Of a stretch of DNA of 64,000 nucleotides, positions 1-64,000 are shown piece after piece. Origin of the DNA: Sphingobium sp. SYK-6 (GTDB taxonomy: Bacteria > Pseudomonadota > Alphaproteobacteria > Sphingomonadales > Sphingomonadaceae); contig NC_015976.1 of NCBI RefSeq assembly GCF_000283515.1, positions 1,116,001 through 1,180,000 on the forward strand, in the 5' to 3' direction. Numbering within the stretch: position 1 is the first letter of the stretch; every line of letters starts with the position of its first letter. Under the pieces are notes generated by a model. It was not told where the DNA came from, did not search any database, and worked only from the letters and a program-made list of their open reading frames with translations. Position numbers and translations under genes: made by a program.

Positions 1-312
1 ATCGCCCTCATCGACGAAGCCGTGCCGGTGATCGTCATCGCGCCCTCCGGCCCCCTGTTCGAGAAGACCGTTTCCAACATGCAGGAAGTGCAGGCCCGGG
101 GCGGCAAGGTGGTGCTGATCTCGGACGAGGAAGGCATCGAGGCAGCGGGCGAGGGGTGCCTCGCGACGCTAGCCCTGCCGAAGGTCCATCCGCTGATCGC
201 GCCGATGGTCTATGCCGTGCCGGTCCAGTTGCTGGCTTATCATGTGGCGGTGCTCAAAGGCACCGATGTCGACCAGCCCCGCAACCTGGCGAAGAGCGTG
301 ACCGTGGAATGA
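1..312 (+). CDS. glmS: Glutamine-fructose-6-phosphate aminotransferase, C-terminal part
   Basis: The open frame enters from the left edge and gives the last 103 residues of GlmS, which makes glucosamine-6-phosphate from fructose-6-phosphate and glutamine for peptidoglycan and LPS. The visible part is the end of the second SIS (sugar isomerase) domain, with the family's closing pattern: a KVHPLIAPMVYAVPVQLLAYH segment followed by a DQPRNLAKSVTVE tail. The N-terminal glutaminase domain lies outside the window. The 3' end of glmS is the classical Tn7 attachment target; I see no Tn7 ends, but accessory DNA starts right after this gene. Confidence 0.95.
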   Translation: MALIDEAVPVIVIAPSGPLFEKTVSNMQEVQARGGKVVLISDEEGIEAAGEGCLATLALPKVHPLIAPMVYAVPVQLLAYHVAVLKGTDVDQPRNLAKSVTVE

Positions 313-717
313 GGCGGGGCGGACGTGAGTAGATGTAGTGAAACAAAAGAGATTTTCAGATTACAATTAAGTCTTTCAGATTTTGAATCTGTGACAATTG
401 AAATTTGCGGATTTATTCCGGAATATATCATTGATATATTTGAAAATTAAGCAAGATAGGGCTCAAGGGCGCTTGCTTATCAAAGTGTGAATCTTGGGGT
501 TTCGTGCAAAAATCGGGTGAGAAATGGCTACTGGCTGATCGCTGTATTGGGCGTCGATGTGCGGATGGACGGCAGCGGGCAATCAACCGTCGAGTTGGTT
601 CGTCCGCTCACGCGAACAAAGCGGCCCTTCATTGGATCAGAACAGCCCGCTGGTACCTGCCGGTCGTTCATCAGGCCAAACCGGCTCCCCGGCGACCTCG
701 GGAAGCCGGGACTGTTG
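313..717. other. Gene-free gap, AT-rich island boundary
   Basis: No convincing gene lies here. Positions about 330-470 are strikingly AT-rich against the GC-rich surroundings. They contain a direct repeat of TTTCAGATT and a small inverted repeat (CAGATT-TTG-AATCTG). The remainder is antisense to the end of the recombinase gene or non-coding. The composition and the adjacent integrase suggest the edge of inserted DNA, but no matching attachment repeat was identified. Confidence 0.5.
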
Positions 718-1350
718 TCAAATTTCGGTCCGTTCGGACAGCGTCAGTGCATCGTCGATATCTACACCGAGGTATCTGACGGTATTTTCGATGTTGGTAT
801 GGCCGAGCAGGATTTGCACGGCGCGAAGATTACCCGTTGCCTTGTAGATCAGTGCCGCCTTGGTCCGTCGCATCGAGTGTGTGCCATATTCTCGGTTGTC
901 GAGGCCGATCGTCGATACCCATTCGTCGACAAGGCGAGCATATTGTCGTGTGCTCAAGTGACCAAGGTAATCGATCCTGCTGGGGAACACGAAGTCTCGG
1001 ATTGTGCCGCCGCGCCGGTCGAGCCAAGTCTTGAGGCTCTTGCGTGCCTCAGTCATGATTTCGAACTGCACGGGTCGATTGGTCTTTTGCTGGATAACGG
1101 TCGCGCGATCCCGAAATGACCCCGCGCTGATCAGGTCGCCGATCTTGATTTTGACCAGATCGCAGCCTCGCAATTTGCTGTCGATGGCGAGATCGAACAG
1201 AGCCCGGTCACGCAGACGTTTGTGTTCGTCGAGATAGAAACGGATCGCCCAGATATCGCGAGGCTTCAGCGGGCGTTTCGGTCCAATATTTTTCCCTGCG
1301 TTCCAAGGCCGCCGATCATGTATGGCGGGGTCGAGGTCTGAATGTCCCAT
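718..1350 (-). CDS. Tyrosine recombinase / phage-type integrase, short form
   Basis: A 210-residue protein made up almost entirely of the catalytic domain of tyrosine recombinases, which cut and rejoin DNA at specific sites. The catalytic set is visible: Arg61 in KLRGCDL, His158 and Arg161 in THSMRRTK, His184 in LLGHTNIE, and the nucleophile Tyr193 in the following VRYLG. The usual N-terminal core-binding domain is largely missing, as in many short integrase-like proteins of alphaproteobacteria. I chose the ATG at 1350 rather than an upstream in-frame codon because GGAGAA lies seven bases before it. It is divergent from higBA and sits next to glmS, consistent with integrated accessory DNA. 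Confidence 0.85.
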   Translation of the reverse strand: MGHSDLDPAIHDRRPWNAGKNIGPKRPLKPRDIWAIRFYLDEHKRLRDRALFDLAIDSKLRGCDLVKIKIGDLISAGSFRDRATVIQQKTNRPVQFEIMTEARKSLKTWLDRRGGTIRDFVFPSRIDYLGHLSTRQYARLVDEWVSTIGLDNREYGTHSMRRTKAALIYKATGNLRAVQILLGHTNIENTVRYLGVDIDDALTLSERTEI

Positions 1351-1414
1351 GATAGTTCTCCGATGGCCGCAATGGCCAGAGCGAGTGTAGCCCCATGTCA
1401 AACCACCATCAGAC

Positions 1415-1459
1415 AAGTGTCGCGCGACACTTGACAATCTTGCGGCGCTGCGCTACATC
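1415..1459 (+). promoter_or_regulatory. higBA promoter with operator palindrome
   Basis: A perfect 18-bp palindrome, AAGTGTCGCGCGACACTT, occupies 1415-1432. It overlaps a consensus -35 hexamer TTGACA (1431-1436). Seventeen bases later is TACATC (1454-1459), a moderate -10. The arrangement fits autoregulation by the HigA antitoxin (inference). The predicted start of transcription coincides with the higB ATG at 1466, so the mRNA may be leaderless. Confidence 0.7.
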
Positions 1460-1465
1460 CGAACG

Positions 1466-1756
1466 ATGGAAATCGAGAGCATCAGGCACAAAGGCCTGCG
1501 CCGCTTCTTTGAGACGGGCAACGCTAAAGGCTTGGTTGGAGACGCGGGACGGCTGCGCAAGATGCTCGCCTTCATCGACGCTGCGGAAAGCTTCGAAGAA
1601 CTGTCAGTGCCTCCGAACTTCGGAATGCATGAGCTGACAGGCGATCGGAAGGGGAGCTGGTCGATGACGGTTACGAGAAACTGGCGGATGACCTTCGGTT
1701 TGAATGATGAAGGCGCGCTAATCGATATGGATCTGGAGGATTATCATGGCGCTTAA
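1466..1756 (+). CDS. higB: HigB-type toxin (RelE/ParE fold)
   Basis: A 96-residue protein of the HigB/RelE superfamily, whose members are ribosome-dependent mRNA endonucleases. The sequence has the family signatures: RHKGLRRFFETG near the N-terminus, a central pair of helices, the SVPPNFGMHELTGDRKGSWSM stretch, and the TRNWRMTF strand close to the end. The toxin gene precedes the antitoxin gene, the order typical of higBA, and overlaps it by 11 bases. No ribosome-binding site precedes the ATG; the promoter lies so close that a leaderless transcript is likely. Confidence 0.9.
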   Translation: MEIESIRHKGLRRFFETGNAKGLVGDAGRLRKMLAFIDAAESFEELSVPPNFGMHELTGDRKGSWSMTVTRNWRMTFGLNDEGALIDMDLEDYHGA

Positions 1757-2048
1757 GATGCACCCTTCGCTCGCGCTCCACGTGGGAGACTGGTTGAAGA
1801 CAGAAATCGTGGAGCCTGCACAGGTCAGCGTGACAGCTTTGGCTGAGCATTTTGGCGTATCAAGGCAGGCGTTGAGCACCTTGCTGAATGGCAATGCGAA
1901 CCTGTCTGCTGATATGGCTATTCGGTTTGAGAAGGCTTTCGGCATCAAGGCCGACACTCTGTTGCGGATGCAGACAGCCTATGAGCTGGCCCAGGCCCGC
2001 GAGCACGAGCAGGACATAAAGGTCGAGAAGCTCGCAAAAGCTGCCTGA
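1746..2048 (+). CDS. higA: HigA-type antitoxin, XRE/HTH family
   Basis: A 100-residue DNA-binding antitoxin with a helix-turn-helix at about residues 25-60: VSVTALAEHFGVSRQALSTL is the recognition region, followed by NLSADMAIRFEKAFG. HigA neutralises HigB and normally represses its own operon by binding a palindrome, for which the 18-bp inverted repeat upstream of higB is the obvious candidate. The start is supported by GGAGG seven bases upstream, inside the end of higB. The overlap suggests translational coupling. Confidence 0.92.
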   Translation: MALKMHPSLALHVGDWLKTEIVEPAQVSVTALAEHFGVSRQALSTLLNGNANLSADMAIRFEKAFGIKADTLLRMQTAYELAQAREHEQDIKVEKLAKAA

Positions 2049-2738
2049 CATCGCCGAAATATCTGCCATTCAAAGTGACAAGGGCGCCCGTGAAAGCTGT
2101 CGTTGGTTCACGGCCCGGATTCGACACCTTCTCCAACGCACGCTTTGCCGCCCCCAAGACAAACTTCGCTTGACGACTCGATATTCTACTACTTAAGTAG
2201 AGTTACCCCGCACGGACCAGCTGGTCGGGGCTTTCGTGCGCTTTCAAGGGGCCTGATCCGCGGCTTTTGATTGGGATGCAGCTTGCTCCGCGTGACCAAC
2301 CGCTAAAGCGCACGATGCTCAGGCGACCGCGCCAGGCGTCGTGTTCCCCTCTCGCAAACGAAGAGGTGATACGATGCGCAAGACCTTCCAGACCTGTTGA
2401 CCTGACCCGAACTCCAGCACGGCTCGAGCAGGAGCCGCACGCCCGCTGATCACGAGGCCCTGGCCTCTTCCGGTCAGGACGACGTGCGCCCTGTGACGGT
2501 CAGCACCGCCCCTGCCTCGGCAGGCGGCGGCCAACCCTTCGCCATGCGAGCTCAACATGATCAGGCTGACCAGATCCGATCTGGCGGGCCTGGCGCGCTA
2601 CCCGCTGTCTCTTCAGCAATCGGCGATCGCTCTGTGGGGCGATCTGCCGGGGGAAAGTCGCGCCCTGTCTGCCGACACACCCGCGCCTGCCGATACCGCC
2701 GGGCAAAACGGACCATCACGTTCAGGGACATATAAAAA
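2049..2738. other. Gene-free gap between higA and the broken receptor gene
   Basis: I find no gene that I recognise in this 690-base stretch. It holds a palindrome CTACTTAAGTAG (2189-2200) with TTGACG upstream at 2170-2175, which could be a weak promoter, and a 12-bp palindrome GACCAGCTGGTC near 2215 inside a longer hairpin. Short open frames between 2267 and 2742 have no recognisable features. The last 20 bases supply an AGGGA ribosome-binding site for the reading frame at 2739. Confidence 0.4.
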
Positions 2739-3066
2739 ATGAGTTTCGATCAGTTTCATACGCGCAGTTTTCATGGTCGCGGTGCGGGCGACGGCGTGCA
2801 GGCGGGCGTCATCAGGCGCCATGGGCTCCTGCGCTCGGCCGCCCTGGCCCTTTTACTTCTCGCACCGGGCGGGGCCTATGCTGCTGACGATGCTGCCACT
2901 GCTGATGCCGACGCATCGGCGGAGGAGAGCGGTGCCGTGATCGTCGTCACGGCGTCCCGCCGCCGCGACGAGGCGGTGCAGGACGTCCCCATCGCGCTCA
3001 GTGTGGTGAGTTCGCTCACGCTGGAACGGCGGGGCGATTACACCCTCGGCCAGATCCAGCAGTCCG
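2739..3066 (+). pseudogene. TonB-dependent receptor, N-terminal remnant
   Basis: The frame opens with a signal peptide (hydrophobic run AALALLLLAPGGAYA, about residues 31-45), then an acidic linker. It ends with the start of a TonB-receptor plug: VIVVTASRRRDEAVQDVPIA followed by SVVSSLTLERRGDYTLGQIQQ. At about position 3063-3070 the homology stops and the next codons belong, in another frame, to a transporter gene. The open frame continues to 4061 only as a meaningless reading of the transporter. Plug remainder and the whole barrel, some 600-700 residues, are missing. The receptor probably once imported a sulfated or sulfonated substrate for the genes downstream (inference). Confidence 0.8.
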
Positions 3067-4128
3067 TTCTTCCCGCCGGTGCCGGTGACGATCGCTTTCC
3101 TCGGCGTGACGCTCTTCGTCCTCTATCTGGGCTGGACGATGATGCAGATCCCCTTCCTTGCCTGGTCGGGGGAACTCTCCAAACGCTATCACGAGCGCAC
3201 CCGCGTTGCGACCTATGTGCAGGTGATCTCCGCCGCCGCTCTGCTGGCGACACTCATCATGCCCACCATCGCCGATCAGCTCTGGCCGAGCAACGCACCG
3301 CTCAAGCTCGCTTTCATGGGCGGCCTGGTGCTCGCCACGCTGGTGCCGACGCTGATCCTGACCGTGCGCTCGTTCCCGGATCCGCAGATGATCGACCTGC
3401 CGCGCACGCGCCTCTCGCCGTTCGCCGCGATCCGGGTCATCGGCGCCGAGCCGCTGCTGCGGCGGGTGCTGGCCTCGGACTTCGCCGTGACGCTGGCCCA
3501 GAATATCCGCGCCGCGCTCTTCGTCTTCTTCGTGGCGCACTATATGGGCCGGCCGCACTGGGGGAGCGGGCTCTTCCTGCTGCAATTCGTGTTCGGCATC
3601 TTCGCCGGGCCGATCTGGATGCGGATCGGCTATCGCTTCGGCAAGCACCGCACCGCCATTGCCGGCGAGCTTGCGCAGGTCGCGATCAATCTGGGTCTGC
3701 TGGCCGTCACGCCATCGGCCTTCCCGCTGCTCATCGGCCTCACGGTGGCGCAGGGGCTGGCCCAGGGCTCAGGCAATCTGATGCTGCGCTCGATCGTCGC
3801 GGACATTGCCGACAAGCATCGGCTCGAAACCGGCGACGACCGCACCGGCCTCTTCTTCTCGGTCTTCAGCCTCTCGGGCAAGGCCGCGACAGCCGTCGCC
3901 GTCGGCATCGCCCTGCCGCTGGTCGCCTGGCTCGGCTTCGACCCCAAGGCCGCCCGGAACAGCGACGCCGCGCTGACCGGCCTGCTGCTGGTCTTCGCAC
4001 TGGGCCCGGCCATTGCCCACGCTTTCTCTGCCCTGCTCATCCGCGGCTTCGCGCTGGATGAGGCCGCGCATGCCGAAATTCGCCGCCAGCTCGACGGTAG
4101 GGCCGTGGCCCTCTCGCCCGCTGAATAA
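3067..4128 (+). pseudogene. MFS/GPH-family sugar-type symporter, 5'-truncated
   Basis: The reading frame from about 3067 (first possible start GTG at 3079) encodes roughly 350 residues of a major-facilitator transporter of the sodium/glycoside symporter type. The GWTMMQIPFLAWSGELS motif is typical, and several hydrophobic helices follow. A full member has about 450-500 residues and 12 helices; about the first 100-150 residues are absent and their place is taken by the start of a TonB receptor. No ribosome-binding site precedes the GTG. A single deletion joining two genes explains both remnants. A truncated product could still be translated, but function is doubtful. Confidence 0.75.
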
Positions 4129-4143
4129 CTCTGGAGGACAATC

Positions 4144-5019
4144 ATGACATTGCTGGAAAAGACCCGACCCATCGACACCGACCTGTTCGAGATCACGCCG
4201 CTCCAGCCGAGCCTGGGCGCACAGATCAGCGGGATCGACCTTTCGCAACCACTCGACAAGGCCCGCCACGCCGCCCTTCACGCCGCCCTGCTGCACTACA
4301 AGGTGCTGTTCTTCCGCGACCAGCCCCTGACTCGCGAGCAGCACATCGCTCTCGGCGCCGCCTTTGGCGACCTGGAAACCCATCCGGTCTTCTCCCTGCC
4401 GGATCATCCGCAGATCCTGCCGCTCGTCTCCCGCGAGTTCGCCGGCAAATATCGCCAGACAACGGACAGCAACTGGCACGCCGACACGACATTTCGTGCC
4501 GAGCCCTCCGCTGCATCCATCCTGCTCCAGCGGGTCTCGCCGGGCCTTGGCGGCGACACGGTCTTCGCCAACGCGGTCGCTGCCTATGACTCACTGGACG
4601 ACGAGACCAAGGCGCGGATCGACGGGCTGACAGCCATCCACGACACGCGCATCTTCCTGCAATTCATCGATTCCGAGGAGAAACGCCGGGCGTTGCAGGC
4701 GCAATATCCGCCTGTCGAGCATCCAGTCGTACGCGTTCACCCCGAGACGGGGGAGAAGCTGCTCTACGTCAATTCGGTCTTCACGCGGGAGATCGTCGGC
4801 CTGCGACCGGACGAGAGCAAGGCACTGCTCGCCCGCCTGTTCGATCAGGTCAAACGGCCGGAATTCCAGGTGCGCTGGAGCTGGCAACCGGGGTCCATCG
4901 CCTTCTGGGACAACCGGGCGACCCAGCATTACGCCGTGCCCGACTATCGCGGCGACCGCCACATGCAGCGCGTCACCATCGTCGGCGACCGGCCGGTCGG
5001 CCCGGCATCCATCAACTGA
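4144..5019 (+). CDS. TauD/TfdA-family 2-oxoglutarate dioxygenase (copy 1)
   Basis: A 291-residue non-haem Fe(II)/2-oxoglutarate dioxygenase. Members hydroxylate taurine, alkyl sulfates or phenoxy acids next to the heteroatom so that sulfite, sulfate or phenol is released. The iron ligands are His112 and Asp114 in the WHADTTF motif and His262 in TQHYAVPDY; Arg276 is placed to bind 2-oxoglutarate. It starts 15 bases after the transporter remnant with CTGGAGGA upstream and is followed 26 bases later by a paralogue. With the sulfatase and its activating enzyme downstream it suggests use of organosulfur compounds as sulfur source; the exact substrate cannot be read from sequence. Confidence 0.9.
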   Translation: MTLLEKTRPIDTDLFEITPLQPSLGAQISGIDLSQPLDKARHAALHAALLHYKVLFFRDQPLTREQHIALGAAFGDLETHPVFSLPDHPQILPLVSREFAGKYRQTTDSNWHADTTFRAEPSAASILLQRVSPGLGGDTVFANAVAAYDSLDDETKARIDGLTAIHDTRIFLQFIDSEEKRRALQAQYPPVEHPVVRVHPETGEKLLYVNSVFTREIVGLRPDESKALLARLFDQVKRPEFQVRWSWQPGSIAFWDNRATQHYAVPDYRGDRHMQRVTIVGDRPVGPASIN

Positions 5020-5045
5020 TCCCCCACGCAGAAAGGAGCATCATC

Positions 5046-5999
5046 ATGTCAATCGTCAAGACCTACGCCAACGCCGCCGATCCCGCTTCCCCGCTCGACA
5101 TCGCGCCGGTCACCGGTACGATCGGCGCGGAAATCCGGGGCGTCCAGCTCTCCGGAGACCTCGATGCCACCACCGTCCGGGCGATCCAGGATGCCGTGGT
5201 GCGTCACAAGGTCGTCTTTTTCCGTGGCCAGCATCACCTCGACGATGCCGAGCATGAGGCCTTCACGGCGCTGTTCGGCGATCCGGTGGCGCACCCCACC
5301 GTCCCCGTCGCACAGGGCTCGCGCTACCTGCTCGAGCTGGACAGCCGGGAAGGCTATGCCGCATCGAGCTGGCACACCGACGTGACCTTCGTCAATGCCT
5401 ATCCCAAAGGCTCGATCCTGCGGGGTATCACCATCCCGGAGGCCGGCGGCGACACGCTCTGGGCCAATGGCGAGACGGCCTATGACGGCTTGCCCGAGCC
5501 GCTGCGCCAGCTCGTGAACGGTCTCTGGGCCGTGCACACCAATCTCTACGATTATGCAGCGATCCTCGGCAACGCACCCAAGGGGACCGATCAGGAAAAG
5601 GAGCGGCTCAACCAGCACCGTAATGTCTTCGCCTCCACCGTCTACGAGACGGAGCATCCGGTGGTGCGCGTGCACCCCGTCTCGGGCCAGCGCTCGCTGC
5701 TGCTGGGCCATTTCGTGAAGAATTTCGTCGGCCTCAGCCAGGCGGATTCGGCGCGCCTCTTCAACATCCTCCAGGATCATATCACACGGCCCGAGAATAT
5801 CGTGCGCTGGCGCTGGCAGCCGGGCGACGTGGCCTTCTGGGACAATCAGTCCACCCAGCACCGCGCCGTCGCCGATTTCGGCCTGCAGCGCCGCACGCTG
5901 CGCCGCGCCACCATCAATGGCGATGTGCCGGTGAGCATCGACGGACGCACCAGCCGCACCGTCCGCAAGGAAAAGGCGGTTCAGTACGAGCCTGCATGA
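5046..5999 (+). CDS. TauD/TfdA-family 2-oxoglutarate dioxygenase (copy 2)
   Basis: A 317-residue paralogue of the preceding gene. The metal-binding triad is His110 and Asp112 in SSWHTDVTF and His272 in TQHRAVADF, with the 2-oxoglutarate-binding arginine among Arg283-Arg287. It differs from copy 1 by an insertion at about residues 170-195 and a longer basic C-terminal tail, so the two probably accept different substrates. The ribosome-binding site is AAAGGAG. It is co-directional with the sulfatase gene, separated by a strong hairpin. Confidence 0.9.
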   Translation: MSIVKTYANAADPASPLDIAPVTGTIGAEIRGVQLSGDLDATTVRAIQDAVVRHKVVFFRGQHHLDDAEHEAFTALFGDPVAHPTVPVAQGSRYLLELDSREGYAASSWHTDVTFVNAYPKGSILRGITIPEAGGDTLWANGETAYDGLPEPLRQLVNGLWAVHTNLYDYAAILGNAPKGTDQEKERLNQHRNVFASTVYETEHPVVRVHPVSGQRSLLLGHFVKNFVGLSQADSARLFNILQDHITRPENIVRWRWQPGDVAFWDNQSTQHRAVADFGLQRRTLRRATINGDVPVSIDGRTSRTVRKEKAVQYEPA

Positions 6000-6010
6000 T
6001 CTGATTCCAC

Positions 6011-6048
6011 GGCCGCGCCACGGCCAGGAAAGGGGACGTGGCGCGGCC
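6011..6048 (+). terminator. Hairpin between dioxygenase and sulfatase genes
   Basis: An 11-bp perfect stem (GGCCGCGCCAC at 6011-6021 with GTGGCGCGGCC at 6038-6048) lies between the second dioxygenase gene and the sulfatase gene and is followed by CTTCTGATT. The T-run is poor, so it may be a partial terminator or an mRNA-stabilising structure that sets different expression levels within one operon. Confidence 0.55.
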
Positions 6049-6080
6049 CTTCTGATTGCCTCCGACAGACAGGAAACCGC

Positions 6081-7727
6081 ATGACTTTCGCCAAGCCGCT
6101 GACGGCGCTCGCTGCCGCTCTGCTCGCGCTCACCGGAACGCCGGCCGATGCTGAAGCGCAGAAGCGCCCCAATTTCCTCATCATCATTGCCGATGACCTG
6201 GGCTATTCCGACATCGGCGCCTTTGGCGGCGAGATCGCGACGCCCAATCTCGACAGGCTCGCGCTCACGGGGCTGCGCCTCACCGGCTTTCACACCGCGC
6301 CCACCTGCTCGCCCACGCGCGCGATGCTGCTCTCGGGCACGGACAATCATCTCGCGGGTCTCGGTTCGATGGCCGAGACGCTCGCACCCAACCAGCGGGG
6401 CAAGCCGGGCTTTGAAGGCTATCTCCGGCCCGATGTCGCCTCCCTCGCCGAGCGCCTCTCGGCCGGCGGCTACCGCACCTTGTTCTCGGGCAAATGGCAT
6501 CTGGGCCTCAAGCCCGAGCAGGATCCGCACGCCCGCGGTTTCCAGCGCAGCTTCGCGCTGCTGCAGGGCGGCCATAATCATTTCGGGCAGGGCCTCTCGA
6601 CCGATCCGGCCAGAGGCGACACCTATACGCTGGACGGCAAGCCCCTCGCCCAGCTCCCGGCCGACTTCTATTCCTCCGATGTCTTTGCGACGAAGCTGAT
6701 CGAGGCACTGAACGGCACCGGTGGCGCGAAGAAGCCCTTCTTTGCTTATCTCGCCTTCACCGCGCCACACTGGCCGCTCCAGGCGCGGCCCGAGGACATC
6801 GCGAAATATCGCGGCCGCTATGATGCCGGGTTCGACGTGCTGCGCGCCCAGCGCCTCAAGCGCCAGCGCGAGCTCGGCCTCATCTCGCCCCAAACGGTCG
6901 CCCACAGCACGAAGGTGCCGCGTGGCCACTGGGATGCGCTGACCGCCGCCGAGCAGCGCCAGGCTGCGCGGGACATGGAAATCTATGCGGCGATGGTCGA
7001 CCGGCTCGACCAGAATGTCGGCCGCGTGCTCGATGCGCTGCGGGCAAGCGGCGAGCTCGACAACACCGTCATCCTCTTCATGGCGGACAATGGCGCGGAA
7101 GGGCTCGACGTGGAAGGCGGGGGCCTCAAATTGCTGGAGGCGCGCCTTGCCAGGGCGGACAACAGCTTTGCCAATCGCGGCACTGCAACCTCCTATGTCG
7201 CTTACGGCCCGGGCTGGGCCCAGGCCGCCACCGCACCTTCCTGGAGCGTCAAGGGCTATGCGACCGAGGGCGGCACGCGCACCGTCTCCTTCCTCAACTG
7301 GCGCGGGATCGCCCGACAGGGCCAGACGAGCAATGCCTTCCTCTCGGTCGCCGACATCGCGCCGACCTTCCTCGATCTTGCCGGCATCGCGCGTGACGGG
7401 ACCAGCTTCGCCGGCCGCGCCGTCCGTCCGATCACCGGCAAGAGCTGGGCGCCCTTCCTCGCGGGCAAGGCGGATCGCGTCTATGGCGTGGAGGAGGCGA
7501 TCGGCACCGAGCTGTTCGGGTCGCGCGCGATCCGCCAAGGCGACTGGAAGATCACCGACCCGGGCGACGGCAAATGGCGCCTCTTCAATCTGGCCGAGGA
7601 TCCCGGGGAGACGCAGGATCTCTCGCTCGCCGAGCCCGAGCGGTTCACGCTGCTCCTCGCCGCATGGGACAGCTATGCCGAGCGCGTCGGCGTGATCCTG
7701 CCCAGCGAAACGCTCTATCGCCCATGA
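6081..7727 (+). CDS. Exported type I sulfatase (arylsulfatase family)
   Basis: A 548-residue sulfatase with a Sec-type signal peptide (about residues 1-26, ending ADAEA). The alkaline-phosphatase-like core begins at RPNFLIIIADDLGYSDIG, where Asp38/Asp39 bind calcium. The modification site is Cys76-Ser-Pro-Thr-Arg80, the CxPxR signature in which cysteine is oxidised to formylglycine. The enzyme hydrolyses sulfate esters in the periplasm. Its stop codon overlaps the start of the formylglycine-generating enzyme gene, so substrate and activator are coupled. The ribosome-binding site is CAGGAAA. Confidence 0.93.
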   Translation: MTFAKPLTALAAALLALTGTPADAEAQKRPNFLIIIADDLGYSDIGAFGGEIATPNLDRLALTGLRLTGFHTAPTCSPTRAMLLSGTDNHLAGLGSMAETLAPNQRGKPGFEGYLRPDVASLAERLSAGGYRTLFSGKWHLGLKPEQDPHARGFQRSFALLQGGHNHFGQGLSTDPARGDTYTLDGKPLAQLPADFYSSDVFATKLIEALNGTGGAKKPFFAYLAFTAPHWPLQARPEDIAKYRGRYDAGFDVLRAQRLKRQRELGLISPQTVAHSTKVPRGHWDALTAAEQRQAARDMEIYAAMVDRLDQNVGRVLDALRASGELDNTVILFMADNGAEGLDVEGGGLKLLEARLARADNSFANRGTATSYVAYGPGWAQAATAPSWSVKGYATEGGTRTVSFLNWRGIARQGQTSNAFLSVADIAPTFLDLAGIARDGTSFAGRAVRPITGKSWAPFLAGKADRVYGVEEAIGTELFGSRAIRQGDWKITDPGDGKWRLFNLAEDPGETQDLSLAEPERFTLLLAAWDSYAERVGVILPSETLYRP

Positions 7728-8677
7728 CCCGACGGTTCGCGACCTGCCTGATCGCCGCCCTTTCGCTGCCGGCGCTTGTGGCTGCCGACCGGGCAATCCC
7801 GGTCAGATCGCTGCCGGAGAACCGGCAGTGCCTGCCGCCGGCCGACCTCATGGTCTGGGTTGCCGGGGGTGAGACCCGGATCGGCGACGATGAGGGTTAT
7901 GCCGACGAGCGCCCGTCCTACACCGCCCCGGTCAAGGGCTTCTGGCTCGACCGGACGGAAGTGACCAATCGCCAGTTCGCGGCCTTCGTCGCCGCGACCG
8001 GCCATGTCACGACGGCCGAGCGGCGGGGAGACTCCTTTGTCTTCGTGCCGCCGGCCGCCGGGACGATCGCCACCGCGCCGGACCAGTGGTGGCGGATCGT
8101 CCAGGGCGCGGACTGGCGGCATCCCCAGGGACCGGGGAGCCGCATCGACGACCGCCTGGACGAGCCGGTCGTGCATGTTTCGCAAGCCGACGCGCGCGCC
8201 TATGCCCACTGGCGCGGCCATCGCCTGCCAAGCGAAGAGGAGTATGAACGGGCGGCGCAGGGCCGCCTCGGGACGCTGCGCGATCAGCCGGCGCCGGACT
8301 CGGCCAATAGCTGGCAAGGACCGTTCCCCCATGAGGATCTCAAGCTGGACGGAGCCGCCGGCATTGCGCCCGTGGGCTGCTACAAGGCTAACGCCTATGG
8401 CGCGCACGACCTCATCGGCAATGTGTGGGAGTGGACGTCCAGCTGGTACACGCCCGGCCACGGCCCCGAGCCGAGTCCGCTCGGTGCCGGATCCAATCCG
8501 AGCGCCGATCCGCGCCAGCCCGACAAGCCCGTGCGCGTCATCAAGGGCGGCTCCTTCCTCTGCGCGCCCAATTATTGCGCCCGCTACCGCCCCGCGGCGC
8601 GCCACGCGCAGGCGGAGGACGAAACAGCCTCGCATATCGGCTTTCGAACGGCATCGAACAGGGATCTCAATAGCTAG
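7724..8677 (+). CDS. Formylglycine-generating enzyme (sulfatase-modifying), exported
   Basis: A 317-residue SUMF1/FGE-family protein that oxidises the sulfatase cysteine to formylglycine using oxygen and copper. The fold signatures are VAGGETRIGDDEG, FWLDRTEVTNRQFAAFV, HWRGHRLPSEEEYE, GNVWEWTSSWY and GGSFLC. Both catalytic cysteines are present (Cys280 and Cys285 in the segment LCAPNYCARYRPAAR). The true start is the ATG at 7724, overlapping the sulfatase stop as ATGA; an upstream in-frame extension is antisense-like. Residues 1-20 form a clear signal peptide (FATCLIAALSLPALVA), so modification probably takes place after export. Confidence 0.93.
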   Translation: MTRRFATCLIAALSLPALVAADRAIPVRSLPENRQCLPPADLMVWVAGGETRIGDDEGYADERPSYTAPVKGFWLDRTEVTNRQFAAFVAATGHVTTAERRGDSFVFVPPAAGTIATAPDQWWRIVQGADWRHPQGPGSRIDDRLDEPVVHVSQADARAYAHWRGHRLPSEEEYERAAQGRLGTLRDQPAPDSANSWQGPFPHEDLKLDGAAGIAPVGCYKANAYGAHDLIGNVWEWTSSWYTPGHGPEPSPLGAGSNPSADPRQPDKPVRVIKGGSFLCAPNYCARYRPAARHAQAEDETASHIGFRTASNRDLNS

Positions 8678-9172
8678 TCGGGAAGCGCCCCAATTCCAGA
8701 CATTGAGCGGATCGAACGAAACGCCAACAAAGGCGACATTCGACCGCCCCAAACGGCTCCCTAAAACCTGTCCTTTGTTCATCAGGCTGTCAAAGCTTCC
8801 CGATGCACTGACCTTCGGACCTGAACGGGAAGTTTTGTCGGAAGCCGCCGCGATCATCTGCAAGCGCCCGAATAGCAGTCTTCCGAATGTGCAGGCGCTA
8901 ACTCCGAAATCGGCCGCTCAGGTCAGGTCACGCTATCGCACAACCCTCCAGCCATTTGACGGCGCAGGCAAATTACATGCGACATTAAACCCGAGTCAGA
9001 TGAAGTTGAGGGCATTATTCTCTGATTACGTCCGATTTCACCTTGGAAATTTCATTCCTTTATAGTAGACGCACTTGTATCACCTACCACAATTCAATTC
9101 CTCTGTTGAGACTATTCATGCGAGAGCGATTCTATAACAATCGGAGGGATGACGAAGGCCCCCGCCGCAAAA
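8678..9172. other. Gene-free gap with a dispersed repeat
   Basis: No gene is recognised in these 495 bases between two convergent genes. The first part carries a copy of the dispersed 75-bp repeat (8719-8796). The second part (about 8990-9140) is distinctly more AT-rich than its surroundings and has no recognisable structure. Confidence 0.5.
8719..8796 (+). repeat. Dispersed 3'-flank repeat, copy 1
   Basis: It carries the two conserved boxes of the family: ACGCCAACAAAGGCGACATT at the 5' side and TCCTTTGTTCATCAGGCTGT at the 3' side, about 50 bases apart. It lies 42 bases after the stop of the formylglycine-generating enzyme gene, on the same strand. Confidence 0.7.
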
Positions 9173-10153
9173 TTACAGGATTATCGACTGTCGAAACTTT
9201 CCTGGCGTCAAGCCGGACGAGCGTTGGAATGCGCGCGTAAAAGTCGCCTGCGAGGAAAAGCGACAGCTCAGCGCGATCTCGGCCAGTGATAGATTGGTGC
9301 TTGCGAGTAGCTGGCGCGCCAGCTCCAGCCTGCGGGTGCTGACATAACGATGGGGGGGGATTCCGGTCGCATCGCGAAAAGCGCGCGCGAAGTAAAAGGG
9401 GCTAAGGCAGGCAATCGCCGCCAGTTGATCGAGCGTGAGATCATCACTCAGATGAGCCTCGATATGATCGGTTACCCGCTTGAGGCGGCGCGGATCCAGC
9501 GCCCCACGGAGCCGATCGGCGCCGGGCTTCATGCGATCGCTCGCATAACGGCTGACGATATGTGCGAACAGCGCCATGCTCAGCTGATCGGCGAGCAGGC
9601 TGCCACTGGACGTTTCGCTTCGCAGCTCGTCAAGCAATCGCAAGCCGATCTGCCGCACAAGTTCGTCATCCACATTGGCGGCATAGTGAATGCTGCCGGG
9701 CGAGATGGTGCGCGATGCTGCCTCGGAATAGCGATCGAAGCGCTGCTGGGGAAAATAGAGATGAAGAATCTGGGGCAACTCGGCCGTAATCCGGATGGAG
9801 TCCTCCTCGACCCCGATCGGACAGAACCAGAGCGTCCCCTTGCGCACCGCCGTGCTCTGAAACTGGCCATTGCCCCGTCGCTCGACAGAGCCGTCCGGCA
9901 CGTCGGCCAAAGCGAGGGTGATTTCCATCTGATCCGGGCGGATCGCCGGGATTTCTCCGGCCGGATGCGCGCGTAGCTCAGCCGCGAAGCCGCTCCAGCC
10001 GCGCGATCGGGAACTGCACAGGAGCCCCGCGTGCGGAAACTTATACTCGCCGAATTCTGCCAGCGTCGTCATGTGCCACGCCCCGCGCGTATCCACCTTC
10101 CAGACTGCCGATCCTTCATGGGCAAGACAAGTGACAAGCGCAGGAACGGTCAA
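9173..10153 (-). CDS. AraC-family transcriptional regulator
   Basis: A protein of up to 326 residues with a C-terminal AraC/XylS DNA-binding domain: two helix-turn-helices at about residues 235-325, including the LDQLAAIACLSPFYFARAFR and LSLAEIALSCRFSSQATFTRAF segments. The N-terminal part has no recognised ligand domain beyond a cupin-like pattern. The longest frame starts at a TTG (10153); an ATG at 10072 is an alternative, and neither has a strong ribosome-binding site. It is divergent from a small protein gene and close to a group of hydrolase genes, which are possible targets. Confidence 0.85.
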   Translation of the reverse strand: MTVPALVTCLAHEGSAVWKVDTRGAWHMTTLAEFGEYKFPHAGLLCSSRSRGWSGFAAELRAHPAGEIPAIRPDQMEITLALADVPDGSVERRGNGQFQSTAVRKGTLWFCPIGVEEDSIRITAELPQILHLYFPQQRFDRYSEAASRTISPGSIHYAANVDDELVRQIGLRLLDELRSETSSGSLLADQLSMALFAHIVSRYASDRMKPGADRLRGALDPRRLKRVTDHIEAHLSDDLTLDQLAAIACLSPFYFARAFRDATGIPPHRYVSTRRLELARQLLASTNLSLAEIALSCRFSSQATFTRAFQRSSGLTPGKFRQSIIL

Positions 10154-10191
10154 AAATTCCGCAAGCGAGGCAAAGACAAAATGGACGGATC

Positions 10192-10446
10192 ATGATCCAC
10201 TGGATGTGGGAAGGTGGAAACGTGACTGAAGCTCGAAATGTCGACGCACTGCAGGACAAGGATCGCGCGCTTCACGAGATGATCGAGGCGCTGACGGCCA
10301 TCCAGCTTGGCGCCAGCGCCTATCGCAACTGGCTTGCGAAAGGGCCGGCTGAAGCGGGGCAGGCGCGGCAATGTCTGGGCGACATACTGGACCAGACGTC
10401 CCGTCTGCAGAGCGTGGTCGAGGCGCTCCTGCGCGAAGAGGTTTAG
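10192..10446 (+). CDS. Small hypothetical protein, helical, DHp-like
   Basis: An 84-residue, strongly helical protein. The segment LTAIQLGASAYRNWLAKGP and the following LGDILDQTSRLQSVVEALL resemble the two helices of a histidine-kinase dimerisation domain, but with no phosphorylatable histidine in the usual place. The GTG at 10222 has a better ribosome-binding site (AAGGTGG) than the ATG at 10192 and may be the real start. Divergent from the AraC gene; its stop overlaps that of the convergent hydrolase gene. Function unknown. Confidence 0.55.
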   Translation: MIHWMWEGGNVTEARNVDALQDKDRALHEMIEALTAIQLGASAYRNWLAKGPAEAGQARQCLGDILDQTSRLQSVVEALLREEV

Positions 10447-11252
10447 GCCGCGAGATTGCCGATCGCGCTAATCCGGCCAGCGCGCGCACTGGCGACGGCC
10501 CATTCGAGCGCGGTGTCGGCGACCACCTCCCAGCCTTGGTCGATGCAGGTCCAATGCGAGCGGCCAGGGAAGATGGTGAGATCCGTGCGGGAGGCGGCGC
10601 GCTTCTGTCGCTTGTAGATGGCGCGCGTCATTCCCGCATCGGCGATCAGATCGAGCTCCCCGCCGATCAGCAGGAGCGGCGCGCGGATCTTGCTCGCCCA
10701 GTTGATCTTCATCGGATTGACGACGCCGTTCCAGTAGACGCGGCCGGGCGTCGGAACGATGTAGCGATCGTACAGCGCGTCGGCCTGCTCCTTCGGCACG
10801 GTCTGGGCGAAACGGTTGCGAAAGTAGGTGCGGGACATGGTCTTGGCCTTTCGCCAGCTCAGCGGATCGATGAACACCGGCAGTGCCGAGCGGATCGCAT
10901 GCGGATAGAGCGGCACGCCGGGCGTCGGCGCCGGATCGATGGCGACGCCCGCGACGCCGAGACCACGATCGAGCAGATGCTGGACGAAGACGCCGCCCAG
11001 CGAATGGCCGATGAGGATCGGCTCTTCCCGCAGGGTGGCGATGATGGCGGCATAATGATCGACGATCGCGCGCTGGTTGAGGAAGCGCAGCTGCGGATGC
11101 GGCGCGGCGCGCAGTTGCTCCGGCGCGCGGTCGTCATAGGGCCAGTCCGGCGCGATCACCGTATAGCCCTGTGCTTCATAGCGGACCTTGAAGCCTTCCC
11201 AGCTCCTCGAATTCAACCAGGCACCGTGAATGAGCATAATGGTCTTGGACAT
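10443..11252 (-). CDS. Alpha/beta hydrolase
   Basis: A 269-residue alpha/beta-hydrolase. The oxyanion segment LIHGAW follows the first strand, the nucleophile serine is in GHSLGG, the acid is probably Asp in GGELDLIAD, and the histidine is in PGRSHWTCID. The family fits esterases and lactonases, and no substrate can be named. I use the ATG at 11252 because GGAGACGATC directly precedes it; the upstream extension is low-complexity. A clear paralogue lies at 15835-16620 (same LIHGAW/LVHGAW, GHS-GG and GRSH blocks), so this cluster contains duplicated enzymes. Confidence 0.88.
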   Translation of the reverse strand: MSKTIMLIHGAWLNSRSWEGFKVRYEAQGYTVIAPDWPYDDRAPEQLRAAPHPQLRFLNQRAIVDHYAAIIATLREEPILIGHSLGGVFVQHLLDRGLGVAGVAIDPAPTPGVPLYPHAIRSALPVFIDPLSWRKAKTMSRTYFRNRFAQTVPKEQADALYDRYIVPTPGRVYWNGVVNPMKINWASKIRAPLLLIGGELDLIADAGMTRAIYKRQKRAASRTDLTIFPGRSHWTCIDQGWEVVADTALEWAVASARAGRISAIGNLAA

Positions 11253-11423
11253 GATCGTCTCCTTCCGCTCCGGCCGGCTCGCGAGCCGGCCTCTTGATGA
11301 TGATGGAAGAGTGCCCGGTGGCCGGGGCCGAACCAATTCTACGGACCGGTGTCGAAGCTAAACCTTGGTTTGGTGCGAGCCCGGTGGCCGCGATGCAGCG
11401 GGGGCGCCGCCACCGGTCCGGGA

Positions 11424-12374
11424 TCACGCCTTGATGAAAGCGAGCAGCTCCGGATTCACGATATCGGGGTGGGTCGTGCAGAGGCCGTGCGGCAGGCCCT
11501 TATAGGTCTTGAGCGTGCCGTTCTTCAGCAGCTTTACCGAAAGCGGCGCGGAATCGGCGTAAGGCACGATCTGGTCATCGTCGCCATGCATGACGAGCGT
11601 CGGCACGGTGATGGCCTTCAGATCCTCGGTAAAGTCGGTCTCGGAAAATGCCTTGATGCAGTCATAATGCGCCTTGGCGCCGCCCATCATGCCCTGCCGC
11701 CACCAGTTCTGGATCACGCCCTGATCGACCTTCGCGCCCGGCCGGTTATAGCCATAGAAGGGCCCGGCCGGCACATCCATGAAGAACTGCGCGCGATTGT
11801 CGACCAGCGCCTTGCGAAAGCCGTCGAACACCTCGATCGGCAGACCGCCGGGATTCATGTCGCTCTTGACCATGATCGGCGGCACCGCGCCGATCAGCAC
11901 CGCCTTGGCGACGCGGCCGGGCTTGGCCCGTGCGACATAATGGGCGACCTCTCCGCCGCCGGTGGAGTGGCCGATATGGATGGCACCCTTGAGGTCGAGA
12001 TGATCGGTCAACGCTGCGACGTCAGCGGCATAAGTGTTCATCTCGTTGCCCAGCCAGGTCTGGGTGGAGCGGCCATGGCCGCGCCGGTCATGCGCGATGA
12101 CGCGGTAGCCCTGCAGCAGAAAGAACATCATCTGGTTGTCCCAGTCGTCGGCGGTCAGTGGCCAGCCATGGTGGAACATGATCGGCGTGGCGTCCTTCGG
12201 GCCCCAATCCTTGTAGAAAATCTCGGTTCCGTCGCTGGTGGTGACATGAGGCATGGTCTTGGCTCCTTTCTGGGGGGTGGCGGCAAAGCTCGTATCGGCC
12301 AGCAGCGACAGCCCGGTGATGGCGAGGCCTGAGCCCAGCATCTCGCGGCGTGTCGGCGTGAACAGGTCGGGCAT
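11424..12374 (-). CDS. Exported alpha/beta hydrolase, chloroperoxidase/arylesterase type
   Basis: A 316-residue enzyme of the cofactor-free haloperoxidase/esterase group. It has a twin-arginine-like leader ([18 protein letters not shown], residues 8-25), the oxyanion [13 protein letters not shown], the nucleophile Ser in GHSTGGGE, the acid in HGDDDQIVP and the histidine in KGLPHGL. Such proteins act as esterases with side perhydrolase activity, in keeping with the catalase gene nearby. Ribosome-binding site AAAGGAT upstream. A periplasmic location is inferred from the leader. Confidence 0.9.
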
Positions 12375-12386
12375 GGGTTGATCCTT

Positions 12387-12707
12387 TCAGGGTAGATGCC
12401 AGTAGCGACGGCTTCCATCGCCGCAGGGCAAGGCGAAGCGCTCGACGAGCGACTGGACCTGCGAGACTGTGAAACCGGCTTCGATCGCGGCATCGACCTC
12501 ACGCACGGCATATTCGAGCGGCTCGTGGCGCAGGCGCACGACCAGCTGGCGCAGCGCTTCCAGCCGGGCGTTGGCAAGGCTCACGGGGTGATCGACGGCG
12601 CCGAACAGACGGGCGAGAAGCCCCGGGCGCCGGTCGGCGATCAGCGGATCACTGGTCGCAAGCACGATGACCGCCTGCTCCACCGGATCGAAGGCGGGCC
12701 GGCTCAC
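12387..12707 (-). CDS. Small hypothetical protein
   Basis: A 106-residue protein with no family that I recognise. It starts inside the end of the dienelactone hydrolase gene (ATGA overlap) and ends 13 bases before the haloperoxidase gene, so it belongs to the same operon. The sequence is mainly helical, with DPVEQAVIVLATSDPLIADRR at the N-terminus and a middle rich in Arg and Leu. It lacks signal peptide and membrane segments. Confidence 0.6.
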   Translation of the reverse strand: MSRPAFDPVEQAVIVLATSDPLIADRRPGLLARLFGAVDHPVSLANARLEALRQLVVRLRHEPLEYAVREVDAAIEAGFTVSQVQSLVERFALPCGDGSRRYWHLP

Positions 12708-13399
12708 GGCAGCTGCGCCTGGAAGAAGGACCAGGTCCTGCCGTTGGCAAGCGCGGCGGCCTCGGCGTCATAATGGGTGCCGCTGTGCCGCGCGAAGGCG
12801 TGGTTGCAGCCTGGATAGGAGAAGATCTCCACGGCCGGATTGCCGCGCACGGCGTCCGCGATGATCGCCTGTGCTGATGGGGAAATGAACTCGTCCTCTT
12901 CGGCGAGGTGGACGATCGTCGGTGCGCTGATGCGAGCAGCTTCGTCGGCATAGTCCTGCGCCGCGCCGGGATAATAGACGACGCTGGCGTCCGTGCCGTG
13001 GCGAGCGGTCACGAGGAAAGTCATGAGACCGCCCAGGCAATAGCCCATCAGGCCGACCTTGCCGGTCGTCCCCGCGAGCGTCCTTGCGAAGGTGATCACT
13101 TCGGCAATGTCGCGCGCGCCCTGATCGCGATCATAGGCTCCATAAAGCGCAAGGCCCTTTTCCCATTCCTCCGGCGTCCAGTGCGAGAGGTCGAGCCCGG
13201 GTTCCTGCCGCCAGAACAGGTCCGGCGCGATAGCCACGAAACCCCGTTCGGCAAGCTCGTGACAACTGGCGCGCATGTCGTCATTCACGCCGAACACTTC
13301 GTGCAGAACCACCACGGCGGGGGCAGGCAAACGCGCCGGATAAGCGACGAATGCGCGGAAAGAACCATCCTCAACGTCGATCTGCAGATAGTCACTCAT
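12704..13399 (-). CDS. Dienelactone hydrolase family protein
   Basis: A 231-residue alpha/beta hydrolase of the dienelactone hydrolase type. The nucleophile is the cysteine in LMGYCLGG, where ordinary esterases have serine; the acid is Asp in HLAEEDEFIS and the histidine is in NHAFARHSG. The VLHEVFGVND block near the start is typical. The classical enzyme opens dienelactones in chlorocatechol breakdown, but many members have other substrates. First gene of an operon with the small protein and the haloperoxidase-like enzyme. Confidence 0.88.
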   Translation of the reverse strand: MSDYLQIDVEDGSFRAFVAYPARLPAPAVVVLHEVFGVNDDMRASCHELAERGFVAIAPDLFWRQEPGLDLSHWTPEEWEKGLALYGAYDRDQGARDIAEVITFARTLAGTTGKVGLMGYCLGGLMTFLVTARHGTDASVVYYPGAAQDYADEAARISAPTIVHLAEEDEFISPSAQAIIADAVRGNPAVEIFSYPGCNHAFARHSGTHYDAEAAALANGRTWSFFQAQLP

Positions 13400-13504
13400 C
13401 GGCCAGCTCCTCGACTGTGCGCAGACTATGGCGTGCGGCGACCGCTGCGCTCAATCAGACGAGGGATGGCTCGCGCTAGACCTTGGTATGGCGCGGCCAG
13501 GAAC

Positions 13505-13533
13505 AAAAAAAGCCGGCTTGTGAAAAGCCGGCT
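13505..13533 (-). terminator. Intrinsic terminator downstream of katA-exported protein unit
   Basis: A perfect 9-bp stem, AGCCGGCTT with AAGCCGGCT, has a five-base loop and is followed on the minus strand by a run of Ts (the A-run at 13505-13510). It sits 27 bases after the exported-protein gene and before the dienelactone hydrolase operon, so it separates two minus-strand transcription units. Confidence 0.85.
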
Positions 13534-13559
13534 CAGTTTTGGGGAGAGGGGTGAGATGG

Positions 13560-14272
13560 CTATTTCACGCGCCCCGGCAGGCTGAGATCGCCCGATGCCA
13601 CGTCGAAGACATTGGCGATGCAAAGCAATGGCGCGTGGAGATTGGCGTTGACCTTGAGCGCCGACGTCACGCCATCGAACCTGACGCCTGCGCTGGCACC
13701 GATGACGCTGGCGGGCACCTTCACCTCGACCATGTCGGTCTCCAGCGTCGTCGGATAGGTCGGGCTGTCGATCAGCAGCGGCACTTTGGGCCAGGTCGCG
13801 GGCACCTTTGGCGTCATGCCCTCGGGAATATCCCTCACCTTGAGCGAGCCCTTCCCGCAGGCTTCGTCCGGCACCAGCACGACCCAATGCGGATGCCAGA
13901 CATGGCGATTGGCGCTACCATCGGCAGTGTCGTCAAAATCGGGATGGAAGGTGACGGCGAGCGCTAGGATACCCTGCCCCTGCTCGAAGCCGACGCTCTC
14001 GCTGTCGAGACTGGTCGGCCAGACATAGGAATAGACGGCGCTCCCGGCGAAGGCGCCGGTCGGCTTGGGACGGAGAGCCCCCGCCTTGCCGCGCACCTTC
14101 ACCTGGAAGACGATGTCGGGGCCGATGCTCTTTACGTCGGTGCGAATGATGTCGAAGGCGGCCTCGCGATCTTCTGGTCGGGCGCGGAAGCGATATGCCC
14201 TTCATGCTGGGCGAGGGCGCCTGTCCCGGCACCAAGCATGGCGAGGGCTCCGGCAAGTCGGACGAACGTCAT
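13560..14272 (-). pseudogene. Exported hypothetical protein, apparently frameshifted
   Basis: The start at 14272 is preceded by CAGGGAG and opens a signal peptide (LAGALAMLGAGTGALA) followed by QHEGHIASAPDQKIA. That frame stops near 14132, while the homologous continuation (AAFDIIRTDVKSIGPDIVF, then a long beta-rich domain) is in another frame that begins upstream of 14150. A one-base loss near 14160-14168 joins them into a product of about 236 residues. The mature part has no known domain to me; it ends in NVFDVASGDLSLPGRVK. It lies directly after katA. Either a recent mutation or a base-calling error. Confidence 0.6.
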
Positions 14273-14294
14273 GATATGAACTCCCTGAGATGGA

Positions 14295-15755
14295 TTATTC
14301 GGCGGCGGTGGCGAGATCGAGGCCAAGCGCCCGGGCGACGCCGGCGCCATAGGCAGGGTCGGCGCGCTGGCAGTTGGCGACATGGCGCTGCTGCACGGCG
14401 AGGGACGCGCCGCCGATCTGCCGGGCGGTATTCTCGAACAGAAGCTGCTGCTGGGCCGGGCTCATCAGGCGGAAGAGATTGCCCGGCTGCTCCCAGTGAT
14501 CGTCATCGATGCGATGATCCCAGTGCGCGGCGGCGGCGTCGATCGGCAGCGCGGGCTCGTGGAGATGCGGCTGGTCCCGCCAGACGGCCTGGTCGTTCGG
14601 ATAATAGCTGAGCGTTGCGCCGAGATTGCCGTCCGTGCGCATCGCACCGTCGCGATGATAGCTGTGGAACGGGCATTTGGGGGCATTGACCGGGATGTGC
14701 GCATGATTGACGCCGAGCCGGTAGCGTTGGGCGTCTCCGTAGGAGAAAAGTCGCGCCTGCAGCATCTTGTCCGGCGAGAAGCCGATGCCGGGCACGATGT
14801 TCGCGGGGGAGAAGGCCGCCTGCTCCACCTCGGCGAAAACATTCTCGGGATTGCGGTTGAGTTCCAGCACGCCGACCTCGATCAGCGGATAGTCCGCTTT
14901 TGGCCATATCTTGGTCAGATCGAACGGATTGTGCTTGTGAGTGCTGGCTTGCGCCTCGGTCATCACCTGGATGCAGAGTGTCCAGCGCGGATAATCACCC
15001 CGCTCGATCGCCTCGAACAGATCGCGGCCATGGCTTTCCCGATCACCGCCAATGACGGCGGCGGATTGCGCGTCGGACAGATTTTCGATGCCCTGCTGGC
15101 AGCGGAAATGGAATTTCACCCAGACTCGCTCGTTATCCGCGTTGATCAGGCTGAAGGTGTGGCTGCCGAAGCCGTGCATATGCCGGTAGCTCGCGGGGAT
15201 GCCACGGTCCGACATGACGATCGTCACCTGATGCAGTGCCTCGGGCAGCAGCGTCCAGAAATCCCAGTTGTTCTGTGCGCTGCGCAACCCTGTGCGCGGG
15301 TCACGCTTCACGGCGTGGTTAAGATCCGGGAAACGCAGCGGATCGCGGAAGAAGAAGACCGGCGTGTTGTTGCCGACCAGATCCCAATTGCCCTCCTGCG
15401 TGTAGAACTTGACCGCGAAGCCGCGAATGTCGCGCTCGGCATCGGCCGCGCCGCGTTCGCCAGCCACCGTCGAGAAGCGCAGGAAGACGGGCGTCTCCTT
15501 GCCGACTTCCGCGAAGAGTTTCGCTTTGGTGAAACCTGTCACGTCGTTGGTCACCGTGAATGTCCCATGAGCGCCCGAGCCCTTGGCGTGCATGCGGCGC
15601 TCGGGGATCACCTCGCGGTCGAAATGAGCGAGCTTCTCGATCAACCAGATGTCTTCGAGCAGCGCTGGCCCACGCGGACCGGCCGTCAGGATATTGATGT
15701 TGTCGGCCACCGGCGCGCCGCTGGCATGGGTGAGTGGCTGGTTATCGCTGGTCAT
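14295..15755 (-). CDS. katA: Monofunctional haem catalase
   Basis: A 486-residue small-subunit catalase, which breaks down hydrogen peroxide. The distal histidine is His56 in [13 protein letters not shown], the distal asparagine lies in [12 protein letters not shown], and the axial tyrosine is in [11 protein letters not shown]. Length and NADPH-site pattern fit clade 3 enzymes. It heads a transcription unit with the exported protein downstream. No signal peptide is present, so the enzyme is cytoplasmic. Confidence 0.96.
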
Positions 15756-15834
15756 CGGTCCCTCCTGTACGTTCGCACGAGAGTGTCGCGGCAGGTCGAT
15801 CGGGTCGATTGTGCCCAGGTTTTTCGCAATCAGA

Positions 15835-16620
15835 TCAAAGTATAGTCAGCGCCCGCAATACCCAGTCGAGTGCATGGTCGGCGACTTCCTCCCAGCCCGG
15901 CTCGGCGATCAGCAGATGCGACCGGCCGGAGAAATGATGGAATTCGGTCATGGCCTGGGACCGGCGTTGCAGCCGGAACGCCGCCCGTGAGAGGGCCGGA
16001 GAAATCAGCCGATCGCGATCGCCTGCCGTGATGAGCAGCGGCTGGCGACGCGCGCGGGCATCGACCCGCGTGCCGATCCGCAGGGCTGCCTGGTGGAAGA
16101 TCATGCCCGGTGCCGGAATGACATAGGAGGCAAAGGCCTCGTCGATCAGGGCGTCCGGCGCTCCCGTCGCGAACAGGCGGCCGAAGCGTGTGCGCGAGAA
16201 GGCATAGGGACGTCGCCAGCCGAGCGGGCGCAGCATGATCGGCGCGATGGCGCTCAGGGCCGTCCAGTCCGGCACGACACCGCCGATCGGTGCTGGATTG
16301 AGCGCGACGCCGGCCACGCCAACGCCCCGGTCCAGCAGAAGCTGCACGAGCAGCCCGCCGAAACTGTGGCCGATCAGGATTGGCGGCTCAGGCAGGCGCT
16401 CGGCATGGGCTTGCAGATGATCGGTGATCCGTCGGAGCGTGAGGCTGCCGAAACCATCCGGCACCGCGCCGCTCAGCGCGCTCGCCGGTCGTCCTTCGAT
16501 CAACGGCCAGGAGGGAACATGCACGGCATGCCCCCTCGCTTCATAGCGCTGCCGGAACGGTGCCCAGCTGTCCACCGTCACCCATGCACCATGCACCAGC
16601 ATGATCGGGGGCGCGCTCAT
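15835..16620 (-). CDS. Alpha/beta hydrolase, paralogue of 10443-11252
   Basis: A 261-residue enzyme with [16 protein letters not shown] at the oxyanion site, nucleophile serine in GHSFGG, acid in AGDRDRLIS and histidine in SGRSHLL. Block by block it resembles the hydrolase at 10443-11252, including the [15 protein letters not shown] segment, so the two are paralogues. The start at 16620 overlaps the stop of the upstream hydrolase as ATGA, which marks an operon. Substrate unknown. Confidence 0.87.
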
Positions 16621-17492
16621 GGCGCCGGCTGACGCGTCCGGTTGCGCACGAAGCTGGCAATGAGGTCCGCTGTCATCTCTGGCACTTCGTGCTGCGGGCC
16701 ATGGCCCATGTTGGGCATGACCATGAGGTGCAGGCTTTTCCACACCCGATTCAGCGCGAACCAGTTCTGGACGGGGAAACAGATCTCGTGATCGCCGCTG
16801 ATGACAAGGATCGGGACGCCCGCCGTGGCGAGAAAATCGCGATAGCCGGCGAGATCGGGGAAAACGTCGTCGGCCGCCCGATCCTCCAGAAGATGCATAT
16901 AGGTCTCTTGCGGGATGGCCGGGCTGCGATCTCCCGTGCGCTCAGCGATGCGCGCAACAGACGCTGCAGCTGCGGCCCGGCTCGCCGCGGATTCCGGCTC
17001 GAAGAAAAGCACCGTCTCGTCGTGGAGGTCGTAGACTGGTTTCAGGGCATGGTCGAAGAAGACCGGATCCAAACCGTGCTCCAGCTTGCCCGGGGGCGCC
17101 GTGCCGATGAGGACGATGTGCGACACGCGTTCGGGCATCAGCGTGGCGACGACCTGGGCCGGGAAACCGCCGATCGACCAGCCGCCGGCCACGAAGCGAT
17201 CGATGGCCAGCGCATCGGCGAGATCGATCATGTCGCGGGCCATGTGTTCCGCGCGATAGGAGGGCGTGCCAGTCGATTGTCCGAGCCCGCTATAGTCGAA
17301 AATGATGACGCGGAAATTCTGCGCGAGCGCATCGAGAAACGCCGGATCCCAAACGTCCATGACGCCGCGAAAGCGCAGGGCCAGAATGATAGGCGTCCCG
17401 GTGCCGATCTCGCGATAGGCCAGCGTGCGGCCATTGGTCTCCACGAAACGGGTTGCCACCGTTCGGGCGGTGTCGAGTGTCTGGGTCCTCAT
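16617..17492 (-). CDS. Alpha/beta hydrolase
   Basis: A 291-residue alpha/beta hydrolase of a different subgroup. The oxyanion segment is ALRFRGVMDVWDP, the nucleophile serine is in GGWSIGGFPAQ, the acid in ISGDHEICFP and the histidine in NMGHGPQHEV. The start at 17492 follows a strong AGGAGG ribosome-binding site and is preferred over an extension of about 100 residues of odd composition. It is the first gene of a two-gene unit and lies close to the two-component genes. Confidence 0.87.
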   Translation of the reverse strand: MRTQTLDTARTVATRFVETNGRTLAYREIGTGTPIILALRFRGVMDVWDPAFLDALAQNFRVIIFDYSGLGQSTGTPSYRAEHMARDMIDLADALAIDRFVAGGWSIGGFPAQVVATLMPERVSHIVLIGTAPPGKLEHGLDPVFFDHALKPVYDLHDETVLFFEPESAASRAAAAASVARIAERTGDRSPAIPQETYMHLLEDRAADDVFPDLAGYRDFLATAGVPILVISGDHEICFPVQNWFALNRVWKSLHLMVMPNMGHGPQHEVPEMTADLIASFVRNRTRQPAP

Positions 17493-17584
17493 TTGCGCCT
17501 CCTTGGATTTGGGACGAGCGCAAAGTGAGCCGTTTCGAGGCATGGCGACATTCGTGCGTTGGCGTGGCGCGAATATACCAAAGG

Positions 17585-17965
17585 TCAGGCGACCAACGTG
17601 CGATCCAGGCAGGAGATAAGCGTGTCCGCCTCGAATGGCTTGAGGAGCAGTCCGGCCGCCCCGCACGCGTCGGCCCGATCGATGAGCGCAGGCTCCGTTC
17701 TGGCAGTGATGAGAATGACGGGCACGGCCAGGCCACGCCGGTCGAGCGCGGCCTTGAGGTCGAGGCCGCTCAGGCCCGGCATATGGATGTCCGAAATGAC
17801 GCAATCCGGATGCGTTTCGGTCGCATCTAGGAAGGTCTCGGCGGAGGAATATCCCTCGGCGCCATAGCCTTCTGAGCGCAGCAGCGAGACGATCGCGCGG
17901 CGCAGCGACGCGTCGTCATCGATCACGGCAATCAGGGGCGGGTGATGAGCGGTCATTCCAGTCAA
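17585..17965 (-). CDS. Single-domain response regulator
   Basis: A 126-residue stand-alone receiver domain. The acidic pocket is in IAVIDDDAS, the phosphoryl-accepting aspartate is in CVISDIHMPG, and the conserved lysine is in LLLKPFEAD. No output domain follows, so it must act by protein contact or as a phosphate sink for the neighbouring kinase. It resembles the lone receiver at 20310-20681, and the two sit at matching positions next to a FixJ-type regulator. Confidence 0.9.
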   Translation of the reverse strand: MTGMTAHHPPLIAVIDDDASLRRAIVSLLRSEGYGAEGYSSAETFLDATETHPDCVISDIHMPGLSGLDLKAALDRRGLAVPVILITARTEPALIDRADACGAAGLLLKPFEADTLISCLDRTLVA

Positions 17966-18026
17966 ACGCTAAAGCCGTGCGCGCGCGACCTCAATCGCGG
18001 CTATACTCTCGTATAGCGACGCCCGA

Positions 18027-18662
18027 TCATTGCATGCCGCCGTTCAGAAGTCCGGCCACGCGCACCAGGTCCGCCACGGAGCGGGCTTCCATCTTGCGCA
18101 TCATCGCGCCGCGGTGCGCCTTCACCGTCACGATGCTCAGATCGAGGCGCTCGGCGATCTCCCTGTTCATCAGTCCCTCGACGACGCAATGGAACAACTG
18201 GGCCTCGCGGCTGGTCAACGAGGCCATGCGCTTGCTCGCTACGGCTTGCGTCGCGCGCTCGGCAAGGAGGGCCCGGTCTCGCTCGACCGCGCGACCGATC
18301 GCATCGAGCAAATCCTGCTCGCGAAAGGGTTTCATCAGGAAGTCAATCGCGCCGGCCTTCATTGCACGCACGGACATAGGGATATCGCCATAGCCGGTCA
18401 TCATGATGATCGGCGCAGAAGCAGCGGGCGTGCGCAGTCGGTCCTGGAGGTCGAGACCACTCATGTCCGGCAAACGCACGTCCAGCAAAATACAGGCGGG
18501 ACCAGCCGAAGGCCCGGTGTCGAGAGCAATGTCGAGAAAGGCCGACACCGTGCCATAGGCGCGCGCCTCATAGCCGACTGAGCGAACCAGACGAACCAGT
18601 CCGTCAGCGAGGCCTCCATCATCCTCCACGATATGGACGGTTGCGGATCGGGGTTCAGGCAC
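18027..18662 (-). CDS. FixJ-family response regulator (receiver + LuxR HTH)
   Basis: A 211-residue regulator. The receiver domain (about 5-120) has the acidic pair in HIVEDDGG, the aspartate in ILLDVRLPDMSG and the lysine in LMKPF. A LuxR-type helix-turn-helix follows (about 140-205) with LTSREAQLFHCVVEGLMNRE and SIVTVKAHRGAMMRKM. I use the GTG at 18662, which overlaps the end of the kinase gene, instead of a longer reading that runs antisense-like through the kinase. The overlap couples it to the sensor kinase. Confidence 0.9.
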   Translation of the reverse strand: MPEPRSATVHIVEDDGGLADGLVRLVRSVGYEARAYGTVSAFLDIALDTGPSAGPACILLDVRLPDMSGLDLQDRLRTPAASAPIIMMTGYGDIPMSVRAMKAGAIDFLMKPFREQDLLDAIGRAVERDRALLAERATQAVASKRMASLTSREAQLFHCVVEGLMNREIAERLDLSIVTVKAHRGAMMRKMEARSVADLVRVAGLLNGGMQ

Positions 18663-20184
18663 GGGCCATCTCCTCTTCTGCGACCGGCAGGTCGAAATGG
18701 AAAGTCGAGCCTTCGCCGAGGCTGCTCTCAGCCCATATCCTGCCGCCATGAGCGCTGATGCAGGTGCGGCAGATGGCCAGGCCCATGCCCATGCCATCCG
18801 GTCTGCTCGAATAGAAGGGGTCGAAGATGGTCTCGAGCGAAGCCCGATCGATCCCGATGCCGCGATCGCGCACTTCGATGTGCAGGCGGTCCTCCTCATG
18901 CCGGATCGCGATCGTCAGATCCTTGGCGCCATCCACACCTTCCATGGCCTGCGCGGCATTCATCATCAGGTTCACCAGCACCTGCTGGATGTTCACCGCA
19001 TCGGCCATCACCGGCGGCAGACCATCGTGCGCATCGACATGGGTGGATATGCCATGGGTGCGCAACTCACGGTCGATGAGGATGATCGCATCATGGACGA
19101 GCCGTGCCATATCCTGCGGCGCGGGCTTGAGCGGCGCATTGCTGAGAAACGCGCGGGTCTGCTCGACCACCGCCTTCGTCCGCATAGCCGCCGTCAGCAC
19201 GCATTCCAGCGCCTGTTCGGCCTCGACGAGATCGGGCTGGTGCCGCCGCATCCAGCGCAGCGAGGCCTCGGCATTGGCGACGATTGCGGCCAGCGGCGAG
19301 TTGATTTCATGTGCGATGGATGCGGTGAGGGCGCCCATTGTGCTCACCCGTACCGCGCGCGCCATATCCAGCTCTGCCTGCGCCAGGCGAGCCTGCGTCG
19401 CTTTATATTCGGTGATATCGAGATCGCTGACGAGAATATCTTCGAACTGCTGCATGTCGGTCGGCAGGCCGGCGGTGAAGAGGGTGTCGACCGCCTCGCC
19501 ATCTGGCAGCGTGATGTGCGTTTCGGAGCGATAGAAGCTGTCGCCATTCGCGAACGCGACCAGCCATTGGACAAAGGTCTGGTCGGTATCGGGCAGCAAT
19601 CCGTCGAGCGAGCCGAGCAGCGCCTGCTTGTCCGGCGCCCGGGACCGCGACACGGCAAACTGGTTCACATCCTTGATGATGACATGGCGCCTGATTTCGC
19701 GCAGTTGGTCCGGATGCGCCGCGAAATGGGCCTGCATGTCGCGCACGCCCGAGCGGAGCAGCGCCAGCACCGCGTCGCGCGCATAGGACCAGTCCTCACG
19801 CCACAGCGAAATGCCCGTCCGCTCGAAGATCGTGTCGTTCCAGCGCCGGCTCTCGTCCAGCGCGTGCAGCAGACCAGCGACGCGCCGCCGGTGTATCATG
19901 ACGCCGAGGATCACCAGCCCGATGGAGAGAGCGCTCAGCAGACCCGCGGAAATCCAGCCCGTCAAATCTGCGGGGACCACCAGCGCGAGAGCGATGATCA
20001 GGGTCGAGGCGATAACAAGCACCGACCAGTCCAGATTTGTCCAGCGCATGGCCGGCGCGGAGGCACCGGGCGTCACCGCCCAGGTCGGGATGCCATCGTC
20101 GGTGACGTTGCGCCGAACGGTCGCATCGTCCCCGGGCCAGAGGGTGAAAACCTGACGCACCAATCCCTCCCTGGAGAGCCCCAC
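18655..20184 (-). CDS. Membrane sensor histidine kinase
   Basis: A 509-residue kinase. Two hydrophobic helices lie at about 52-70 and 76-96; a PAS-like region follows (about 110-260). The HisKA box has the phosphorylated histidine in LTASIAHEINSPLAAI, and the ATP-binding domain has NMMNAAQAM-type N box, DRGIGID and GMGMGLAIC. This organisation is typical of FixL-like kinases that phosphorylate FixJ regulators. It overlaps its regulator gene by 8 bases. The signal is not evident, and there is no haem-binding PAS histidine that I could identify with confidence. Confidence 0.92.
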   Translation of the reverse strand: MGLSREGLVRQVFTLWPGDDATVRRNVTDDGIPTWAVTPGASAPAMRWTNLDWSVLVIASTLIIALALVVPADLTGWISAGLLSALSIGLVILGVMIHRRRVAGLLHALDESRRWNDTIFERTGISLWREDWSYARDAVLALLRSGVRDMQAHFAAHPDQLREIRRHVIIKDVNQFAVSRSRAPDKQALLGSLDGLLPDTDQTFVQWLVAFANGDSFYRSETHITLPDGEAVDTLFTAGLPTDMQQFEDILVSDLDITEYKATQARLAQAELDMARAVRVSTMGALTASIAHEINSPLAAIVANAEASLRWMRRHQPDLVEAEQALECVLTAAMRTKAVVEQTRAFLSNAPLKPAPQDMARLVHDAIILIDRELRTHGISTHVDAHDGLPPVMADAVNIQQVLVNLMMNAAQAMEGVDGAKDLTIAIRHEEDRLHIEVRDRGIGIDRASLETIFDPFYSSRPDGMGMGLAICRTCISAHGGRIWAESSLGEGSTFHFDLPVAEEEMARA

Positions 20185-20309
20185 GCCTCCGCACTGCGAG
20201 ATTTAGCTGCTAAACCGAAAATTTGCGGCTGAACGATCGTATAGTTGATCGAGGGAGATTTTCGCCACAGGGTCATGTGACAGCGATTTTGGGGGCCGGC
20301 AGAAGATAG

Positions 20310-20681
20310 ATGACCGCCAAGCCCCTCATTTCCGTGGTCGACGACGATGCCGCGATCCGCATCGGCCTCTCGAGCCTGATCCGTTCGGAAGGCTATGAGG
20401 TCGCTCTTTTCGAAAGCGCCGAAGCCTTCCTTGCGAGCGGTGCGTCTGGCAAGCCGGGCTGCCTGCTGACCGATATCCAGATGCCCGGCATGAGCGGCCT
20501 CGACCTCCAGGCCCGTATTCGCGTGGAGCATCCGGCCCTGCCGGTGCTCGTCATGACCGCCTTTCCCGAGGAGGCGATGCGCCAGCGCGCGCTAAGTGCA
20601 GGCGCCGTCTGTTTCCTGAGCAAGCCGTTCGACGCGCAGGAATTGCTGCGATGCCTGCGCCGTGCGCTGGGCGAACGCTGA
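20310..20681 (+). CDS. Single-domain response regulator
   Basis: A 123-residue lone receiver with acidic residues in SVVDDDAA, phospho-aspartate in CLLTDIQMPGMSG and lysine in FLSKPFDA. It is divergent from the kinase at 18655-20184 and precedes a FixJ regulator gene by 52 bases on the same strand. Paralogous to the receiver at 17585-17965. Confidence 0.9.
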   Translation: MTAKPLISVVDDDAAIRIGLSSLIRSEGYEVALFESAEAFLASGASGKPGCLLTDIQMPGMSGLDLQARIRVEHPALPVLVMTAFPEEAMRQRALSAGAVCFLSKPFDAQELLRCLRRALGER

Positions 20682-20733
20682 GCATACCAAGGTATCGCTT
20701 CCTTGAAGCTCTGGGGAGGCATAGCAAGATATC

Positions 20734-21354
20734 ATGGACCAGACCGCGACCGTGCATATCATCGATGATGATGAATCCATGCGCCGAGCCGTCGCGGCGC
20801 TTTTGCGATCGGTCGGGATTGCGTCACAAAGCTACGATTCCTGCAGCACGTTTCTGGCAGCGTCGCTCGCTGACGAACCGGCCTGTCTGCTCCTCGACGT
20901 TCGGCTGCCGGGTACGAGCGGTCTCGATTTCCAGCAGCAGCTCGCTGGGCATGGGATCCATCTCCCGGTCATCATGATCACTGGCCATGGCGATGTCCCC
21001 ATGTCGGTGCAGGCGATGAAGGCAGGGGCGATCGATTTCCTCACCAAGCCATTTCGTGATCAGGATCTGCTCGATGCCGTGGCGACCGCGCTTGAGCGGG
21101 ACCGCAAGCGACGCGCTGAGACGGGCGAGCTTTCTGCTCTCAGCGCTCGCTACGAGGCTCTGTCCCTGCGCGAGAAGCAAGTCATGGGTCTGGTAACGGC
21201 CGGCCGGCTCAACAAGCAGGCCGCGTTCGATCTCGGCCTCAGCGAGATCACCGTGAAGCTCTACCGCGCCTCCGCGATGAAGAAGATGGAGGCACGCACC
21301 CTGGCCGATTTGGTCAAGATGGCTGAGCGGCTGAAGATCGGCATGCCCGGCTGA
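20734..21354 (+). CDS. FixJ-family response regulator (receiver + LuxR HTH)
   Basis: A 206-residue regulator with receiver (HIIDDDESM, LLLDVRLPGTSG, FLTKPFRDQD) and LuxR-type output (LSLREKQVMGLVTAGRLNKQ and SEITVKLYRASAMKKM). It is closely similar in arrangement to the FixJ protein at 18027-18662. It converges on the large PAS kinase gene, with only a few bases between their stops. The cognate kinase is presumably that neighbour. Confidence 0.92.
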   Translation: MDQTATVHIIDDDESMRRAVAALLRSVGIASQSYDSCSTFLAASLADEPACLLLDVRLPGTSGLDFQQQLAGHGIHLPVIMITGHGDVPMSVQAMKAGAIDFLTKPFRDQDLLDAVATALERDRKRRAETGELSALSARYEALSLREKQVMGLVTAGRLNKQAAFDLGLSEITVKLYRASAMKKMEARTLADLVKMAERLKIGMPG

Positions 21355-21357
21355 GCA

Positions 21358-23421
21358 TCAGGCCGACGCGATCGGCGGCAGCGTGAAGGCGAAGCGCGCG
21401 CCTTTCGTTTGATTGCTCGCCTCGATACGGCCGCCATGGGCCTGAATGATGGACCGGCAAATCGCGAGGCCCATTCCCATGCCGCCCGGCTTTGTCGTGA
21501 AGAAGCCATCGAACACATGCGGCAGATGCTCGGGCGCGATGCCGGGACCGCTATCGTCGAAGCGGACTTCGACTTCGCCATTGTCCAGACATAGGGCGCG
21601 GACATCGAGCGAGCGCCCTGTGGCGGGCTGCTCCGCCATCGCCTGGATCGCATTGACCGCCAGATTGACGATGACCTGCTGAAGCTGGACCCGGTCGGCC
21701 AGGATGGTCGGCAAGCCCTCGTCCATGGCGAGCGCCACCGTCACGCCCTTCGCTTGCGCCTCGTGCCGGATGATCAGCATGGCTTCGTCCAGCAGAGCGG
21801 CAATGTCCTGCGGTGCCGGGGAGGGCTCGCGCTTGAGCGCCATGCCCCGGATGCGCGCGATGATGTCGCTCGCCCGCCGGGCATCTGCGACGATGTCCTG
21901 CGTCAGCGTCTCGACTTCCTGGAGATCAGGCTGATCGCGGCGCAGCCAGCGCAGGCTCGCCTGGCCGAAGGCGGAAATGGCGGCGAGCGGCTGGTTCACC
22001 TCATGCGCGATGGACGCGGTCAACTCGCCCAGGGTCGAGACGCGGGCGGCATGGGAAAGATCCCCCTGGACCTTCTGCAGCCGCGCCTCGCTCTCGCGCA
22101 GCGCCCGGTCCACCTGTTTGCGCGCGCTGATGTCGACGAAGCCGACGACATTGATCCCCCGCTCGATGAGCGGGCCGACGAACGACATGGTGTAGAGCAC
22201 ATCGACGAGGCTCCCATCGGGCCGATTGACCTGCGTCTCTTCGATGAAATGCGCTTCTCCACGCAGCCTTGCGAGCAATGAGCGCCGGATCGTGTCTGGC
22301 CGCGCTTTCCAGCCCCACGCGATCGGCCCGCGCAGTGCGGCCGCGCCATCCACGGCGAACAGGCGTATCGCTTCATCGTTCGCTTCCTGGATTTGCGGCA
22401 ATTGCAGCACGTCCTCGATGAACTGCGGCGTGCGCTCGACATAATCCAGCAGATCGGCGATGCCCTCTGATCGCAGCGCTTCCAGCCGGGCGGACAGCGG
22501 TTGCATGTCCAACTGCAGCAGCGCGACCGGGACGTGCTGGAACAAGTCGCGATAGCGATGCTCGCTCGCCTCCATCTCGGCAAAGGCCTGCTTGCGTGCG
22601 CTGATATCGATGACGCCGACCAGCACCGTCCCCTGCGCCTTGTGATCGCTGGGCCAGCAGACCGTGAACAGCACATCGATGAGCCGACCGTCCATGCGCC
22701 GCAGCACCGTCTCGACGCTGTATCGATCCCGCCGTTGCGCGGCAGCGATGAGAGATTCGGCAAAAACGTGACGGCTCTGCAGCGGCCAGGCCCAGTCGAT
22801 CGATTTGGCCAGCAAGGCATCCCGCGAAGGCGCGCCGAACAGGGACAGCGTCTGATCGTTGACATCGATCACCCGCACCATGCCGATCGCGCGATCGATG
22901 AAATCATGATCTTCGCGGAGGCGCGCCGGGATGTCCGTCACCCCGGACGCGACAAGCATGCCGATCGCGCGTCGGACCTCCGAGAAATCAAGCTCCCAGA
23001 AGGCGGCGGCCATGGCATGGAACAGATTGGTGAAGCGATGCGAGGCAATCTCGCCTTCGCTGACCTCCCCTGTGTTCCGGCTCCACTCGACAATTTCGCA
23101 GATCGTGCCCTTGGCATCGCGCCGCCCGACGCAGCGCACCCTGACGCACAAGTCCCGTCCATCTGCTCTTCGCCGGTAGACTTCGCCCTGCCAGACACCG
23201 TGCCTCGCTATTTCGCGCAGGATGTGATCCAGGCCAAAGGGATGGCTGCTGTTGAGCAAGTCATCGCACCGCCGACCGACCGCCTCAGCAGCCGTCCAGC
23301 CGTAAATATGCGTTGCGCCGCTGTTCCAGGATCGGATTTCACCATCGAAACACCGGACAACAATGCTGTCCGGTATGAGGTCGCCCAGTTCGCTCGCATC
23401 CCAGCCCATCGCGCTGAGCAT
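21358..23421 (-). CDS. Multi-PAS sensor histidine kinase, soluble
   Basis: A 687-residue kinase without membrane segments. At least three PAS-type modules are visible: one near the N-terminus (SIVVRCFDGEIRSWNSGA), and two related ones ending in DVLFTVCWPSDHKAQG and DVLYTMSFVGPLIERG. They are followed by HisKA with the histidine in LTASIAHEVNQPLAAIS and a HATPase with DDSGPGIAP and GMGMGLAIC. The tandem PAS copies look like an internal duplication. It probably signals to the FixJ regulator encoded head-on at 20734-21354. A cytoplasmic redox or metabolite signal is likely (inference). Confidence 0.92.
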   Translation of the reverse strand: MLSAMGWDASELGDLIPDSIVVRCFDGEIRSWNSGATHIYGWTAAEAVGRRCDDLLNSSHPFGLDHILREIARHGVWQGEVYRRRADGRDLCVRVRCVGRRDAKGTICEIVEWSRNTGEVSEGEIASHRFTNLFHAMAAAFWELDFSEVRRAIGMLVASGVTDIPARLREDHDFIDRAIGMVRVIDVNDQTLSLFGAPSRDALLAKSIDWAWPLQSRHVFAESLIAAAQRRDRYSVETVLRRMDGRLIDVLFTVCWPSDHKAQGTVLVGVIDISARKQAFAEMEASEHRYRDLFQHVPVALLQLDMQPLSARLEALRSEGIADLLDYVERTPQFIEDVLQLPQIQEANDEAIRLFAVDGAAALRGPIAWGWKARPDTIRRSLLARLRGEAHFIEETQVNRPDGSLVDVLYTMSFVGPLIERGINVVGFVDISARKQVDRALRESEARLQKVQGDLSHAARVSTLGELTASIAHEVNQPLAAISAFGQASLRWLRRDQPDLQEVETLTQDIVADARRASDIIARIRGMALKREPSPAPQDIAALLDEAMLIIRHEAQAKGVTVALAMDEGLPTILADRVQLQQVIVNLAVNAIQAMAEQPATGRSLDVRALCLDNGEVEVRFDDSGPGIAPEHLPHVFDGFFTTKPGGMGMGLAICRSIIQAHGGRIEASNQTKGARFAFTLPPIASA

Positions 23422-23474
23422 AGCGGGAAATTCCGCGAAAGCCGACCGGCGATCACGATACTTTTGTATGATGT

Positions 23475-23706
23475 CTAACTGCGGTGGAGACCTTCATTCG
23501 ATCATTTGCCGTGGGTAATTCTCGACGAGGTATACGATGGTCTCGCTCCGTCCTGCGCATGGACAATAGAATCCAACCTCGTTGTGGACTGAAATTCAAC
23601 TCCAGCCTGATCGGACCCGCCCATCCGTGCAGGGTGACGTGCAACGCGTTGCCCCCCTTGCGTTGCGCTGAGCGGGCCGACCGCAGTCGGCCCGCTCTTC
23701 TTTTTC
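23475..23706 (+). ncRNA. Candidate small RNA ending at an intrinsic terminator
   Basis: The only support is positional: a strong plus-strand terminator ends a stretch in which no plus-strand protein gene can be recognised. Shortly before the hairpin is a CGCGTTG-CCCCCCTTG-CGTTGCG segment, whose C-rich run could pair with ribosome-binding sites, a feature of many alphaproteobacterial small RNAs. The 5' end is unknown; the start given is simply the edge of the gap. Confidence 0.35.
23670..23706 (+). terminator. Strong intrinsic terminator
   Basis: A perfect 12-bp stem (GAGCGGGCCGAC at 23670-23681 with GTCGGCCCGCTC at 23686-23697) has a CGCA loop and is followed by TTCTTTTTC. This is among the clearest factor-independent terminators in the window. 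Confidence 0.9.
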
Positions 23707-23747
23707 GGCGAAGCCGATGTGAGTGCACCGAACTGCTTGGGCTTCTA

Positions 23748-23824
23748 ACGCGAACATAGCCGACATCCGGCGTTCGAGACGAGGCCCTTAAAGCCTGCCC
23801 TTCGTTCATCAGGCTTTCGCGCCA
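23748..23824 (+). repeat. Dispersed 3'-flank repeat, copy 2
   Basis: The 5' box reads ACGCGAACATAGCCGACATC and the 3' box CCCTTCGTTCATCAGGCTTT. In this copy AAGCCTG and CAGGCTT can form a 7-bp stem. It starts 42 bases after the orphan terminator on the same strand. Confidence 0.75.
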
Positions 23825-24096
23825 CAGCATTTGGACTTACCGATCGGAAGTCGAGTATGACGGCGTGCGGTTCCGGTGGTGAGGGGCATGGTGACCACCG
23901 CATCCTCAAGGGCCTTCGTACGACTTGGCGCTGGCATCTCTACTCCGACTGGGCGAAGGCTCATCACCACCTTCGCTGGCGCCGATGTTTGACGCTTCAG
24001 CAATAATCGTCACGGCGGTCGATTGCCTCGTCCGCTGCCTCACACCGTCCTCGACATCCTGACCCTCAGAACGAAGATCAACCGGGCGTCCCTGCC

Positions 24097-26229
24097 TTGC
24101 TGGAACACAGGCGATTGGCATCTCGTAGAAGTAACGTTATCTCATATCACGAATCAGCCATAAGTTGGGGGTCGAAATTGCTTTTCCATAATAATGGCGC
24201 GTGCCTGCTCGCCGCGTCCTTGTCCGTTTGTTCCGTCGGCGTGCGTGCAGAGGAAGCGGGCGCCCCCGCGATCGCGTCGGACATTGTCGTCACGGCCAAT
24301 CGTACGGAAGAACGGCGGGAGAATGTCGCCTCGTCCATGGAAGTGGTCAGCGAGGAACAGCTTGCCAATACGGTCGCCCTCAATTTCATCGATCAGCTCA
24401 AGAAGAATGCAAACGTCGACGTCATCCAATATCCCAACGGGCTCGGCGGCGTCGGCTTGCGAGGCTTGCGGCCAAGCTTCGAGTTCTCGATCAATCCGCA
24501 GGTGCTGGTCCTCGTCGACGGCCGCCCGTCAGGTTCGAGCAGCTTCACCACGATCGCGCCGGAAAGCATCGCGCGCGTCGAAGTCCTGAAAGGCCCGGCC
24601 TCCGCGCTCTATGGGGCGTCCGCCGTGGGTGGTGTCATCAACATCATCACGCGCCGCTCGTCCGGGCCTCTTGGCGGCCAGTTCACGGTTGGCGGCGGAT
24701 CTTTCCAGACGATTCGGTCCGGCGCCACGCTCGGCGGCGGCCTGGTGCGCGGCGTCGATTTCGACCTTGATGTCGGCTACGTCAATCAGGATGGAGACTT
24801 CCGGCTCGGCAATGGCGCGCGCGCGGGGAACAGTTCCTTCCGGCGCGGCTCCGGCCGGTTCAGGGTAGGCAGCACGCTCTCGTCCATTGCCCGCCTCGAT
24901 GCGAGTTTCGACTTTGCCAGTCTCGACAATGATGCGCCCGGGCCGCAATCCTATAATCCCAGGACGCCTTCCGGCAACCAGACGGACCGGATCACGGGCG
25001 ACATTCGGCTGGAACTGACGCCGCAGGATCACGCGATCCGCCTCATCGGCTACGCCTCTCGGGAGAACTATGATTATTATACCGTGCCGCAACTGGCCTC
25101 GCGCTATGTCTCCAGCAGCACGCTCACGGAGTATCGCGGCGCTCAGGTACAGGATAGCTGGCGGGTCCTGCCGGCGCTCCGCCTGACTTATGGCGGCGAC
25201 TGGCAGAGAGTCGAGGCGAGCCGGCAATCCTGGAACGCCAATGGCACGGGGAAGGCGCCCTCGTCGCCGAACGAAAGCCGGGAGACGAAAGCCCTGTTCG
25301 CGGAAGCGGGCCTGAACCTTCTGGATGAAGGGCTGATCCTGACGGCTGGTGGCCGCTATGACTGGATCACCGTCCGGACCTATGAGACGCCCTATCGCAT
25401 CAATTTCACGCCGGGATCGGCCAATTTCGGCGTCTTCAATCCACGCGGCGGCGCCGTGTTCAAGCTGGGTGGCGGTTTCCGTCTCCACGGCACGATCGGA
25501 CGCGCGTTCGTGCCGCCACAGGCATTGCAGCTGGCGGGCGAAAGCGAGGAATTCGCGGGCATCCAGCGCCGCGTCACATATGGAAACGCCGATCTTCAAC
25601 CGGAGCGCAACACCACCTGGGATGCCGGCTTCGGTTTTGCGCATGGGGCGTTGTTCGCCGACATCACCTATTTCAACGCGCGCACCCGAAACCGGATCAA
25701 GACCGAGCTCGTCTCCGAGACGCCGACGCTCCGCCAGACAAGCTATGTCAATGCCGACAAATCCCGGATGGAAGGCGTGGAAGCCCAACTCGCACTCGAC
25801 GCCGGGGCCGTTCTCGGGCTGGCGCAGGACCGGGTGCGTTTCAACGGCAGCGTGACGCACATCATCACCGCACAGGACCAGACGGCCGCCGGGGTGGCGA
25901 CCGCCATCCGCAACGTTGCGGACTGGAAAGCGACCGGATCGCTCACCCTCTCTAACGGCAGCACGCTGTTTGGCACCGCTACCGTGCGCTTCAATGGCGA
26001 CCGGGTCGATGCGGACAACAGCCAGGGACGCATCTTCACCAACGGTGCGGGCGGAGAGTTCACGCTCGCCCGCTTCACCACCGTCGATTTCAGCCTGCGC
26101 TGGCAGCCGACCCCCATGGACGGCTTCCGGCTGGAAATCGCCAACGCCTTCGACGTCCATTACTACGAGAAGGCCGATTACTGGATGCCCGGTCGCACGG
26201 CCTATGTCCGTTACGTGCGGAAGCTCTGA
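24097..26229 (+). CDS. TonB-dependent outer-membrane receptor of the CobN-like operon
   Basis: A protein of about 700 residues with signal peptide (ACLLAASLSVCSVGVRA), TonB box-like SDIVVTANRTEER, a plug domain (GLGGVGLRGLRPSFEFSINP, then VEVLKGPASALYGASAVGGV) and a 22-strand-type barrel ending in the aromatic VRYVRKL. Such receptors import large ligands such as haem, cobalamin or siderophores. The start is uncertain: the longest frame opens at TTG 24097, but a later codon near the signal peptide is equally possible. It is followed 3 bases later by the ExbB-like gene, so it belongs to the chelatase operon. The HmuR role is inferred from this context. Confidence 0.88.
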   Translation: MLEHRRLASRRSNVISYHESAISWGSKLLFHNNGACLLAASLSVCSVGVRAEEAGAPAIASDIVVTANRTEERRENVASSMEVVSEEQLANTVALNFIDQLKKNANVDVIQYPNGLGGVGLRGLRPSFEFSINPQVLVLVDGRPSGSSSFTTIAPESIARVEVLKGPASALYGASAVGGVINIITRRSSGPLGGQFTVGGGSFQTIRSGATLGGGLVRGVDFDLDVGYVNQDGDFRLGNGARAGNSSFRRGSGRFRVGSTLSSIARLDASFDFASLDNDAPGPQSYNPRTPSGNQTDRITGDIRLELTPQDHAIRLIGYASRENYDYYTVPQLASRYVSSSTLTEYRGAQVQDSWRVLPALRLTYGGDWQRVEASRQSWNANGTGKAPSSPNESRETKALFAEAGLNLLDEGLILTAGGRYDWITVRTYETPYRINFTPGSANFGVFNPRGGAVFKLGGGFRLHGTIGRAFVPPQALQLAGESEEFAGIQRRVTYGNADLQPERNTTWDAGFGFAHGALFADITYFNARTRNRIKTELVSETPTLRQTSYVNADKSRMEGVEAQLALDAGAVLGLAQDRVRFNGSVTHIITAQDQTAAGVATAIRNVADWKATGSLTLSNGSTLFGTATVRFNGDRVDADNSQGRIFTNGAGGEFTLARFTTVDFSLRWQPTPMDGFRLEIANAFDVHYYEKADYWMPGRTAYVRYVRKL

Positions 26230-26232
26230 GCG

Positions 26233-26766
26233 ATGTGGGCGAAGGACGCGCTTGGCGCGATTTCCGACCTGCTGTTCCTGCCCGTGGTGGTGGGACTGCT
26301 CGGCGTGGTTCTCTGGACGGTCCTCGCGCTTGGGCTGTTCCTGCGCAGCCTGATCGGGCGCTATCGCGGCCATCGCCCCGCGCGGGATCGCTACCGCGCC
26401 GCGATCGATCAGGCATTGACCGGCCAACCGCATGACGACGAGCTGGCGATCGAGGAAATCGTCGCACGCGCGGAAGGCGATGCGGCCCGCTCGCTCAACG
26501 CAGTGCGTTTCGCCATCCGGATCGGCCCCTCGCTGGGGCTGATGGGCACGCTGATCCCGATGGCCACGGCCCTCTCGGGACTGGCGCGGGGCGATCTCCA
26601 GATCCTTGCCTCCAACATGGTGATCGCATTTTCCAGCACGGTGGTCGGGTTGGCGGTGGGCGTTGTCGCTTATCTGGTCGCGATGGTACGGGAAGGCTGG
26701 GCGCGCGCCGATCTCGATGCGGTGCGCTTTCATGCCGAGCGCGCATTGCGCCGGGAGGAAACATGA
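26233..26766 (+). CDS. MotA/TolQ/ExbB-family proton-channel protein (HmuU-like)
   Basis: A 177-residue membrane protein with hydrophobic helices at about 12-38, 100-118 and 125-155. The IRIGPSLGLMGTLIPMATAL stretch and the SNMVIAFSSTVVGLAVGVVA helix are the proton-channel signature of the ExbB/TolQ/MotA family. These proteins use the proton gradient to drive movement of a partner across the cell envelope. Here the partner is probably the single-helix protein encoded next, with which it overlaps by 4 bases. Confidence 0.88.
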   Translation: MWAKDALGAISDLLFLPVVVGLLGVVLWTVLALGLFLRSLIGRYRGHRPARDRYRAAIDQALTGQPHDDELAIEEIVARAEGDAARSLNAVRFAIRIGPSLGLMGTLIPMATALSGLARGDLQILASNMVIAFSSTVVGLAVGVVAYLVAMVREGWARADLDAVRFHAERALRREET

Positions 26767-27140
26767 GCCGCCGCCGCCCCGTCCGTTTCGCCCGCCGTCG
26801 CGATGAGGGAAGCTGGCAGGAAGATCCCCTTGCCGGCATTGCCAATCTGTTTGACGTCAGCCTCGCCTTCATCGTGGCGATGGTGGTGGCGCTCTATTCG
26901 ATGATGGGCGCGCCGTCACTGCTCGATCCCGCCAGCAACTGGACGATGACCCGCACCGGGGCGGATGGTCGCATGGAAATCATCCGCAAGGACGGCAAGC
27001 AGATCAAGGTGGAGAAGGTGAGCGACCGCAAGCTCAGCGGCAATGGCGACCGGCTCGGCGTCGCCTATCGCCTGCCGGATGGCAAGGTCGTCTATGTGCC
27101 GGAAGCGGAGGCGGAAGGGGCCGGCGGAGGGAAGAAATGA
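26763..27140 (+). CDS. DUF2149 protein, single membrane helix (HmuV-like)
   Basis: A 125-residue protein with a basic N-terminus (MSRRRPVRFARRRD), the DUF2149-like motif EDPLAGIANLFDVSLAFIVA with one membrane helix at about 35-55, and a soluble C-terminal part of about 70 residues. The topology is that of ExbD/TolR. Proteins of this family are encoded beside CobN-like chelatases in archaea and Bacteroidota. The overlaps with both neighbours (4 bases each) indicate tight coupling. Confidence 0.85.
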   Translation: MSRRRPVRFARRRDEGSWQEDPLAGIANLFDVSLAFIVAMVVALYSMMGAPSLLDPASNWTMTRTGADGRMEIIRKDGKQIKVEKVSDRKLSGNGDRLGVAYRLPDGKVVYVPEAEAEGAGGGKK

Positions 27141-30100
27141 GCTGGCTTCCACTGGTCGCGCGACTTCTGCTGGCGCTGTGCATGATCGGCATCGGCGCGG
27201 CGGGCCATGTCCAGCCAGCCCCGCCACGCCCGGACTTGCCACGTCCGGACCTGCCACGCATCGCCTTCGTGTCCATCCACATCGCCGAAATGCCGACGAT
27301 CGCGAAGGCCGGCGCGCGGCGCGTGGCAGATGATGTCACGGTGGACTTCTTCGGCCTGGGCGGAGGGCTGGTGCCCTCGATCGAGGGGGTCGACCTTGGC
27401 CGCTATGATCTGGTTCTGCTCGATGCCGCCGGACCCCGCCTGCTCAATTTCACGCGCCAGATCGAGGATGCCAAGATGCGCACCAAGGTTCTGGTCGTGG
27501 GCCCCGGAACGCCGATCGCGGGTACGATCGACCCTGCTGCCCATCCCGATATCGCGCGCTACTGGACCAATGCGACCGAAGCGAATTTCGCCGGGCTGTT
27601 CGCTTATGCCGCTGCGCGGGTGCTGGGGCGGAGCATGGCCGTTCCGCCACCCGTCGATTTTCCACCACTCGCGCTTTGGCATCCCGATGCGCCGGCGCCC
27701 TTTGCCGCCATGGCCGACTATCTGGGCTGGGCCTCTGCGCGCTTTGCCGATGCAGGCGCACGGCCGAAAGTGGGCATCCTGTTCTATCGCAGCCTCGTGC
27801 TGGCGAACAACGCCGGGCTGGTTACGGCACTCGTCCGGGAAATCGAACGGCAAGGGGGCATGCCGGTTCCCATCTGGCGGGAGGGTGGCGGCGACCTTGC
27901 CTCCACCCTGCTCGGCGACACGCGGCTCGATGCCCTGATCCTGTGCGGCAACCGGATCGACTATGCATCGGCACAGGCCGGGGTGGCTGAGGCAGAGCGG
28001 CTGGGCGTGCCTCCTTTGATGTGCGCAACCGATTATCGCGGCGATGCGGATGCCTGGAGAAGCAGCCTGGGTGGCTTCGCGCCGGCTTCGACCGGCGAGC
28101 TGGCGATGAGCGAACTCGATGGCATCGTCGAGCCGATGATCCTGGCCGCCCGCGCCACCGCGCCGGACGGCACGGCGAGCTATGATCCCATTGCCGACCA
28201 GATCCGCTGGCGCGTCGCGCGGGCCCTCGCCTGGGCGAACCTGCGCCGCCTGCCCAACGCGGACAAGCATGTCGTCGTCAGCTATCATAATGAGGAGCCG
28301 GGCGAGGCCGACGTCGGCAGCGATCCGGATTCCTATCTGGATGCGCAGGGCAGCATGGTCGCGCTGCTCGAGCGGCTTCGCGCGGAGGGGTATGATACGG
28401 GCGCCGCGCCCCTGCCTGACAGGGCGACGCTCGCTCGCCGTCTCGCCACGGAAGCGACCAATGCCGCCCAGGGCGATGACGAGGCCCTGCGGCGCAGGAT
28501 CGCACAGGGAGCCATCGCAGTCCCGGTCCGGACATATCTCGCGTGGTATGCGGCTCTCCCCGCCGCGCTGAAGCAGGAGGTCGAGCGGGTCTGGGGTCCA
28601 CCGCCGGGCAAGCTCATGACGGTGGACGGGCAGGTCGTCGTCCCGGCCCTGCAGTTCGGCAAGGTCATCCTCGCTGCCCATCCGCTCTGGGGGCCCCAGA
28701 CGGGCGGAAAGGCACTGGAACAGCGCGGCGCGCTCCCGCCCCATCACCAGTATCTGGCCTTCTACCTGTGGATGCAGAAAAGCGGGCGGGCGGACGCCTA
28801 TCTGCCGCTCTTCACTCAGTTGTCGCTGATGCCTGGCAAGCAGGAGGGGCCGGCCGCCACGGATGCGGTGGGTTTGCTGATCGGGGCGCTCCCCCACATC
28901 CAGCCCCAGCCGTTGCAGGCCAATGGCGGCGTGGGCAACAAGCGCCGCACGCAGGCCGTGACGATCGGCTTCATGCCGCAATTCGTCCGTGCAGGCCTGT
29001 CGCCGCCGCTCGCCGAAATGAAGGCCATGCTGGACGCCGATCCGGTGGACGAGGCAGCGCTGCGGCGCGCGGTCGCCGCGGCGGGTCTTGCCGCCTCGCT
29101 CGGCCTCGATCCGGCCAGCGCACCATTTGACGCGCTGCGTGCGGGGCTGGCCACTTACCTTGCCGAGGCGGAAGCAGCGCCCATTCCGCTGGGCGGCCAC
29201 ATATTGGGACAGGCGCCCGCGAGCGATGTTGCCGCGAGGATGGTGCAGGCCATGCTGGCGGTCGGGCAGCCTGCGCCTCATCTGGAGGATGTGGCGCGCG
29301 CCCTTGGCGGCGAGGACGATGTGCTGGACGCGGAAAACACCCACCGCGCCCGGGATTATGCGGCACGAATCGCCAGTGCACCGCGCGAGATGGATGCGAT
29401 CATTGCGGCACTGGCTGGCGGTTATGTGCCCCCCGGCCCGATGCAGGACGCGATCCGCAATCCCGACGCCCTGCCGGCCGGCCGCAATCCCTATACGCTG
29501 GATGTGCGCGCGGTGCCGACGCCGCAGGCCTGGGACCGGGGCGTAACGCTGGCCGATGAGATGCTTGCCGACTATCGTGCGAAGCATGGCCGCTTGCCGC
29601 GCAAGGTCGCCTTCGTGCTGTGGTCCAGCGAGACCGCTCAGAACGGGGGAACCAACGAAGCCCAGATCCTGCATTTGCTCGGCGTGCGCCCGATCCGCGA
29701 TGCGCGCGGCCATGTGGTGGACATCGCCCTTGTCGATCGCGCCGCACTGGGCCGGGCGCGGGTCGACGTGCTGGTGACGACATCGGGCACGTATCGCGAT
29801 CATTTCGGCGAGAAGCTTGCCCTGATCGCCAGGGCGATCCGCCTCGCCGCGCAGGCTGAGGAGGCGGACAATCCCGTGCGCGCCGAAACGCAGGCCCGCG
29901 CCCGCGCCCTGCAAGCGCAGGGTGTCGTACCCGAAACGGCGGAAAAGCGGGCCCTGCGCCGTATCTTCTCCACCGCGCCCGGCGCCTATTCGCCCTCCAC
30001 CCAGTTCGCCAACCGCGAGGGATGGAGCAAGGCGAAGCTCGATGAGCTCTATCGTGCCCGGATGGGCCATGCCTATGGCGACGGTGACGATGGCGAGCCG

Positions 30101-30919
30101 GACAGCACGGCTTTCACCGCGAGTCTCGGCACGGTCGACGCAGCGGTTTTCAGCCGGTCTTCCAGCGCTTATGGCCTGCTCGATACGCCCATGCCTGCCG
30201 CTTATCTGGGCGGTCTCTCGATGGCCGTGCAGCAGGAAACCGGCCGCACCATCGAGGGCTACATCGCCAACGAGCAGGCCTCGGGCCAGCCGCATGTCGA
30301 AACCGTCGACCGCTTCTATGCGCGCGAGCGCGACAGCCGCTATCTCAACCCCGCCTGGATCAAGGCCATGCAGGCGAGCGGCTACAATGGCGCGCGCTAC
30401 ATGGCGGATCTCACCGACTCCATGTCACTCTGGGAGCAGACCCGCCCGGACCTGGTGTCGGACCGGGACTGGGAGGCCGTGCGCGACGTGTATCTGCACG
30501 ATCGCTACCGGCTGGGCATGGACCGCTACTTCGCCGAGCATAACCCGGCGGCGCGCCAGAAGCTGGTCCGCACCATGCTGGATGCGATCGACCGGGGCGA
30601 CTGGAAGGCCGATGATGCCACGCGCGCCGAACTCCAGCGGACGAGCAACGTGCGACCGCCGACCAGTGGCCGGGAGATTGCGCCAGTAACCAGAAGCGAA
30701 AGTCCTGCATCCCGGGGGCCAATAACCGCGCAAAACCAGGTGCCGTCAGCAGCCCGCGCTCCACAAGCTCCTCTTGTGTCGGGATACGAGCTTGAGCCCG
30801 CCAAATCCAACGCGCCGATCCAACCTCCGGCGCGCCGGACAATGCTGGCGACGACAATCACCGCGGTCCTCGTCGCTTTGCTGCTCATCGGCGGCGCGGC
30901 GCTCAGGCCCCGTTGGTAG
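27137..30919 (+). CDS. Membrane-anchored CobN-like chelatase (HmuS-like)
   Basis: A 1260-residue protein of the CobN/BchH magnesium/cobalt-chelatase large-subunit family. It starts with a hydrophobic segment (about 4-25, probably an uncleaved signal or anchor). The chelatase body runs to about residue 1175 and includes NADKHVVVSYHNEEPGEADV, GIQ-type VWGPPPGKLMTV and the QTGGKALEQRGALPPHHQYL block. A Pro/Ala/Ser-rich linker and a terminal membrane helix (about 1236-1255) close the protein. Classical CobN is soluble and works with the ATPase CobST, absent here. With the ExbB-like, DUF2149 and receptor genes, the context matches Hmu systems, in which HmuS removes iron from haem. Confidence 0.88.
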   Translation: MSWLPLVARLLLALCMIGIGAAGHVQPAPPRPDLPRPDLPRIAFVSIHIAEMPTIAKAGARRVADDVTVDFFGLGGGLVPSIEGVDLGRYDLVLLDAAGPRLLNFTRQIEDAKMRTKVLVVGPGTPIAGTIDPAAHPDIARYWTNATEANFAGLFAYAAARVLGRSMAVPPPVDFPPLALWHPDAPAPFAAMADYLGWASARFADAGARPKVGILFYRSLVLANNAGLVTALVREIERQGGMPVPIWREGGGDLASTLLGDTRLDALILCGNRIDYASAQAGVAEAERLGVPPLMCATDYRGDADAWRSSLGGFAPASTGELAMSELDGIVEPMILAARATAPDGTASYDPIADQIRWRVARALAWANLRRLPNADKHVVVSYHNEEPGEADVGSDPDSYLDAQGSMVALLERLRAEGYDTGAAPLPDRATLARRLATEATNAAQGDDEALRRRIAQGAIAVPVRTYLAWYAALPAALKQEVERVWGPPPGKLMTVDGQVVVPALQFGKVILAAHPLWGPQTGGKALEQRGALPPHHQYLAFYLWMQKSGRADAYLPLFTQLSLMPGKQEGPAATDAVGLLIGALPHIQPQPLQANGGVGNKRRTQAVTIGFMPQFVRAGLSPPLAEMKAMLDADPVDEAALRRAVAAAGLAASLGLDPASAPFDALRAGLATYLAEAEAAPIPLGGHILGQAPASDVAARMVQAMLAVGQPAPHLEDVARALGGEDDVLDAENTHRARDYAARIASAPREMDAIIAALAGGYVPPGPMQDAIRNPDALPAGRNPYTLDVRAVPTPQAWDRGVTLADEMLADYRAKHGRLPRKVAFVLWSSETAQNGGTNEAQILHLLGVRPIRDARGHVVDIALVDRAALGRARVDVLVTTSGTYRDHFGEKLALIARAIRLAAQAEEADNPVRAETQARARALQAQGVVPETAEKRALRRIFSTAPGAYSPSTQFANREGWSKAKLDELYRARMGHAYGDGDDGEPDSTAFTASLGTVDAAVFSRSSSAYGLLDTPMPAAYLGGLSMAVQQETGRTIEGYIANEQASGQPHVETVDRFYARERDSRYLNPAWIKAMQASGYNGARYMADLTDSMSLWEQTRPDLVSDRDWEAVRDVYLHDRYRLGMDRYFAEHNPAARQKLVRTMLDAIDRGDWKADDATRAELQRTSNVRPPTSGREIAPVTRSESPASRGPITAQNQVPSAARAPQAPLVSGYELEPAKSNAPIQPPARRTMLATTITAVLVALLLIGGAALRPRW

Positions 30920-30965
30920 TTCCACCGCTGCCACGCGGCGGTGGGCATGAGGCGAACAGTCGCTT

Positions 30966-31047
30966 GCCGCCAACATTGCAGACGTTCCAGCGGGCCGCGC
31001 AGCTGCCCGAAACCAGCCATCTGTTCACCTTCGCGATGCGGCTGTCT
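30966..31047 (+). repeat. Dispersed 3'-flank repeat, copy 8 (diverged)
   Basis: The 5' box is GCCGCCAACATTGCAGACGT; the 3' box is diverged (CACCTTCGCGATGCGGCTGT). It lies 46 bases after the stop of the CobN-like gene on the same strand. Confidence 0.55.
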
Positions 31048-31091
31048 GAACACTCAACCTGCTTTTGAGACTTGAGTGACAAATAGGCACG

Positions 31092-31421
31092 ATGTCTCGG
31101 CAATATCCCCGTCGGCACTTCAACAATCGGCACGGGAAGCGGTGTCCTCCACGACCGGAGACGACGCTTGAGACGGCCATCCGTTATGGCATTATTGCCG
31201 CTGCTTCTGGTGTCGGCATCGCTTTCGCTGCTCATCCGTGGGATACAGCACAGAAGCGTCAAGCGATCCTCGATGCCCTACCGGTTGGCTATACCTACTC
31301 AGGCTGCGACCAAGTCCGCGCGGCCGGTGTAGCACCACTCCAAAGTCACGAGCGGTGGTTTTCCGAGCGCTTGGATGGTGATGGAGATGGTGTCGGTTGC
31401 GAACCTTACCGGGGTCAATGA
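31092..31421 (+). CDS. Excalibur calcium-binding domain protein
   Basis: A 109-residue protein with a membrane or signal segment (IRYGIIAAASGVGIAFAA, about 30-48) and a C-terminal Excalibur domain: YSGCDQVRAAGVAPL and the Ca-binding DGDGDGVGCEPY. The two cysteines would form a disulfide. The domain is found in extracellular nucleases and in small envelope proteins of unknown role. The stop codon coincides with the beginning of a dispersed repeat copy. Confidence 0.8.
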   Translation: MSRQYPRRHFNNRHGKRCPPRPETTLETAIRYGIIAAASGVGIAFAAHPWDTAQKRQAILDALPVGYTYSGCDQVRAAGVAPLQSHERWFSERLDGDGDGVGCEPYRGQ

Positions 31422-31490
31422 CCGCCAACATTTCAGACATTGAGACTTCTAGCGGCAGCGCCCGAAAGCTTCCTTCGTTCCGCCAGAAAC
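31419..31490 (+). repeat. Dispersed 3'-flank repeat, copy 5
   Basis: The 5' box TGACCGCCAACATTTCAGAC includes the stop codon of the Excalibur gene. The 3' part reads AAAGCTTCCTTCGTTCCGCC. Confidence 0.6.
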
Positions 31491-31529
31491 CAGAAAAAAG
31501 GGCCTCCGCCTGAGGATCCGGAAACTGGC

Positions 31530-31826
31530 TTATCTACGGCTAGCCCTGCCTCTTATCGTAAGGGCCGCTGCCACCACAGCAGCGGCGACGCCGAGCAGCA
31601 TCGGCCAGACCAGAAAAGCCATCGAAACCGGATCGGCCATCGCGCAAAGCCCGAAGGATATGGCGAGCAGCGTCGTGCCGGACGTTCGGCAAAGGGTGCG
31701 CGCGGCCGTCGATTGACGTCGTTTCGGAAATAACTGACGCCAGTGCAGGTCATTCGCGGCGGCGAAGCCCGCCATGCCGATGACTGCAGTAAGCAACGCG
31801 AAAGTGAGCAGAACAGCGTCAGACAT
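31530..31826 (-). CDS. DUF3325-type membrane protein of siderophore operon
   Basis: A 98-residue protein with three hydrophobic helices (LLTFALLTAVIGMAGFAAA; TTLLAISFGLCAMA; FLVWPMLLGVAAAVVAAAL), matching the small DUF3325 proteins that follow PepSY genes in iron-uptake operons. The ATG at 31826 lies inside the end of the PepSY gene, an 8-base overlap. Probably assists the neighbouring inner-membrane reductase-like protein; its biochemical role is unknown. Confidence 0.78.
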   Translation of the reverse strand: MSDAVLLTFALLTAVIGMAGFAAANDLHWRQLFPKRRQSTAARTLCRTSGTTLLAISFGLCAMADPVSMAFLVWPMLLGVAAAVVAAALTIRGRASRR

Positions 31827-33507
31827 GGGCTGGCTTCCCGATCGCGGATGGCATCCGCCCAATCCGCTCCGCGCGGGCGCTCAGGCGAACTGCCGTGTAA
31901 GCAGCCAAACCTGCCGTCGCGAGAAGAACGATGTCGACGCCTGCCACTGGCCAGTAGGCATCTGCGATCGTCGAGATGAGATGATCGCCAGTCGTCGCCC
32001 AGTTTGCAATGGCAGCACTAAGCGCTAGCAAAGCGACCAGCCAGCTTTGCTCCGCCCATGCTGGCGAGACGCCTATGTTGGCCGATACGCGTGAGCGAAG
32101 CGCGGCGTGGCCAAGCGTCGCCAGCCAGGTCAGCCAGAATATGCCTTCCTGCCAGCTGTCGTGCGCCGGCAGGCTCGTGGGTAGCAGTCGGTTGGCGACC
32201 ATCATCGTGCCGGTCGCGATCAGCATGCCGGTGACGCTCGCGACCGCGAAGGCTTCGGCGATGCGCGCGCCCGGATCGCGCGTGGCCGCGTGCTTCTTTT
32301 TGCGCTTCTCGACGAAGAACAAAAAGCCGGTGGCGATACAGGCACAACCTGCCAGGCCGCCCGCAAACAGCAGCCAGCGGAGCGGCCAGTGGCGGAACTG
32401 CTGGAAGTGCAGCCCGTAGAGGAACCCCTCAGTAGTGCGGATGCCGCTCGCCGGGGGATCTTCATAGAGCAAAGTACCGGTGCTTCCCTTGAAGTGCAGC
32501 GTTTCGCTGGTCGCGACCCGATCGACATTGTCCCGCGATATCGAGACATAGGCATCGGCATCGCCATAGTGGACGACCAGTACCGATCCGACTTCTCCGG
32601 GCACGCCCTTGGCTGCCCAGCGCGCCTTGGCTGTCGCCATCATGGCATCGACGGAGGCAAGTTCACCCGGCCGGCCGGAGGGGTCGACGGGCAGTCCCGT
32701 CCCCGAGGCCTCCACAAGTTCCTGCGCCTTTGCCAGTGGGCGCATCAAGGTCGTTGGTGACGGCAGATACAGGGAAGCGAAGATCAGCAGGCCTGAGAGC
32801 GTGATGACGAAGAGGAACGGCAAGGCCAAAACGCCTGTCATGTTGTGAAGGTCGAGTGTCGAGCGCAACCGCGCTTTTTCCGGACGGAAAGTGAACATCT
32901 CGCGGAATATCTTGCGGTGCATGACGACGCCGGAAACGAGCAAGGCCATCATGACCATGCCGGCCAGACCGACGATCCAGTAACCAATCTCCATCCACTC
33001 CAGATGAAGCATGTAATGCATGGGGAAAAAGAAGCCAGTTCCAAGCTGGAGGCGATCCTGAAGATCGGCGGGTAGACGCTCGCCCGTCTGCGGATCGATC
33101 GAGGCATAACCGTAGACGTGGACATGATCCAGGTTCGCGTTACGCGGCTTGTTGGGGACATCAAAGGCGACATACATCCGCAAAATGGGATCGCGGTGAT
33201 TGGTGTAAACGCCGACGTCGCCCACTTTCATCGCATCGGCCGGGGGCAAGTCGCCGATGACTTCTGCGGCTGTATGCTCGATGCTCTCAGGGTCGGGTTT
33301 TACCGACGAGATGACCGGCAGCACGGATCGGTCGAACGAAGGAAAGGGCGCTGCCTGCGCGCGCGTCTCAGGAACGCTCCATCGATCGATCTCACGGTCG
33401 AACACGGAGAGGGAGCCGAAGAAGAAGACTGCCATCAGCACGAAGCCAACCAGGAGGCCGAGCCATGTGTGCAGATAGGCCATCGATAGCCGGAAGGTTT
33501 CTCGCAT
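31819..33507 (-). CDS. PepSY-domain inner-membrane protein, siderophore-reductase type
   Basis: A 562-residue protein with an N-terminal membrane helix (HTWLGLLVGFVLMAVFFFGS, about 13-35), a large periplasmic PepSY-containing part, a helix near 175-195 (YWIVGLAGMVMMALLVSGVV), one near 215-240, and several C-terminal helices. The conserved histidines in HTW, MHYMLHLEW, MHRKIF and LHNMTG are typical of the haem-binding PepSY-TM family that reduces iron-siderophore complexes. It lies between DUF3649 and DUF3325 genes, divergent from a siderophore receptor. Confidence 0.88.
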   Translation of the reverse strand: MRETFRLSMAYLHTWLGLLVGFVLMAVFFFGSLSVFDREIDRWSVPETRAQAAPFPSFDRSVLPVISSVKPDPESIEHTAAEVIGDLPPADAMKVGDVGVYTNHRDPILRMYVAFDVPNKPRNANLDHVHVYGYASIDPQTGERLPADLQDRLQLGTGFFFPMHYMLHLEWMEIGYWIVGLAGMVMMALLVSGVVMHRKIFREMFTFRPEKARLRSTLDLHNMTGVLALPFLFVITLSGLLIFASLYLPSPTTLMRPLAKAQELVEASGTGLPVDPSGRPGELASVDAMMATAKARWAAKGVPGEVGSVLVVHYGDADAYVSISRDNVDRVATSETLHFKGSTGTLLYEDPPASGIRTTEGFLYGLHFQQFRHWPLRWLLFAGGLAGCACIATGFLFFVEKRKKKHAATRDPGARIAEAFAVASVTGMLIATGTMMVANRLLPTSLPAHDSWQEGIFWLTWLATLGHAALRSRVSANIGVSPAWAEQSWLVALLALSAAIANWATTGDHLISTIADAYWPVAGVDIVLLATAGLAAYTAVRLSARAERIGRMPSAIGKPAHV

Positions 33508-33525
33508 CGTTTAGATCCTTCCTGC

Positions 33526-33843
33526 TCAGACTGTCAGCCGCGAAAGCGCCCAAGCTGCCGTGCCCATTGCCGCCCCGCCACCTGCGAGCACCGCCCATGC
33601 CATCGTTGCGGTGCGCAGCACGAAGCCCCAGAGCATCGCACACAGATAGACGAGAGCGCCCAGCATCCAAGAAAGAACCTGCGCCTCCGAAAAAGGCAGG
33701 CCGATGGTGAAGCCGGCCAGTGTTGCGAGTGCGGTAAAGCCATAGGCAAAAAGATAACCGCCAACGATCGCGGCGCCGAAACGACTCGCTGTTCTGGCGG
33801 GCTGGGCGAAAGACTCCGCCTTTGCGCCATGGTTTCTTGTCAT
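33526..33843 (-). CDS. DUF3649-type small membrane protein of iron uptake
   Basis: A protein of about 105 residues with three hydrophobic helices (ARTASRFGAAIVGGYLFAYG; VLSWMLGALVYLCAMLWGFV; AWAVLAGGGAAMGTAAWAL), fitting DUF3649 iron-uptake proteins. I prefer the ATG at 33843, ten bases after GGGTGAG; an in-frame GTG at 33858 has that sequence overlapping it. First gene of the three-gene operon divergent from the receptor at 34132. Confidence 0.8.
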   Translation of the reverse strand: MTRNHGAKAESFAQPARTASRFGAAIVGGYLFAYGFTALATLAGFTIGLPFSEAQVLSWMLGALVYLCAMLWGFVLRTATMAWAVLAGGGAAMGTAAWALSRLTV

Positions 33844-33929
33844 GCTGTTAGCACTCACCCTTTCGAATCCCGCCGTTTGGAAGGCCCTCCGTCAGAGCAG
33901 CTCCGTCCTGTCTGTCTTATCGCTTAATT

Positions 33930-33948
33930 GATAATGAGTTGCAATAGG
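33930..33948 (+). promoter_or_regulatory. Fur-box-like site in divergent iron-uptake promoter region
   Basis: GATAATGAGTTGCAATAGG matches the 19-bp Fur consensus at 12 positions by eye, mostly in the left half. It lies between the divergent receptor gene and the DUF3649-PepSY-DUF3325 operon, where iron control would be expected. The right half is weak. Confidence 0.45.
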
Positions 33949-34131
33949 TCAGGGTGGATGCTCGGGATCCATAGAAAACTGCGCCTGGTGTCAGGCGCGC
34001 CATTGCTCATCAGATCCAATTTTCACGGGAGGGAGGGAAACTATCACGATTTCCGGATACGCCGGGTATCAATGATATTAACTCGCAATATACATAATCT
34101 TATTGCGCCCTCACATTTTCGGGGGCTATTC

Positions 34132-36261
34132 ATGCAGAAGCTTATTGCGCCAATTCTCTCTCTGCCGCTCGTGCTGGTGCCTGTCATTGCGCCTTGCGCC
34201 CGTGCTGCGGAAGCCACGGCATCGGATGAAGAGGCGACGGAGGACGCGAGGAAAGCGATACTCGTTTATGGTCATCGCTCTGACGAAGACCAAACTCGCG
34301 CGGCCAGCAACGGCGCAATGGGTACGAAAACGCTGCTCGACACGCCTTACTCGATAACCCTTGTCGATCAGGCGGATATCGCCCGCCGGCAGGTTACAAG
34401 TATAGGGCAGGTATTCCAGAACGACCCGTCCGTTTATTCCTCTGCGCCATCGGGATCGATCAACTGGTGGGGCACGCAAATCAGAGGATTAGGCGTTCGC
34501 AACTATTATATCGATGATGTCCCCCTGCTGCTGTACTGGGGCGGGGACTTCCCCCTGGAACCGATCGAAAGCGTGTCCGCGCTCAAGGGGCTGACCGGAT
34601 TTATGTATGGCATCGGCGCGCCAGGCGGCGTCATCGTTTATCGCACCAAGCGCCCTACGGCCGAAGCGATGCTGACCACGGAAGCCGGCTACCGCACCAA
34701 CAGCGTATTTTATGCAAAGGCCGATGCAGGCGGGCCGCTGACACAGGACGGACGCCTTGGCTATCGTCTCAATCTGGCCGGAGAAAAGGGCACGGCTTAT
34801 AATAGGGCAGGGGTTAATCGCTTCGTGGCTTCATTGGCGCTTGATTATGCGTTCACTCCCGATCTCAAATGGTACGCCAGCGCCACCTATGAAGACAGCA
34901 ATCTGAAGCACGAGCCGTTCCAGTTTTACTGGGAAGAATATGTCGGGACCAAGCTTCCTCGGCCGACTTATGACTATGACAAGCTGAACGTCGCCAACAG
35001 CTTCTACAAGGCGCGGACACTCGCGACCGCTACCGGTTTCGATTGGTCCTTTGCGCCCGGCTGGTCTGCGCGACTGACTTATGGATATACCAGCAAGCGG
35101 CATCATTCGAACAAGATGTTCGTCTATATGCAGAATTCGGACGGAGAATATGATGGCTATGCCTATAACTTCGCCGAGCTGGACAGAAATCACTTCGCCC
35201 AGTTTCTCTTGCAGGGCGAAGTCACGACAGGGTCGATCCGGCATGAGATCGTCGCTGGAGCATCCTATCTCGCGACCGACAGCCTGTTCGGTTTCAACGA
35301 CCGCAACTATTATTGGGGCAATGATTTCAACGGATCAATCTATCAGGATCAGCCGTTCCGTGTGACGCGCACTATGTATTTTGATACCGAGGGTTGGCCC
35401 ACGAAAGAGCGTCAAAGCGGCGTCTTTGCCAGTGACACTGTGCATTTTGGCGAGCATGTTCAGGCCATCGTTGGCGCACGCTATACCCGGTACAAGCTGC
35501 TTGATGCGGATGGAGATCCACGGGTGGATTCATCCTATCGCACGTCATCAGTGACGCCAACCTTCGCGCTCATCTATAAGCCGGCGCCTTATGTGTCGTT
35601 CTATGGCAGCTATGCCGAGGCGATGGAGCCGGGCAGCCGTGTCGGTGGCGAATATGCCAATGCGGGCGAGGTGCTGAAGCCGACGCGCAGCCGCCAATAT
35701 GAAATCGGTGCGAAGTATGAGCATCAGGGCCTGAGCATGACGCTTGCAGGCTTCCGCATCGAACGGGCTGCGACGATCGACCAGATCGTCGACGGCACAC
35801 GCCGCCTGACGCAGGACGGCTTGACGCTTTACAAGGGCGTCGAAGCTATAGCGAGTTATCGCTTTGCGCCCGACCTCAAATTGGGTCTCGGCGTGCTTCG
35901 GCTCGATCCGTCCATTCGCAACGTATCGGCCGGAAATGAGACGCTACAGGGCAATACCCCCGGTGGCGCGTCCAAATGGCAGCTAACCGGCAACGCGCAA
36001 TATGATATCCCGGCTGTTCCAGGCCTTAGCGTACATGGCAATGTCCGCTATATCGGTAAGGCACCGACCAACGACGCCAACAGTCTAATCATTCCGTCCT
36101 ACACTGTGGCCAATGCGGGGTTTCAGTATGAAACGCTGGTTGGCAATCGCAAGGTGACGTTCATGGGCAACCTCAACAACCTACTCAACGAAAAATACTG
36201 GACCCAAACTAATATAGGGGAGGGTGTTAACGGCGCGCTCGGCGTGCGCATTGCCTGGTAG
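34132..36261 (+). CDS. TonB-dependent siderophore receptor
   Basis: A 709-residue receptor: signal peptide (LIAPILSLPLVLVPVIAPCARA), plug domain (LLDTPYSITLVDQADIARRQ; IRGLGVRNYYIDDVPLL; ALKGLTGFMYGIGAPGGVIV) and a long barrel ending in GVRIAW. The SVYSSAPSG and YIDDVP pattern is typical of the FhuE/FpvA-like siderophore group. The ATG at 34132 follows GGGGG by six bases; longer in-frame readings lack a leader. Divergent from the DUF3649-PepSY-DUF3325 operon, forming a complete uptake and reduction module. Confidence 0.92.
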   Translation: MQKLIAPILSLPLVLVPVIAPCARAAEATASDEEATEDARKAILVYGHRSDEDQTRAASNGAMGTKTLLDTPYSITLVDQADIARRQVTSIGQVFQNDPSVYSSAPSGSINWWGTQIRGLGVRNYYIDDVPLLLYWGGDFPLEPIESVSALKGLTGFMYGIGAPGGVIVYRTKRPTAEAMLTTEAGYRTNSVFYAKADAGGPLTQDGRLGYRLNLAGEKGTAYNRAGVNRFVASLALDYAFTPDLKWYASATYEDSNLKHEPFQFYWEEYVGTKLPRPTYDYDKLNVANSFYKARTLATATGFDWSFAPGWSARLTYGYTSKRHHSNKMFVYMQNSDGEYDGYAYNFAELDRNHFAQFLLQGEVTTGSIRHEIVAGASYLATDSLFGFNDRNYYWGNDFNGSIYQDQPFRVTRTMYFDTEGWPTKERQSGVFASDTVHFGEHVQAIVGARYTRYKLLDADGDPRVDSSYRTSSVTPTFALIYKPAPYVSFYGSYAEAMEPGSRVGGEYANAGEVLKPTRSRQYEIGAKYEHQGLSMTLAGFRIERAATIDQIVDGTRRLTQDGLTLYKGVEAIASYRFAPDLKLGLGVLRLDPSIRNVSAGNETLQGNTPGGASKWQLTGNAQYDIPAVPGLSVHGNVRYIGKAPTNDANSLIIPSYTVANAGFQYETLVGNRKVTFMGNLNNLLNEKYWTQTNIGEGVNGALGVRIAW

Positions 36262-36273
36262 CCTTGTTCATTT

Positions 36274-36352
36274 ATCGCCAACATAGCCGCCGTTCGATCG
36301 CCTGATAAAGCTCCCTAAAGTATGCTCATTGTTCATCAGGCTGTCGTGGCAT
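36274..36352 (+). repeat. Dispersed 3'-flank repeat, copy 3
   Basis: The 5' box reads TCGCCAACATAGCCGCCGTT and the 3' box CATTGTTCATCAGGCTGTCG. It begins about 12 bases after the stop of the siderophore receptor gene, same strand. Confidence 0.75.
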
Positions 36353-36479
36353 GGTCATCAATCGCACGAGGGAATGGGCGGCTCGATCAATTTGCGGTGC
36401 AACGGCACGGCCAAAACCGCGCTGAAAAAAGTTAGACATGGCTCGTGACCGAAATCGCTCAGCGCGCGAATAAGAGATC

Positions 36480-37091
36480 ATGCGCTCGGACTTCCTCTCG
36501 AGATTGATCTCAAGGCCCGCGCCAGGCACGGCGCCGGCTAGCCGCGAGCGTCCGTTCCGAACCGCGCCGGACAGCTGGAGCAGCCTGATGGTTGCGGCAC
36601 AAAACGGCCACGGTGGTGCCTATCGGCGGTTGCTGGGCGAAATGTCCGAGTGGCTCACGCGCTATTTCCAGCGGCGGCTGCCGCCGGGCGAGGTGGATGA
36701 CGCCGTCCAGGAAACGCTGCTCGCCGTCCATCGGCGACGGCACACTTATGATCCGCACTATCCGCTGGGACCCTGGCTGGCGGCGATCGCCAAGAACAAA
36801 TGGATCGACCAGCTGCGCAGCCTGTCGCGCCGCCCCCTGGACGAGCTGCCCGAGGACATAGCCGTGGATGACCACGAGGCATCTGTGGTCAGCAGCTCGG
36901 TCCTCGCAAGCCTGCTTGACGAGCTCCGCCCCGCGCAGGCCCAGGCGATCCTGCTGGTCAAGATGTAGGGCTACAGCGTCGAGGAGGCGTCAGGCCAGAT
37001 CGGCCTCTCCGTCTCCGCCGTGAAGATGAACATCCACCGCGGGCTCGCGCGCCTGACGGCCATCATTGAGAAGACCGCCGATGTCGAATGA
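36480..37091 (+). pseudogene. ECF sigma factor (SigF-like) with in-frame TAG
   Basis: The frame encodes region 2 of an ECF sigma factor (GAYRRLLGEMSEWLTRYFQRR, then VDDAVQETLLAVH and the WLAAIAKNKWIDQLR block). It stops at TAG 36966-36968 inside region 4, after ILLVKM. In the same frame the missing part continues at once: GYSVEEASGQIGLSVSAVKM and NIHRGLARLTAI, ending at a TGA at 37091. Relatives usually have a glutamate before GYS, so GAG to TAG is the simplest change. The intact protein would have 203 residues with the stop read through. Partner of the NrsF gene, which it overlaps by 11 bases. Confidence 0.82.
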
Positions 37092-37722
37092 ATCCCTGAT
37101 CGCCGATCTGTCGTCAGACCTAGCGCCCGTTCATCGCCGCAGCATGCTGCGCGAGGGCGGACTTGTCCTCGCGCTGGGCGCTGCGGAGCTCGTTCTCTTC
37201 CTAAGCCTTGGCGTGATGCGGCCGGACATGCACCACATGGCCGGATCTCGATTTCTGATGTGGCGGGTGGGAAGTCTCGGCCTGCTGGCGGTGATCGCCT
37301 GCGCGATGGCGATCCGGTCCTTCTCACCGATGGCGCAGCCGCGCGGGGGGCTGATGCTCTCCAGCGCCCTTGCTGCCTTGGCTATCGTCGGTGGCGCGTT
37401 CGTCACGCCCGAAGGAGTGGGCGACCGCGCGCTGCTCGATCGCATCAGTCCGGCCAGCGGCATCGTTTGCGCCACTTCGATCTTCGTGCTCTCGCTGCCG
37501 ATCGTAGCGCTCCTCGGCGCCCTGATGCGGCGGGCGGCGCCGACCCAGCCAACGCTGAGCGCGCTTGCTTCCGGCATCGCCGCTGGCGCCTGCGGGGCCT
37601 TCGTCTTCGCCTTCTGCTGCCCCTTCAACGACCCGCTCTACGTAGTGGTTTGGTATAGCATCGGGTGCGCCGCCGTGATGGCCGTCGCACGATGGTGCCT
37701 GCCGCGACGCTTCCGCCTCTAA
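37081..37722 (+). CDS. nrsF: NrsF-family anti-sigma factor (DUF1109)
   Basis: A 213-residue inner-membrane protein with six hydrophobic helices starting near residue 25. The C-terminal CCPFNDPLYVVVWYSIGCA segment and the two-cysteine pattern are typical of NrsF, the membrane anti-sigma factor that holds SigF-type ECF factors and releases them under heavy-metal or oxidative stress in Caulobacter. The ATG at 37081 overlaps the end of the sigma gene. If the sigma factor is really truncated, this protein has lost its local partner. Confidence 0.85.
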   Translation: MSNESLIADLSSDLAPVHRRSMLREGGLVLALGAAELVLFLSLGVMRPDMHHMAGSRFLMWRVGSLGLLAVIACAMAIRSFSPMAQPRGGLMLSSALAALAIVGGAFVTPEGVGDRALLDRISPASGIVCATSIFVLSLPIVALLGALMRRAAPTQPTLSALASGIAAGACGAFVFAFCCPFNDPLYVVVWYSIGCAAVMAVARWCLPRRFRL

Positions 37723-37833
37723 CGAGAACCGTTGCGGCAAATCGACCCTCGCACCGCCTGAACCATCGACCGCCGACCCGCCGGGATTCCGGGACCGGAG
37801 ACGTGCGCCTGCCTCTCAGAAAGGAACTATGCC

Positions 37834-38415
37834 ATGAAGACTATCACCGACGTGAAGTCCCCAGACCGGGACTGGCTCAAGACATACTATTATCTACGCT
37901 TCGTGGTCTCCGCGATCTGGGTCGCGCTCGCCTTCACGGTGGCGAAGGCCATGCCGCCGCTGGCTGCAGGAATGCTCGTCGCCTATCCCGCGTGGGACGC
38001 ACTGGCGAACTATCTCGATGCAAACCGGAGTGGCGGCCTGACGAAGAACAAGAGCCAGATGCTCAACGTCGTCGTCAGCGTCGTGACCGCCGTTGCCGTC
38101 GCCACCACCCTGCCGCACGGCATACATGCGGTCCTCCAGATCTTCGGCGTATGGGCGATCCTGTCCGGCCTGTTCCAACTCGTCACCGGCGTGCGGCGCT
38201 GGAAGTCCTATGGCGCGCAGTGGGCAATGATCCTGAGCGGCGCTCAGTCGGGGCTTGCCGGGGCGCATATGCTCAGCAAAGCCGCCGGCGCCGCACCGGT
38301 CAGCATCGCCGACATCGCGCCCTACGCCGCCTTCGGCGCCTTCTACTTCCTCGTCTCAGCTGTCTCGCTGACCATCAGCGACGTGCGTCAGCGCGCGAAG
38401 GCCGTCGAGCCCTGA
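37834..38415 (+). CDS. Four-to-six-helix membrane protein (DUF308-like)
   Basis: A 193-residue membrane protein. Hydrophobic helices are seen at about 22-50, 75-95, 100-122, 125-150 and 165-185; the FGVWAILSGLFQLVTGVRRW pattern resembles DUF308/HdeD-like proteins. A basic, soluble N-terminus (DVKSPDRDWLKTYYYLRF) precedes the first helix. The ribosome-binding site is AAAGGA. It follows the NrsF gene on the same strand after 111 bases and may be part of the same stress response (inference). Confidence 0.65.
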   Translation: MKTITDVKSPDRDWLKTYYYLRFVVSAIWVALAFTVAKAMPPLAAGMLVAYPAWDALANYLDANRSGGLTKNKSQMLNVVVSVVTAVAVATTLPHGIHAVLQIFGVWAILSGLFQLVTGVRRWKSYGAQWAMILSGAQSGLAGAHMLSKAAGAAPVSIADIAPYAAFGAFYFLVSAVSLTISDVRQRAKAVEP

Positions 38416-38439
38416 GGCACGTCGGAACCGGGCCGGAGA

Positions 38440-39300
38440 TCATGCGGATGTGTTCGCGAGATGACCCGATACCGTTGAGATGAATGCGCGAAGACGCCCA
38501 AGTCGTCGCAGGTCCCGGTGGTAACCCATCCAGATGTCGCGCGCCGGCGGCGGCTTCGGCAGCTCTAGTCTGCGGATGCCCGTGATCTGATTGCCGACTA
38601 CGCGAGGCAGGACGGCGATGCCGACACCTTCCCGGCACATGCGTCCCTGGACGTTGCGGTTGTTCGATCGCAGAATTGGTCTCGCATTGGGGAAACTCTC
38701 GGTCAGCCATGCGATGTCCGGGAAATGGCCCGTGGATGTGTCATGGGTGATGAGCCTGAAACCGGCACCGTCGCCATATTGGGGATCGGCGGCTTCCTCC
38801 GCGATATAGACGCCATATTCCAGCCTGAAGAGCCGCCGCTGCACGACATCGGCATTGTTGAACGGGACGATGCGAAAAGCAACGTCGGCCTCGCGCTGGG
38901 CGAGGTTGAACAGGCGCGTGCCCGTCAGGATTTCGACGTCGACATTGGGATAGGCTTTCGAGAAATCTGCCAGGATGGGAGGAAGGACATAGGCCCCGAA
39001 CCAGTCCGCTGAAGAAATGCGCAGACTGCCCTTCAGGTCGTGCTCCTGCCCTGCGAGCCGGCGCTCCATCGCCAGCGCGCCTTCCTCCATCTGCTCGGCC
39101 AGCGCGAGGATGCTATGTCCCTCGTCGGTCAGGACAAGACCGTCCGCCGTGCGCTGGAAGAGCGTCTGACCGATCGCCTGCTCAAGCGCGCGAAGGCGTC
39201 TGCCGACGGTCGGATGACTCGTGCGGAGAGAGCGCGCCGCGCCGCCGAGCGTACCGGATCGCGCAACGGCGAGAAAGATCCTGACGTCACTCCATTCCAT
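38440..39300 (-). CDS. LysR-family transcriptional regulator
   Basis: A 286-residue regulator. The N-terminal winged helix-turn-helix (about 3-62) has VRIFLAVARSGTLGGAARSL and VGRRLRALEQAIGQTLFQR; the C-terminal substrate-binding domain (about 90-285) follows. Divergent from the short-chain dehydrogenase gene, which it probably controls through the inverted repeat between them. It belongs to the CrgA-like subgroup by appearance. Confidence 0.92.
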   Translation of the reverse strand: MEWSDVRIFLAVARSGTLGGAARSLRTSHPTVGRRLRALEQAIGQTLFQRTADGLVLTDEGHSILALAEQMEEGALAMERRLAGQEHDLKGSLRISSADWFGAYVLPPILADFSKAYPNVDVEILTGTRLFNLAQREADVAFRIVPFNNADVVQRRLFRLEYGVYIAEEAADPQYGDGAGFRLITHDTSTGHFPDIAWLTESFPNARPILRSNNRNVQGRMCREGVGIAVLPRVVGNQITGIRRLELPKPPPARDIWMGYHRDLRRLGRLRAFISTVSGHLANTSA

Positions 39301-39316
39301 TGCGAACCTCGCACAA

Positions 39317-39348
39317 AACTGAACGCAAAGAGTACATTCCTGTCAGTT
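39317..39348. promoter_or_regulatory. Inverted repeat in LysR-SDR divergent promoter
   Basis: AACTGA (39317-39322) and TCAGTT (39343-39348) form an inverted repeat centred between the divergent regulator and dehydrogenase genes. Position and symmetry fit a LysR-type binding site, though the arms are farther apart than the classical T-N11-A. Confidence 0.45.
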
Positions 39349-39401
39349 CAAGAACAAATCTAAACGCCTAGATTCCCCCCATCGTCATGGAGGTGTTAGT
39401 C

Positions 39402-40226
39402 ATGAAGACCTGGTTCATCACAGGCTGCTCGAGCGGCTTCGGCAAGCGGCTCGCGCTTGCTGCGGCACAGCGCGGGGATCGCGTCGTCGCAACGGCCCGG
39501 AATGTGAGGGCGATCGAGGACATGGCCGAGCCGTTCGGCGGCCGCATGATCACCTTGCCACTCGACGTGACCGATGCGGCGGCCGCCAAGGTGGCGGTCG
39601 CAAAGGCGGTCGAAATCTTCGGCGGGTTCGACATACTCGTGAACAATGCCGGCTACGCCCTGTTCGGCGCGATCGAGGAGGGCACTCCGCAGGAATATCG
39701 GCCGATGTTCGAGGCGAACGTCTTTGGCCTGATCGAAACCACGAGAGCCGTGCTACCCGTCCTGCGCCGGTCGGGCGGAACAATCGTCAACATGTCTTCC
39801 GGTGCGGGTATCGAGGGCCGCGGCGGCGGCGGCTATTACCATGCCGCCAAGTTCGCCGTGGAAGGCATTTCCGAGGCGCTCGCCGGCGAGCTTAAGCCAC
39901 TCGGCGTTCGCGTGCTGATCGTCGAGCCTGGGCCGTTCCGCACCGATTTCCTCGGCCGGTCGATCGTCATGGCGGTCAACGAGATGCCCGAATATGCCGC
40001 AAGTTCGCGCAAGCTCTATCGCGAGACCGGCAACGGCAATCAGGCGGGCGATCCCGAGAAGGCGGTCGCGGTGATTCTGCGGGCGGTCGATGCCGAGGAC
40101 GCCCCGCTCCACCTGCCGCTCGGCCCGGCCGCGCACGCGATCGCCGAGCGAAAGCTGGCGGCCTTCCGCAGCGATATCGACGCTTGGCGCGACATCACGA
40201 TCGCTACCGATTTCGATCCCGTCTGA
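39402..40226 (+). CDS. Short-chain dehydrogenase/reductase
   Basis: A 274-residue SDR. The NADP-binding motif is TGCSSGFG (residues 7-14), the structural NNAGYALFG and the catalytic Ser in NMSSGAG, Tyr and Lys in YYHAAKFAVEG are present. The start at 39402 follows GGAGG; an in-frame ATG at 39387 overlaps that site. Reduces or oxidises a hydroxyl or carbonyl group; substrate unknown. It is followed by an alpha/beta hydrolase and a VOC-family gene on the same strand, a small catabolic or detoxification operon. Confidence 0.92.
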   Translation: MKTWFITGCSSGFGKRLALAAAQRGDRVVATARNVRAIEDMAEPFGGRMITLPLDVTDAAAAKVAVAKAVEIFGGFDILVNNAGYALFGAIEEGTPQEYRPMFEANVFGLIETTRAVLPVLRRSGGTIVNMSSGAGIEGRGGGGYYHAAKFAVEGISEALAGELKPLGVRVLIVEPGPFRTDFLGRSIVMAVNEMPEYAASSRKLYRETGNGNQAGDPEKAVAVILRAVDAEDAPLHLPLGPAAHAIAERKLAAFRSDIDAWRDITIATDFDPV

Positions 40227-40252
40227 ACACCAATCCTGATTGGAGAGCGATC

Positions 40253-41101
40253 ATGACCCCAACGTTGGAGGGATTTACCCAGCAACTGGTGCCGGCGGAC
40301 GGCATAAAGATCAACGCCGTTATCGGAGGGGCGGGCCCGCCGATCCTGCTGCTCCACGGCTGGCCCGAAACCTGGTGGGAATGGCACCATGTGATGCCGC
40401 GATTGGCCGAGCATTTCAGCGTGGTGGCCATCGATATGCGCGGCGCGGGATTTTCCGACTGTCCGCAGGGCGGCTATGACAAGGCGACGATGGCGTGTGA
40501 CGCGCATGAAGTCATGATCGCACTCGGCCACGAACGCTACGCCGTGTGCGGACATGACATCGGCGGCATGGTCGCCCTGCCGCAGGCCGCCCTCCACCGA
40601 GAGGCTGTTACCCACCTGGCCGTACTCGACGTGCCGCTTCCCGGCTGGACCGGATGGGAAGCGACGACCGCGAGGCTCTGGCACTTCGGCTTCCATATGC
40701 ACCGGGACCTGCCCGAACGCCTGATTCATGGCCGTGAATATGATTATGTTGCGGCCTTCATGGCGGAGCGGTTCTACGATCACAGCCGCTTCGATCCGGC
40801 GGACATCGATATCTACGCCAAGGCGATGGCGCTGCCCGGCCGCACCCGTGGGGGAATGGAATGGTATCGCACGCTCGCCGCAGACCACGCGGCCGCGCTC
40901 GAATACAAGAAGCAACCGCTCGAGATACCAGTGCTGGGCCTCGGTGGGGATCAGCGCTTCGGTGCGCAGATGGTGCCGATGCTCGAGGAATTCGCCACCA
41001 ACGTGACGGGCGGCCCCATCGCGCGGTGCAGCCACTATGTCGCGGACGAAAGGCCGGATGAGGTCGCGGCCGCCCTGGTCGACTTCCTCAAGACCAATTG
41101 A
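40253..41101 (+). CDS. Alpha/beta hydrolase, epoxide hydrolase-like
   Basis: A 282-residue hydrolase with the epoxide-hydrolase/dehalogenase pattern: HGWPETWWEWHHVMP at the oxyanion site, the nucleophile aspartate in GHDIGGMVAL in place of serine, and the histidine near SHYVADERP. The acid nucleophile implies an ester intermediate opened by water. Start at 40253 after GGAGAG. Second gene of the SDR operon. Confidence 0.88.
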   Translation: MTPTLEGFTQQLVPADGIKINAVIGGAGPPILLLHGWPETWWEWHHVMPRLAEHFSVVAIDMRGAGFSDCPQGGYDKATMACDAHEVMIALGHERYAVCGHDIGGMVALPQAALHREAVTHLAVLDVPLPGWTGWEATTARLWHFGFHMHRDLPERLIHGREYDYVAAFMAERFYDHSRFDPADIDIYAKAMALPGRTRGGMEWYRTLAADHAAALEYKKQPLEIPVLGLGGDQRFGAQMVPMLEEFATNVTGGPIARCSHYVADERPDEVAAALVDFLKTN

Positions 41102-41157
41102 AACGCAGCGCCAGCCCACAAGCATGGCGGATCGAATGCATAGCAAAGGAGACTGTC

Positions 41158-41685
41158 ATGACTGCACCCGTCATTCGCGGCGTCAATCATATCGGCATCA
41201 CGGTGCCGGACATCGAAGCGGCAAAGTCCTTCCTGGAAGCGGCTTTCGGCGCCCAGCTGATCTATCAGTCCTTCGGACCGCAGGATCCGCCGCGGCAGGG
41301 ACCCGAGTTCGAGCGGGCCGTCGGCGCTTTCCCCGGCACAGTCGTGCGCGCGCAGGCGATGGTCAAGATCGGCACGGGACCCGATATCGAGCTCTTCGAA
41401 ATGCATGGCCCAGAGCAAGCCCAGCCGATCCGCGCGAGCGACTTCGGCATCACCCATTTTGCGCTCTACACCGACGACATCGACGCATCGGTCGAGCGTT
41501 TCGAGAAGGCCGGGGGCACGTCCCTCACCGCGCCGCGCGCCATTCCCTATGCGACCGAAAGAGGTCCTGGAAACAAGGTCTGCTACTGCCGCATGCCGTG
41601 GGGCACGACGATGGAGTTCATCACTACGCCCGACCGCATGGCATATCGCGATCAGACGGACGTACGCCGTTGGCAGGATGATTGA
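41158..41685 (+). CDS. VOC-superfamily (glyoxalase/dioxygenase-like) protein
   Basis: A 175-residue metal-binding-fold protein. The first half begins RGVNHIGITVPDIEAAKSFL with the first metal histidine; the second has ITHFALYTDDIDASVERF, and the WGTTMEFITTPD end supplies the last glutamate ligand. The fold serves glyoxalases, extradiol dioxygenases and resistance proteins. The ATG at 41158 follows AAAGGAG. Last gene of the SDR-hydrolase unit. Confidence 0.88.
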   Translation: MTAPVIRGVNHIGITVPDIEAAKSFLEAAFGAQLIYQSFGPQDPPRQGPEFERAVGAFPGTVVRAQAMVKIGTGPDIELFEMHGPEQAQPIRASDFGITHFALYTDDIDASVERFEKAGGTSLTAPRAIPYATERGPGNKVCYCRMPWGTTMEFITTPDRMAYRDQTDVRRWQDD

Positions 41686-41765
41686 GCAGGACGCTAGCAG
41701 CGATCGTCAAACCCGAATTGGCGCATGAAGCATACGTGGCAAATCCGAAACTCTCCCGGCTGAGG

Positions 41766-41838
41766 GCGCCAACAAAGCGGTCATTCGCGGCTCTCAACGC
41801 GCTTTTAAAGGCGGCCCTACGTTCATGTTGACCGATCG
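41766..41838 (+). repeat. Dispersed 3'-flank repeat, copy 7
   Basis: The 5' box reads GGCGCCAACAAAGCGGTCAT and the 3' box CCCTACGTTCATGTTGACCG. It lies about 80 bases after the VOC-family gene, same strand. Confidence 0.65.
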
Positions 41839-41906
41839 AACGTCCGGGCAGGGCCTTGACCGACGCCATACCCTGTTTCCCACCCACCAACGCGATGCCG
41901 AATGCC

Positions 41907-42734
41907 TCATTTTTTGTCCCGCGAAGTACCCTTCCCTGGAGTGGGGTGGGTTGCCGGCGCTGGTCGAGCAGGGGCTTCACTCGTCAGAACTGCTCGAATA
42001 TCTAATCTCGTTGGGGACACGACTTCCACCTTCGTAGGCTCGGTATCCCTGATCCAAGGCTGCGTGCCTAATAGGATAGCCCACATAACGATCAGAACGA
42101 TGCAAATCGCATATGAAGGCAACCGGCCATGAACAGAGGTGGAAGCGACCGAGAACGGCTCAGGGAAGAAGCGCCTTAGCCCGTTAGCTTCCCAATAATC
42201 CTTCAAATATTTTCGCTGGTTCTGCGATGCAATGATACCGCGCATTGTCATGAATGCGATAAGTGCGGAGGCCAATCCAATGGCAGTTCCCAGTATCCAT
42301 TTTGCGGGTGCCGTTCCACCCGATGCAGCGACTAGCGTGTATGCGGCAATCGTGAAGCCTTGAAATGTCAGATTCCACGACATCCTCGTATTGGCGAGCC
42401 CTTGCTCAACCTCGATCTGTTTAGCGATCATTTCCGCAATGCGTATCTGTGCCAATGTTGGCTTTAGCAGCGTGGATTTCGACACGCGGGAATCACGAAA
42501 ATCGGGGGAATTGCGACCGAGGAACCAATTTCCTGCCAGGTGGAGCCAACGGATAGGCGACCCCCTCAAATTGCAAGGCTTCTTGTTTCCGGTATCACTG
42601 TCTGCCACGATCGCGTTTCCCCCCGTGTTCGCAGAGCGAAGGTCGCACAGCAGATTGGGAAAGGAAACAGACGACTGAATTTGGCGGGCGGGTACAAAGT
42701 AGTTCAGGTGGCGACGCGAGTTTGCGGTGTCCAT
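41907..42734 (-). CDS. Hypothetical membrane protein
   Basis: A membrane protein of about 275 residues with uncertain start. The recognisable core begins at MIAKQIEVEQGLANTRMSWN, followed by two adjacent hydrophobic helices (LTFQGFTIAAYTLVAAS; WILGTAIGLASALIAFMTM). A soluble NQRKYLKDYWEANGLRRFFP segment and a third helix (SYAICIVLIVMWAILLG) follow, then a Pro/Ala-rich C-terminus. The sequence upstream of the core is poorly supported. The base composition is less GC-rich than its neighbours, suggesting foreign origin. Function unknown. Confidence 0.5.
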   Translation of the reverse strand: MDTANSRRHLNYFVPARQIQSSVSFPNLLCDLRSANTGGNAIVADSDTGNKKPCNLRGSPIRWLHLAGNWFLGRNSPDFRDSRVSKSTLLKPTLAQIRIAEMIAKQIEVEQGLANTRMSWNLTFQGFTIAAYTLVAASGGTAPAKWILGTAIGLASALIAFMTMRGIIASQNQRKYLKDYWEANGLRRFFPEPFSVASTSVHGRLPSYAICIVLIVMWAILLGTQPWIRDTEPTKVEVVSPTRLDIRAVLTSEAPARPAPATHPTPGKGTSRDKK

Positions 42735-42747
42735 GACGAAGGATTTC

Positions 42748-43404
42748 ATGCGCTTTTCCGCCCTCATCTTTGACTTCGATGGCGTGATCGCTGACAGCGA
42801 ATACATCGCTAATCGCGTGGCCGCTCAGCTGGTTACCGAGATCGGATATCAAGTTTCCACGGAGGGTGCTCTCCAACTGTTTGTGGGCAAGCGATCGTCG
42901 GATGTGCGCGAGATCATCGAGCGAGCCACGGGTCTCACGCTCACGGACTTTGAGGCGAAACTTCTGTCGCGCACGCTAGATGCTTTCCTGGACGAGTTGG
43001 AGCCGATCAAGGGTGTCCGGGCTTTTCTAGATTGCCATGCTGAGATCCCGCGATGCATTGCATCGTCAAGTTCACATGCCCGCCTAAACGCCAGCCTTGC
43101 AAAGATCGACTTGATCTCTCACTTTGCCGGCCGAGTGTTTAGCGCTGACGACGTTGCGCGCGGAAAGCCTTTTCCCGATCTATTCTTGTATGCAGCAAAG
43201 CGACTGGGGGCAACACCGGGGGAAGTGCTCGTGATTGAAGACAGCGTCGGGGGTGTCAGTGCCGCAAAAGCGGCAGGCATGCATGTGGTGGGATTGCTGG
43301 CTGGCACTCATGTCCGTCCTGGCCTGTCCGAACGGTTGGAGGCTGCCGGAGCGGATTTCTTAGCTAATGATTACGACGATGTCGCTCGGCTCCTTGCACA
43401 CTGA
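42748..43404 (+). CDS. HAD-superfamily phosphatase/phosphomutase (subfamily IA)
   Basis: A 218-residue HAD hydrolase. Motif I is LIFDFDGVIADSE, motif II is CIASSSSHAR, motif III is the Lys in RGKPFPDLFLYAA and motif IV is VLVIEDSVGGVSAAKAAGM. The cap of about 70 helical residues after motif I and the overall pattern resemble beta-phosphoglucomutase-like enzymes. Start at ATG 42748 after GAAGGA. Substrate unknown. Somewhat lower GC than the surroundings. Confidence 0.9.
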   Translation: MRFSALIFDFDGVIADSEYIANRVAAQLVTEIGYQVSTEGALQLFVGKRSSDVREIIERATGLTLTDFEAKLLSRTLDAFLDELEPIKGVRAFLDCHAEIPRCIASSSSHARLNASLAKIDLISHFAGRVFSADDVARGKPFPDLFLYAAKRLGATPGEVLVIEDSVGGVSAAKAAGMHVVGLLAGTHVRPGLSERLEAAGADFLANDYDDVARLLAH

Positions 43405-43551
43405 CCCACAGATTACTGAAGGGATTTAAGCATTTCAATGTTAGGCGATCGGCTATGGCTCAGCAGCATCCGCTAGCAGGGCGCTTGTGACGCCATATCT
43501 AGGTCGGCTAATGTCATTGCATTCGAAGATATGGAGCTGCTCCCGCGCTAT

Positions 43552-43612
43552 TTTAGACACTCGGACTTTGGTCATTGGCACCTGAAAGCTGACCTTCGTT
43601 CATGTGCATCGA
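43552..43612 (+). repeat. Dispersed 3'-flank repeat, copy 6 (partial)
   Basis: Only the 3' half is well kept: TGAAAGCTGACCTTCGTTCA. The 5' half is weakly similar (GGACTTTGGTCATTGG). It lies about 150 bases after the HAD gene, same strand. Confidence 0.5.
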
Positions 43613-43679
43613 CACAAATTGAGTAGTGAAGTTCACGGGCTATCGCCATGCCCCGCTATCGCGAAACATGGCGGTATTC

Positions 43680-44693
43680 CTATTGGACTGTGAGGAGATG
43701 CGTCCCGTCCGGCCGCTGAACAAAGTTGAGTCGCCGATTCAAAAAGCGCCCGATCACGTCGATCGCCGTTAGACTGTGCTGACTCGGTTTGACCGTCGTA
43801 AAGCTACCCCCGCCTGCGAGCGCGAAGGGGAGCAGCAACTGATCGGCGAGATAAGGACCGGCAAAGGCATTCGATTCCAGATAGCCCCGCATCCGCCCGA
43901 CTGCTTTCTTGGAGACGCGCTCCGCCGTCACACCCAACTGCCCGAAGCCGCTAACGATCTCGGTTCCATGCTCGAACTGAGCTTCGAGCAGCAGAATGTT
44001 GCCCGGGCCCTGATCGTCCGGAAGTTCGCGCACGCAGGCTTCCCGTTCGGACCAGCCGAGATCCCGGCGCACAACATTGATCTCGCGCTCCGCAATCTCA
44101 AACGGCAGGCCGGCAAACAGCGCCTGACCGCTGACGCCCATCAGGGCTCCACGCTCCAAACAGTCGATGGGCTGCAACGGCGCCGGGCTGATGTCCACCT
44201 CGATCCGACCGCCGCCGCGTGGATAGAAGCCATGCCGGACGAGCCGTGCCTCGACGGTCGGTCCCATGCGATTGATGATCGGCAGGAAGCATTTCGCGAT
44301 GAATTCGAACGGCGGGGCGAGCATGTTGTGAGTGCCGCCTTCCAACACCAGCCGCGACGGCGCATCGGCTAGCAAGAGCGGCATCAGCAGCGTCTGGAGG
44401 ACAAGCCCTGTCGATCCCGCCGTGCCAACAGCGAAGTGATACTCATCCGGCACGACCTCGCCCGGCGTGAAGCTGAGGGCGGACGACCCGACATGGAGCC
44501 CCTGGCATTCGGCATTGCCGATGACGCACGCCGCTTCGACCGCCGTCACATGCTGACGCATGAGGCCTGGCTTCGACCGCTTGGCCCGGACATTCTCGAT
44601 GCGGACGGCTTTGCCGGTTACGAGCGAGAGCGCGCACGCATTGCGCACGACCTGCCCGCCGCCTTCGCCTTCCGATCCGTCGATGATAATCAT
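43680..44693 (-). CDS. rtcA: RNA 3'-terminal phosphate cyclase
   Basis: A 337-residue RtcA. It converts RNA 3'-phosphates to 2',3'-cyclic phosphates with ATP, through an enzyme-AMP intermediate. The signatures are IIIDGSEGEGGGQVVRNA at the start, RSKPGLMRQH, GGTHNMLAPPFEF, FYPRGGGRIEVD, the AGPYLADQLLLPFAL block and the catalytic histidine in KPSQHSLTAID. The ATG at 44693 follows GGGGGA; a much longer frame upstream is a shadow of rtcB. Last gene of the rsr-Y RNA-rtcB-rtcA operon, 26 bases after rtcB. Confidence 0.96.
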   Translation of the reverse strand: MIIIDGSEGEGGGQVVRNACALSLVTGKAVRIENVRAKRSKPGLMRQHVTAVEAACVIGNAECQGLHVGSSALSFTPGEVVPDEYHFAVGTAGSTGLVLQTLLMPLLLADAPSRLVLEGGTHNMLAPPFEFIAKCFLPIINRMGPTVEARLVRHGFYPRGGGRIEVDISPAPLQPIDCLERGALMGVSGQALFAGLPFEIAEREINVVRRDLGWSEREACVRELPDDQGPGNILLLEAQFEHGTEIVSGFGQLGVTAERVSKKAVGRMRGYLESNAFAGPYLADQLLLPFALAGGGSFTTVKPSQHSLTAIDVIGRFLNRRLNFVQRPDGTHLLTVQ

Positions 44694-44719
44694 AAGTCCC
44701 CCTGGACATGCGTGAAGGG

Positions 44720-45946
44720 TTACCCCTTCACGCACACCACCTGTTTCAACGTATGGACGATCTCCACCAGATCGGCCTGGGCGGCCATCACGGCTTCGAT
44801 CGACTTGTAAGCCTTGGGCGTCTCGTCGATGACGCTCTCGTCCTTGCGGCACTCGACGCCCGCCGTATCGGCGATATGCTCGTCGAGCGAGACCAGCTTC
44901 TTCGCTTGGGTGCGGGACATCACCCGCCCCGCGCCATGGCTGCAGCTCTCGAACGACTCCGCATTGCCCAGACCGCGCACGATGAACGATTTCGCGCCCA
45001 TCGAGCCCGGAATGATGCCCATCGTGCCTTTCGCCGCGCGCACCGCGCCCTTGCGGGGCACGAGCACATTCTCGCCGAAATGGTTTTCCCGCGTCACATA
45101 GTTGTGATGGCAGTTCACCGCTTCGAGCTCGGCGTCGAAAGGCCTGGCGATCTGGCCGCGCAGCGCCCGGATCACATTGGTCATCATCATCCGGCGGTTC
45201 AGCGCCGCGAAGTCCTGCGCCCATTCCACCGCCTCGACATAGTCATCGAAATGGTCGGTCCCTTCCGGGAAGTAGGCGAGATCCTCGTCGGGCAGGTTGA
45301 TGAACCACTTGCGCATGTCCTGCTTGGCCAGCTCGATGAAGAACGTGCCGATCGCATTCCCCACGCCGCGCGAGCCCGAGTGCAGCATTACCCACACTTG
45401 GCTGGAGGTATCGAGGCAAAGCTCGATGAAGTGGTTGCCCGTTCCCAGCGTCCCGAGATGGGTGAGCTGGTTCGTGTTCTTGAACCGCGGATATTTGGCC
45501 GTGATCCGATCGAACCGCTCCACGAGCGTGGCCCAGGCCGCCACAATCTCGGCCGGCGGGTCGCCCCACGAACCGATATCGCGCTTGCCGCGATTGACGC
45601 TGCGCCCATGCGGCACCGCCCGTTCGATGGCCGAGCGGATGCCTTCCAGATTGTCTGGCAGATCGCTCGCCATCAGCGAGGTGCGCGCCGCCATCATGCC
45701 GCAGCCGATGTCCACACCTACAGCCGCCGGGATCACCGCGCCCTTGGTGGGGATCACTGAACCTACGGTCGCGCCGATACCGACATGTACGTCCGGCATG
45801 GCCGCCACATGCTTGAACACGAAAGGCATGCGCGCCGCCTTGCGGAGCTGCTCATGCGCCTTCTCATCCACCGGCACACCGCGCGTCCAAAGCTTGATCG
45901 GCTTGCCGCCCTCAACGTGCTGAAAATCAAAATTCGTCTCGGTCAT
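44720..45946 (-). CDS. rtcB: RNA-splicing ligase RtcB
   Basis: A 408-residue GTP-dependent RNA ligase that joins 2',3'-cyclic phosphate (or 3'-phosphate) to 5'-OH ends and thus repairs cleaved tRNAs. Metal ligands are in AAVGVDIGCGM, WVMLHSGSRGVGN and EAVNCHHNYV; the GMP-accepting histidine is in FESCSHGAGRVMSR. GGGAGGTA lies just before; the ATG at 45946 is chosen over an adjacent in-frame GTG. It begins 27 bases after the last of four Y RNA-like elements. Confidence 0.97.
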   Translation of the reverse strand: MTETNFDFQHVEGGKPIKLWTRGVPVDEKAHEQLRKAARMPFVFKHVAAMPDVHVGIGATVGSVIPTKGAVIPAAVGVDIGCGMMAARTSLMASDLPDNLEGIRSAIERAVPHGRSVNRGKRDIGSWGDPPAEIVAAWATLVERFDRITAKYPRFKNTNQLTHLGTLGTGNHFIELCLDTSSQVWVMLHSGSRGVGNAIGTFFIELAKQDMRKWFINLPDEDLAYFPEGTDHFDDYVEAVEWAQDFAALNRRMMMTNVIRALRGQIARPFDAELEAVNCHHNYVTRENHFGENVLVPRKGAVRAAKGTMGIIPGSMGAKSFIVRGLGNAESFESCSHGAGRVMSRTQAKKLVSLDEHIADTAGVECRKDESVIDETPKAYKSIEAVMAAQADLVEIVHTLKQVVCVKG

Positions 45947-45972
45947 CACTACCTCCCTTGCATAATCATGGT

Positions 45973-46087
45973 GCCGGCGACGAGATTTGGCGAGACATCC
46001 CAGAGCATCCTGGCGGATTGCTCTGGGGCGGATTCGAACCGCTTGGCCTTTCGGCTTTACCGTGTAGTCCCGCCGGCATTCGCCAGC
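45973..46087 (-). ncRNA. Y RNA-like (Yrl) element 4, short
   Basis: The ends pair: GCTGGCGA at the 5' side with TCGCCGGC at the 3' side (8 bp, one G-U). It has the shared 5' motif GGCGAATGCC and then GGGACTACA, a T arm (GCGG-TTCGAAT-CCGC, 46028-46042) and a perfect 8-bp acceptor-like hairpin CCCAGAGC/GCTCTGGG (45999-46006 with 46020-46027) closed by a 13-base loop. No D arm follows, so this copy is reduced. It ends just before the rtcB ribosome-binding site. Confidence 0.75.
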
Positions 46088-46099
46088 TTGTATTCATTT

Positions 46100-46249
46100 C
46101 ACGGCGACGAGGTTTTGACAGATTTCTCTCCGTCCTCGTGGACGGTCCCTGTGCTATCGTTACACTACGAACCGATTGGGCGGTCCGGCGGGATTCGAAC
46201 CCGCATCTGGGGCGTTGAAGGCCATGTAGTCCGTCAGGCATTCGCCATG
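46100..46249 (-). ncRNA. Y RNA-like (Yrl) element 3 with permuted tRNA domain
   Basis: Terminal stem CATGGCGA with TCGCCGTG (8 bp). After the shared GGCGAATGCC-GGACTACA motif comes a T arm (GCGGG-TTCGAAT-CCCGC, 46188-46204). Next are CGGACCG and CGGTTCG separated by CCCAAT, a 7-bp acceptor stem closed by a six-base loop. Then TA and a D-arm-like GTGT-AACGATA-GCAC follow. The order is that of a circularly permuted tRNA; the D loop lacks the GG pair. Confidence 0.8.
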
Positions 46250-46265
46250 GTTTTTGCATTTCGGG

Positions 46266-46408
46266 TCACGGCGACGAGAAGTGAGAAAGACCGTCCCGAG
46301 GGACTGGCGCTCTATCCAGCTGAGCTACTGTATCGTTGCCGATACAGGCGGGACTTGAACCCGCGACAACCACATTACCAATGTAGTCCTTCTCGGCATT
46401 CGCCGTGA
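46266..46408 (-). ncRNA. Y RNA-like (Yrl) element 2 with permuted tRNA domain
   Basis: The best-preserved copy. Terminal stem TCACGGCGA with TCGCCGTGA (9 bp, perfect). The tRNA-like part reads: T arm GCGGG-TTCAAGT-CCCGC (46348-46364), 3' acceptor strand CTGTATC, six-base loop GGCAAC, 5' acceptor strand GATACAG (perfect 7 bp), linker TA, then D arm GCTC-AGCTGGATA-GAGC with the GG of a true D loop. This is tRNA nucleotides 49-72 joined to 1-25. Confidence 0.85.
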
Positions 46409-46418
46409 TATTCTGGTG

Positions 46419-46581
46419 GGGTCGTGACGACGAGGTTCGGCAAGACGCGGCCCTTAAGCTACGTGTCGGCGGCGGGGTTCGAACCCGCATCTCCCTTTCG
46501 GCACAACTGCCTTCCGGGCGCTTTACTCGTCGGGCCTCGTGGTTTGGAGACATGTAGTCCTGCCAGCATTCGCCACGACCC
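46419..46581 (-). ncRNA. Y RNA-like (Yrl) element 1
   Basis: It starts 8 bases after the rsr stop codon. Terminal stem GGGTCGTGGCGA with TCGTCACGACCC (12 bp, one G-U), the 5' motif GGCGAATGC and GGACTACA, and a T arm GCGGG-TTCGAAC-CCCGC (46472-46488). The acceptor and D parts are degenerate (a TAGC and GGGC segment follow without a clean 7-bp stem). At 163 bases it is the longest copy; its extra length lies before the T arm. Confidence 0.75.
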
Positions 46582-46588
46582 TGTTCGT

Positions 46589-48136
46589 TCAGACCTCCAC
46601 TTGTTCGACGATGCTCACCCAATCCTGCGTTTCGCCGGAGACGAAGCGCGCAATGGTATCGAACACCGCGTCGGAGAAGCCTCCGACATTCAATATGTCC
46701 TGCCGGCTGGCGGCCTGGGTGGTGCCGTAGGGCGCGATGTCGATGCAGACGAGCTTGGCTTGCGGGTAGCGCTTCGCCAGTTTCGTCCACTCATGCATCG
46801 TCGCCGTCGAGCCGCTCCGCTGCGCATCGACCCAGGACTCATTGTCCGAGACGATAACCACCAGATCGACCGCCGCCTTCTCCTTGTTGAGGAGTGCGAG
46901 GGGCGCCGAGACATTCGTCCCGCCACCGCCGACCGCCGCGAACTTCGCGGCGTTCACCGCAATCCGGTCGGTAGCCTTCAGCGTCACCGGCACGACCGCC
47001 TGCTCGAAGGGGATGACACGCGCCTGACGGTTGGACCGCAACATCGCCGCCGCGACCAGAGCCGCGACATCGATGCAGCGAACCTTGGACGAAGCGCCCT
47101 TGCGGTAGCCCGTCACCGGCCACTGCATCGAACCCGACACGTCGGGGCAGACGACCACGCGGCCCGGCACTTGTCGAACGCCCCGGAGCGACAGCTCCAG
47201 TGCTTCCTCTAGCGCCGCCTGCACCTTGAGCGGCACACCGTCGCCAACCTGTCCTAATGCCACCATCAACTGATAGGGCATGGGCCGCACGGCACGGAGC
47301 GCATCGCGGTCGGCAAGCCGGGCCGCGACCTGATCGGCAAACCCCTCCACCCCGAACGCGCCATTGCGCGCCAGCGTGTTAAGGTTCATCCGCAGCGCCT
47401 GCCAGCCCATGCGGCCAGCAAGCTCCGCCCACTGCTCCGCGACAAGCGGATAAGCGGTCAGCCACTCGAACGGCACCTGCGGCAGCGGTAGCGTCCGGTC
47501 CTGCTTCCAGGCCTCGAACGCGGCGATCTCGACGGGCAGAGCGGCGACGTCATAGGGACGACCGATCAGCCAGCCATAGAAAGCCTTGCGCTCCACATCC
47601 GCCGGGCGTGCGTGGACCATCTTGACGATGTCCGCCAGGCTCGGCGAATTACCGGTCGCGGCCTGCATCAGGTCACGGATCGACGCCTGCTCCAGCCACT
47701 GCTGCACCAAGCGCTTCGGCCGCGTGCCGAGCGACGTCCGCCCGACCTGACCAGACCGAATGATCTGCACAAAGCTGCGCAGCATACGGCCGTTATTCAC
47801 GACCTTACCGAACACCCGAACCGCGAGGTCGGGATCCGCAACCGTCAGATAGGCCGCCAGCAAGGCCGGCATATCCTTCATCGCGCCGGACGTGCGGGCA
47901 TAGACCGCAGCTTGGGCGACGAAATATGGATCGACCGCGCGGGCCGCGTCCAGCACATCGGCAAGCTGCGTCTCCGCCGCGCCGTAGAAATTATCGGCCA
48001 GCGTGCCGGTCGCCGCCAACTGGGCGAGCTTTGCCTTCGGCCCGTAGGCGTAGGCCGGCGCACCCTCCCGGTTCACCGTATCGGTGCGCGGCAACAGCTT
48101 CGCCACGGCGCTCGCAAACAGTCCCTTGTTGGCCAT
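46589..48136 (-). CDS. rsr: Rsr, bacterial Ro60 orthologue (TROVE + vWA domains)
   Basis: A 515-residue Ro60-type protein. The TROVE ring domain of helical repeats covers about 1-320, and a von Willebrand A domain follows with the metal-site motif Asp332-Val-Ser-Gly-Ser336 in VCPDVSGSMQWP. Ro60 proteins bind Y RNAs and misfolded RNA ends and can recruit the nuclease PNPase. The ATG at 48136 follows GAGGAG. It is the first protein gene of an operon with four Y RNA-like elements, rtcB and rtcA. A tRNA-like element ends 17 bases before its start codon. Confidence 0.95.
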   Translation of the reverse strand: MANKGLFASAVAKLLPRTDTVNREGAPAYAYGPKAKLAQLAATGTLADNFYGAAETQLADVLDAARAVDPYFVAQAAVYARTSGAMKDMPALLAAYLTVADPDLAVRVFGKVVNNGRMLRSFVQIIRSGQVGRTSLGTRPKRLVQQWLEQASIRDLMQAATGNSPSLADIVKMVHARPADVERKAFYGWLIGRPYDVAALPVEIAAFEAWKQDRTLPLPQVPFEWLTAYPLVAEQWAELAGRMGWQALRMNLNTLARNGAFGVEGFADQVAARLADRDALRAVRPMPYQLMVALGQVGDGVPLKVQAALEEALELSLRGVRQVPGRVVVCPDVSGSMQWPVTGYRKGASSKVRCIDVAALVAAAMLRSNRQARVIPFEQAVVPVTLKATDRIAVNAAKFAAVGGGGTNVSAPLALLNKEKAAVDLVVIVSDNESWVDAQRSGSTATMHEWTKLAKRYPQAKLVCIDIAPYGTTQAASRQDILNVGGFSDAVFDTIARFVSGETQDWVSIVEQVEV

Positions 48137-48152
48137 CGTCCAACTCCTCATC

Positions 48153-48230
48153 TGGTCAGGGCGGCAGGATTTGAACCTGCGACCTCCTGCTCCCAAGGCA
48201 GGCGCTCTGCGCAGACTGAGCTACGCCCTG
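48153..48230 (-). ncRNA. tRNA-Pro(UGG)-like element in the rsr leader
   Basis: A conventional-order cloverleaf. Acceptor CAGGGCG pairs perfectly with CGCCCTG, followed by discriminator A and an encoded CCA. D stem is GCTC/GAGC, anticodon arm CCTGC-CTTGGGA-GCAGG (anticodon TGG) and T arm GCAGG-TTCAAAT-CCTGC. C1-G72 and A73 are the identity marks of bacterial tRNA-Pro. The D loop AGTCTGCGCA lacks the G18-G19 pair, so tertiary folding would be impaired. It lies between the sigma-54 promoter and rsr and is presumably co-transcribed. It could be a real but weak tRNA gene; I favour a mimic. Confidence 0.75.
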
Positions 48231-48323
48231 TGAATTTCCGGTCCTTGGGGCGGCCAGCCCATTCCGGCCGCCCCAGTTCCGCCTGCCGCCCGAGTAATCC
48301 GCCTCGGTCGACGCTGAATCATC

Positions 48324-48340
48324 TGCATGGGGCGTGCCAA
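48324..48340 (-). promoter_or_regulatory. Sigma-54 promoter of the rsr-Y RNA-rtcBA operon
   Basis: TTGGCACGCCCCATGCA on the minus strand carries GG at -24 and GC at -12 with exact spacing, matching YTGGCACGNNNNTTGCW at all key positions. The predicted transcript starts around 48312 and includes the tRNA-Pro-like element, rsr, the Y RNA-like elements, rtcB and rtcA. The divergently encoded RtcR is a sigma-54 activator, so factor and promoter agree. Confidence 0.88.
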
Positions 48341-48476
48341 ATCATCAAAGCGAGATCAAAAGACCTCACATATTATTGATTTTATTATTCGAATTTTTAT
48401 GAATGTCGAAGGTTTCAAAGTCTGAACCACGAAAAATATGATCGCTTAGGATAGGAATTTATCCTATAATATAAGA

Positions 48477-50072
48477 ATGAAACCATTGACCGTGATCGGC
48501 TTCCTCGGCTCGACCCTTGATGCCAGTAAGTTCGGGCCATCGCGCTGGAACAAGTGGCGACCAACAGTCGCGCTGACCATGCATGAGGACCTGCGGGTCG
48601 ATCGACTGGTGCTGCTTCATGGCACCACCCATCGCCGCCTCGCCGAATATGTCGCGGAGGATATCGCTTCGGTCTCGCCGGAGACGCAGGTCGATATGCG
48701 CGTCCTCGATTTCCGTGACCCATGGGACTTCGAGGAAGTCTATGGAAAGCTGCTCGACTTCGCGCGTGCCGAACCGTTCGACCCGGACGAGCAGGATTAT
48801 CTCCTCCACATCACCACCGGCACGCACGTCGCGCAGATCTGCCTCTTCCTGCTGACCGAGGCGCGATACCTGCCCGGGCGCCTGCTCCAGACCCAGCCGG
48901 CCAAGCGCGCCGAGGATGGTGGGGCGCCGGGTCGCTGGAGCATCATCGACCTCGACCTGTCGCGTTACGACAGCATCGCCACCCGTTTCGCCGTCGCGAG
49001 CGCGGAGAGCACCTCCTTCCTCAAGTCCGGCATCGACACGCGCAATGCCGCCTTCAACCACATGATCGACGAGATCGAGCAAGTGGCACTGCGCTCGCGA
49101 GCGCCGGTGCTCCTGATGGGGCCGACCGGCGCCGGCAAGAGCCAACTCGCCCGGCGCATCTACGAGCTGAAGAAGGCCAAACATCAGATTGCCGGGCCTT
49201 TCGTTGAAGTGAACTGCGCGACCCTGAAGGGCGACAGCGCGATGTCGGCACTGTTCGGTCACCGCAAGGGCGCCTTTACCGGCGCGGTCGCTGACCGGCC
49301 TGGCCTGTTACGCTCCGCCGACAAGGGCATGCTGTTCCTGGACGAGATCGGCGAACTGGGCCTCGACGAACAGGCGATGATCTTGCGCGCCATCGAGGAC
49401 AAGCGCTTCCTACCCGTCGGCGCGGACAAGGAGGTCGCGTCCGACTTCCAGCTGATCGCGGGTACCAATCGCGACCTCGGCGAGGCGGTGGCGGCGGGTA
49501 TATTCCGCGACGACCTTTACGCTCGCCTCAACTTGTGGACCTTCCGCCTGCCCGGCCTTGCCGATAGGCGCGAGGATATCGAGCCCAATCTCGACTATGA
49601 ACTGGATCGCTTCGCCGAACGCGAGGGCGATCAGGCCAGCTTCAACAAGGAAGCGCGCCAGCGCTACCTCGCCTTCGCGACATCGGGCGAGGCGCGATGG
49701 CCCGGCAATTTCCGCGACCTCGCCGCCAGCGTGACACGCATGGCCACGCTCAGCCCAAAGGGGCGGATCGATGTGGACTGCGTCGACAAGGAGATCGAGC
49801 GATTGCGGCGACTCTGGTCAGCTCAGCCCGATGGCGCCGCCGATAGCCTCTCCGAGATTATGGATGAGAACCAGATCGCCGAACTCGATCTGTTCGATCG
49901 CGTCCAACTCGCCGAGGTCGCACGGGTGTGCCGCTCTAGCCGCTCGTTGTCGGAAGCAGGACGAACGTTGTTCAACGCATCACGCATCCGCCGCAGTAGC
50001 TCAAACGACGCTGATCGCTTGCGGAAGTATCTCGCGCGGTTCGGGCTGGATTGGTCGACGGTCGGAGAATGA
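48477..50072 (+). CDS. rtcR: RtcR, CARF-domain sigma-54-dependent activator
   Basis: A 531-residue regulator. The N-terminal CARF domain (about 1-180, with LTVIGFLGSTLD and the LLHITTGTHVAQICLFLL strand) senses RNA ends. The AAA+ ATPase has Walker A GPTGAGKS (215-222), the sigma-54-contacting GAFTGA loop (265-270) and Walker B MLFLDEIGEL; a short helical DNA-binding region closes the protein. In enterobacteria RtcR is switched on by cleaved tRNA fragments. Divergent from the operon it should control. Confidence 0.95.
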   Translation: MKPLTVIGFLGSTLDASKFGPSRWNKWRPTVALTMHEDLRVDRLVLLHGTTHRRLAEYVAEDIASVSPETQVDMRVLDFRDPWDFEEVYGKLLDFARAEPFDPDEQDYLLHITTGTHVAQICLFLLTEARYLPGRLLQTQPAKRAEDGGAPGRWSIIDLDLSRYDSIATRFAVASAESTSFLKSGIDTRNAAFNHMIDEIEQVALRSRAPVLLMGPTGAGKSQLARRIYELKKAKHQIAGPFVEVNCATLKGDSAMSALFGHRKGAFTGAVADRPGLLRSADKGMLFLDEIGELGLDEQAMILRAIEDKRFLPVGADKEVASDFQLIAGTNRDLGEAVAAGIFRDDLYARLNLWTFRLPGLADRREDIEPNLDYELDRFAEREGDQASFNKEARQRYLAFATSGEARWPGNFRDLAASVTRMATLSPKGRIDVDCVDKEIERLRRLWSAQPDGAADSLSEIMDENQIAELDLFDRVQLAEVARVCRSSRSLSEAGRTLFNASRIRRSSSNDADRLRKYLARFGLDWSTVGE

Positions 50073-50527
50073 CAGTGACCGCCAACATTGCGGTCGTTCG
50101 CCAGCCCAAATGTGGTCGTTGAAACTCGCCCTTCGTTCATCCAGCTGTCGAGGCGGAGCGATCGACCAGCGTTGGGACGAAGCCGTCGTTCAGTAGGACG
50201 AGAGCGAATGCCCGGTTTCAGATAAAGCGGTCGCTCCCGCGCCGACTAACGGGGTCGAGGAACGAGCAAGCTGGCCGATGGCGGTCCGTCAACTTCTGGA
50301 TATTCGAACGGTGAATTCGGACGTTTGGTCGAGACGTTCGGGAGCCAAGCCATCTCACCCCACCGACTGGTCGCCCCAACTCTGGCCGGGCCGCACGGAG
50401 CTGATTAAGGCCATCGGAGAAGCAACCCCGAGCGCAATGACATGATCGACTCTTTCATCGCGGATGGCGCGCACCCTTACGACGTGTTCGCCTATCGTCA
50501 GCCCAACGTCGGTGTTATCGAGGACTA
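50073..50527. other. Gene-free gap before the IS630 element
   Basis: No complete gene is recognised. The stretch starts with a dispersed repeat copy. A short plus-strand open segment ending at the IS (IDSFIADGAHPYDVFAYRQP) may be the remains of a gene cut by the insertion, but I cannot assign it. Confidence 0.4.
50080..50154 (+). repeat. Dispersed 3'-flank repeat, copy 4
   Basis: The 5' box reads CGCCAACATTGCGGTCGTTC and the 3' box CCCTTCGTTCATCCAGCTGT. It begins within 8 bases of the rtcR stop codon, same strand. Confidence 0.75.
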
Positions 50528-51573
50528 GAGCCTGTCCTGATAGGCTGAATCGTTTGGGGATTCCCAAGGTGGCTTTGTTGTGATTCAAGCTGCTTGCTGG
50601 GGAGGAGGCCAGCAGCGATGGCACGAGCCTATTCTGACGATTTGCGAGATCGGGTTGCAGCGGCCGTTTTGTCGGGCCGCTCGGTTCGCGAGGTTGCTGG
50701 TGCGTTCGGTGTGAGCGTGGCGAGCGCAGTGAAGTGGTCGCAGCGTCTGCGTGATACGGGCAACGCCGGTTCACGTCCGATGGGAGGCCACAAGCAACGG
50801 GTATTGGCGGGGGAGCAGGAATGGATGCTGCTTCGTCTTGAGGAATGTCCGCATCTGACGGTGCGCGGGCTGGCGGTCGAGCTGGCCGGGCGCGGTCACC
50901 GAGTCAGCCCCAACACGGTGTGGTCGCTGCTGCGCAAGGCTGGCCACAGCTTCAAAAAAAAGCCTGTTCGCCAGCGAGCAGGACCGCCCGCAGGTGGCTC
51001 GGCGGCGGACGCAGTGGAAGAAGTACCAGGGCCGGCTTGACCCTCGCAGGCTGGTCTTCATCGACGAGACCTGGGCCAAGACCAACATGACCCCGTTGCG
51101 GGGCTGGGCAAAACGCGGCGACAAGCTGATCGCCAAGGCGCCGTTCGGCAAATGGAAGACGCTGACCTTTGTGGCGGCGCTTCTTCACGACCGGATCGAT
51201 GCGCCCTGCGTCCTCGACGGCCCGATCAACGGCCAGCTCTTCCTCGCCTATGTCGAGCAGTTCCTCGTGCCCACCCTCGTGCCCGGCGACATCGTCATCA
51301 TGGATAACCTCGGCAGTCACAAGGGTCAGGCCGTGCGCAAGGCAATCCGTGCGGCAGGGGCCAAGCTCCTGTTCCTGCCGCCCTACAGCCCTGACCTCAA
51401 TCCAATCGAACAGGTCTTCGCCAAGCTCAAGCTGCTACTGCGAAAAGCCGCCGAGCGCACCGTCGAAGCCACATGGCAGCGGATAGGCAAACTGCTCGAT
51501 GCCTTCCCACCCCATGAGTGCGCCAACTACCTCAGGAATAGTGGCTATGCTTCAATCTAAACAGGACAGACTC
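50528..51573 (+). mobile_element. IS630-family insertion sequence
   Basis: About 1,046 bp with imperfect terminal inverted repeats GAGCCTGTCCTGATAGGCTG and (right end, reversed) GAGTCTGTCCTGTTTAGATT. TA dinucleotides at both sides (50526-50527 and 51574-51575) fit the TA target duplication of the family. One transposase, split by a frame change, fills the element. Confidence 0.9.
50618..51560 (+). CDS. IS630-family transposase, two frames across an A-run
   Basis: The first frame (from ATG 50618) encodes the helix-turn-helix part (YSDDLRDRVAAAVLSGRSVR; AFGVSVASAVKWSQRL). At a run of eight A (50954-50961) the homology moves to the frame that continues KSLFASEQDRPQVARRR. It includes the DDE catalytic domain: first Asp in VFIDETWAKTNM, second in VIMDNLGSHKG and Glu in DLNPIEQVFAKLK. 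One fewer A would fuse the frames into about 313 residues. The element may rely on slippage at the A-run or may be an inactive mutant. Confidence 0.85.
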
Positions 51574-52226
51574 TAGAGTGCCCGGTTGTGTTCGATCTTC
51601 ACACGGCGGCTTGATTTGCCGGGGATGACGGCCTCGATTTTCCGCTCGGCGAGGTCGGCACGGATAGCATCAGCATCGTAACCCTTGTCGGCAAGCAGGA
51701 CGTCGGGCGTTCGCTCACGCAGACCTATAAGCGCGCCATACGCCTTGCAGTCTGCGGCTCCTCCGACCGTCAGTTGAAAGGCAAGCGGTGGTCCGAGAGC
51801 GTCAGCCAGGCAGTGAAGCTTACTGGTGAACCCGCCCCGGAAGCGGCCAAGAGCGCCTCGATGAGTCCCCCTTTTCCGCCCGCTGCCGAGACGTGGGCGC
51901 GGATGGTGGTGCTATCGATGCTGTAGTGGCCACTGTCCAATGATCTCGGCCAGTGTCACGGCGACGGTCTCCCAGACACCGGCTTCACTCCATCGTCGGA
52001 AGCGCCGATAAATAGTGTTCCAGCTACCATATTTGGGCGACACGTCTCGCCATGGAGCGCCACACCGGAGCCGCCAGAGGATGCCGTTGATGATCGAACG
52101 GTTCTGCTCGGGTGGCCTGCCTCGCCTACGGTTCTCCGGCTCGATCGGCAGCAAGTCCTTCAGAACGCGCCACTTCGCGTCGGTCAAATCGCCCTGGCTC
52201 AAGCCCGCCTCCAGCCCGTGCGGCAA
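51574..52226 (-). pseudogene. IS5-family transposase, two frames, C-terminus missing
   Basis: The first frame (52226 down to 51912) has LSQGDLTDAKWRVLKDLLP, the GRPPEQNRSIINGILWRLR block and RCGAPWRDVSPKYGSWNTIY. The second frame continues with GALGRFRGGFTSKLHCLADA, LLADKGYDADAIRADL and RRVKIEHNRAL, then meets the IS630 end. The usual end with the catalytic glutamate (RNRIERMF-type) is absent, so it is inactive. A two-frame layout with slippage is normal for the IS427 group. Confidence 0.75.
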
Positions 52227-52250
52227 TCATTTGTCGAAAGCCCGGTTCCG
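51574..52250 (-). mobile_element. IS5-family (IS427-like) element, truncated by IS630
   Basis: The minus strand carries an IS5-type transposase whose 3' part is cut exactly where the IS630 right end begins. The 5' terminal region lies near 52230-52250; its inverted repeat could not be checked because the other end is gone. The left flank of IS630 does not continue this element, so the missing part was deleted or moved. Confidence 0.75.
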
Positions 52251-52265
52251 TGCAAGCATGGTTAC

Positions 52266-52598
52266 ATGGAAGTGCTGACAATCCTCGTTATGATCGTCGC
52301 GGTGCTCTCGGCAGCCATAACAAACGCGATCGTGCAAAGGCGCCAGTTCGCTTCCGGGCGTGGATGGGTCCGCAGCACAGTCGTTTCCGGCTTTATGGAC
52401 TTCGTTGCAGCTATTGGCATCATCGCCACCTACTTCATCATAGGCCACCTGATCTGGAAGTTGGCGCAGCAGCCACTTTGTCCACGCGCCCTAACTTTCA
52501 AAATGGACCACTTTCCGGGGCAGGCCAACATTAAAGCGGCCGAAAAGTTAGCCAACAAGTTAACCCGATCTGATCGCTGTCCTGCAGTACGTTCCTAA
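52266..52598 (+). CDS. Small hypothetical membrane protein
   Basis: A 110-residue protein with an N-terminal hydrophobic helix (VLTILVMIVAVLSAAITNAI) and a second at about 40-65 (VVSGFMDFVAAIGIIATYFII), followed by a basic soluble tail. No family is recognised and no good ribosome-binding site precedes the ATG. It lies between the IS5 remnant and tRNA-Lys, with lower GC than the surroundings; it may be accessory DNA. Confidence 0.45.
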   Translation: MEVLTILVMIVAVLSAAITNAIVQRRQFASGRGWVRSTVVSGFMDFVAAIGIIATYFIIGHLIWKLAQQPLCPRALTFKMDHFPGQANIKAAEKLANKLTRSDRCPAVRS

Positions 52599-52610
52599 CA
52601 TATTGAATAA

Positions 52611-52686
52611 TGGTGAGCCCTGCTGGATTCGAACCAGCGACCTACTGATTAAAAGTCAGTTGCTCTACCGACTGAGCTAAGGGCCC
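52611..52686 (-). tRNA. tRNA-Lys (anticodon TTT)
   Basis: A complete cloverleaf on the minus strand: acceptor GGGCCCT with AGGGCTC (one G-U), D arm GCTC-AGTCGGTA-GAGC with the conserved GG, anticodon arm ACTGA-CTTTTAA-TCAGT, T arm CTGG-TTCGAAT-CCAG within GCTGG/CCAGC, and encoded CCA. Unlike the tRNA-like elements near rsr, all tertiary-contact positions are normal. A tRNA gene here could serve as an integration site for the IS-rich DNA to its left. Confidence 0.97.
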
Positions 52687-52699
52687 TCCGTGCGGGGCC

Positions 52700-53245
52700 C
52701 TAAAGAGCCCGGCCCTTGCGGTCAACCGGCTTGGGGCGTGAAAGGCGCGCCGCCAGCTGGGCGATGCTGCGACCGGAGCGGGGATCACGCCAATGGGGGG
52801 CTATGGCGCGCAGGGGGCGCAGCACGAAATCGCGCTGCGCGAGCGCGGCGTGAGGGATGGTCAGGCGCTTGTGCCGCACCGCACCGCCCGACCAGAGCAG
52901 CAGGTCGAGGTCCAGCGTGCGCGCGCCCCAGCGGCGCTGGCGGCGGCGGTGGAATCGGCGCTCGATTGCCTGGAGCATGTCCAGCATGGCAAGCGGTTCC
53001 AGCGGCGCCGCAACCAGCGCGGCGGCATTGGCATAAGTGCGGGCGGAGGGGCCGATCGGCCGGCTGGCGATCACGGGGGAACGGGCCACAAGGCGGAGCG
53101 GAGCGACATCCAGGGCCTCGAACGCGGCCTTCACGATTGCGGGAGGGCCAAGCCGTGCGCGCAGCGGCCGGTTCGAGCCGATGCCGATGGCATAGACATG
53201 CCCGCGCACGGGCTCCGTCCGTCTCCGAATGCTTGCCTTGATCAT
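52700..53245 (-). CDS. folK: 2-amino-4-hydroxy-6-hydroxymethyldihydropteridine pyrophosphokinase
   Basis: A 181-residue HPPK, which transfers pyrophosphate from ATP to the pterin alcohol in folate synthesis. The signatures are YAIGIGSNRPLR at the start, YANAAALVAAP, LLDMLQ-type helix and the RRWGARTLDLDLLLW motif with the two metal-binding aspartates, then IPHAALAQRDFVLRPL. Start ATG or an earlier codon at 53245; the first residues are basic and uncertain. Divergent from the uracil-DNA glycosylase gene with 23 bases between. Confidence 0.93.
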   Translation of the reverse strand: MIKASIRRRTEPVRGHVYAIGIGSNRPLRARLGPPAIVKAAFEALDVAPLRLVARSPVIASRPIGPSARTYANAAALVAAPLEPLAMLDMLQAIERRFHRRRQRRWGARTLDLDLLLWSGGAVRHKRLTIPHAALAQRDFVLRPLRAIAPHWRDPRSGRSIAQLAARLSRPKPVDRKGRAL

Positions 53246-53268
53246 GTTGCGCGGCCTATCGCGGCCGC

Positions 53269-53949
53269 ATGTCGCTGACCAGCCCCGTCGTCAGTCCGGT
53301 GCCGCATGCCGAGCCCGGGCGCGATTGCCCGCTCTGCCCGCGCCTTGTCGCGCTCCGCCAGGTCTGCCGCGCCGAGCATCCGGACTGGTGGAACGGACCG
53401 GTGAGCGGCTATGGCGACCCGGCTGCCCGTATCGTCCTCATCGGGCTGGCGCCGGGGATGCGCGGCGCCAACCGGACCGGCCGGCCGTTCACGGGCGATT
53501 ATGCCGGCGACCTGCTGTTCGCCACGCTGGACAAGTTCGGCCTTTCCCGCGGGGAATATGCGGCGCGGATCGATGATGGCGTGGAACTGGTCGACTGCGC
53601 GATCCTCACCAGCGTCAAGTGCCTGCCGCCCCAGAACAAGCCTGTTCCGGACGAGATCCGCACCTGCCGCCAGTTCCTGCAGGCCGGCGTCGAGGGATTG
53701 CCGCGCGCGAGGATATTCATCGCGCTGGGCCAGATTGCGCATCAATCCGCTCTCAAGGTGCTGGGCGGCCGGCCGGGGCAGGCACGCTTTGGCCATCTTG
53801 CGGAACACGCCATGGCGGGCGGACGGATCCTGCTCGATAGCTACCATTGCTCGCGTTACAACACGAACACCGGCCGGCTCACCACCGCGATGTTCGAGGC
53901 CGTTTTCGCGCGTGCCTGCACATTGCGGGATGAACTCGGACCGGCCTGA
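53269..53949 (+). CDS. Uracil-DNA glycosylase, family 5 (UdgB)
   Basis: A 226-residue glycosylase that removes uracil (and often hypoxanthine) from DNA. It has the iron-sulfur cysteines (CPLCPRL near residue 20, with CLPPQNKP and further cysteines later), the family 5 motif LIGLAPGMRGANRTGRPFTG, lacking the catalytic polar residue of family 4, and the HCSRYNTNTGRLT end motif. It could be translated from 53269 (GTG/ATG region); the ribosome-binding site is weak. Confidence 0.92.
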   Translation: MSLTSPVVSPVPHAEPGRDCPLCPRLVALRQVCRAEHPDWWNGPVSGYGDPAARIVLIGLAPGMRGANRTGRPFTGDYAGDLLFATLDKFGLSRGEYAARIDDGVELVDCAILTSVKCLPPQNKPVPDEIRTCRQFLQAGVEGLPRARIFIALGQIAHQSALKVLGGRPGQARFGHLAEHAMAGGRILLDSYHCSRYNTNTGRLTTAMFEAVFARACTLRDELGPA

Positions 53950-53961
53950 TGCCGGCTGAGC

Positions 53962-55809
53962 TCAGGCGCCGATATGCAGCATCTGCTCGGCGGAGCGCAG
54001 CAATTCGCCGGCGACGAACGGCTTGAGCACGATCCTTTCCTGCGAAAGCGCCTCGGGCAGATGGCTCGCGCCATAGCCGCTGACCATGAGGAACGGGATA
54101 TTCCTGCCTCGCAGAGCTTCCGCGATGTCCTCCACCGTTTCCCCTTGCAGGTTCCCGTCGAGCAGCACGAGGTCGAGCGGGAGATGCTGGGCGCTCTCCA
54201 GCGCGTCCGCCTTGTTGGTCACCGGGCCGATCACGCTCGCGCCCGCCTCACTGAGCACCGAGACAATGTCGAGTGCGACGAGGGGCTCGTCTTCCACCAC
54301 CAGCACGGACTTGCCATGCATGGAGCCGCTCGCACGGGACGCGGCCTTCGCGGTGCTGGCGGGGGGCGGCGCTGCCACAGGCGCAGCGGCCGACGCTTCT
54401 TTCGACGCGGTGGTGGTGGAACGGCTTTCGCCTTCCTGCATGGGGCATGGCAAGGTGAGCGACCATCGCAGCCCTGCCGGGTCGTAGGTCGCCTTTGCCG
54501 TGCCGCCTTCGCTGCGCAGGCTGCGTTCAATGAGCGCGCTGCCAAAGCCGGTCCGGCGGGGCGGTGCGACGGGCGGACCACCGCTCTCCTTCCATTCGAA
54601 GAACAGCTTCCCCTCCGCCAGCGACCAGTCGAGGTCGACCCGGCCGGTCGGGGTGGAGAGGGCGCCGTATTTGACTGCATTGGTCGCCAGCTCGTGGATG
54701 ACCATGGCCAGATGGAGGGCGGGTTCCGGCGCGAGCTGCACGTCGGGGCCCTCGGCGGACAGCCGGTCCGGTGCGATCACGCCCATGTCCAGCTGGCCCT
54801 GCACCAGATCGCGCAGGCTCGCGCTTTTCCAGGTCGCCTCGCTGAGCAGCGAGTGCGCCTTGCTCAGCGCATGGATCCGGCCGATGAAGGTCGGGGCAAA
54901 TTCCGAAGGGCCACTGGAATGGCGCAGCGTCTGGGATGCGATCGCCTGAACCGATGCGAGCGTGTTCTTGACGCGATGGTTCAGTTCCCCGACGAGCAGC
55001 CGCCGGGTATTTTCCGCGCGCTTGCGCTCGGTCACATCGACGATCTGGATGTTGATCGAGAGGAGCTGGTCGTTCTGGTCGCACAGGGCGGAGCAATAAC
55101 ATTCCGTCTCCAGCGTCGCGCCGTTGCGGCGTGACAGGGCGAGTTCCAGCATGTCGCGCCGCTTGCCGCCTTCGCGCATGTCGTCGATGAGCGCCTGCAG
55201 GGAAGCAAGCGCCGCATCATCGAGCCACTCGCCCGCGCTGACGGCGCGCTCCAGCATTTCCTCCTCGCGCCAGCCGAACAGGCGCTCGGCCCCCATCGAC
55301 CAGGCGGTGATCTGTTGGCGGGCATCGATCTCCACGATGGCGAGCGGCGAATTGTCCCGATGTGCCTGGAGGCGGCCGAGCGCGGACGCCAGTTCATCGC
55401 GCTGGCTGGCGAGTTCCAGCCGCTGGCGGTGCAACTCCACGAAGATGTCGACCTTGCTGCGGAGCACCATGGAGTCGAGGGGCTTGAGCAGATAGTCTAC
55501 CGCGCCCGCTTCATAGCCCCGGAAGTAACGGGTATCGTCGGTCGCGACGGCGGTCAGGAAGATGATCGGTATCCGGCGCGTGCGCTCCGTTCCCCGCATC
55601 AGCTCCGCCAGCTCGAAGCCATCCATGCCCGGCATCTGCACATCGAGAAGTGCCAGGGCGAATTCATCGACCAGCAGTCGCTCAAGCGCTTCGCGGCCCG
55701 AGCGGGCCCGCACCACGGCCAGGTCCTCGCGCGCGAGAAGGGCCTCCAGCGCGTCGAGATTCTCCTGGACGTCGTCGACGACCAGTATGCGGACAGGGCT
55801 AGGCAGCAT
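53962..55809 (-). CDS. HWE-type histidine kinase with receivers at both ends
   Basis: A 615-residue soluble protein: receiver 1 (about 6-120: RILVVDDVQEN, LALLDVQMPGMDG, LLKPLDS), a PAS domain (SPLAIVEIDARQQITAWSM), an HWE-type kinase with the histidine in ELNHRVKNTLASVQAIASQ and the FEWKESGGPPV box that gives the group its name, and receiver 2 (about 490-610: LVVEDEPLVALD, LVLLDGNLQG, VLKPFVAG). The ATG at 55809 overlaps the cheR stop. Such kinases often phosphorylate regulators of the general stress response (inference). Last gene of the operon. Confidence 0.9.
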   Translation of the reverse strand: MLPSPVRILVVDDVQENLDALEALLAREDLAVVRARSGREALERLLVDEFALALLDVQMPGMDGFELAELMRGTERTRRIPIIFLTAVATDDTRYFRGYEAGAVDYLLKPLDSMVLRSKVDIFVELHRQRLELASQRDELASALGRLQAHRDNSPLAIVEIDARQQITAWSMGAERLFGWREEEMLERAVSAGEWLDDAALASLQALIDDMREGGKRRDMLELALSRRNGATLETECYCSALCDQNDQLLSINIQIVDVTERKRAENTRRLLVGELNHRVKNTLASVQAIASQTLRHSSGPSEFAPTFIGRIHALSKAHSLLSEATWKSASLRDLVQGQLDMGVIAPDRLSAEGPDVQLAPEPALHLAMVIHELATNAVKYGALSTPTGRVDLDWSLAEGKLFFEWKESGGPPVAPPRRTGFGSALIERSLRSEGGTAKATYDPAGLRWSLTLPCPMQEGESRSTTTASKEASAAAPVAAPPPASTAKAASRASGSMHGKSVLVVEDEPLVALDIVSVLSEAGASVIGPVTNKADALESAQHLPLDLVLLDGNLQGETVEDIAEALRGRNIPFLMVSGYGASHLPEALSQERIVLKPFVAGELLRSAEQMLHIGA

Positions 55810-56671
55810 GGCTGATCTCCGGCACTGGTACGAGGTTGCGGCGATAGATTTTCTCCCCGGGATCGAAATCGTCGAAGCAGTCCGAGGTACTGGAGAAACG
55901 CAGCGTCTCCTTGGAGCCAAGGCCCAGATAGCCGCCCCGCACCAGCGAGTTGCCGAACAAGCCGATCGCCCGGTCCTGCAGGACGCGGTCGAAATAGATG
56001 AGCACGTTCCGGCTGGAAATGAGATGTGCTTCCGCGAACACCTGATCGGTCACGAGGCTGTGCTCGGCAAACACCGCCCGGGCCCGCAGGGACTTGTCGA
56101 AAACGACCGAGCCATAAGCGGCGGTATAATAATCGGACAGCGAAGTCCGGCCGCCGGAGAGGCGGTGGTTCTCGGTGAACCGAGCGAGGCGGCCCTGGTC
56201 GTAGACGCCCGCCTGGGCATTGCGCAGCGCGCCCGGGCTGATGTCCGTGCAATAGAAGATGGTGCGATCCTCGAGCCCCTCCTCGCGGAACAGGATCGCC
56301 AGCGAATAGAATTCCTCGCCGTTCGCGCAGCCCGCGATCCACACCTTGACCGAGGGGTAGGTGCGAAGATGAGGAATGACTTTCTCTCGCAGCGAACGGA
56401 AATACTCCGGATCCCGGAACATCTCGCTGACCTGGATGGTGAGGAAGCCCATGAGCTCGCCGAATGCGGCGGGGCTGCGCAGAACGAGATGCTGGATCTG
56501 CGAGAAGCTCTCGCACTCCAGCCGGTCCCGCGCGCGCATCAGTCGCCGGTACAACGAACCGGGCGAATAACCCCGAAAATCATAGTGATAATGACGCCAG
56601 ATCGCTTCGATGAGCAGATCGGCCTCAAGGACTTCGTGGGGCTCGAGATCGGGAATCATCGCGGCATCCAT
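55799..56671 (-). CDS. CheR-type protein methyltransferase
   Basis: A 290-residue CheR: N-terminal helical domain (YHYDFRGYSPGSLYRRLMRAR), then the SAM-binding domain with VWIAGCANGEEFYSLAILF, DISPGALRNAQAGVY and the RNVLIYFDRVLQ motif. Classical CheR methylates chemoreceptors. No receptor, CheB or CheA is encoded nearby; it is placed between two kinases, so a methylation-linked signalling role other than chemotaxis is likely. It overlaps the tri-receiver kinase gene by 16 bases and the HWE kinase gene by 11. Confidence 0.9.
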   Translation of the reverse strand: MDAAMIPDLEPHEVLEADLLIEAIWRHYHYDFRGYSPGSLYRRLMRARDRLECESFSQIQHLVLRSPAAFGELMGFLTIQVSEMFRDPEYFRSLREKVIPHLRTYPSVKVWIAGCANGEEFYSLAILFREEGLEDRTIFYCTDISPGALRNAQAGVYDQGRLARFTENHRLSGGRTSLSDYYTAAYGSVVFDKSLRARAVFAEHSLVTDQVFAEAHLISSRNVLIYFDRVLQDRAIGLFGNSLVRGGYLGLGSKETLRFSSTSDCFDDFDPGEKIYRRNLVPVPEISHAA

Positions 56672-59600
56672 ACGCGGACGAGGGACAGGAGCTTGTCGAC
56701 GTCCAGCGGCTTGGAGAGATAATCATTGGCACCGGCCGCAATGCAGTCCTGTTGATCGCGCGGCATCGCTTTCGCGGTGAGTGCGATGATCGGAAGATTG
56801 CGCCACTGGCTCTGGCCGCGGATGTGGCGCGTGGCGGTGAGGCCGTCCATCTCCGGCATCATCACGTCCATCAGGACCAGATCGACCATCGGCGCTTCGC
56901 CACGCAGGGACTGGTCCAGCGCATCAAGCGCTTCCTGCCCGTTGCGCGCGATGCGAATGGTCGCGCCGTGCGGCTCGAACACGCTGGTGAGCGCGTAGAC
57001 GTTGCGGATGTCATCTTCCACGACAAGGATTCTCTTGCCGTCCAGCGCGGCATCCCGGTTGAGCGATCGGAACACCATCTCCTTCTGCTCTTCGGGCAGT
57101 TCCGAGACGACCTGGTGGAGGAACAGGGTCACCTCGTCGAGCAGGCGCTCGGGCGATTTCGCGCCCTTGACGATGATCGACTTGGAGTATCGCCGCAGCC
57201 GCAACTCCTCCTGCGCGGATATGTCACGCCCGGTGTAGACGATCACCGGCGGGAAGCCGATCGTCTCGTCTTCGCTCAGCCGTTCGAGCAGATCGAAGCC
57301 GGAGGTGTCCGGCAGGTTGAGATCGAGCACCATGCAGTCGAATGTCAGCTCGCCGAGCTTCTCGAGACACTCGGCGGCGCTGTGCGCGGCCACCGTCTCG
57401 ACATCCTGTGACCCGAGCAGCAGCCCGATGCTCTCCGCCTGGCGCGCATCGTCCTCGACGACGAGGACGCGGCGCACGCGCTGGGCCATGCGCGTTTCCA
57501 GCGCGGCCAGCATGTCCACGAGCTGCTCGTGCTTCACCGGCTTGAGGAGATAGCCGACTGCCCCGTTGGCGAGGGCAGCCTGCGCATCCTCGCTCACCGA
57601 CACGATATGGACGGGGATGTGCCGCGTGCGCACGTCGCGCTTGATCCGGTCCAGCACGGAAAGCCCAGTGTGATCGGGCAGGTTCATGTCGAGGATGATG
57701 GCGTGCGGCAGATATTGCCGGGCCAGCACCACGCCTTCATCGGCGGTGTCGGCAATGAGGCATTCGAAGCCCTGTTCATGCGCCAGGTCGCACAGCAGCC
57801 CCGCGAAGATCGCGTCGTCCTCGACGATCAGGATGACGCGTGAATTGCCGGTAAGGCTGGCGCGATCATCCTCAAGGGTCGAGTGGCGCGGCGCCGGCTG
57901 GTCGCTGCCCGTGCGAACCCGTGCCGGAAGGGACCGTGCGGTCGCGGTGCTGGCAGGCCGGGATTCAAGCGCGGAGGGTTCCAGGACGAGCGGCAGGACC
58001 AAGGTGAAGATGCTGCCTTCGCCCGGCGCGCTTTCCACCCTGACGTCACCGCCCAGCAGAGCGGCCAGCTCCCGCGAGATGGAAAGGCCCAGGCCCGTGC
58101 CCCCATATTTGCGGCTGACCGTGCCGTCGGCTTGCCGGAAGGCCTCGAAAATGACGTCCAGCTTCTCCGGGGGAATGCCGATGCCGGTGTCCCGAACGCT
58201 GAGCGCGATTCGGTTGTCCTCTGCCGCTGCTGCCCGAAGCGTGATTTCGCCTTCCTCGGTGAACTTGATGGCGTTGGAGAGAAAGTTCTTCAGCACCTGT
58301 TCGGCGCGTTGCGGATCCGTCCTGATCTCGCCGGACAGGCCCGGGTCGACGCTGATCCTCAGCTTCAGGCCCTTCGCATCCGCCGCCGCGGAGAATGTGG
58401 CGCCGAGCTTCTCGAAGAGGCTGGAGATCTTCGTGGGCCGTATATCGAGATCGATCTTCCCCGCCTCGATCTTCGAAATGTCCAGGATATCGTTGATGAG
58501 GTTGAGGAGGTCGTTGCCGGAGGTTTCGATTGTGCTGGCATGCTTGACCTGCTCGGGGCTCAGATTGCCCTTGCGGTTCTCGGCCAGCAGCCGTGCCATG
58601 ATGAGCAGCGAGTTGAGCGGCGTCCGCAGCTCATGGGACATGTTCGCGAGGAATTCGGACTTGTAACGGCTCGCCCGTTCCAGCTCCGCCGTCTGCTGTT
58701 CGAGTGATTTCTGGGCGCGTTCCAGCTCGTCGCGCTGCGCTTCGAGTTCCTGCGCCTGATTTTCGAGCGACGCGTTGCTTTCCTCCAGCTCGGCCTGCTG
58801 TGTTTCCAGCCGTGCCTGCGATTCCAGCAGGCGCTGGCTCTGTGCCTCCAGCTCCTCGTTGTTGGCCTGCAATTCCTCACCCTGCGCCTGCAGTTCCTCG
58901 GCCTGCTGCTGCGTTTCCTCAAGCAGGACCTGCAGGCGGCTGCGATAGGTGGCCGAGCGTATGGCGACGCCCAGCTGGCCCGCTACGCGGGTCATGAACG
59001 CTTCGGCCCGGGAGGCTTCCTCCCCGGCAAAGCCCATCTCGATCACGCCGATCACGTCGTCATCGGCGCGTGCGCCGGCGATCAGCAGCTGTCGCGGCGC
59101 TGCCTGGCCGAAGCTCGATCCGAAATAGAGGTAGTTCTCGGGGACGTCGGTCAGGAGGAAATTGCGCCTGTCCTGCACGGCTTGGCCGAGCAGGCCATCG
59201 CCGGGCTTGATCTCGAGGGGGATCCGGGCGGTGTCGGGAACCCCGTAGACGGCGCGCCGCACGAAGCCCCCTTCATCGCGAATGAAGACCGCGGCTGCCT
59301 GTGCGTCCAGATACTCGGCGAGGAAACGCAGCATGCGCTCGGCCTGTTGCTCGACCGACAGGTCACCGGAAATCGCATTGGCGAGGCCGACCTGACCGAC
59401 CTGCATCCAGTCCTGCCGCTCCAGTTCCAGCTTGTTGCGGATGAACATGATGCCGATGCCGGAGAGCAGCCAGGTCACTGAAAGCCCGATGGTGCGGTTG
59501 ACGAAGGCGATGGAGGGATCGACCCCGTCGCGCCCGAGGAAGAAGCCGGTCACCACGAGAACGCTGACGATGCTTCCCACGACGACGGGGGCCAGCGGCT

Positions 59601-59772
59601 TGCGCGACAGGAAGGAAAGCACAGTGGGGATGAGATAGAAGGCCCACACCGACGTACCTAGGGGCACCATCAGGTCGACGAGAAACGGAGCGATCAGGAG
59701 AAGAGAAAGAACGCCGTAGAGGATAGCTTCACGATTCTTAAGAGGCACTTGGTCCGCCCTATTGTTACGCAA
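56656..59772 (-). CDS. Hybrid histidine kinase with GAF, long coiled coil and three receivers
   Basis: A 1038-residue protein. Membrane helices cover about 15-115; a GAF domain follows (about 130-280), then a coiled coil (about 285-380, rich in Gln/Glu/Leu). HisKA has the histidine in EFLANMSHELRTPLNSLL, and the ATPase has RDTGIGIPPEKL and GGTGLGLSIS. Three receivers follow: VILIVEDDAIF/ILDMNLPDHTG, RVLVVEDDARQ/LDLNLPDTSG and RILVVEDDIRN/VLMDVMMPEMDG. The start codon is a TTG with AGGA upstream. First gene of the operon. Confidence 0.92.
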   Translation of the reverse strand: MRNNRADQVPLKNREAILYGVLSLLLIAPFLVDLMVPLGTSVWAFYLIPTVLSFLSRKPLAPVVVGSIVSVLVVTGFFLGRDGVDPSIAFVNRTIGLSVTWLLSGIGIMFIRNKLELERQDWMQVGQVGLANAISGDLSVEQQAERMLRFLAEYLDAQAAAVFIRDEGGFVRRAVYGVPDTARIPLEIKPGDGLLGQAVQDRRNFLLTDVPENYLYFGSSFGQAAPRQLLIAGARADDDVIGVIEMGFAGEEASRAEAFMTRVAGQLGVAIRSATYRSRLQVLLEETQQQAEELQAQGEELQANNEELEAQSQRLLESQARLETQQAELEESNASLENQAQELEAQRDELERAQKSLEQQTAELERASRYKSEFLANMSHELRTPLNSLLIMARLLAENRKGNLSPEQVKHASTIETSGNDLLNLINDILDISKIEAGKIDLDIRPTKISSLFEKLGATFSAAADAKGLKLRISVDPGLSGEIRTDPQRAEQVLKNFLSNAIKFTEEGEITLRAAAAEDNRIALSVRDTGIGIPPEKLDVIFEAFRQADGTVSRKYGGTGLGLSISRELAALLGGDVRVESAPGEGSIFTLVLPLVLEPSALESRPASTATARSLPARVRTGSDQPAPRHSTLEDDRASLTGNSRVILIVEDDAIFAGLLCDLAHEQGFECLIADTADEGVVLARQYLPHAIILDMNLPDHTGLSVLDRIKRDVRTRHIPVHIVSVSEDAQAALANGAVGYLLKPVKHEQLVDMLAALETRMAQRVRRVLVVEDDARQAESIGLLLGSQDVETVAAHSAAECLEKLGELTFDCMVLDLNLPDTSGFDLLERLSEDETIGFPPVIVYTGRDISAQEELRLRRYSKSIIVKGAKSPERLLDEVTLFLHQVVSELPEEQKEMVFRSLNRDAALDGKRILVVEDDIRNVYALTSVFEPHGATIRIARNGQEALDALDQSLRGEAPMVDLVLMDVMMPEMDGLTATRHIRGQSQWRNLPIIALTAKAMPRDQQDCIAAGANDYLSKPLDVDKLLSLVRVWMPR

Positions 59773-59847
59773 GGACAGACAGTCCTCACCCCCGGCGCGG
59801 AACGAACGATTCCTCAGATGGTTCCTGAAAATGTTCGAAAGATGCGG

Positions 59848-61464
59848 TCAGCCCCCGGCGGAAGGCAGCGCCAGGGCTTTCAGTGTCTCCAGCCGGTCCG
59901 CTTCGCTCGCCGGCTTGTCCGTCCGCCAGCGCAGGATACGGGGAAAGCGAACCGCGACGCCCGATTTGTGACGGCGCGAGAGATTGACCGCTTCGAACGC
60001 CAGCTCGAAGACCAGTTCCGGTTCCACGGAACGGACGGGGCCGAACCGTTCACGCGTGTGCTTGCGGACCCATTGGTCGACCTGCAGGATCTCCGCATCG
60101 GACAGGCCGGAATAGGCCTTGGCGACAGGCACCAGCACGTCGCCGTCCCACAGGCCGAAGGTATAATCCGTATGGAGCGTGCTGCGCCGGCCGTGCCCTG
60201 ACTGCGCATAGATCAGCACGGCGTCGATCGTCATCGGATCGACTTTCCATTTCCACCAGTCCCCGCGCCGGCGGCCATGCTGATAAGGCGATGATCGGCG
60301 CTTGAGCATGAGCCCTTCCACGCCGCGTTCGCGCGCCATCTCGCGCAGGGCCGCCGCGTGCGCCCAGTTGTCGGCCATGATCTCGGGCGAGAGGGCGATG
60401 CGCCGGTCGTCCAGTGTCGCGAGCAACGCCGCGAGCGCTGCACGTCGATCCGTCAGCGGGCGATCGCGCAGGTCCGTCCCGTCCAGTTCGAGAAGATCAT
60501 AGGCAAGGACGCGCGCCGGGGCCTGCGCCAGCGTGCGCGCACCGGGCTTGAGGCGCTGGATGCGGGTCTGGAGCGCCGTGAAGGGGAGGGGGGCGTCCCC
60601 GGCGTCCCAGGCCAGCAACTCGCCGTCGATCACCGCGTGCCGGGGGAGCAGCGCTGCTGCCGCCTCGATCTCCGGGAACCGTCCGTCCAGCCTCTCCTCG
60701 CCACGCGACCACAAGGCGAGGTCGTCGGCGCGGCGGATGAGTTGAAGGCGGATGCCGTCCCACTTCCACTCGACCAGCCAGTCCTCGAGGGGCCCCAGCG
60801 CCTCGGCCGGCTGGTCGAGCGGCGAGGCGAGGAAGAAGGGGAAAGGCGAGGCCATGTCGCCCGGCTGCGGCTCGGGGGAGAGAAGGCCGGCGAGGAAGTC
60901 GGCAGACGGAGCCCATGCGCCGAGCATGCGCTGCGCGATCAGCGCGATCTCCACGCCGGAGAGTTCAGCGAGTGCCTGCTGCACCAGCCCGCGCGAGACG
61001 CCGACCCGCAATGAGCCCGTCAGCAGCTTGTTGAACAGGAAGCGCTCGCCGAAGGGCAGCGTGCACCAGGCCCGCTCGACAACGGCTCTGCGGTCGGCCT
61101 CCGGCGCGTTGGCGACGGGCAGCAATATGTCCTCGATCCATGTCGCAAGCGGAATGTCCTCGCTGGCGTCGGCCGGATCATCGAGCAACAGGGCCAGCGT
61201 TTCGGCCAGATCGCCGACCTGATCGTAGCTCGCGTCCACCAGCCATTCGGGCGTGCCGCTCGTCTCCGCAATCCAGGCGCGAAGTTCGCGGCTGCCCGCC
61301 AGTTTCGCGCGCGGGCCGCCGATCTTGTTGCCGGCAAGCAGCCACAGCGCCCATGCCGCATCCCGAGGCGGCGCATCCCGGAAATAGCGCACCAGTGCGG
61401 CGCGTTTCTCGAGCGTGCCGGTGCTCCGGTCGAGACGCTGGAAAAGATCGGCGAAACGCCTCAA
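59848..61464 (-). CDS. ATP-dependent DNA ligase (LigB-type, exonuclease-associated)
   Basis: A 538-residue ligase. The N-terminal helical DNA-binding domain (about 1-200) has the family's AGNKIGGPRAKLAGSRELRAW; the adenylation site is Lys234 in VEWKWDGIRLQL; the later motifs VIDGELLAWD, VEGLMLKRRSSPYQHG and WWKWKVDPMTIDAV complete the nucleotidyltransferase domain, and an OB fold ends the protein. It overlaps the exonuclease gene by 4 bases. Such pairs usually also include an Lhr helicase gene, not seen here. Role probably in DNA repair. Confidence 0.92.
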   Translation of the reverse strand: MRRFADLFQRLDRSTGTLEKRAALVRYFRDAPPRDAAWALWLLAGNKIGGPRAKLAGSRELRAWIAETSGTPEWLVDASYDQVGDLAETLALLLDDPADASEDIPLATWIEDILLPVANAPEADRRAVVERAWCTLPFGERFLFNKLLTGSLRVGVSRGLVQQALAELSGVEIALIAQRMLGAWAPSADFLAGLLSPEPQPGDMASPFPFFLASPLDQPAEALGPLEDWLVEWKWDGIRLQLIRRADDLALWSRGEERLDGRFPEIEAAAALLPRHAVIDGELLAWDAGDAPLPFTALQTRIQRLKPGARTLAQAPARVLAYDLLELDGTDLRDRPLTDRRAALAALLATLDDRRIALSPEIMADNWAHAAALREMARERGVEGLMLKRRSSPYQHGRRRGDWWKWKVDPMTIDAVLIYAQSGHGRRSTLHTDYTFGLWDGDVLVPVAKAYSGLSDAEILQVDQWVRKHTRERFGPVRSVEPELVFELAFEAVNLSRRHKSGVAVRFPRILRWRTDKPASEADRLETLKALALPSAGG

Positions 61465-62456
61465 GTCTCTTCTCCGCCGAACTCGGTGCGGAAAGCGCCG
61501 GCATCCACGCCGCGGTCCCGCAGCGTCTGCACGAGGGCCTGAGTGTCGCCATGCGTCGCGATGATGCGCCGCGCGCCGGTTTCCTCGACTGTCCGCAACA
61601 GGTCGGGCCAGTCGGCATGATCGGAAACGACAAAGCCGCGATCATAATTGCGACGGCGGCGATTGCCGCGAATGCGCATCCAGCCGGAGGCGAAGCCCTG
61701 CTGGGCGTTTCGGAAGCGCCGTAGCCAGGGGGACCCCGCGGCGGAGGGCGGAGCCAGCACCAGCCGTCCAGCCAGCCGCTCCCCGGGGGGCTCGTCGGCG
61801 ACCCGGCGCGTCTCCGGCAGCGCGATGCCCGCGTCGCGATAGATCTGGACGCCGGCATCCATCGCGCCGTGCAGCCAGACCGGCTCCCCATCGATCAATG
61901 CGATCTCAGCCAGCAGCCGCTGCGCCTTGCCGAGCGCGTAGCAATAGAGAATTGCCGCCTCGCCATTCGCGGCACATTCGGCGCGCCAGTCGATGATCTC
62001 CTGCGCCACGGCGGCGGTCTCTGGCCAGCGATAGATGGGCAGACCGAACGTCGCCTCGGTGATGAAGACATCGCAGGGCACGACTTCGAACGGGTCGCAA
62101 CTCGGATCATGCTGGCGCTTGTAGTCGCCGGCCGCGACCCAGACCTCCCCGCCGACTTCGATCCTGACCTGCGCGGAACCGAGCACATGCCCGGCGGAAT
62201 GGAACGACACCGCGGCCTTTCCCAGGCGGAAAGGTTCGCCATAGGCATGGGGGTGATAGTTCTGCGGCCCCAGCCGCCATTCCAGGATCGGCAGGCCGGG
62301 CGCTGCCACATGATATTCTCCCATGCCCGTGCGAGCGTGGTCACTATGGCCATGGGTGATGACGGCGCGCGCGACCGGGCGCCAGGGATCGATGTGGAAG
62401 TCCCCTGCAGGGCAATAGAGCCCCTCGGGGCGAAGCTGGACGAGGTCAGCGCTCAT
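61461..62456 (-). CDS. Ligase-associated DNA exonuclease (metallo-beta-lactamase fold)
   Basis: A 331-residue nuclease of the beta-CASP-like metallo-beta-lactamase group. Metal motifs are ITHGHSDHARTG, SFHSAGHVLGSAQV, AAGDYKRQHDPSC and the later VVSDHADWPDLL; RIIATHGDT supplies the last histidine. Proteins of this family are encoded next to ATP-dependent ligases and process DNA ends. The start at 62456 is the first ATG; the upstream 136 bases separate it from the symporter gene. Confidence 0.9.
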   Translation of the reverse strand: MSADLVQLRPEGLYCPAGDFHIDPWRPVARAVITHGHSDHARTGMGEYHVAAPGLPILEWRLGPQNYHPHAYGEPFRLGKAAVSFHSAGHVLGSAQVRIEVGGEVWVAAGDYKRQHDPSCDPFEVVPCDVFITEATFGLPIYRWPETAAVAQEIIDWRAECAANGEAAILYCYALGKAQRLLAEIALIDGEPVWLHGAMDAGVQIYRDAGIALPETRRVADEPPGERLAGRLVLAPPSAAGSPWLRRFRNAQQGFASGWMRIRGNRRRRNYDRGFVVSDHADWPDLLRTVEETGARRIIATHGDTQALVQTLRDRGVDAGAFRTEFGGEET

Positions 62457-62592
62457 CCGCGCGGTGCCTTCTCATCCTACCTCCTCATGCGCGATCCACC
62501 ATGGCTCCAGCCGCACAATGGCGGGCGTGCCGCTTCGTTCCGCAGTGGCGAGGGCTGCCCCGGCATGTGCGAGGCAACGATCGCCCGTGAGG

Positions 62593-63591
62593 TCATGGCC
62601 GAATGTGCGGGCCCGGCTCCAGGCCCTCCGCCGCCAGAGCGCGACGGCCCATCCGGCCCGCGATGAAGGCGCAGGCGATGAGCTGCAACTGGTGGAACAG
62701 CATGACCGGCAGAAGCACCATGCCGACCTGTGCGGCAGGGAACAGCACGCCCGCCATCGGCACGCCGGAGGCGAGGCTTTTCTTGGAACCGCAGAACAGC
62801 AGCACGGCGGCGTCGCCGTGTGGCAGGTTTAGGACGCGGCCAAGCGCAGCCGTGAGTCCCAGCACGAGGCCCAGCAACACCAGGCAAAGCAAGGTCAGCA
62901 ACAGAAGATCGTCGACGGAGACCCGGTGCCAGATGCCTTCGACCACCGCTGCGCCGAAGGCGCTGTAGACCACCAGCAGGATCGAGCCGCGATCGACCAG
63001 CGAGAGGATGCTCTTGTGGCGCGTGATGAAGCCGCCGATCCAGGGGCGCAGAAGATGACCGATGATGAAGGGCAGGAGCAGCTGCAGCAGGATGGCTTCC
63101 ACCGATGCGAGCGAGATGCCACCGGTCGTTGCGCCCATCAGCAGCGCGACCAGAAGGGGTGTGAGGAAGATGCCGACCAGATTGGAGAAGGACGCCGCGC
63201 AGACCGCAGCCGCGACATTGCCGCGCGCAATGGCGGTGAAGGCAATGGAGGACTGCACGGTCGAGGGCAGGAGGGTGAGGAACAGCAGTCCTGCCGCAAG
63301 CGGCGCGGACAGCAGGGGGAGCGCGCTGAAGCCGAGCCCGAGCAGTGGAAAGACGCCGAACGTGACGAGCAAGGTGGCGATCTGCACGCGCCAGTTGCGC
63401 GCGCCTTGCCAGATGGCTTCGCGGGAGAGCTTGGCGCCGTGAAGGAAGAACAGGAGCACGATGCCCGCGTCCGCCGCGCCTTCCGCAACGCCTGCCCATT
63501 GGCCGCGCGCGGGCAGCAGGCTGGCGAGGACGACAGTGCCGAGCAGCGCAATGATGAAGGGATCGAACAGAGAGCGGAGTCTGGAGATCAC
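62593..63591 (-). CDS. Bile-acid:sodium symporter-family membrane protein
   Basis: A 332-residue protein with about ten hydrophobic helices, of the SBF-like group related to YfeH (DUF4137-type). Visible features are FFLHGAKLSREAIW, LLFLTLLPSTVQSSIAFTAI and FCGSKKSLASGVPMA, the crossed-helix motifs typical of the fold. It likely moves an organic anion with sodium; the substrate is unknown. Its start overlaps the stop of the adenosine deaminase gene by 4 bases. Confidence 0.9.
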   Translation of the reverse strand: MISRLRSLFDPFIIALLGTVVLASLLPARGQWAGVAEGAADAGIVLLFFLHGAKLSREAIWQGARNWRVQIATLLVTFGVFPLLGLGFSALPLLSAPLAAGLLFLTLLPSTVQSSIAFTAIARGNVAAAVCAASFSNLVGIFLTPLLVALLMGATTGGISLASVEAILLQLLLPFIIGHLLRPWIGGFITRHKSILSLVDRGSILLVVYSAFGAAVVEGIWHRVSVDDLLLLTLLCLVLLGLVLGLTAALGRVLNLPHGDAAVLLFCGSKKSLASGVPMAGVLFPAAQVGMVLLPVMLFHQLQLIACAFIAGRMGRRALAAEGLEPGPHIRP

Positions 63592-64000
63592 GGGGGACCG
63601 TTCACATAGGAGTCGAGCTGCGCCAGATGCGCCGAAACCTGTCCGTCATCAAGGAAAGAACCCAGGAAACTGTTGCGGGCGAGCGTGGCGAGGTCCCGCC
63701 GGTCGAGACCGCGCGCAGCCGCGACGGCGCGATAATTATCGGCGATATAGCCGCCGAAATAGGCCGGATCATCCGAATTAATGGTAGCCCGGAGCCCCAG
63801 CGCCAGCATGCGGTCGATGGGGTGGTCGCCCATCTCCTTCACCACGCGAAGCTTGAAGTTGGAGAGAGGGCAGACGGTGAGCGTCATGGCCTCGCGCGCC
63901 AGCCGGGCTGTCAGCAACGGGTCCTCGAGCGCGCGATTGCCATGGTCGAGCCGGTCGATCCCCAGCAGGTCGAGTGCTTCGAGGATGTAGGCAGGCGGCC
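63588..64000 (-). CDS. add: Adenosine deaminase, C-terminal part
   Basis: The frame enters from the right edge and runs 136 codons. It carries the deaminase signatures LGIDRLDHGNRALEDP, TVCPLSNFKLRVV and the metal-binding TINSDDPAYFGG. The enzyme converts adenosine (or adenine, in close relatives) to inosine or hypoxanthine; the segment LGIDRLDHGNRALEDPLL and the SNFKLRVV variant are also found in adenine deaminases of the same family, so the exact base substrate is open. The N-terminal half is outside the window. Confidence 0.85.
   Translation of the reverse strand, partial: PPAYILEALDLLGIDRLDHGNRALEDPLLTARLAREAMTLTVCPLSNFKLRVVKEMGDHPIDRMLALGLRATINSDDPAYFGGYIADNYRAVAAARGLDRRDLATLARNSFLGSFLDDGQVSAHLAQLDSYVNGPP

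Follow-up and report, generated by a model that had tools for sequence, protein, structure and literature searches.

What do the four tandem Y RNA-like elements between rsr and rtcB of Sphingobium sp. SYK-6 represent: one tRNA-like RNA with its decayed copies, or a set of different RNAs? To answer this, we compared the array, found in a 64,000-nucleotide stretch of the genome (the window; all coordinates refer to it), with the surroundings of rsr in 80 GTDB genomes, most of them alphaproteobacterial, and with tRNA and Y RNA models.

The genes around the array were arranged in the order sigma54-type site, rsr, four-unit array, rtcB and rtcA, with rtcR located divergently (Table 1). The product of rsr also gave a profile match to the Deinococcus Rsr structure (PDB 2nvo, E 1.1e-24). 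Because rsr, rtcB, rtcA, a divergent rtcR and a sigma54-type site occur together, the setting is that of an RtcR-controlled RNA-repair operon, all of whose defining members (rtcR, the sigma54-type site, rtcB and rtcA) were present at the locus. TGGCAC-type sites were found upstream of rsr in 63 of the 80 loci. The Salmonella operon has been described with two Y RNAs. It shares with the window the divergent rtcR, the sigma54-type site, rsr, the Y RNAs, rtcB and rtcA, whereas the window has four units with two topologies in place of the two named Y RNAs and, unlike the Salmonella operon, a tRNA-Pro-like gene before rsr. Control of an RNA-repair operon by RtcR is known from Salmonella, and the activators of RtcR are tRNA 5' fragments with a 2',3'-cyclic phosphate end (PMC7790460).

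The tRNA-Pro(UGG)-like gene has a D loop (AGTCTGCGCA) without G18G19. An equivalent gene was observed between promoter and rsr in about 12 of the 80 loci; a tRNA-Pro-like gene was located after the array in locus L056 and had an anticodon-loop insertion in locus L054, and a Trp-like tRNA gene took its place in loci L061 and L063. Such a gene may serve as a co-induced replacement or as a sentinel tRNA.

Table 1 Features of the rsr-rtcBA locus, with positions in the window
Feature	Position	Strand	Evidence
rtcA, RNA 3'-phosphate cyclase	43680-44693	-	PRK04204 408.6 bits, above cut-off
rtcB, RNA ligase	44720-45946	-	Pfam RtcB 427.6 bits
Unit 4, class D3 (reduced D2), D stem lost	45968-46090	-	D2 model 69.4 bits, E 1.2e-19; Rfam YrlA 34.3 bits, E 1e-4 (45971-46086)
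Unit 4, acceptor hairpin	45999-46027	-
Unit 4, T arm	46028-46042	-
Unit 4, GG strand and GCC-GAAA-GGC hairpin	46046-46061	-
Unit 3, class A, YrlA topology	46095-46252	-	Rfam YrlA 44.5 bits, E 1.1e-7 (46098-46248); descriptor search
Unit 3, TA and D arm	46151-46167	-
Unit 3, acceptor hairpin	46168-46187	-
Unit 3, T arm	46188-46204	-
Unit 2, class A, YrlA topology	46262-46410	-	Rfam YrlA 52.0 bits, E 7.7e-10 (46265-46406); descriptor search
Unit 2, TA and D arm	46309-46327	-
Unit 2, acceptor hairpin	46328-46347	-
Unit 2, T arm	46348-46364	-
Unit 1, class D1, Y RNA-like with tRNA permuted in the D loop	46418-46580	-	R2 (D1 model) 150.8 bits, E 6.8e-27; Rfam YrlA 26.7 bits, E 0.016 (46421-46576)
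Unit 1, TA (8-9), D-stem 5' strand GCTT, then AAGG	46452-46461	-
Unit 1, acceptor stub, 2 bp and 6-nt loop (CG-CCGACA-CG)	46462-46471	-
Unit 1, T arm GCGGG-TTCGAAC-CCCGC	46472-46488	-	Sequence; helix 6 of D1 covariation
Unit 1, anticodon-arm-like hairpin (CCC...GGG), then AG(AT)	46491-46521	-	Covariation
Unit 1, GAGTAAAGC, D-loop end (A21) and D-stem 3' strand AAGC	46520-46528	-	Pairs with GCTT in 46452-46461
rsr, Ro60 orthologue	46589-48136	-	vWA_Ro60 70.1 bits; TROVE 24.1 bits (cut-off 23)
tRNA-Pro(UGG)-like gene, between sigma54-type promoter and rsr	48153-48230	-	ARAGORN; Rfam tRNA 68.7 bits
Sigma54-type promoter TTTGGCACGCCCCATGCA	48324-48341	-	GG-N10-GC site
rtcR, sigma54-dependent activator, divergent	48477-50072	+	NF038308 841.1 bits, above cut-off

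The four units, all on the minus strand and all encoded beside the Ro60 orthologue as is expected of Y RNAs, carry GGCGAATGC...GGACTAC at the 5' end and CGTCGCC or CGTCGTC at the 3' end. The pair of ends that marks a Y RNA, GGCGAATGC...GTCG, was found in 4 of 4 units, and the outer stem formed by the ends covaries. An earlier note on this DNA had described the 5' motifs, together with paired ends of differing sequence and T arms, and they are present as claimed. The search with a YrlA covariance model that it had proposed as a check matched all four units at 26.7-52.0 bits, and the presence of four Y RNA-like elements between rsr and rtcB was borne out, with none of the four reaching the gathering score of 69 of Rfam YrlA (RF02553). 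Further copies of the units were not found in a search of the whole genome, and ARAGORN reported no tRNA in 45968-46580. The units are not built as tRNA genes, with their acceptors closed and the anticodon loop absent. Protein-coding content was rejected, the ORFs across the units overlapping on both strands, and chance repeats were likewise rejected as their origin.

In units 2 and 3, the T arm is followed by a closed acceptor hairpin of 7 bp with a 6-nt loop, then by TA and the D arm, which is the arm order of YrlA. The circularly permuted tRNA domains that had been noticed in these two units, with acceptor hairpins and D arms, were recovered by both the Rfam YrlA model and the descriptor search. 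This permutation is not new: the circular permutation of YrlA relative to tRNA has been published from the Salmonella structure 6CU1 (PMC11472068). Since their scores are below 69, we named units 2 and 3 YrlA-type (class A) and did not file them under RF02553; class A relatives in loci L056 and L066 exceed this gathering score. The Rsr-type outer stem (GGCGAATGC / GTCGCC) and the place beside rsr are shared between YrlA and the units of the window in general. Besides YrlA, Rfam contains the headless YrlB (RF02565), which in enterobacteria is the second Y RNA of the YrlA operon. YrlB shares the outer stem, but it is short and without any tRNA-like part (for example, locus L177 719-796, 105.5 bits), and the window contains no such unit.

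Several observations were made on YrlA-type units of other loci. The D arms of unit 2 of locus L015 and unit 1 of locus L017 resemble those of Leu and Glu tRNA, and the former unit also has a long variable arm resembling tRNA, so that the heads of these two loci seem to copy different isotypes. In locus L056, an above-cut-off call of the Rfam tRNA model (5809-5950, 34.7 bits) spans two adjacent Y RNA units and is likely to cause a tRNA to be annotated falsely.

Unit 1 does not follow the YrlA order, since its D arm is split and an anticodon-like arm precedes the T arm. From the 5' side it reads AAGC, anticodon-like hairpin, AGAT, T arm, 2-bp acceptor stub, TA and GCTT, that is, D-3' strand, anticodon-like arm, T arm, acceptor stub and D-5' strand, the arrangement of a tRNA opened in the D loop that we termed class D1. 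A D1 covariance model built without the window unit or its nearest relative (R2) gave 150.8 bits for unit 1 and 33-40 bits for units 2, 3 and 4. Unit 1 had been called degenerate, which was wrong: it is a member of a conserved class whose arms are ordered differently. Nor was support found for the supposition that the four units are one kind in graded states of tRNA likeness, as units 1 and 4 go with a second topology.

Comparative analysis of D1 supported this topology. Across 35 units and 37 pairs, 96.8% of the cells were paired and 22 pairs showed double changes, and the covariation held also when the window unit was left out of the alignment. Double changes were observed in 5 of 5 modelled pairs of the anticodon-like arm (one of them CG in 12 units and GC in 11) and in two pairs of the acceptor stub (D1 alignment A3). 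The D stem was paired in 35 of 35 units, and the alternative pairing GAGT/GCTT, fully paired in 28 of the 35, was therefore rejected in favour of AAGC/GCTT. In a larger set of 51 units the D-stem types were GCTT/AAGC (34), GCTC/GAGC (12) and GCAT/ATGC (3), a small number of changes, some of them shared through common descent. Thermodynamic folding was unfavourable: the D stem had a probability of 0.01 in the single-sequence fold of unit 1, the fold forced to contain it was 3.4 kcal/mol higher than the minimum (-60.0 versus -63.4 kcal/mol), and RNAalifold on D1 preferred a different local pairing. The comparative evidence outweighs these folds, and the D-loop-opened structure appears well supported by the aligned sequences.

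A fuller D-loop-opened form, class D2, has a longer acceptor, usually of 5 bp with a tetraloop, and in most cases an anticodon arm closed by a short loop; in effect it consists of tRNA bases 18-72 followed by bases 1-15. In the D2 alignment (A2, 31 units, 36 pairs), 96.8% of the cells were paired and 20 pairs had double changes; 0 of 500 shuffles were as good, a slide by one column lowered pairing to 40-45%, and RNAalifold, with no structure supplied, arrived at the same four-way junction. The tRNA invariants U8, A14, R15, A21, Y48, U54, C56, R57, A58 and Y60 were present in 31 of 31 units and G18G19 in 30 of 31. All 38 D2 units tested aligned better to the real tRNAs of the window genome once they were rotated (mean scores 26.9 rotated, 22.1 unrotated and 11.3 shuffled). 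The anticodon arms carried GNRA, UNCG or CUUG tetraloops in 15 of 31 units and a 7-nt loop in only one. The fold probability of the D stem exceeded 0.5 in 19 of 31 units, and its conservation could be sequence mimicry, because it varies little (two sequences, in the same order). Where tested, D2 units scored only about 27-37 bits with Rfam YrlA. As a separate observation, 9 of the 31 units in A2 are without the universal U55, their T loop reading TCC, which makes pseudouridine 55 impossible there; these nine therefore could not be TruB substrates.

Unit 4 resembles unit 1 in its order, with the anticodon-like arm before the T arm, but it lacks the D arm and so departs from the YrlA order as well. 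The D2 covariance model (R1) matched it at 69.4 bits, compared with 34.3 for YrlA, while its D-stem strands are not kept; we treated it as a reduced form, and it looks like a reduced D2. For units 2 and 3, R1 gave 42.5 and 39.3 bits, below the YrlA scores of 52.0 and 44.5. By the R1 and R2 scores set against those of YrlA, units 1 and 4 group with the D-opened class and units 2 and 3 with YrlA. The earlier note had correctly seen in unit 4 an acceptor hairpin and a T arm without a D arm, and had missed the GCC-GAAA-GGC hairpin.

We then asked how widely these forms are distributed. Most rsr loci fetched contained 2-6 units per array. As this is what rsr loci of Alphaproteobacteria generally show, four units in an array are ordinary, not unusual as had been thought. 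The usual order in sphingomonads was D1, A, A, followed by either D2 or a reduced form, and the window has D1, A, A, reduced. By a simple classification of 74 scored loci, D1 was found in 45, D2 in 35, either in 53, and either together with class A units in 46, counts of units and loci that are not independent events because the sampled loci are related. The D-loop-opened order also recurred repeatedly in a descriptor search of the loci. In Rhizobiales, D2 was observed for example on a plasmid of Rhizobium johnstonii (111.6 bits, the model having been built without this unit) and in Methylosinus trichosporium (75.6 bits), and it was also present in Rhodospirillales such as Nitrospirillum. R1 matched 344 of 399 genomes in a search of the phylum, but most of these matches, at 30-40 bits, appear to be genuine tRNA genes. 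With D2 restricted to matches above about 90 bits, four genomes remained, all of the same class. The D1 model, run on 385 genomes of the class, matched only the window genome and one other, a rarity that is expected of an element that goes with a sparsely distributed gene. Within the family Sphingomonadaceae, 15 of 301 genomes contained Rsr. Beyond the class but within the phylum, locus L152 has an array of several YrlA-type units and locus L153 a D-opened unit (59.3 bits) that is Leu-like and has a long variable arm. E. coli genomes gave no rsr array, only rtcB being matched. The earlier note had listed a lack of stem conservation in related sphingomonads among the findings that would count against its reading; the outcome favours function, as the D1 and D2 pairs are kept and covary.

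Some further units were also observed. D-loop-opened copies of leucine tRNA, including the long variable arm, are located at 6539-6695 of locus L131 and 1202-1351 of locus L153. Two short records filed as phage contigs (L177 and L178) hold an enterobacterial rsr-array-rtcB locus with YrlB, YrlA and a third unit, which in L177 (920-1040) scored 46.4 bits with R1 and resembles the reduced D-opened form. In an Undibacterium locus (L122, at 6799) and a related MAG (L123, at 6809), a Y RNA-like unit before two YrlA matches carries AACGGTCCTAAGGT(GGTGAA), a near-universal 23S rRNA motif, and in the L122 genome this pattern occurs only in the Y RNA unit and in 23S rRNA. Could this unit be a Y RNA that mimics rRNA?

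Permutation by opening in the D loop is conserved in dozens of relatives and apparently undescribed: it was absent from Rfam and from the literature searched, a search that lay outside the key primary Y RNA papers, where an earlier description is possible. Altogether, the tRNA mimicry of the array looks like a kept set of variants and not like one RNA with decayed copies. Reading from topology, conservation, covariation and operon context, we infer that the units are transcribed, that Rsr binds them and that they have partners, and on balance we favour, with no great confidence, the view that the array encodes four Rsr-binding Y RNAs as part of an RtcR-controlled operon and that these RNAs, by two permutations of tRNA, act as tRNA-shaped adaptors. 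In YrlA, the outer stem binds Rsr and the head binds PNPase, and YrlA is a substrate of DusA and TruB (PMC8394870). By the proposed working, tRNA damage would activate RtcR through tRNA fragments and switch the operon on, and Rsr would grip each Y RNA by its outer stem. Class A units are opened where the anticodon arm would be, the outer stem replacing that arm; unit 1 and, as a reduced version, unit 4 have the opening in the D loop, and therefore their Rsr-binding stem would exit at the elbow, with the anticodon-like arm kept. The heads could not be charged or cut like a tRNA, since their acceptor end is not free and the anticodon loop is usually missing. They may instead dock elbow-binding proteins such as PNPase or tRNA-modifying enzymes on the Ro ring, different heads recruiting different partners, and tRNA-binding enzymes might thereby work on the Ro ring or be kept away from tRNA.

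The main rival is that the heads are decoys, tRNA mimics without a cleavage site that hold an anticodon nuclease or another tRNA-attacking enzyme while RtcBA repairs. It would explain why anticodon arms are kept with their loops replaced, often by stable tetraloops, and why several isotypes are copied, with L131 and L153 carrying Leu-like heads that include a long variable arm. The same role has already been suggested for YrlA; no YrlA fragments were observed while an SOS-dependent nuclease was active (PMC7790460). We nevertheless consider it unlikely, as class A heads are entirely without an anticodon arm, no nuclease partner is known, and the conserved Rsr-binding stem is left unexplained. 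Less probable still is that the units are gates only, with an Rsr-binding stem that closes the Ro ring, heads that are loosely selected bulk, and units 1 and 4 decaying copies of YrlA. The outer-stem motif is indeed the most constant part, and some array units, the YrlB-type one of L177 among them, entirely lack a tRNA-like part; yet the tRNA invariants are kept and the head pairs covary in D1 and D2, with which decayed heads are hard to square, and decay cannot explain the classes because arm order differs between them.

We give little credence to a third possibility, that the units are substrates of the adjoining RtcB, circularised for example at their paired ends into stable RNA circles. 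The ends are paired over 8-12 bp, and permuted tRNA genes of some algae mature via circles, a precedent for such a route, but neither a cleavage nor a ligation site is apparent in the sequence. Maturation of the units as permuted genes into working tRNAs was rejected as highly improbable, even though rotated sequences align with real tRNAs and ARAGORN calls a tRNA, with the 7-nt loop CTTTTAC, inside one D2 unit of L061, because the acceptor ends are closed by short loops (unit 1 having an acceptor of only 2 bp), no CCA end is present and anticodon loops are almost absent. The permuted tRNA genes of algae and archaea likewise have rearranged tRNA arms; the window units differ from them in having no CCA end, normally no anticodon loop, and in being enclosed in a Y stem.

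We would put at about an even chance the more general proposition that bacterial Y RNAs mimic tRNA in two topologies, anticodon-opened and D-loop-opened, placed side by side within an operon as a matched set in which class A presents the acceptor half, D1 the anticodon half and D2 the whole body, so that several adaptors could be loaded on one kind of Ro ring. In the second permutation the tRNA invariants are kept, but an anticodon loop is usually absent, as is a free acceptor end; this points to selection for the tRNA shape as such. Current RNA-family models miss the D-loop-opened class, which is present in most of the rsr loci scored. The units would be natural constructs that show different tRNA faces on one Rsr-type stem, and the partner of each face would be addressable by pull-down. 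If the general proposition is true, heads that copy other RNA, such as the 23S rRNA motif in Undibacterium, would extend it to a general toolkit of RNA mimics.
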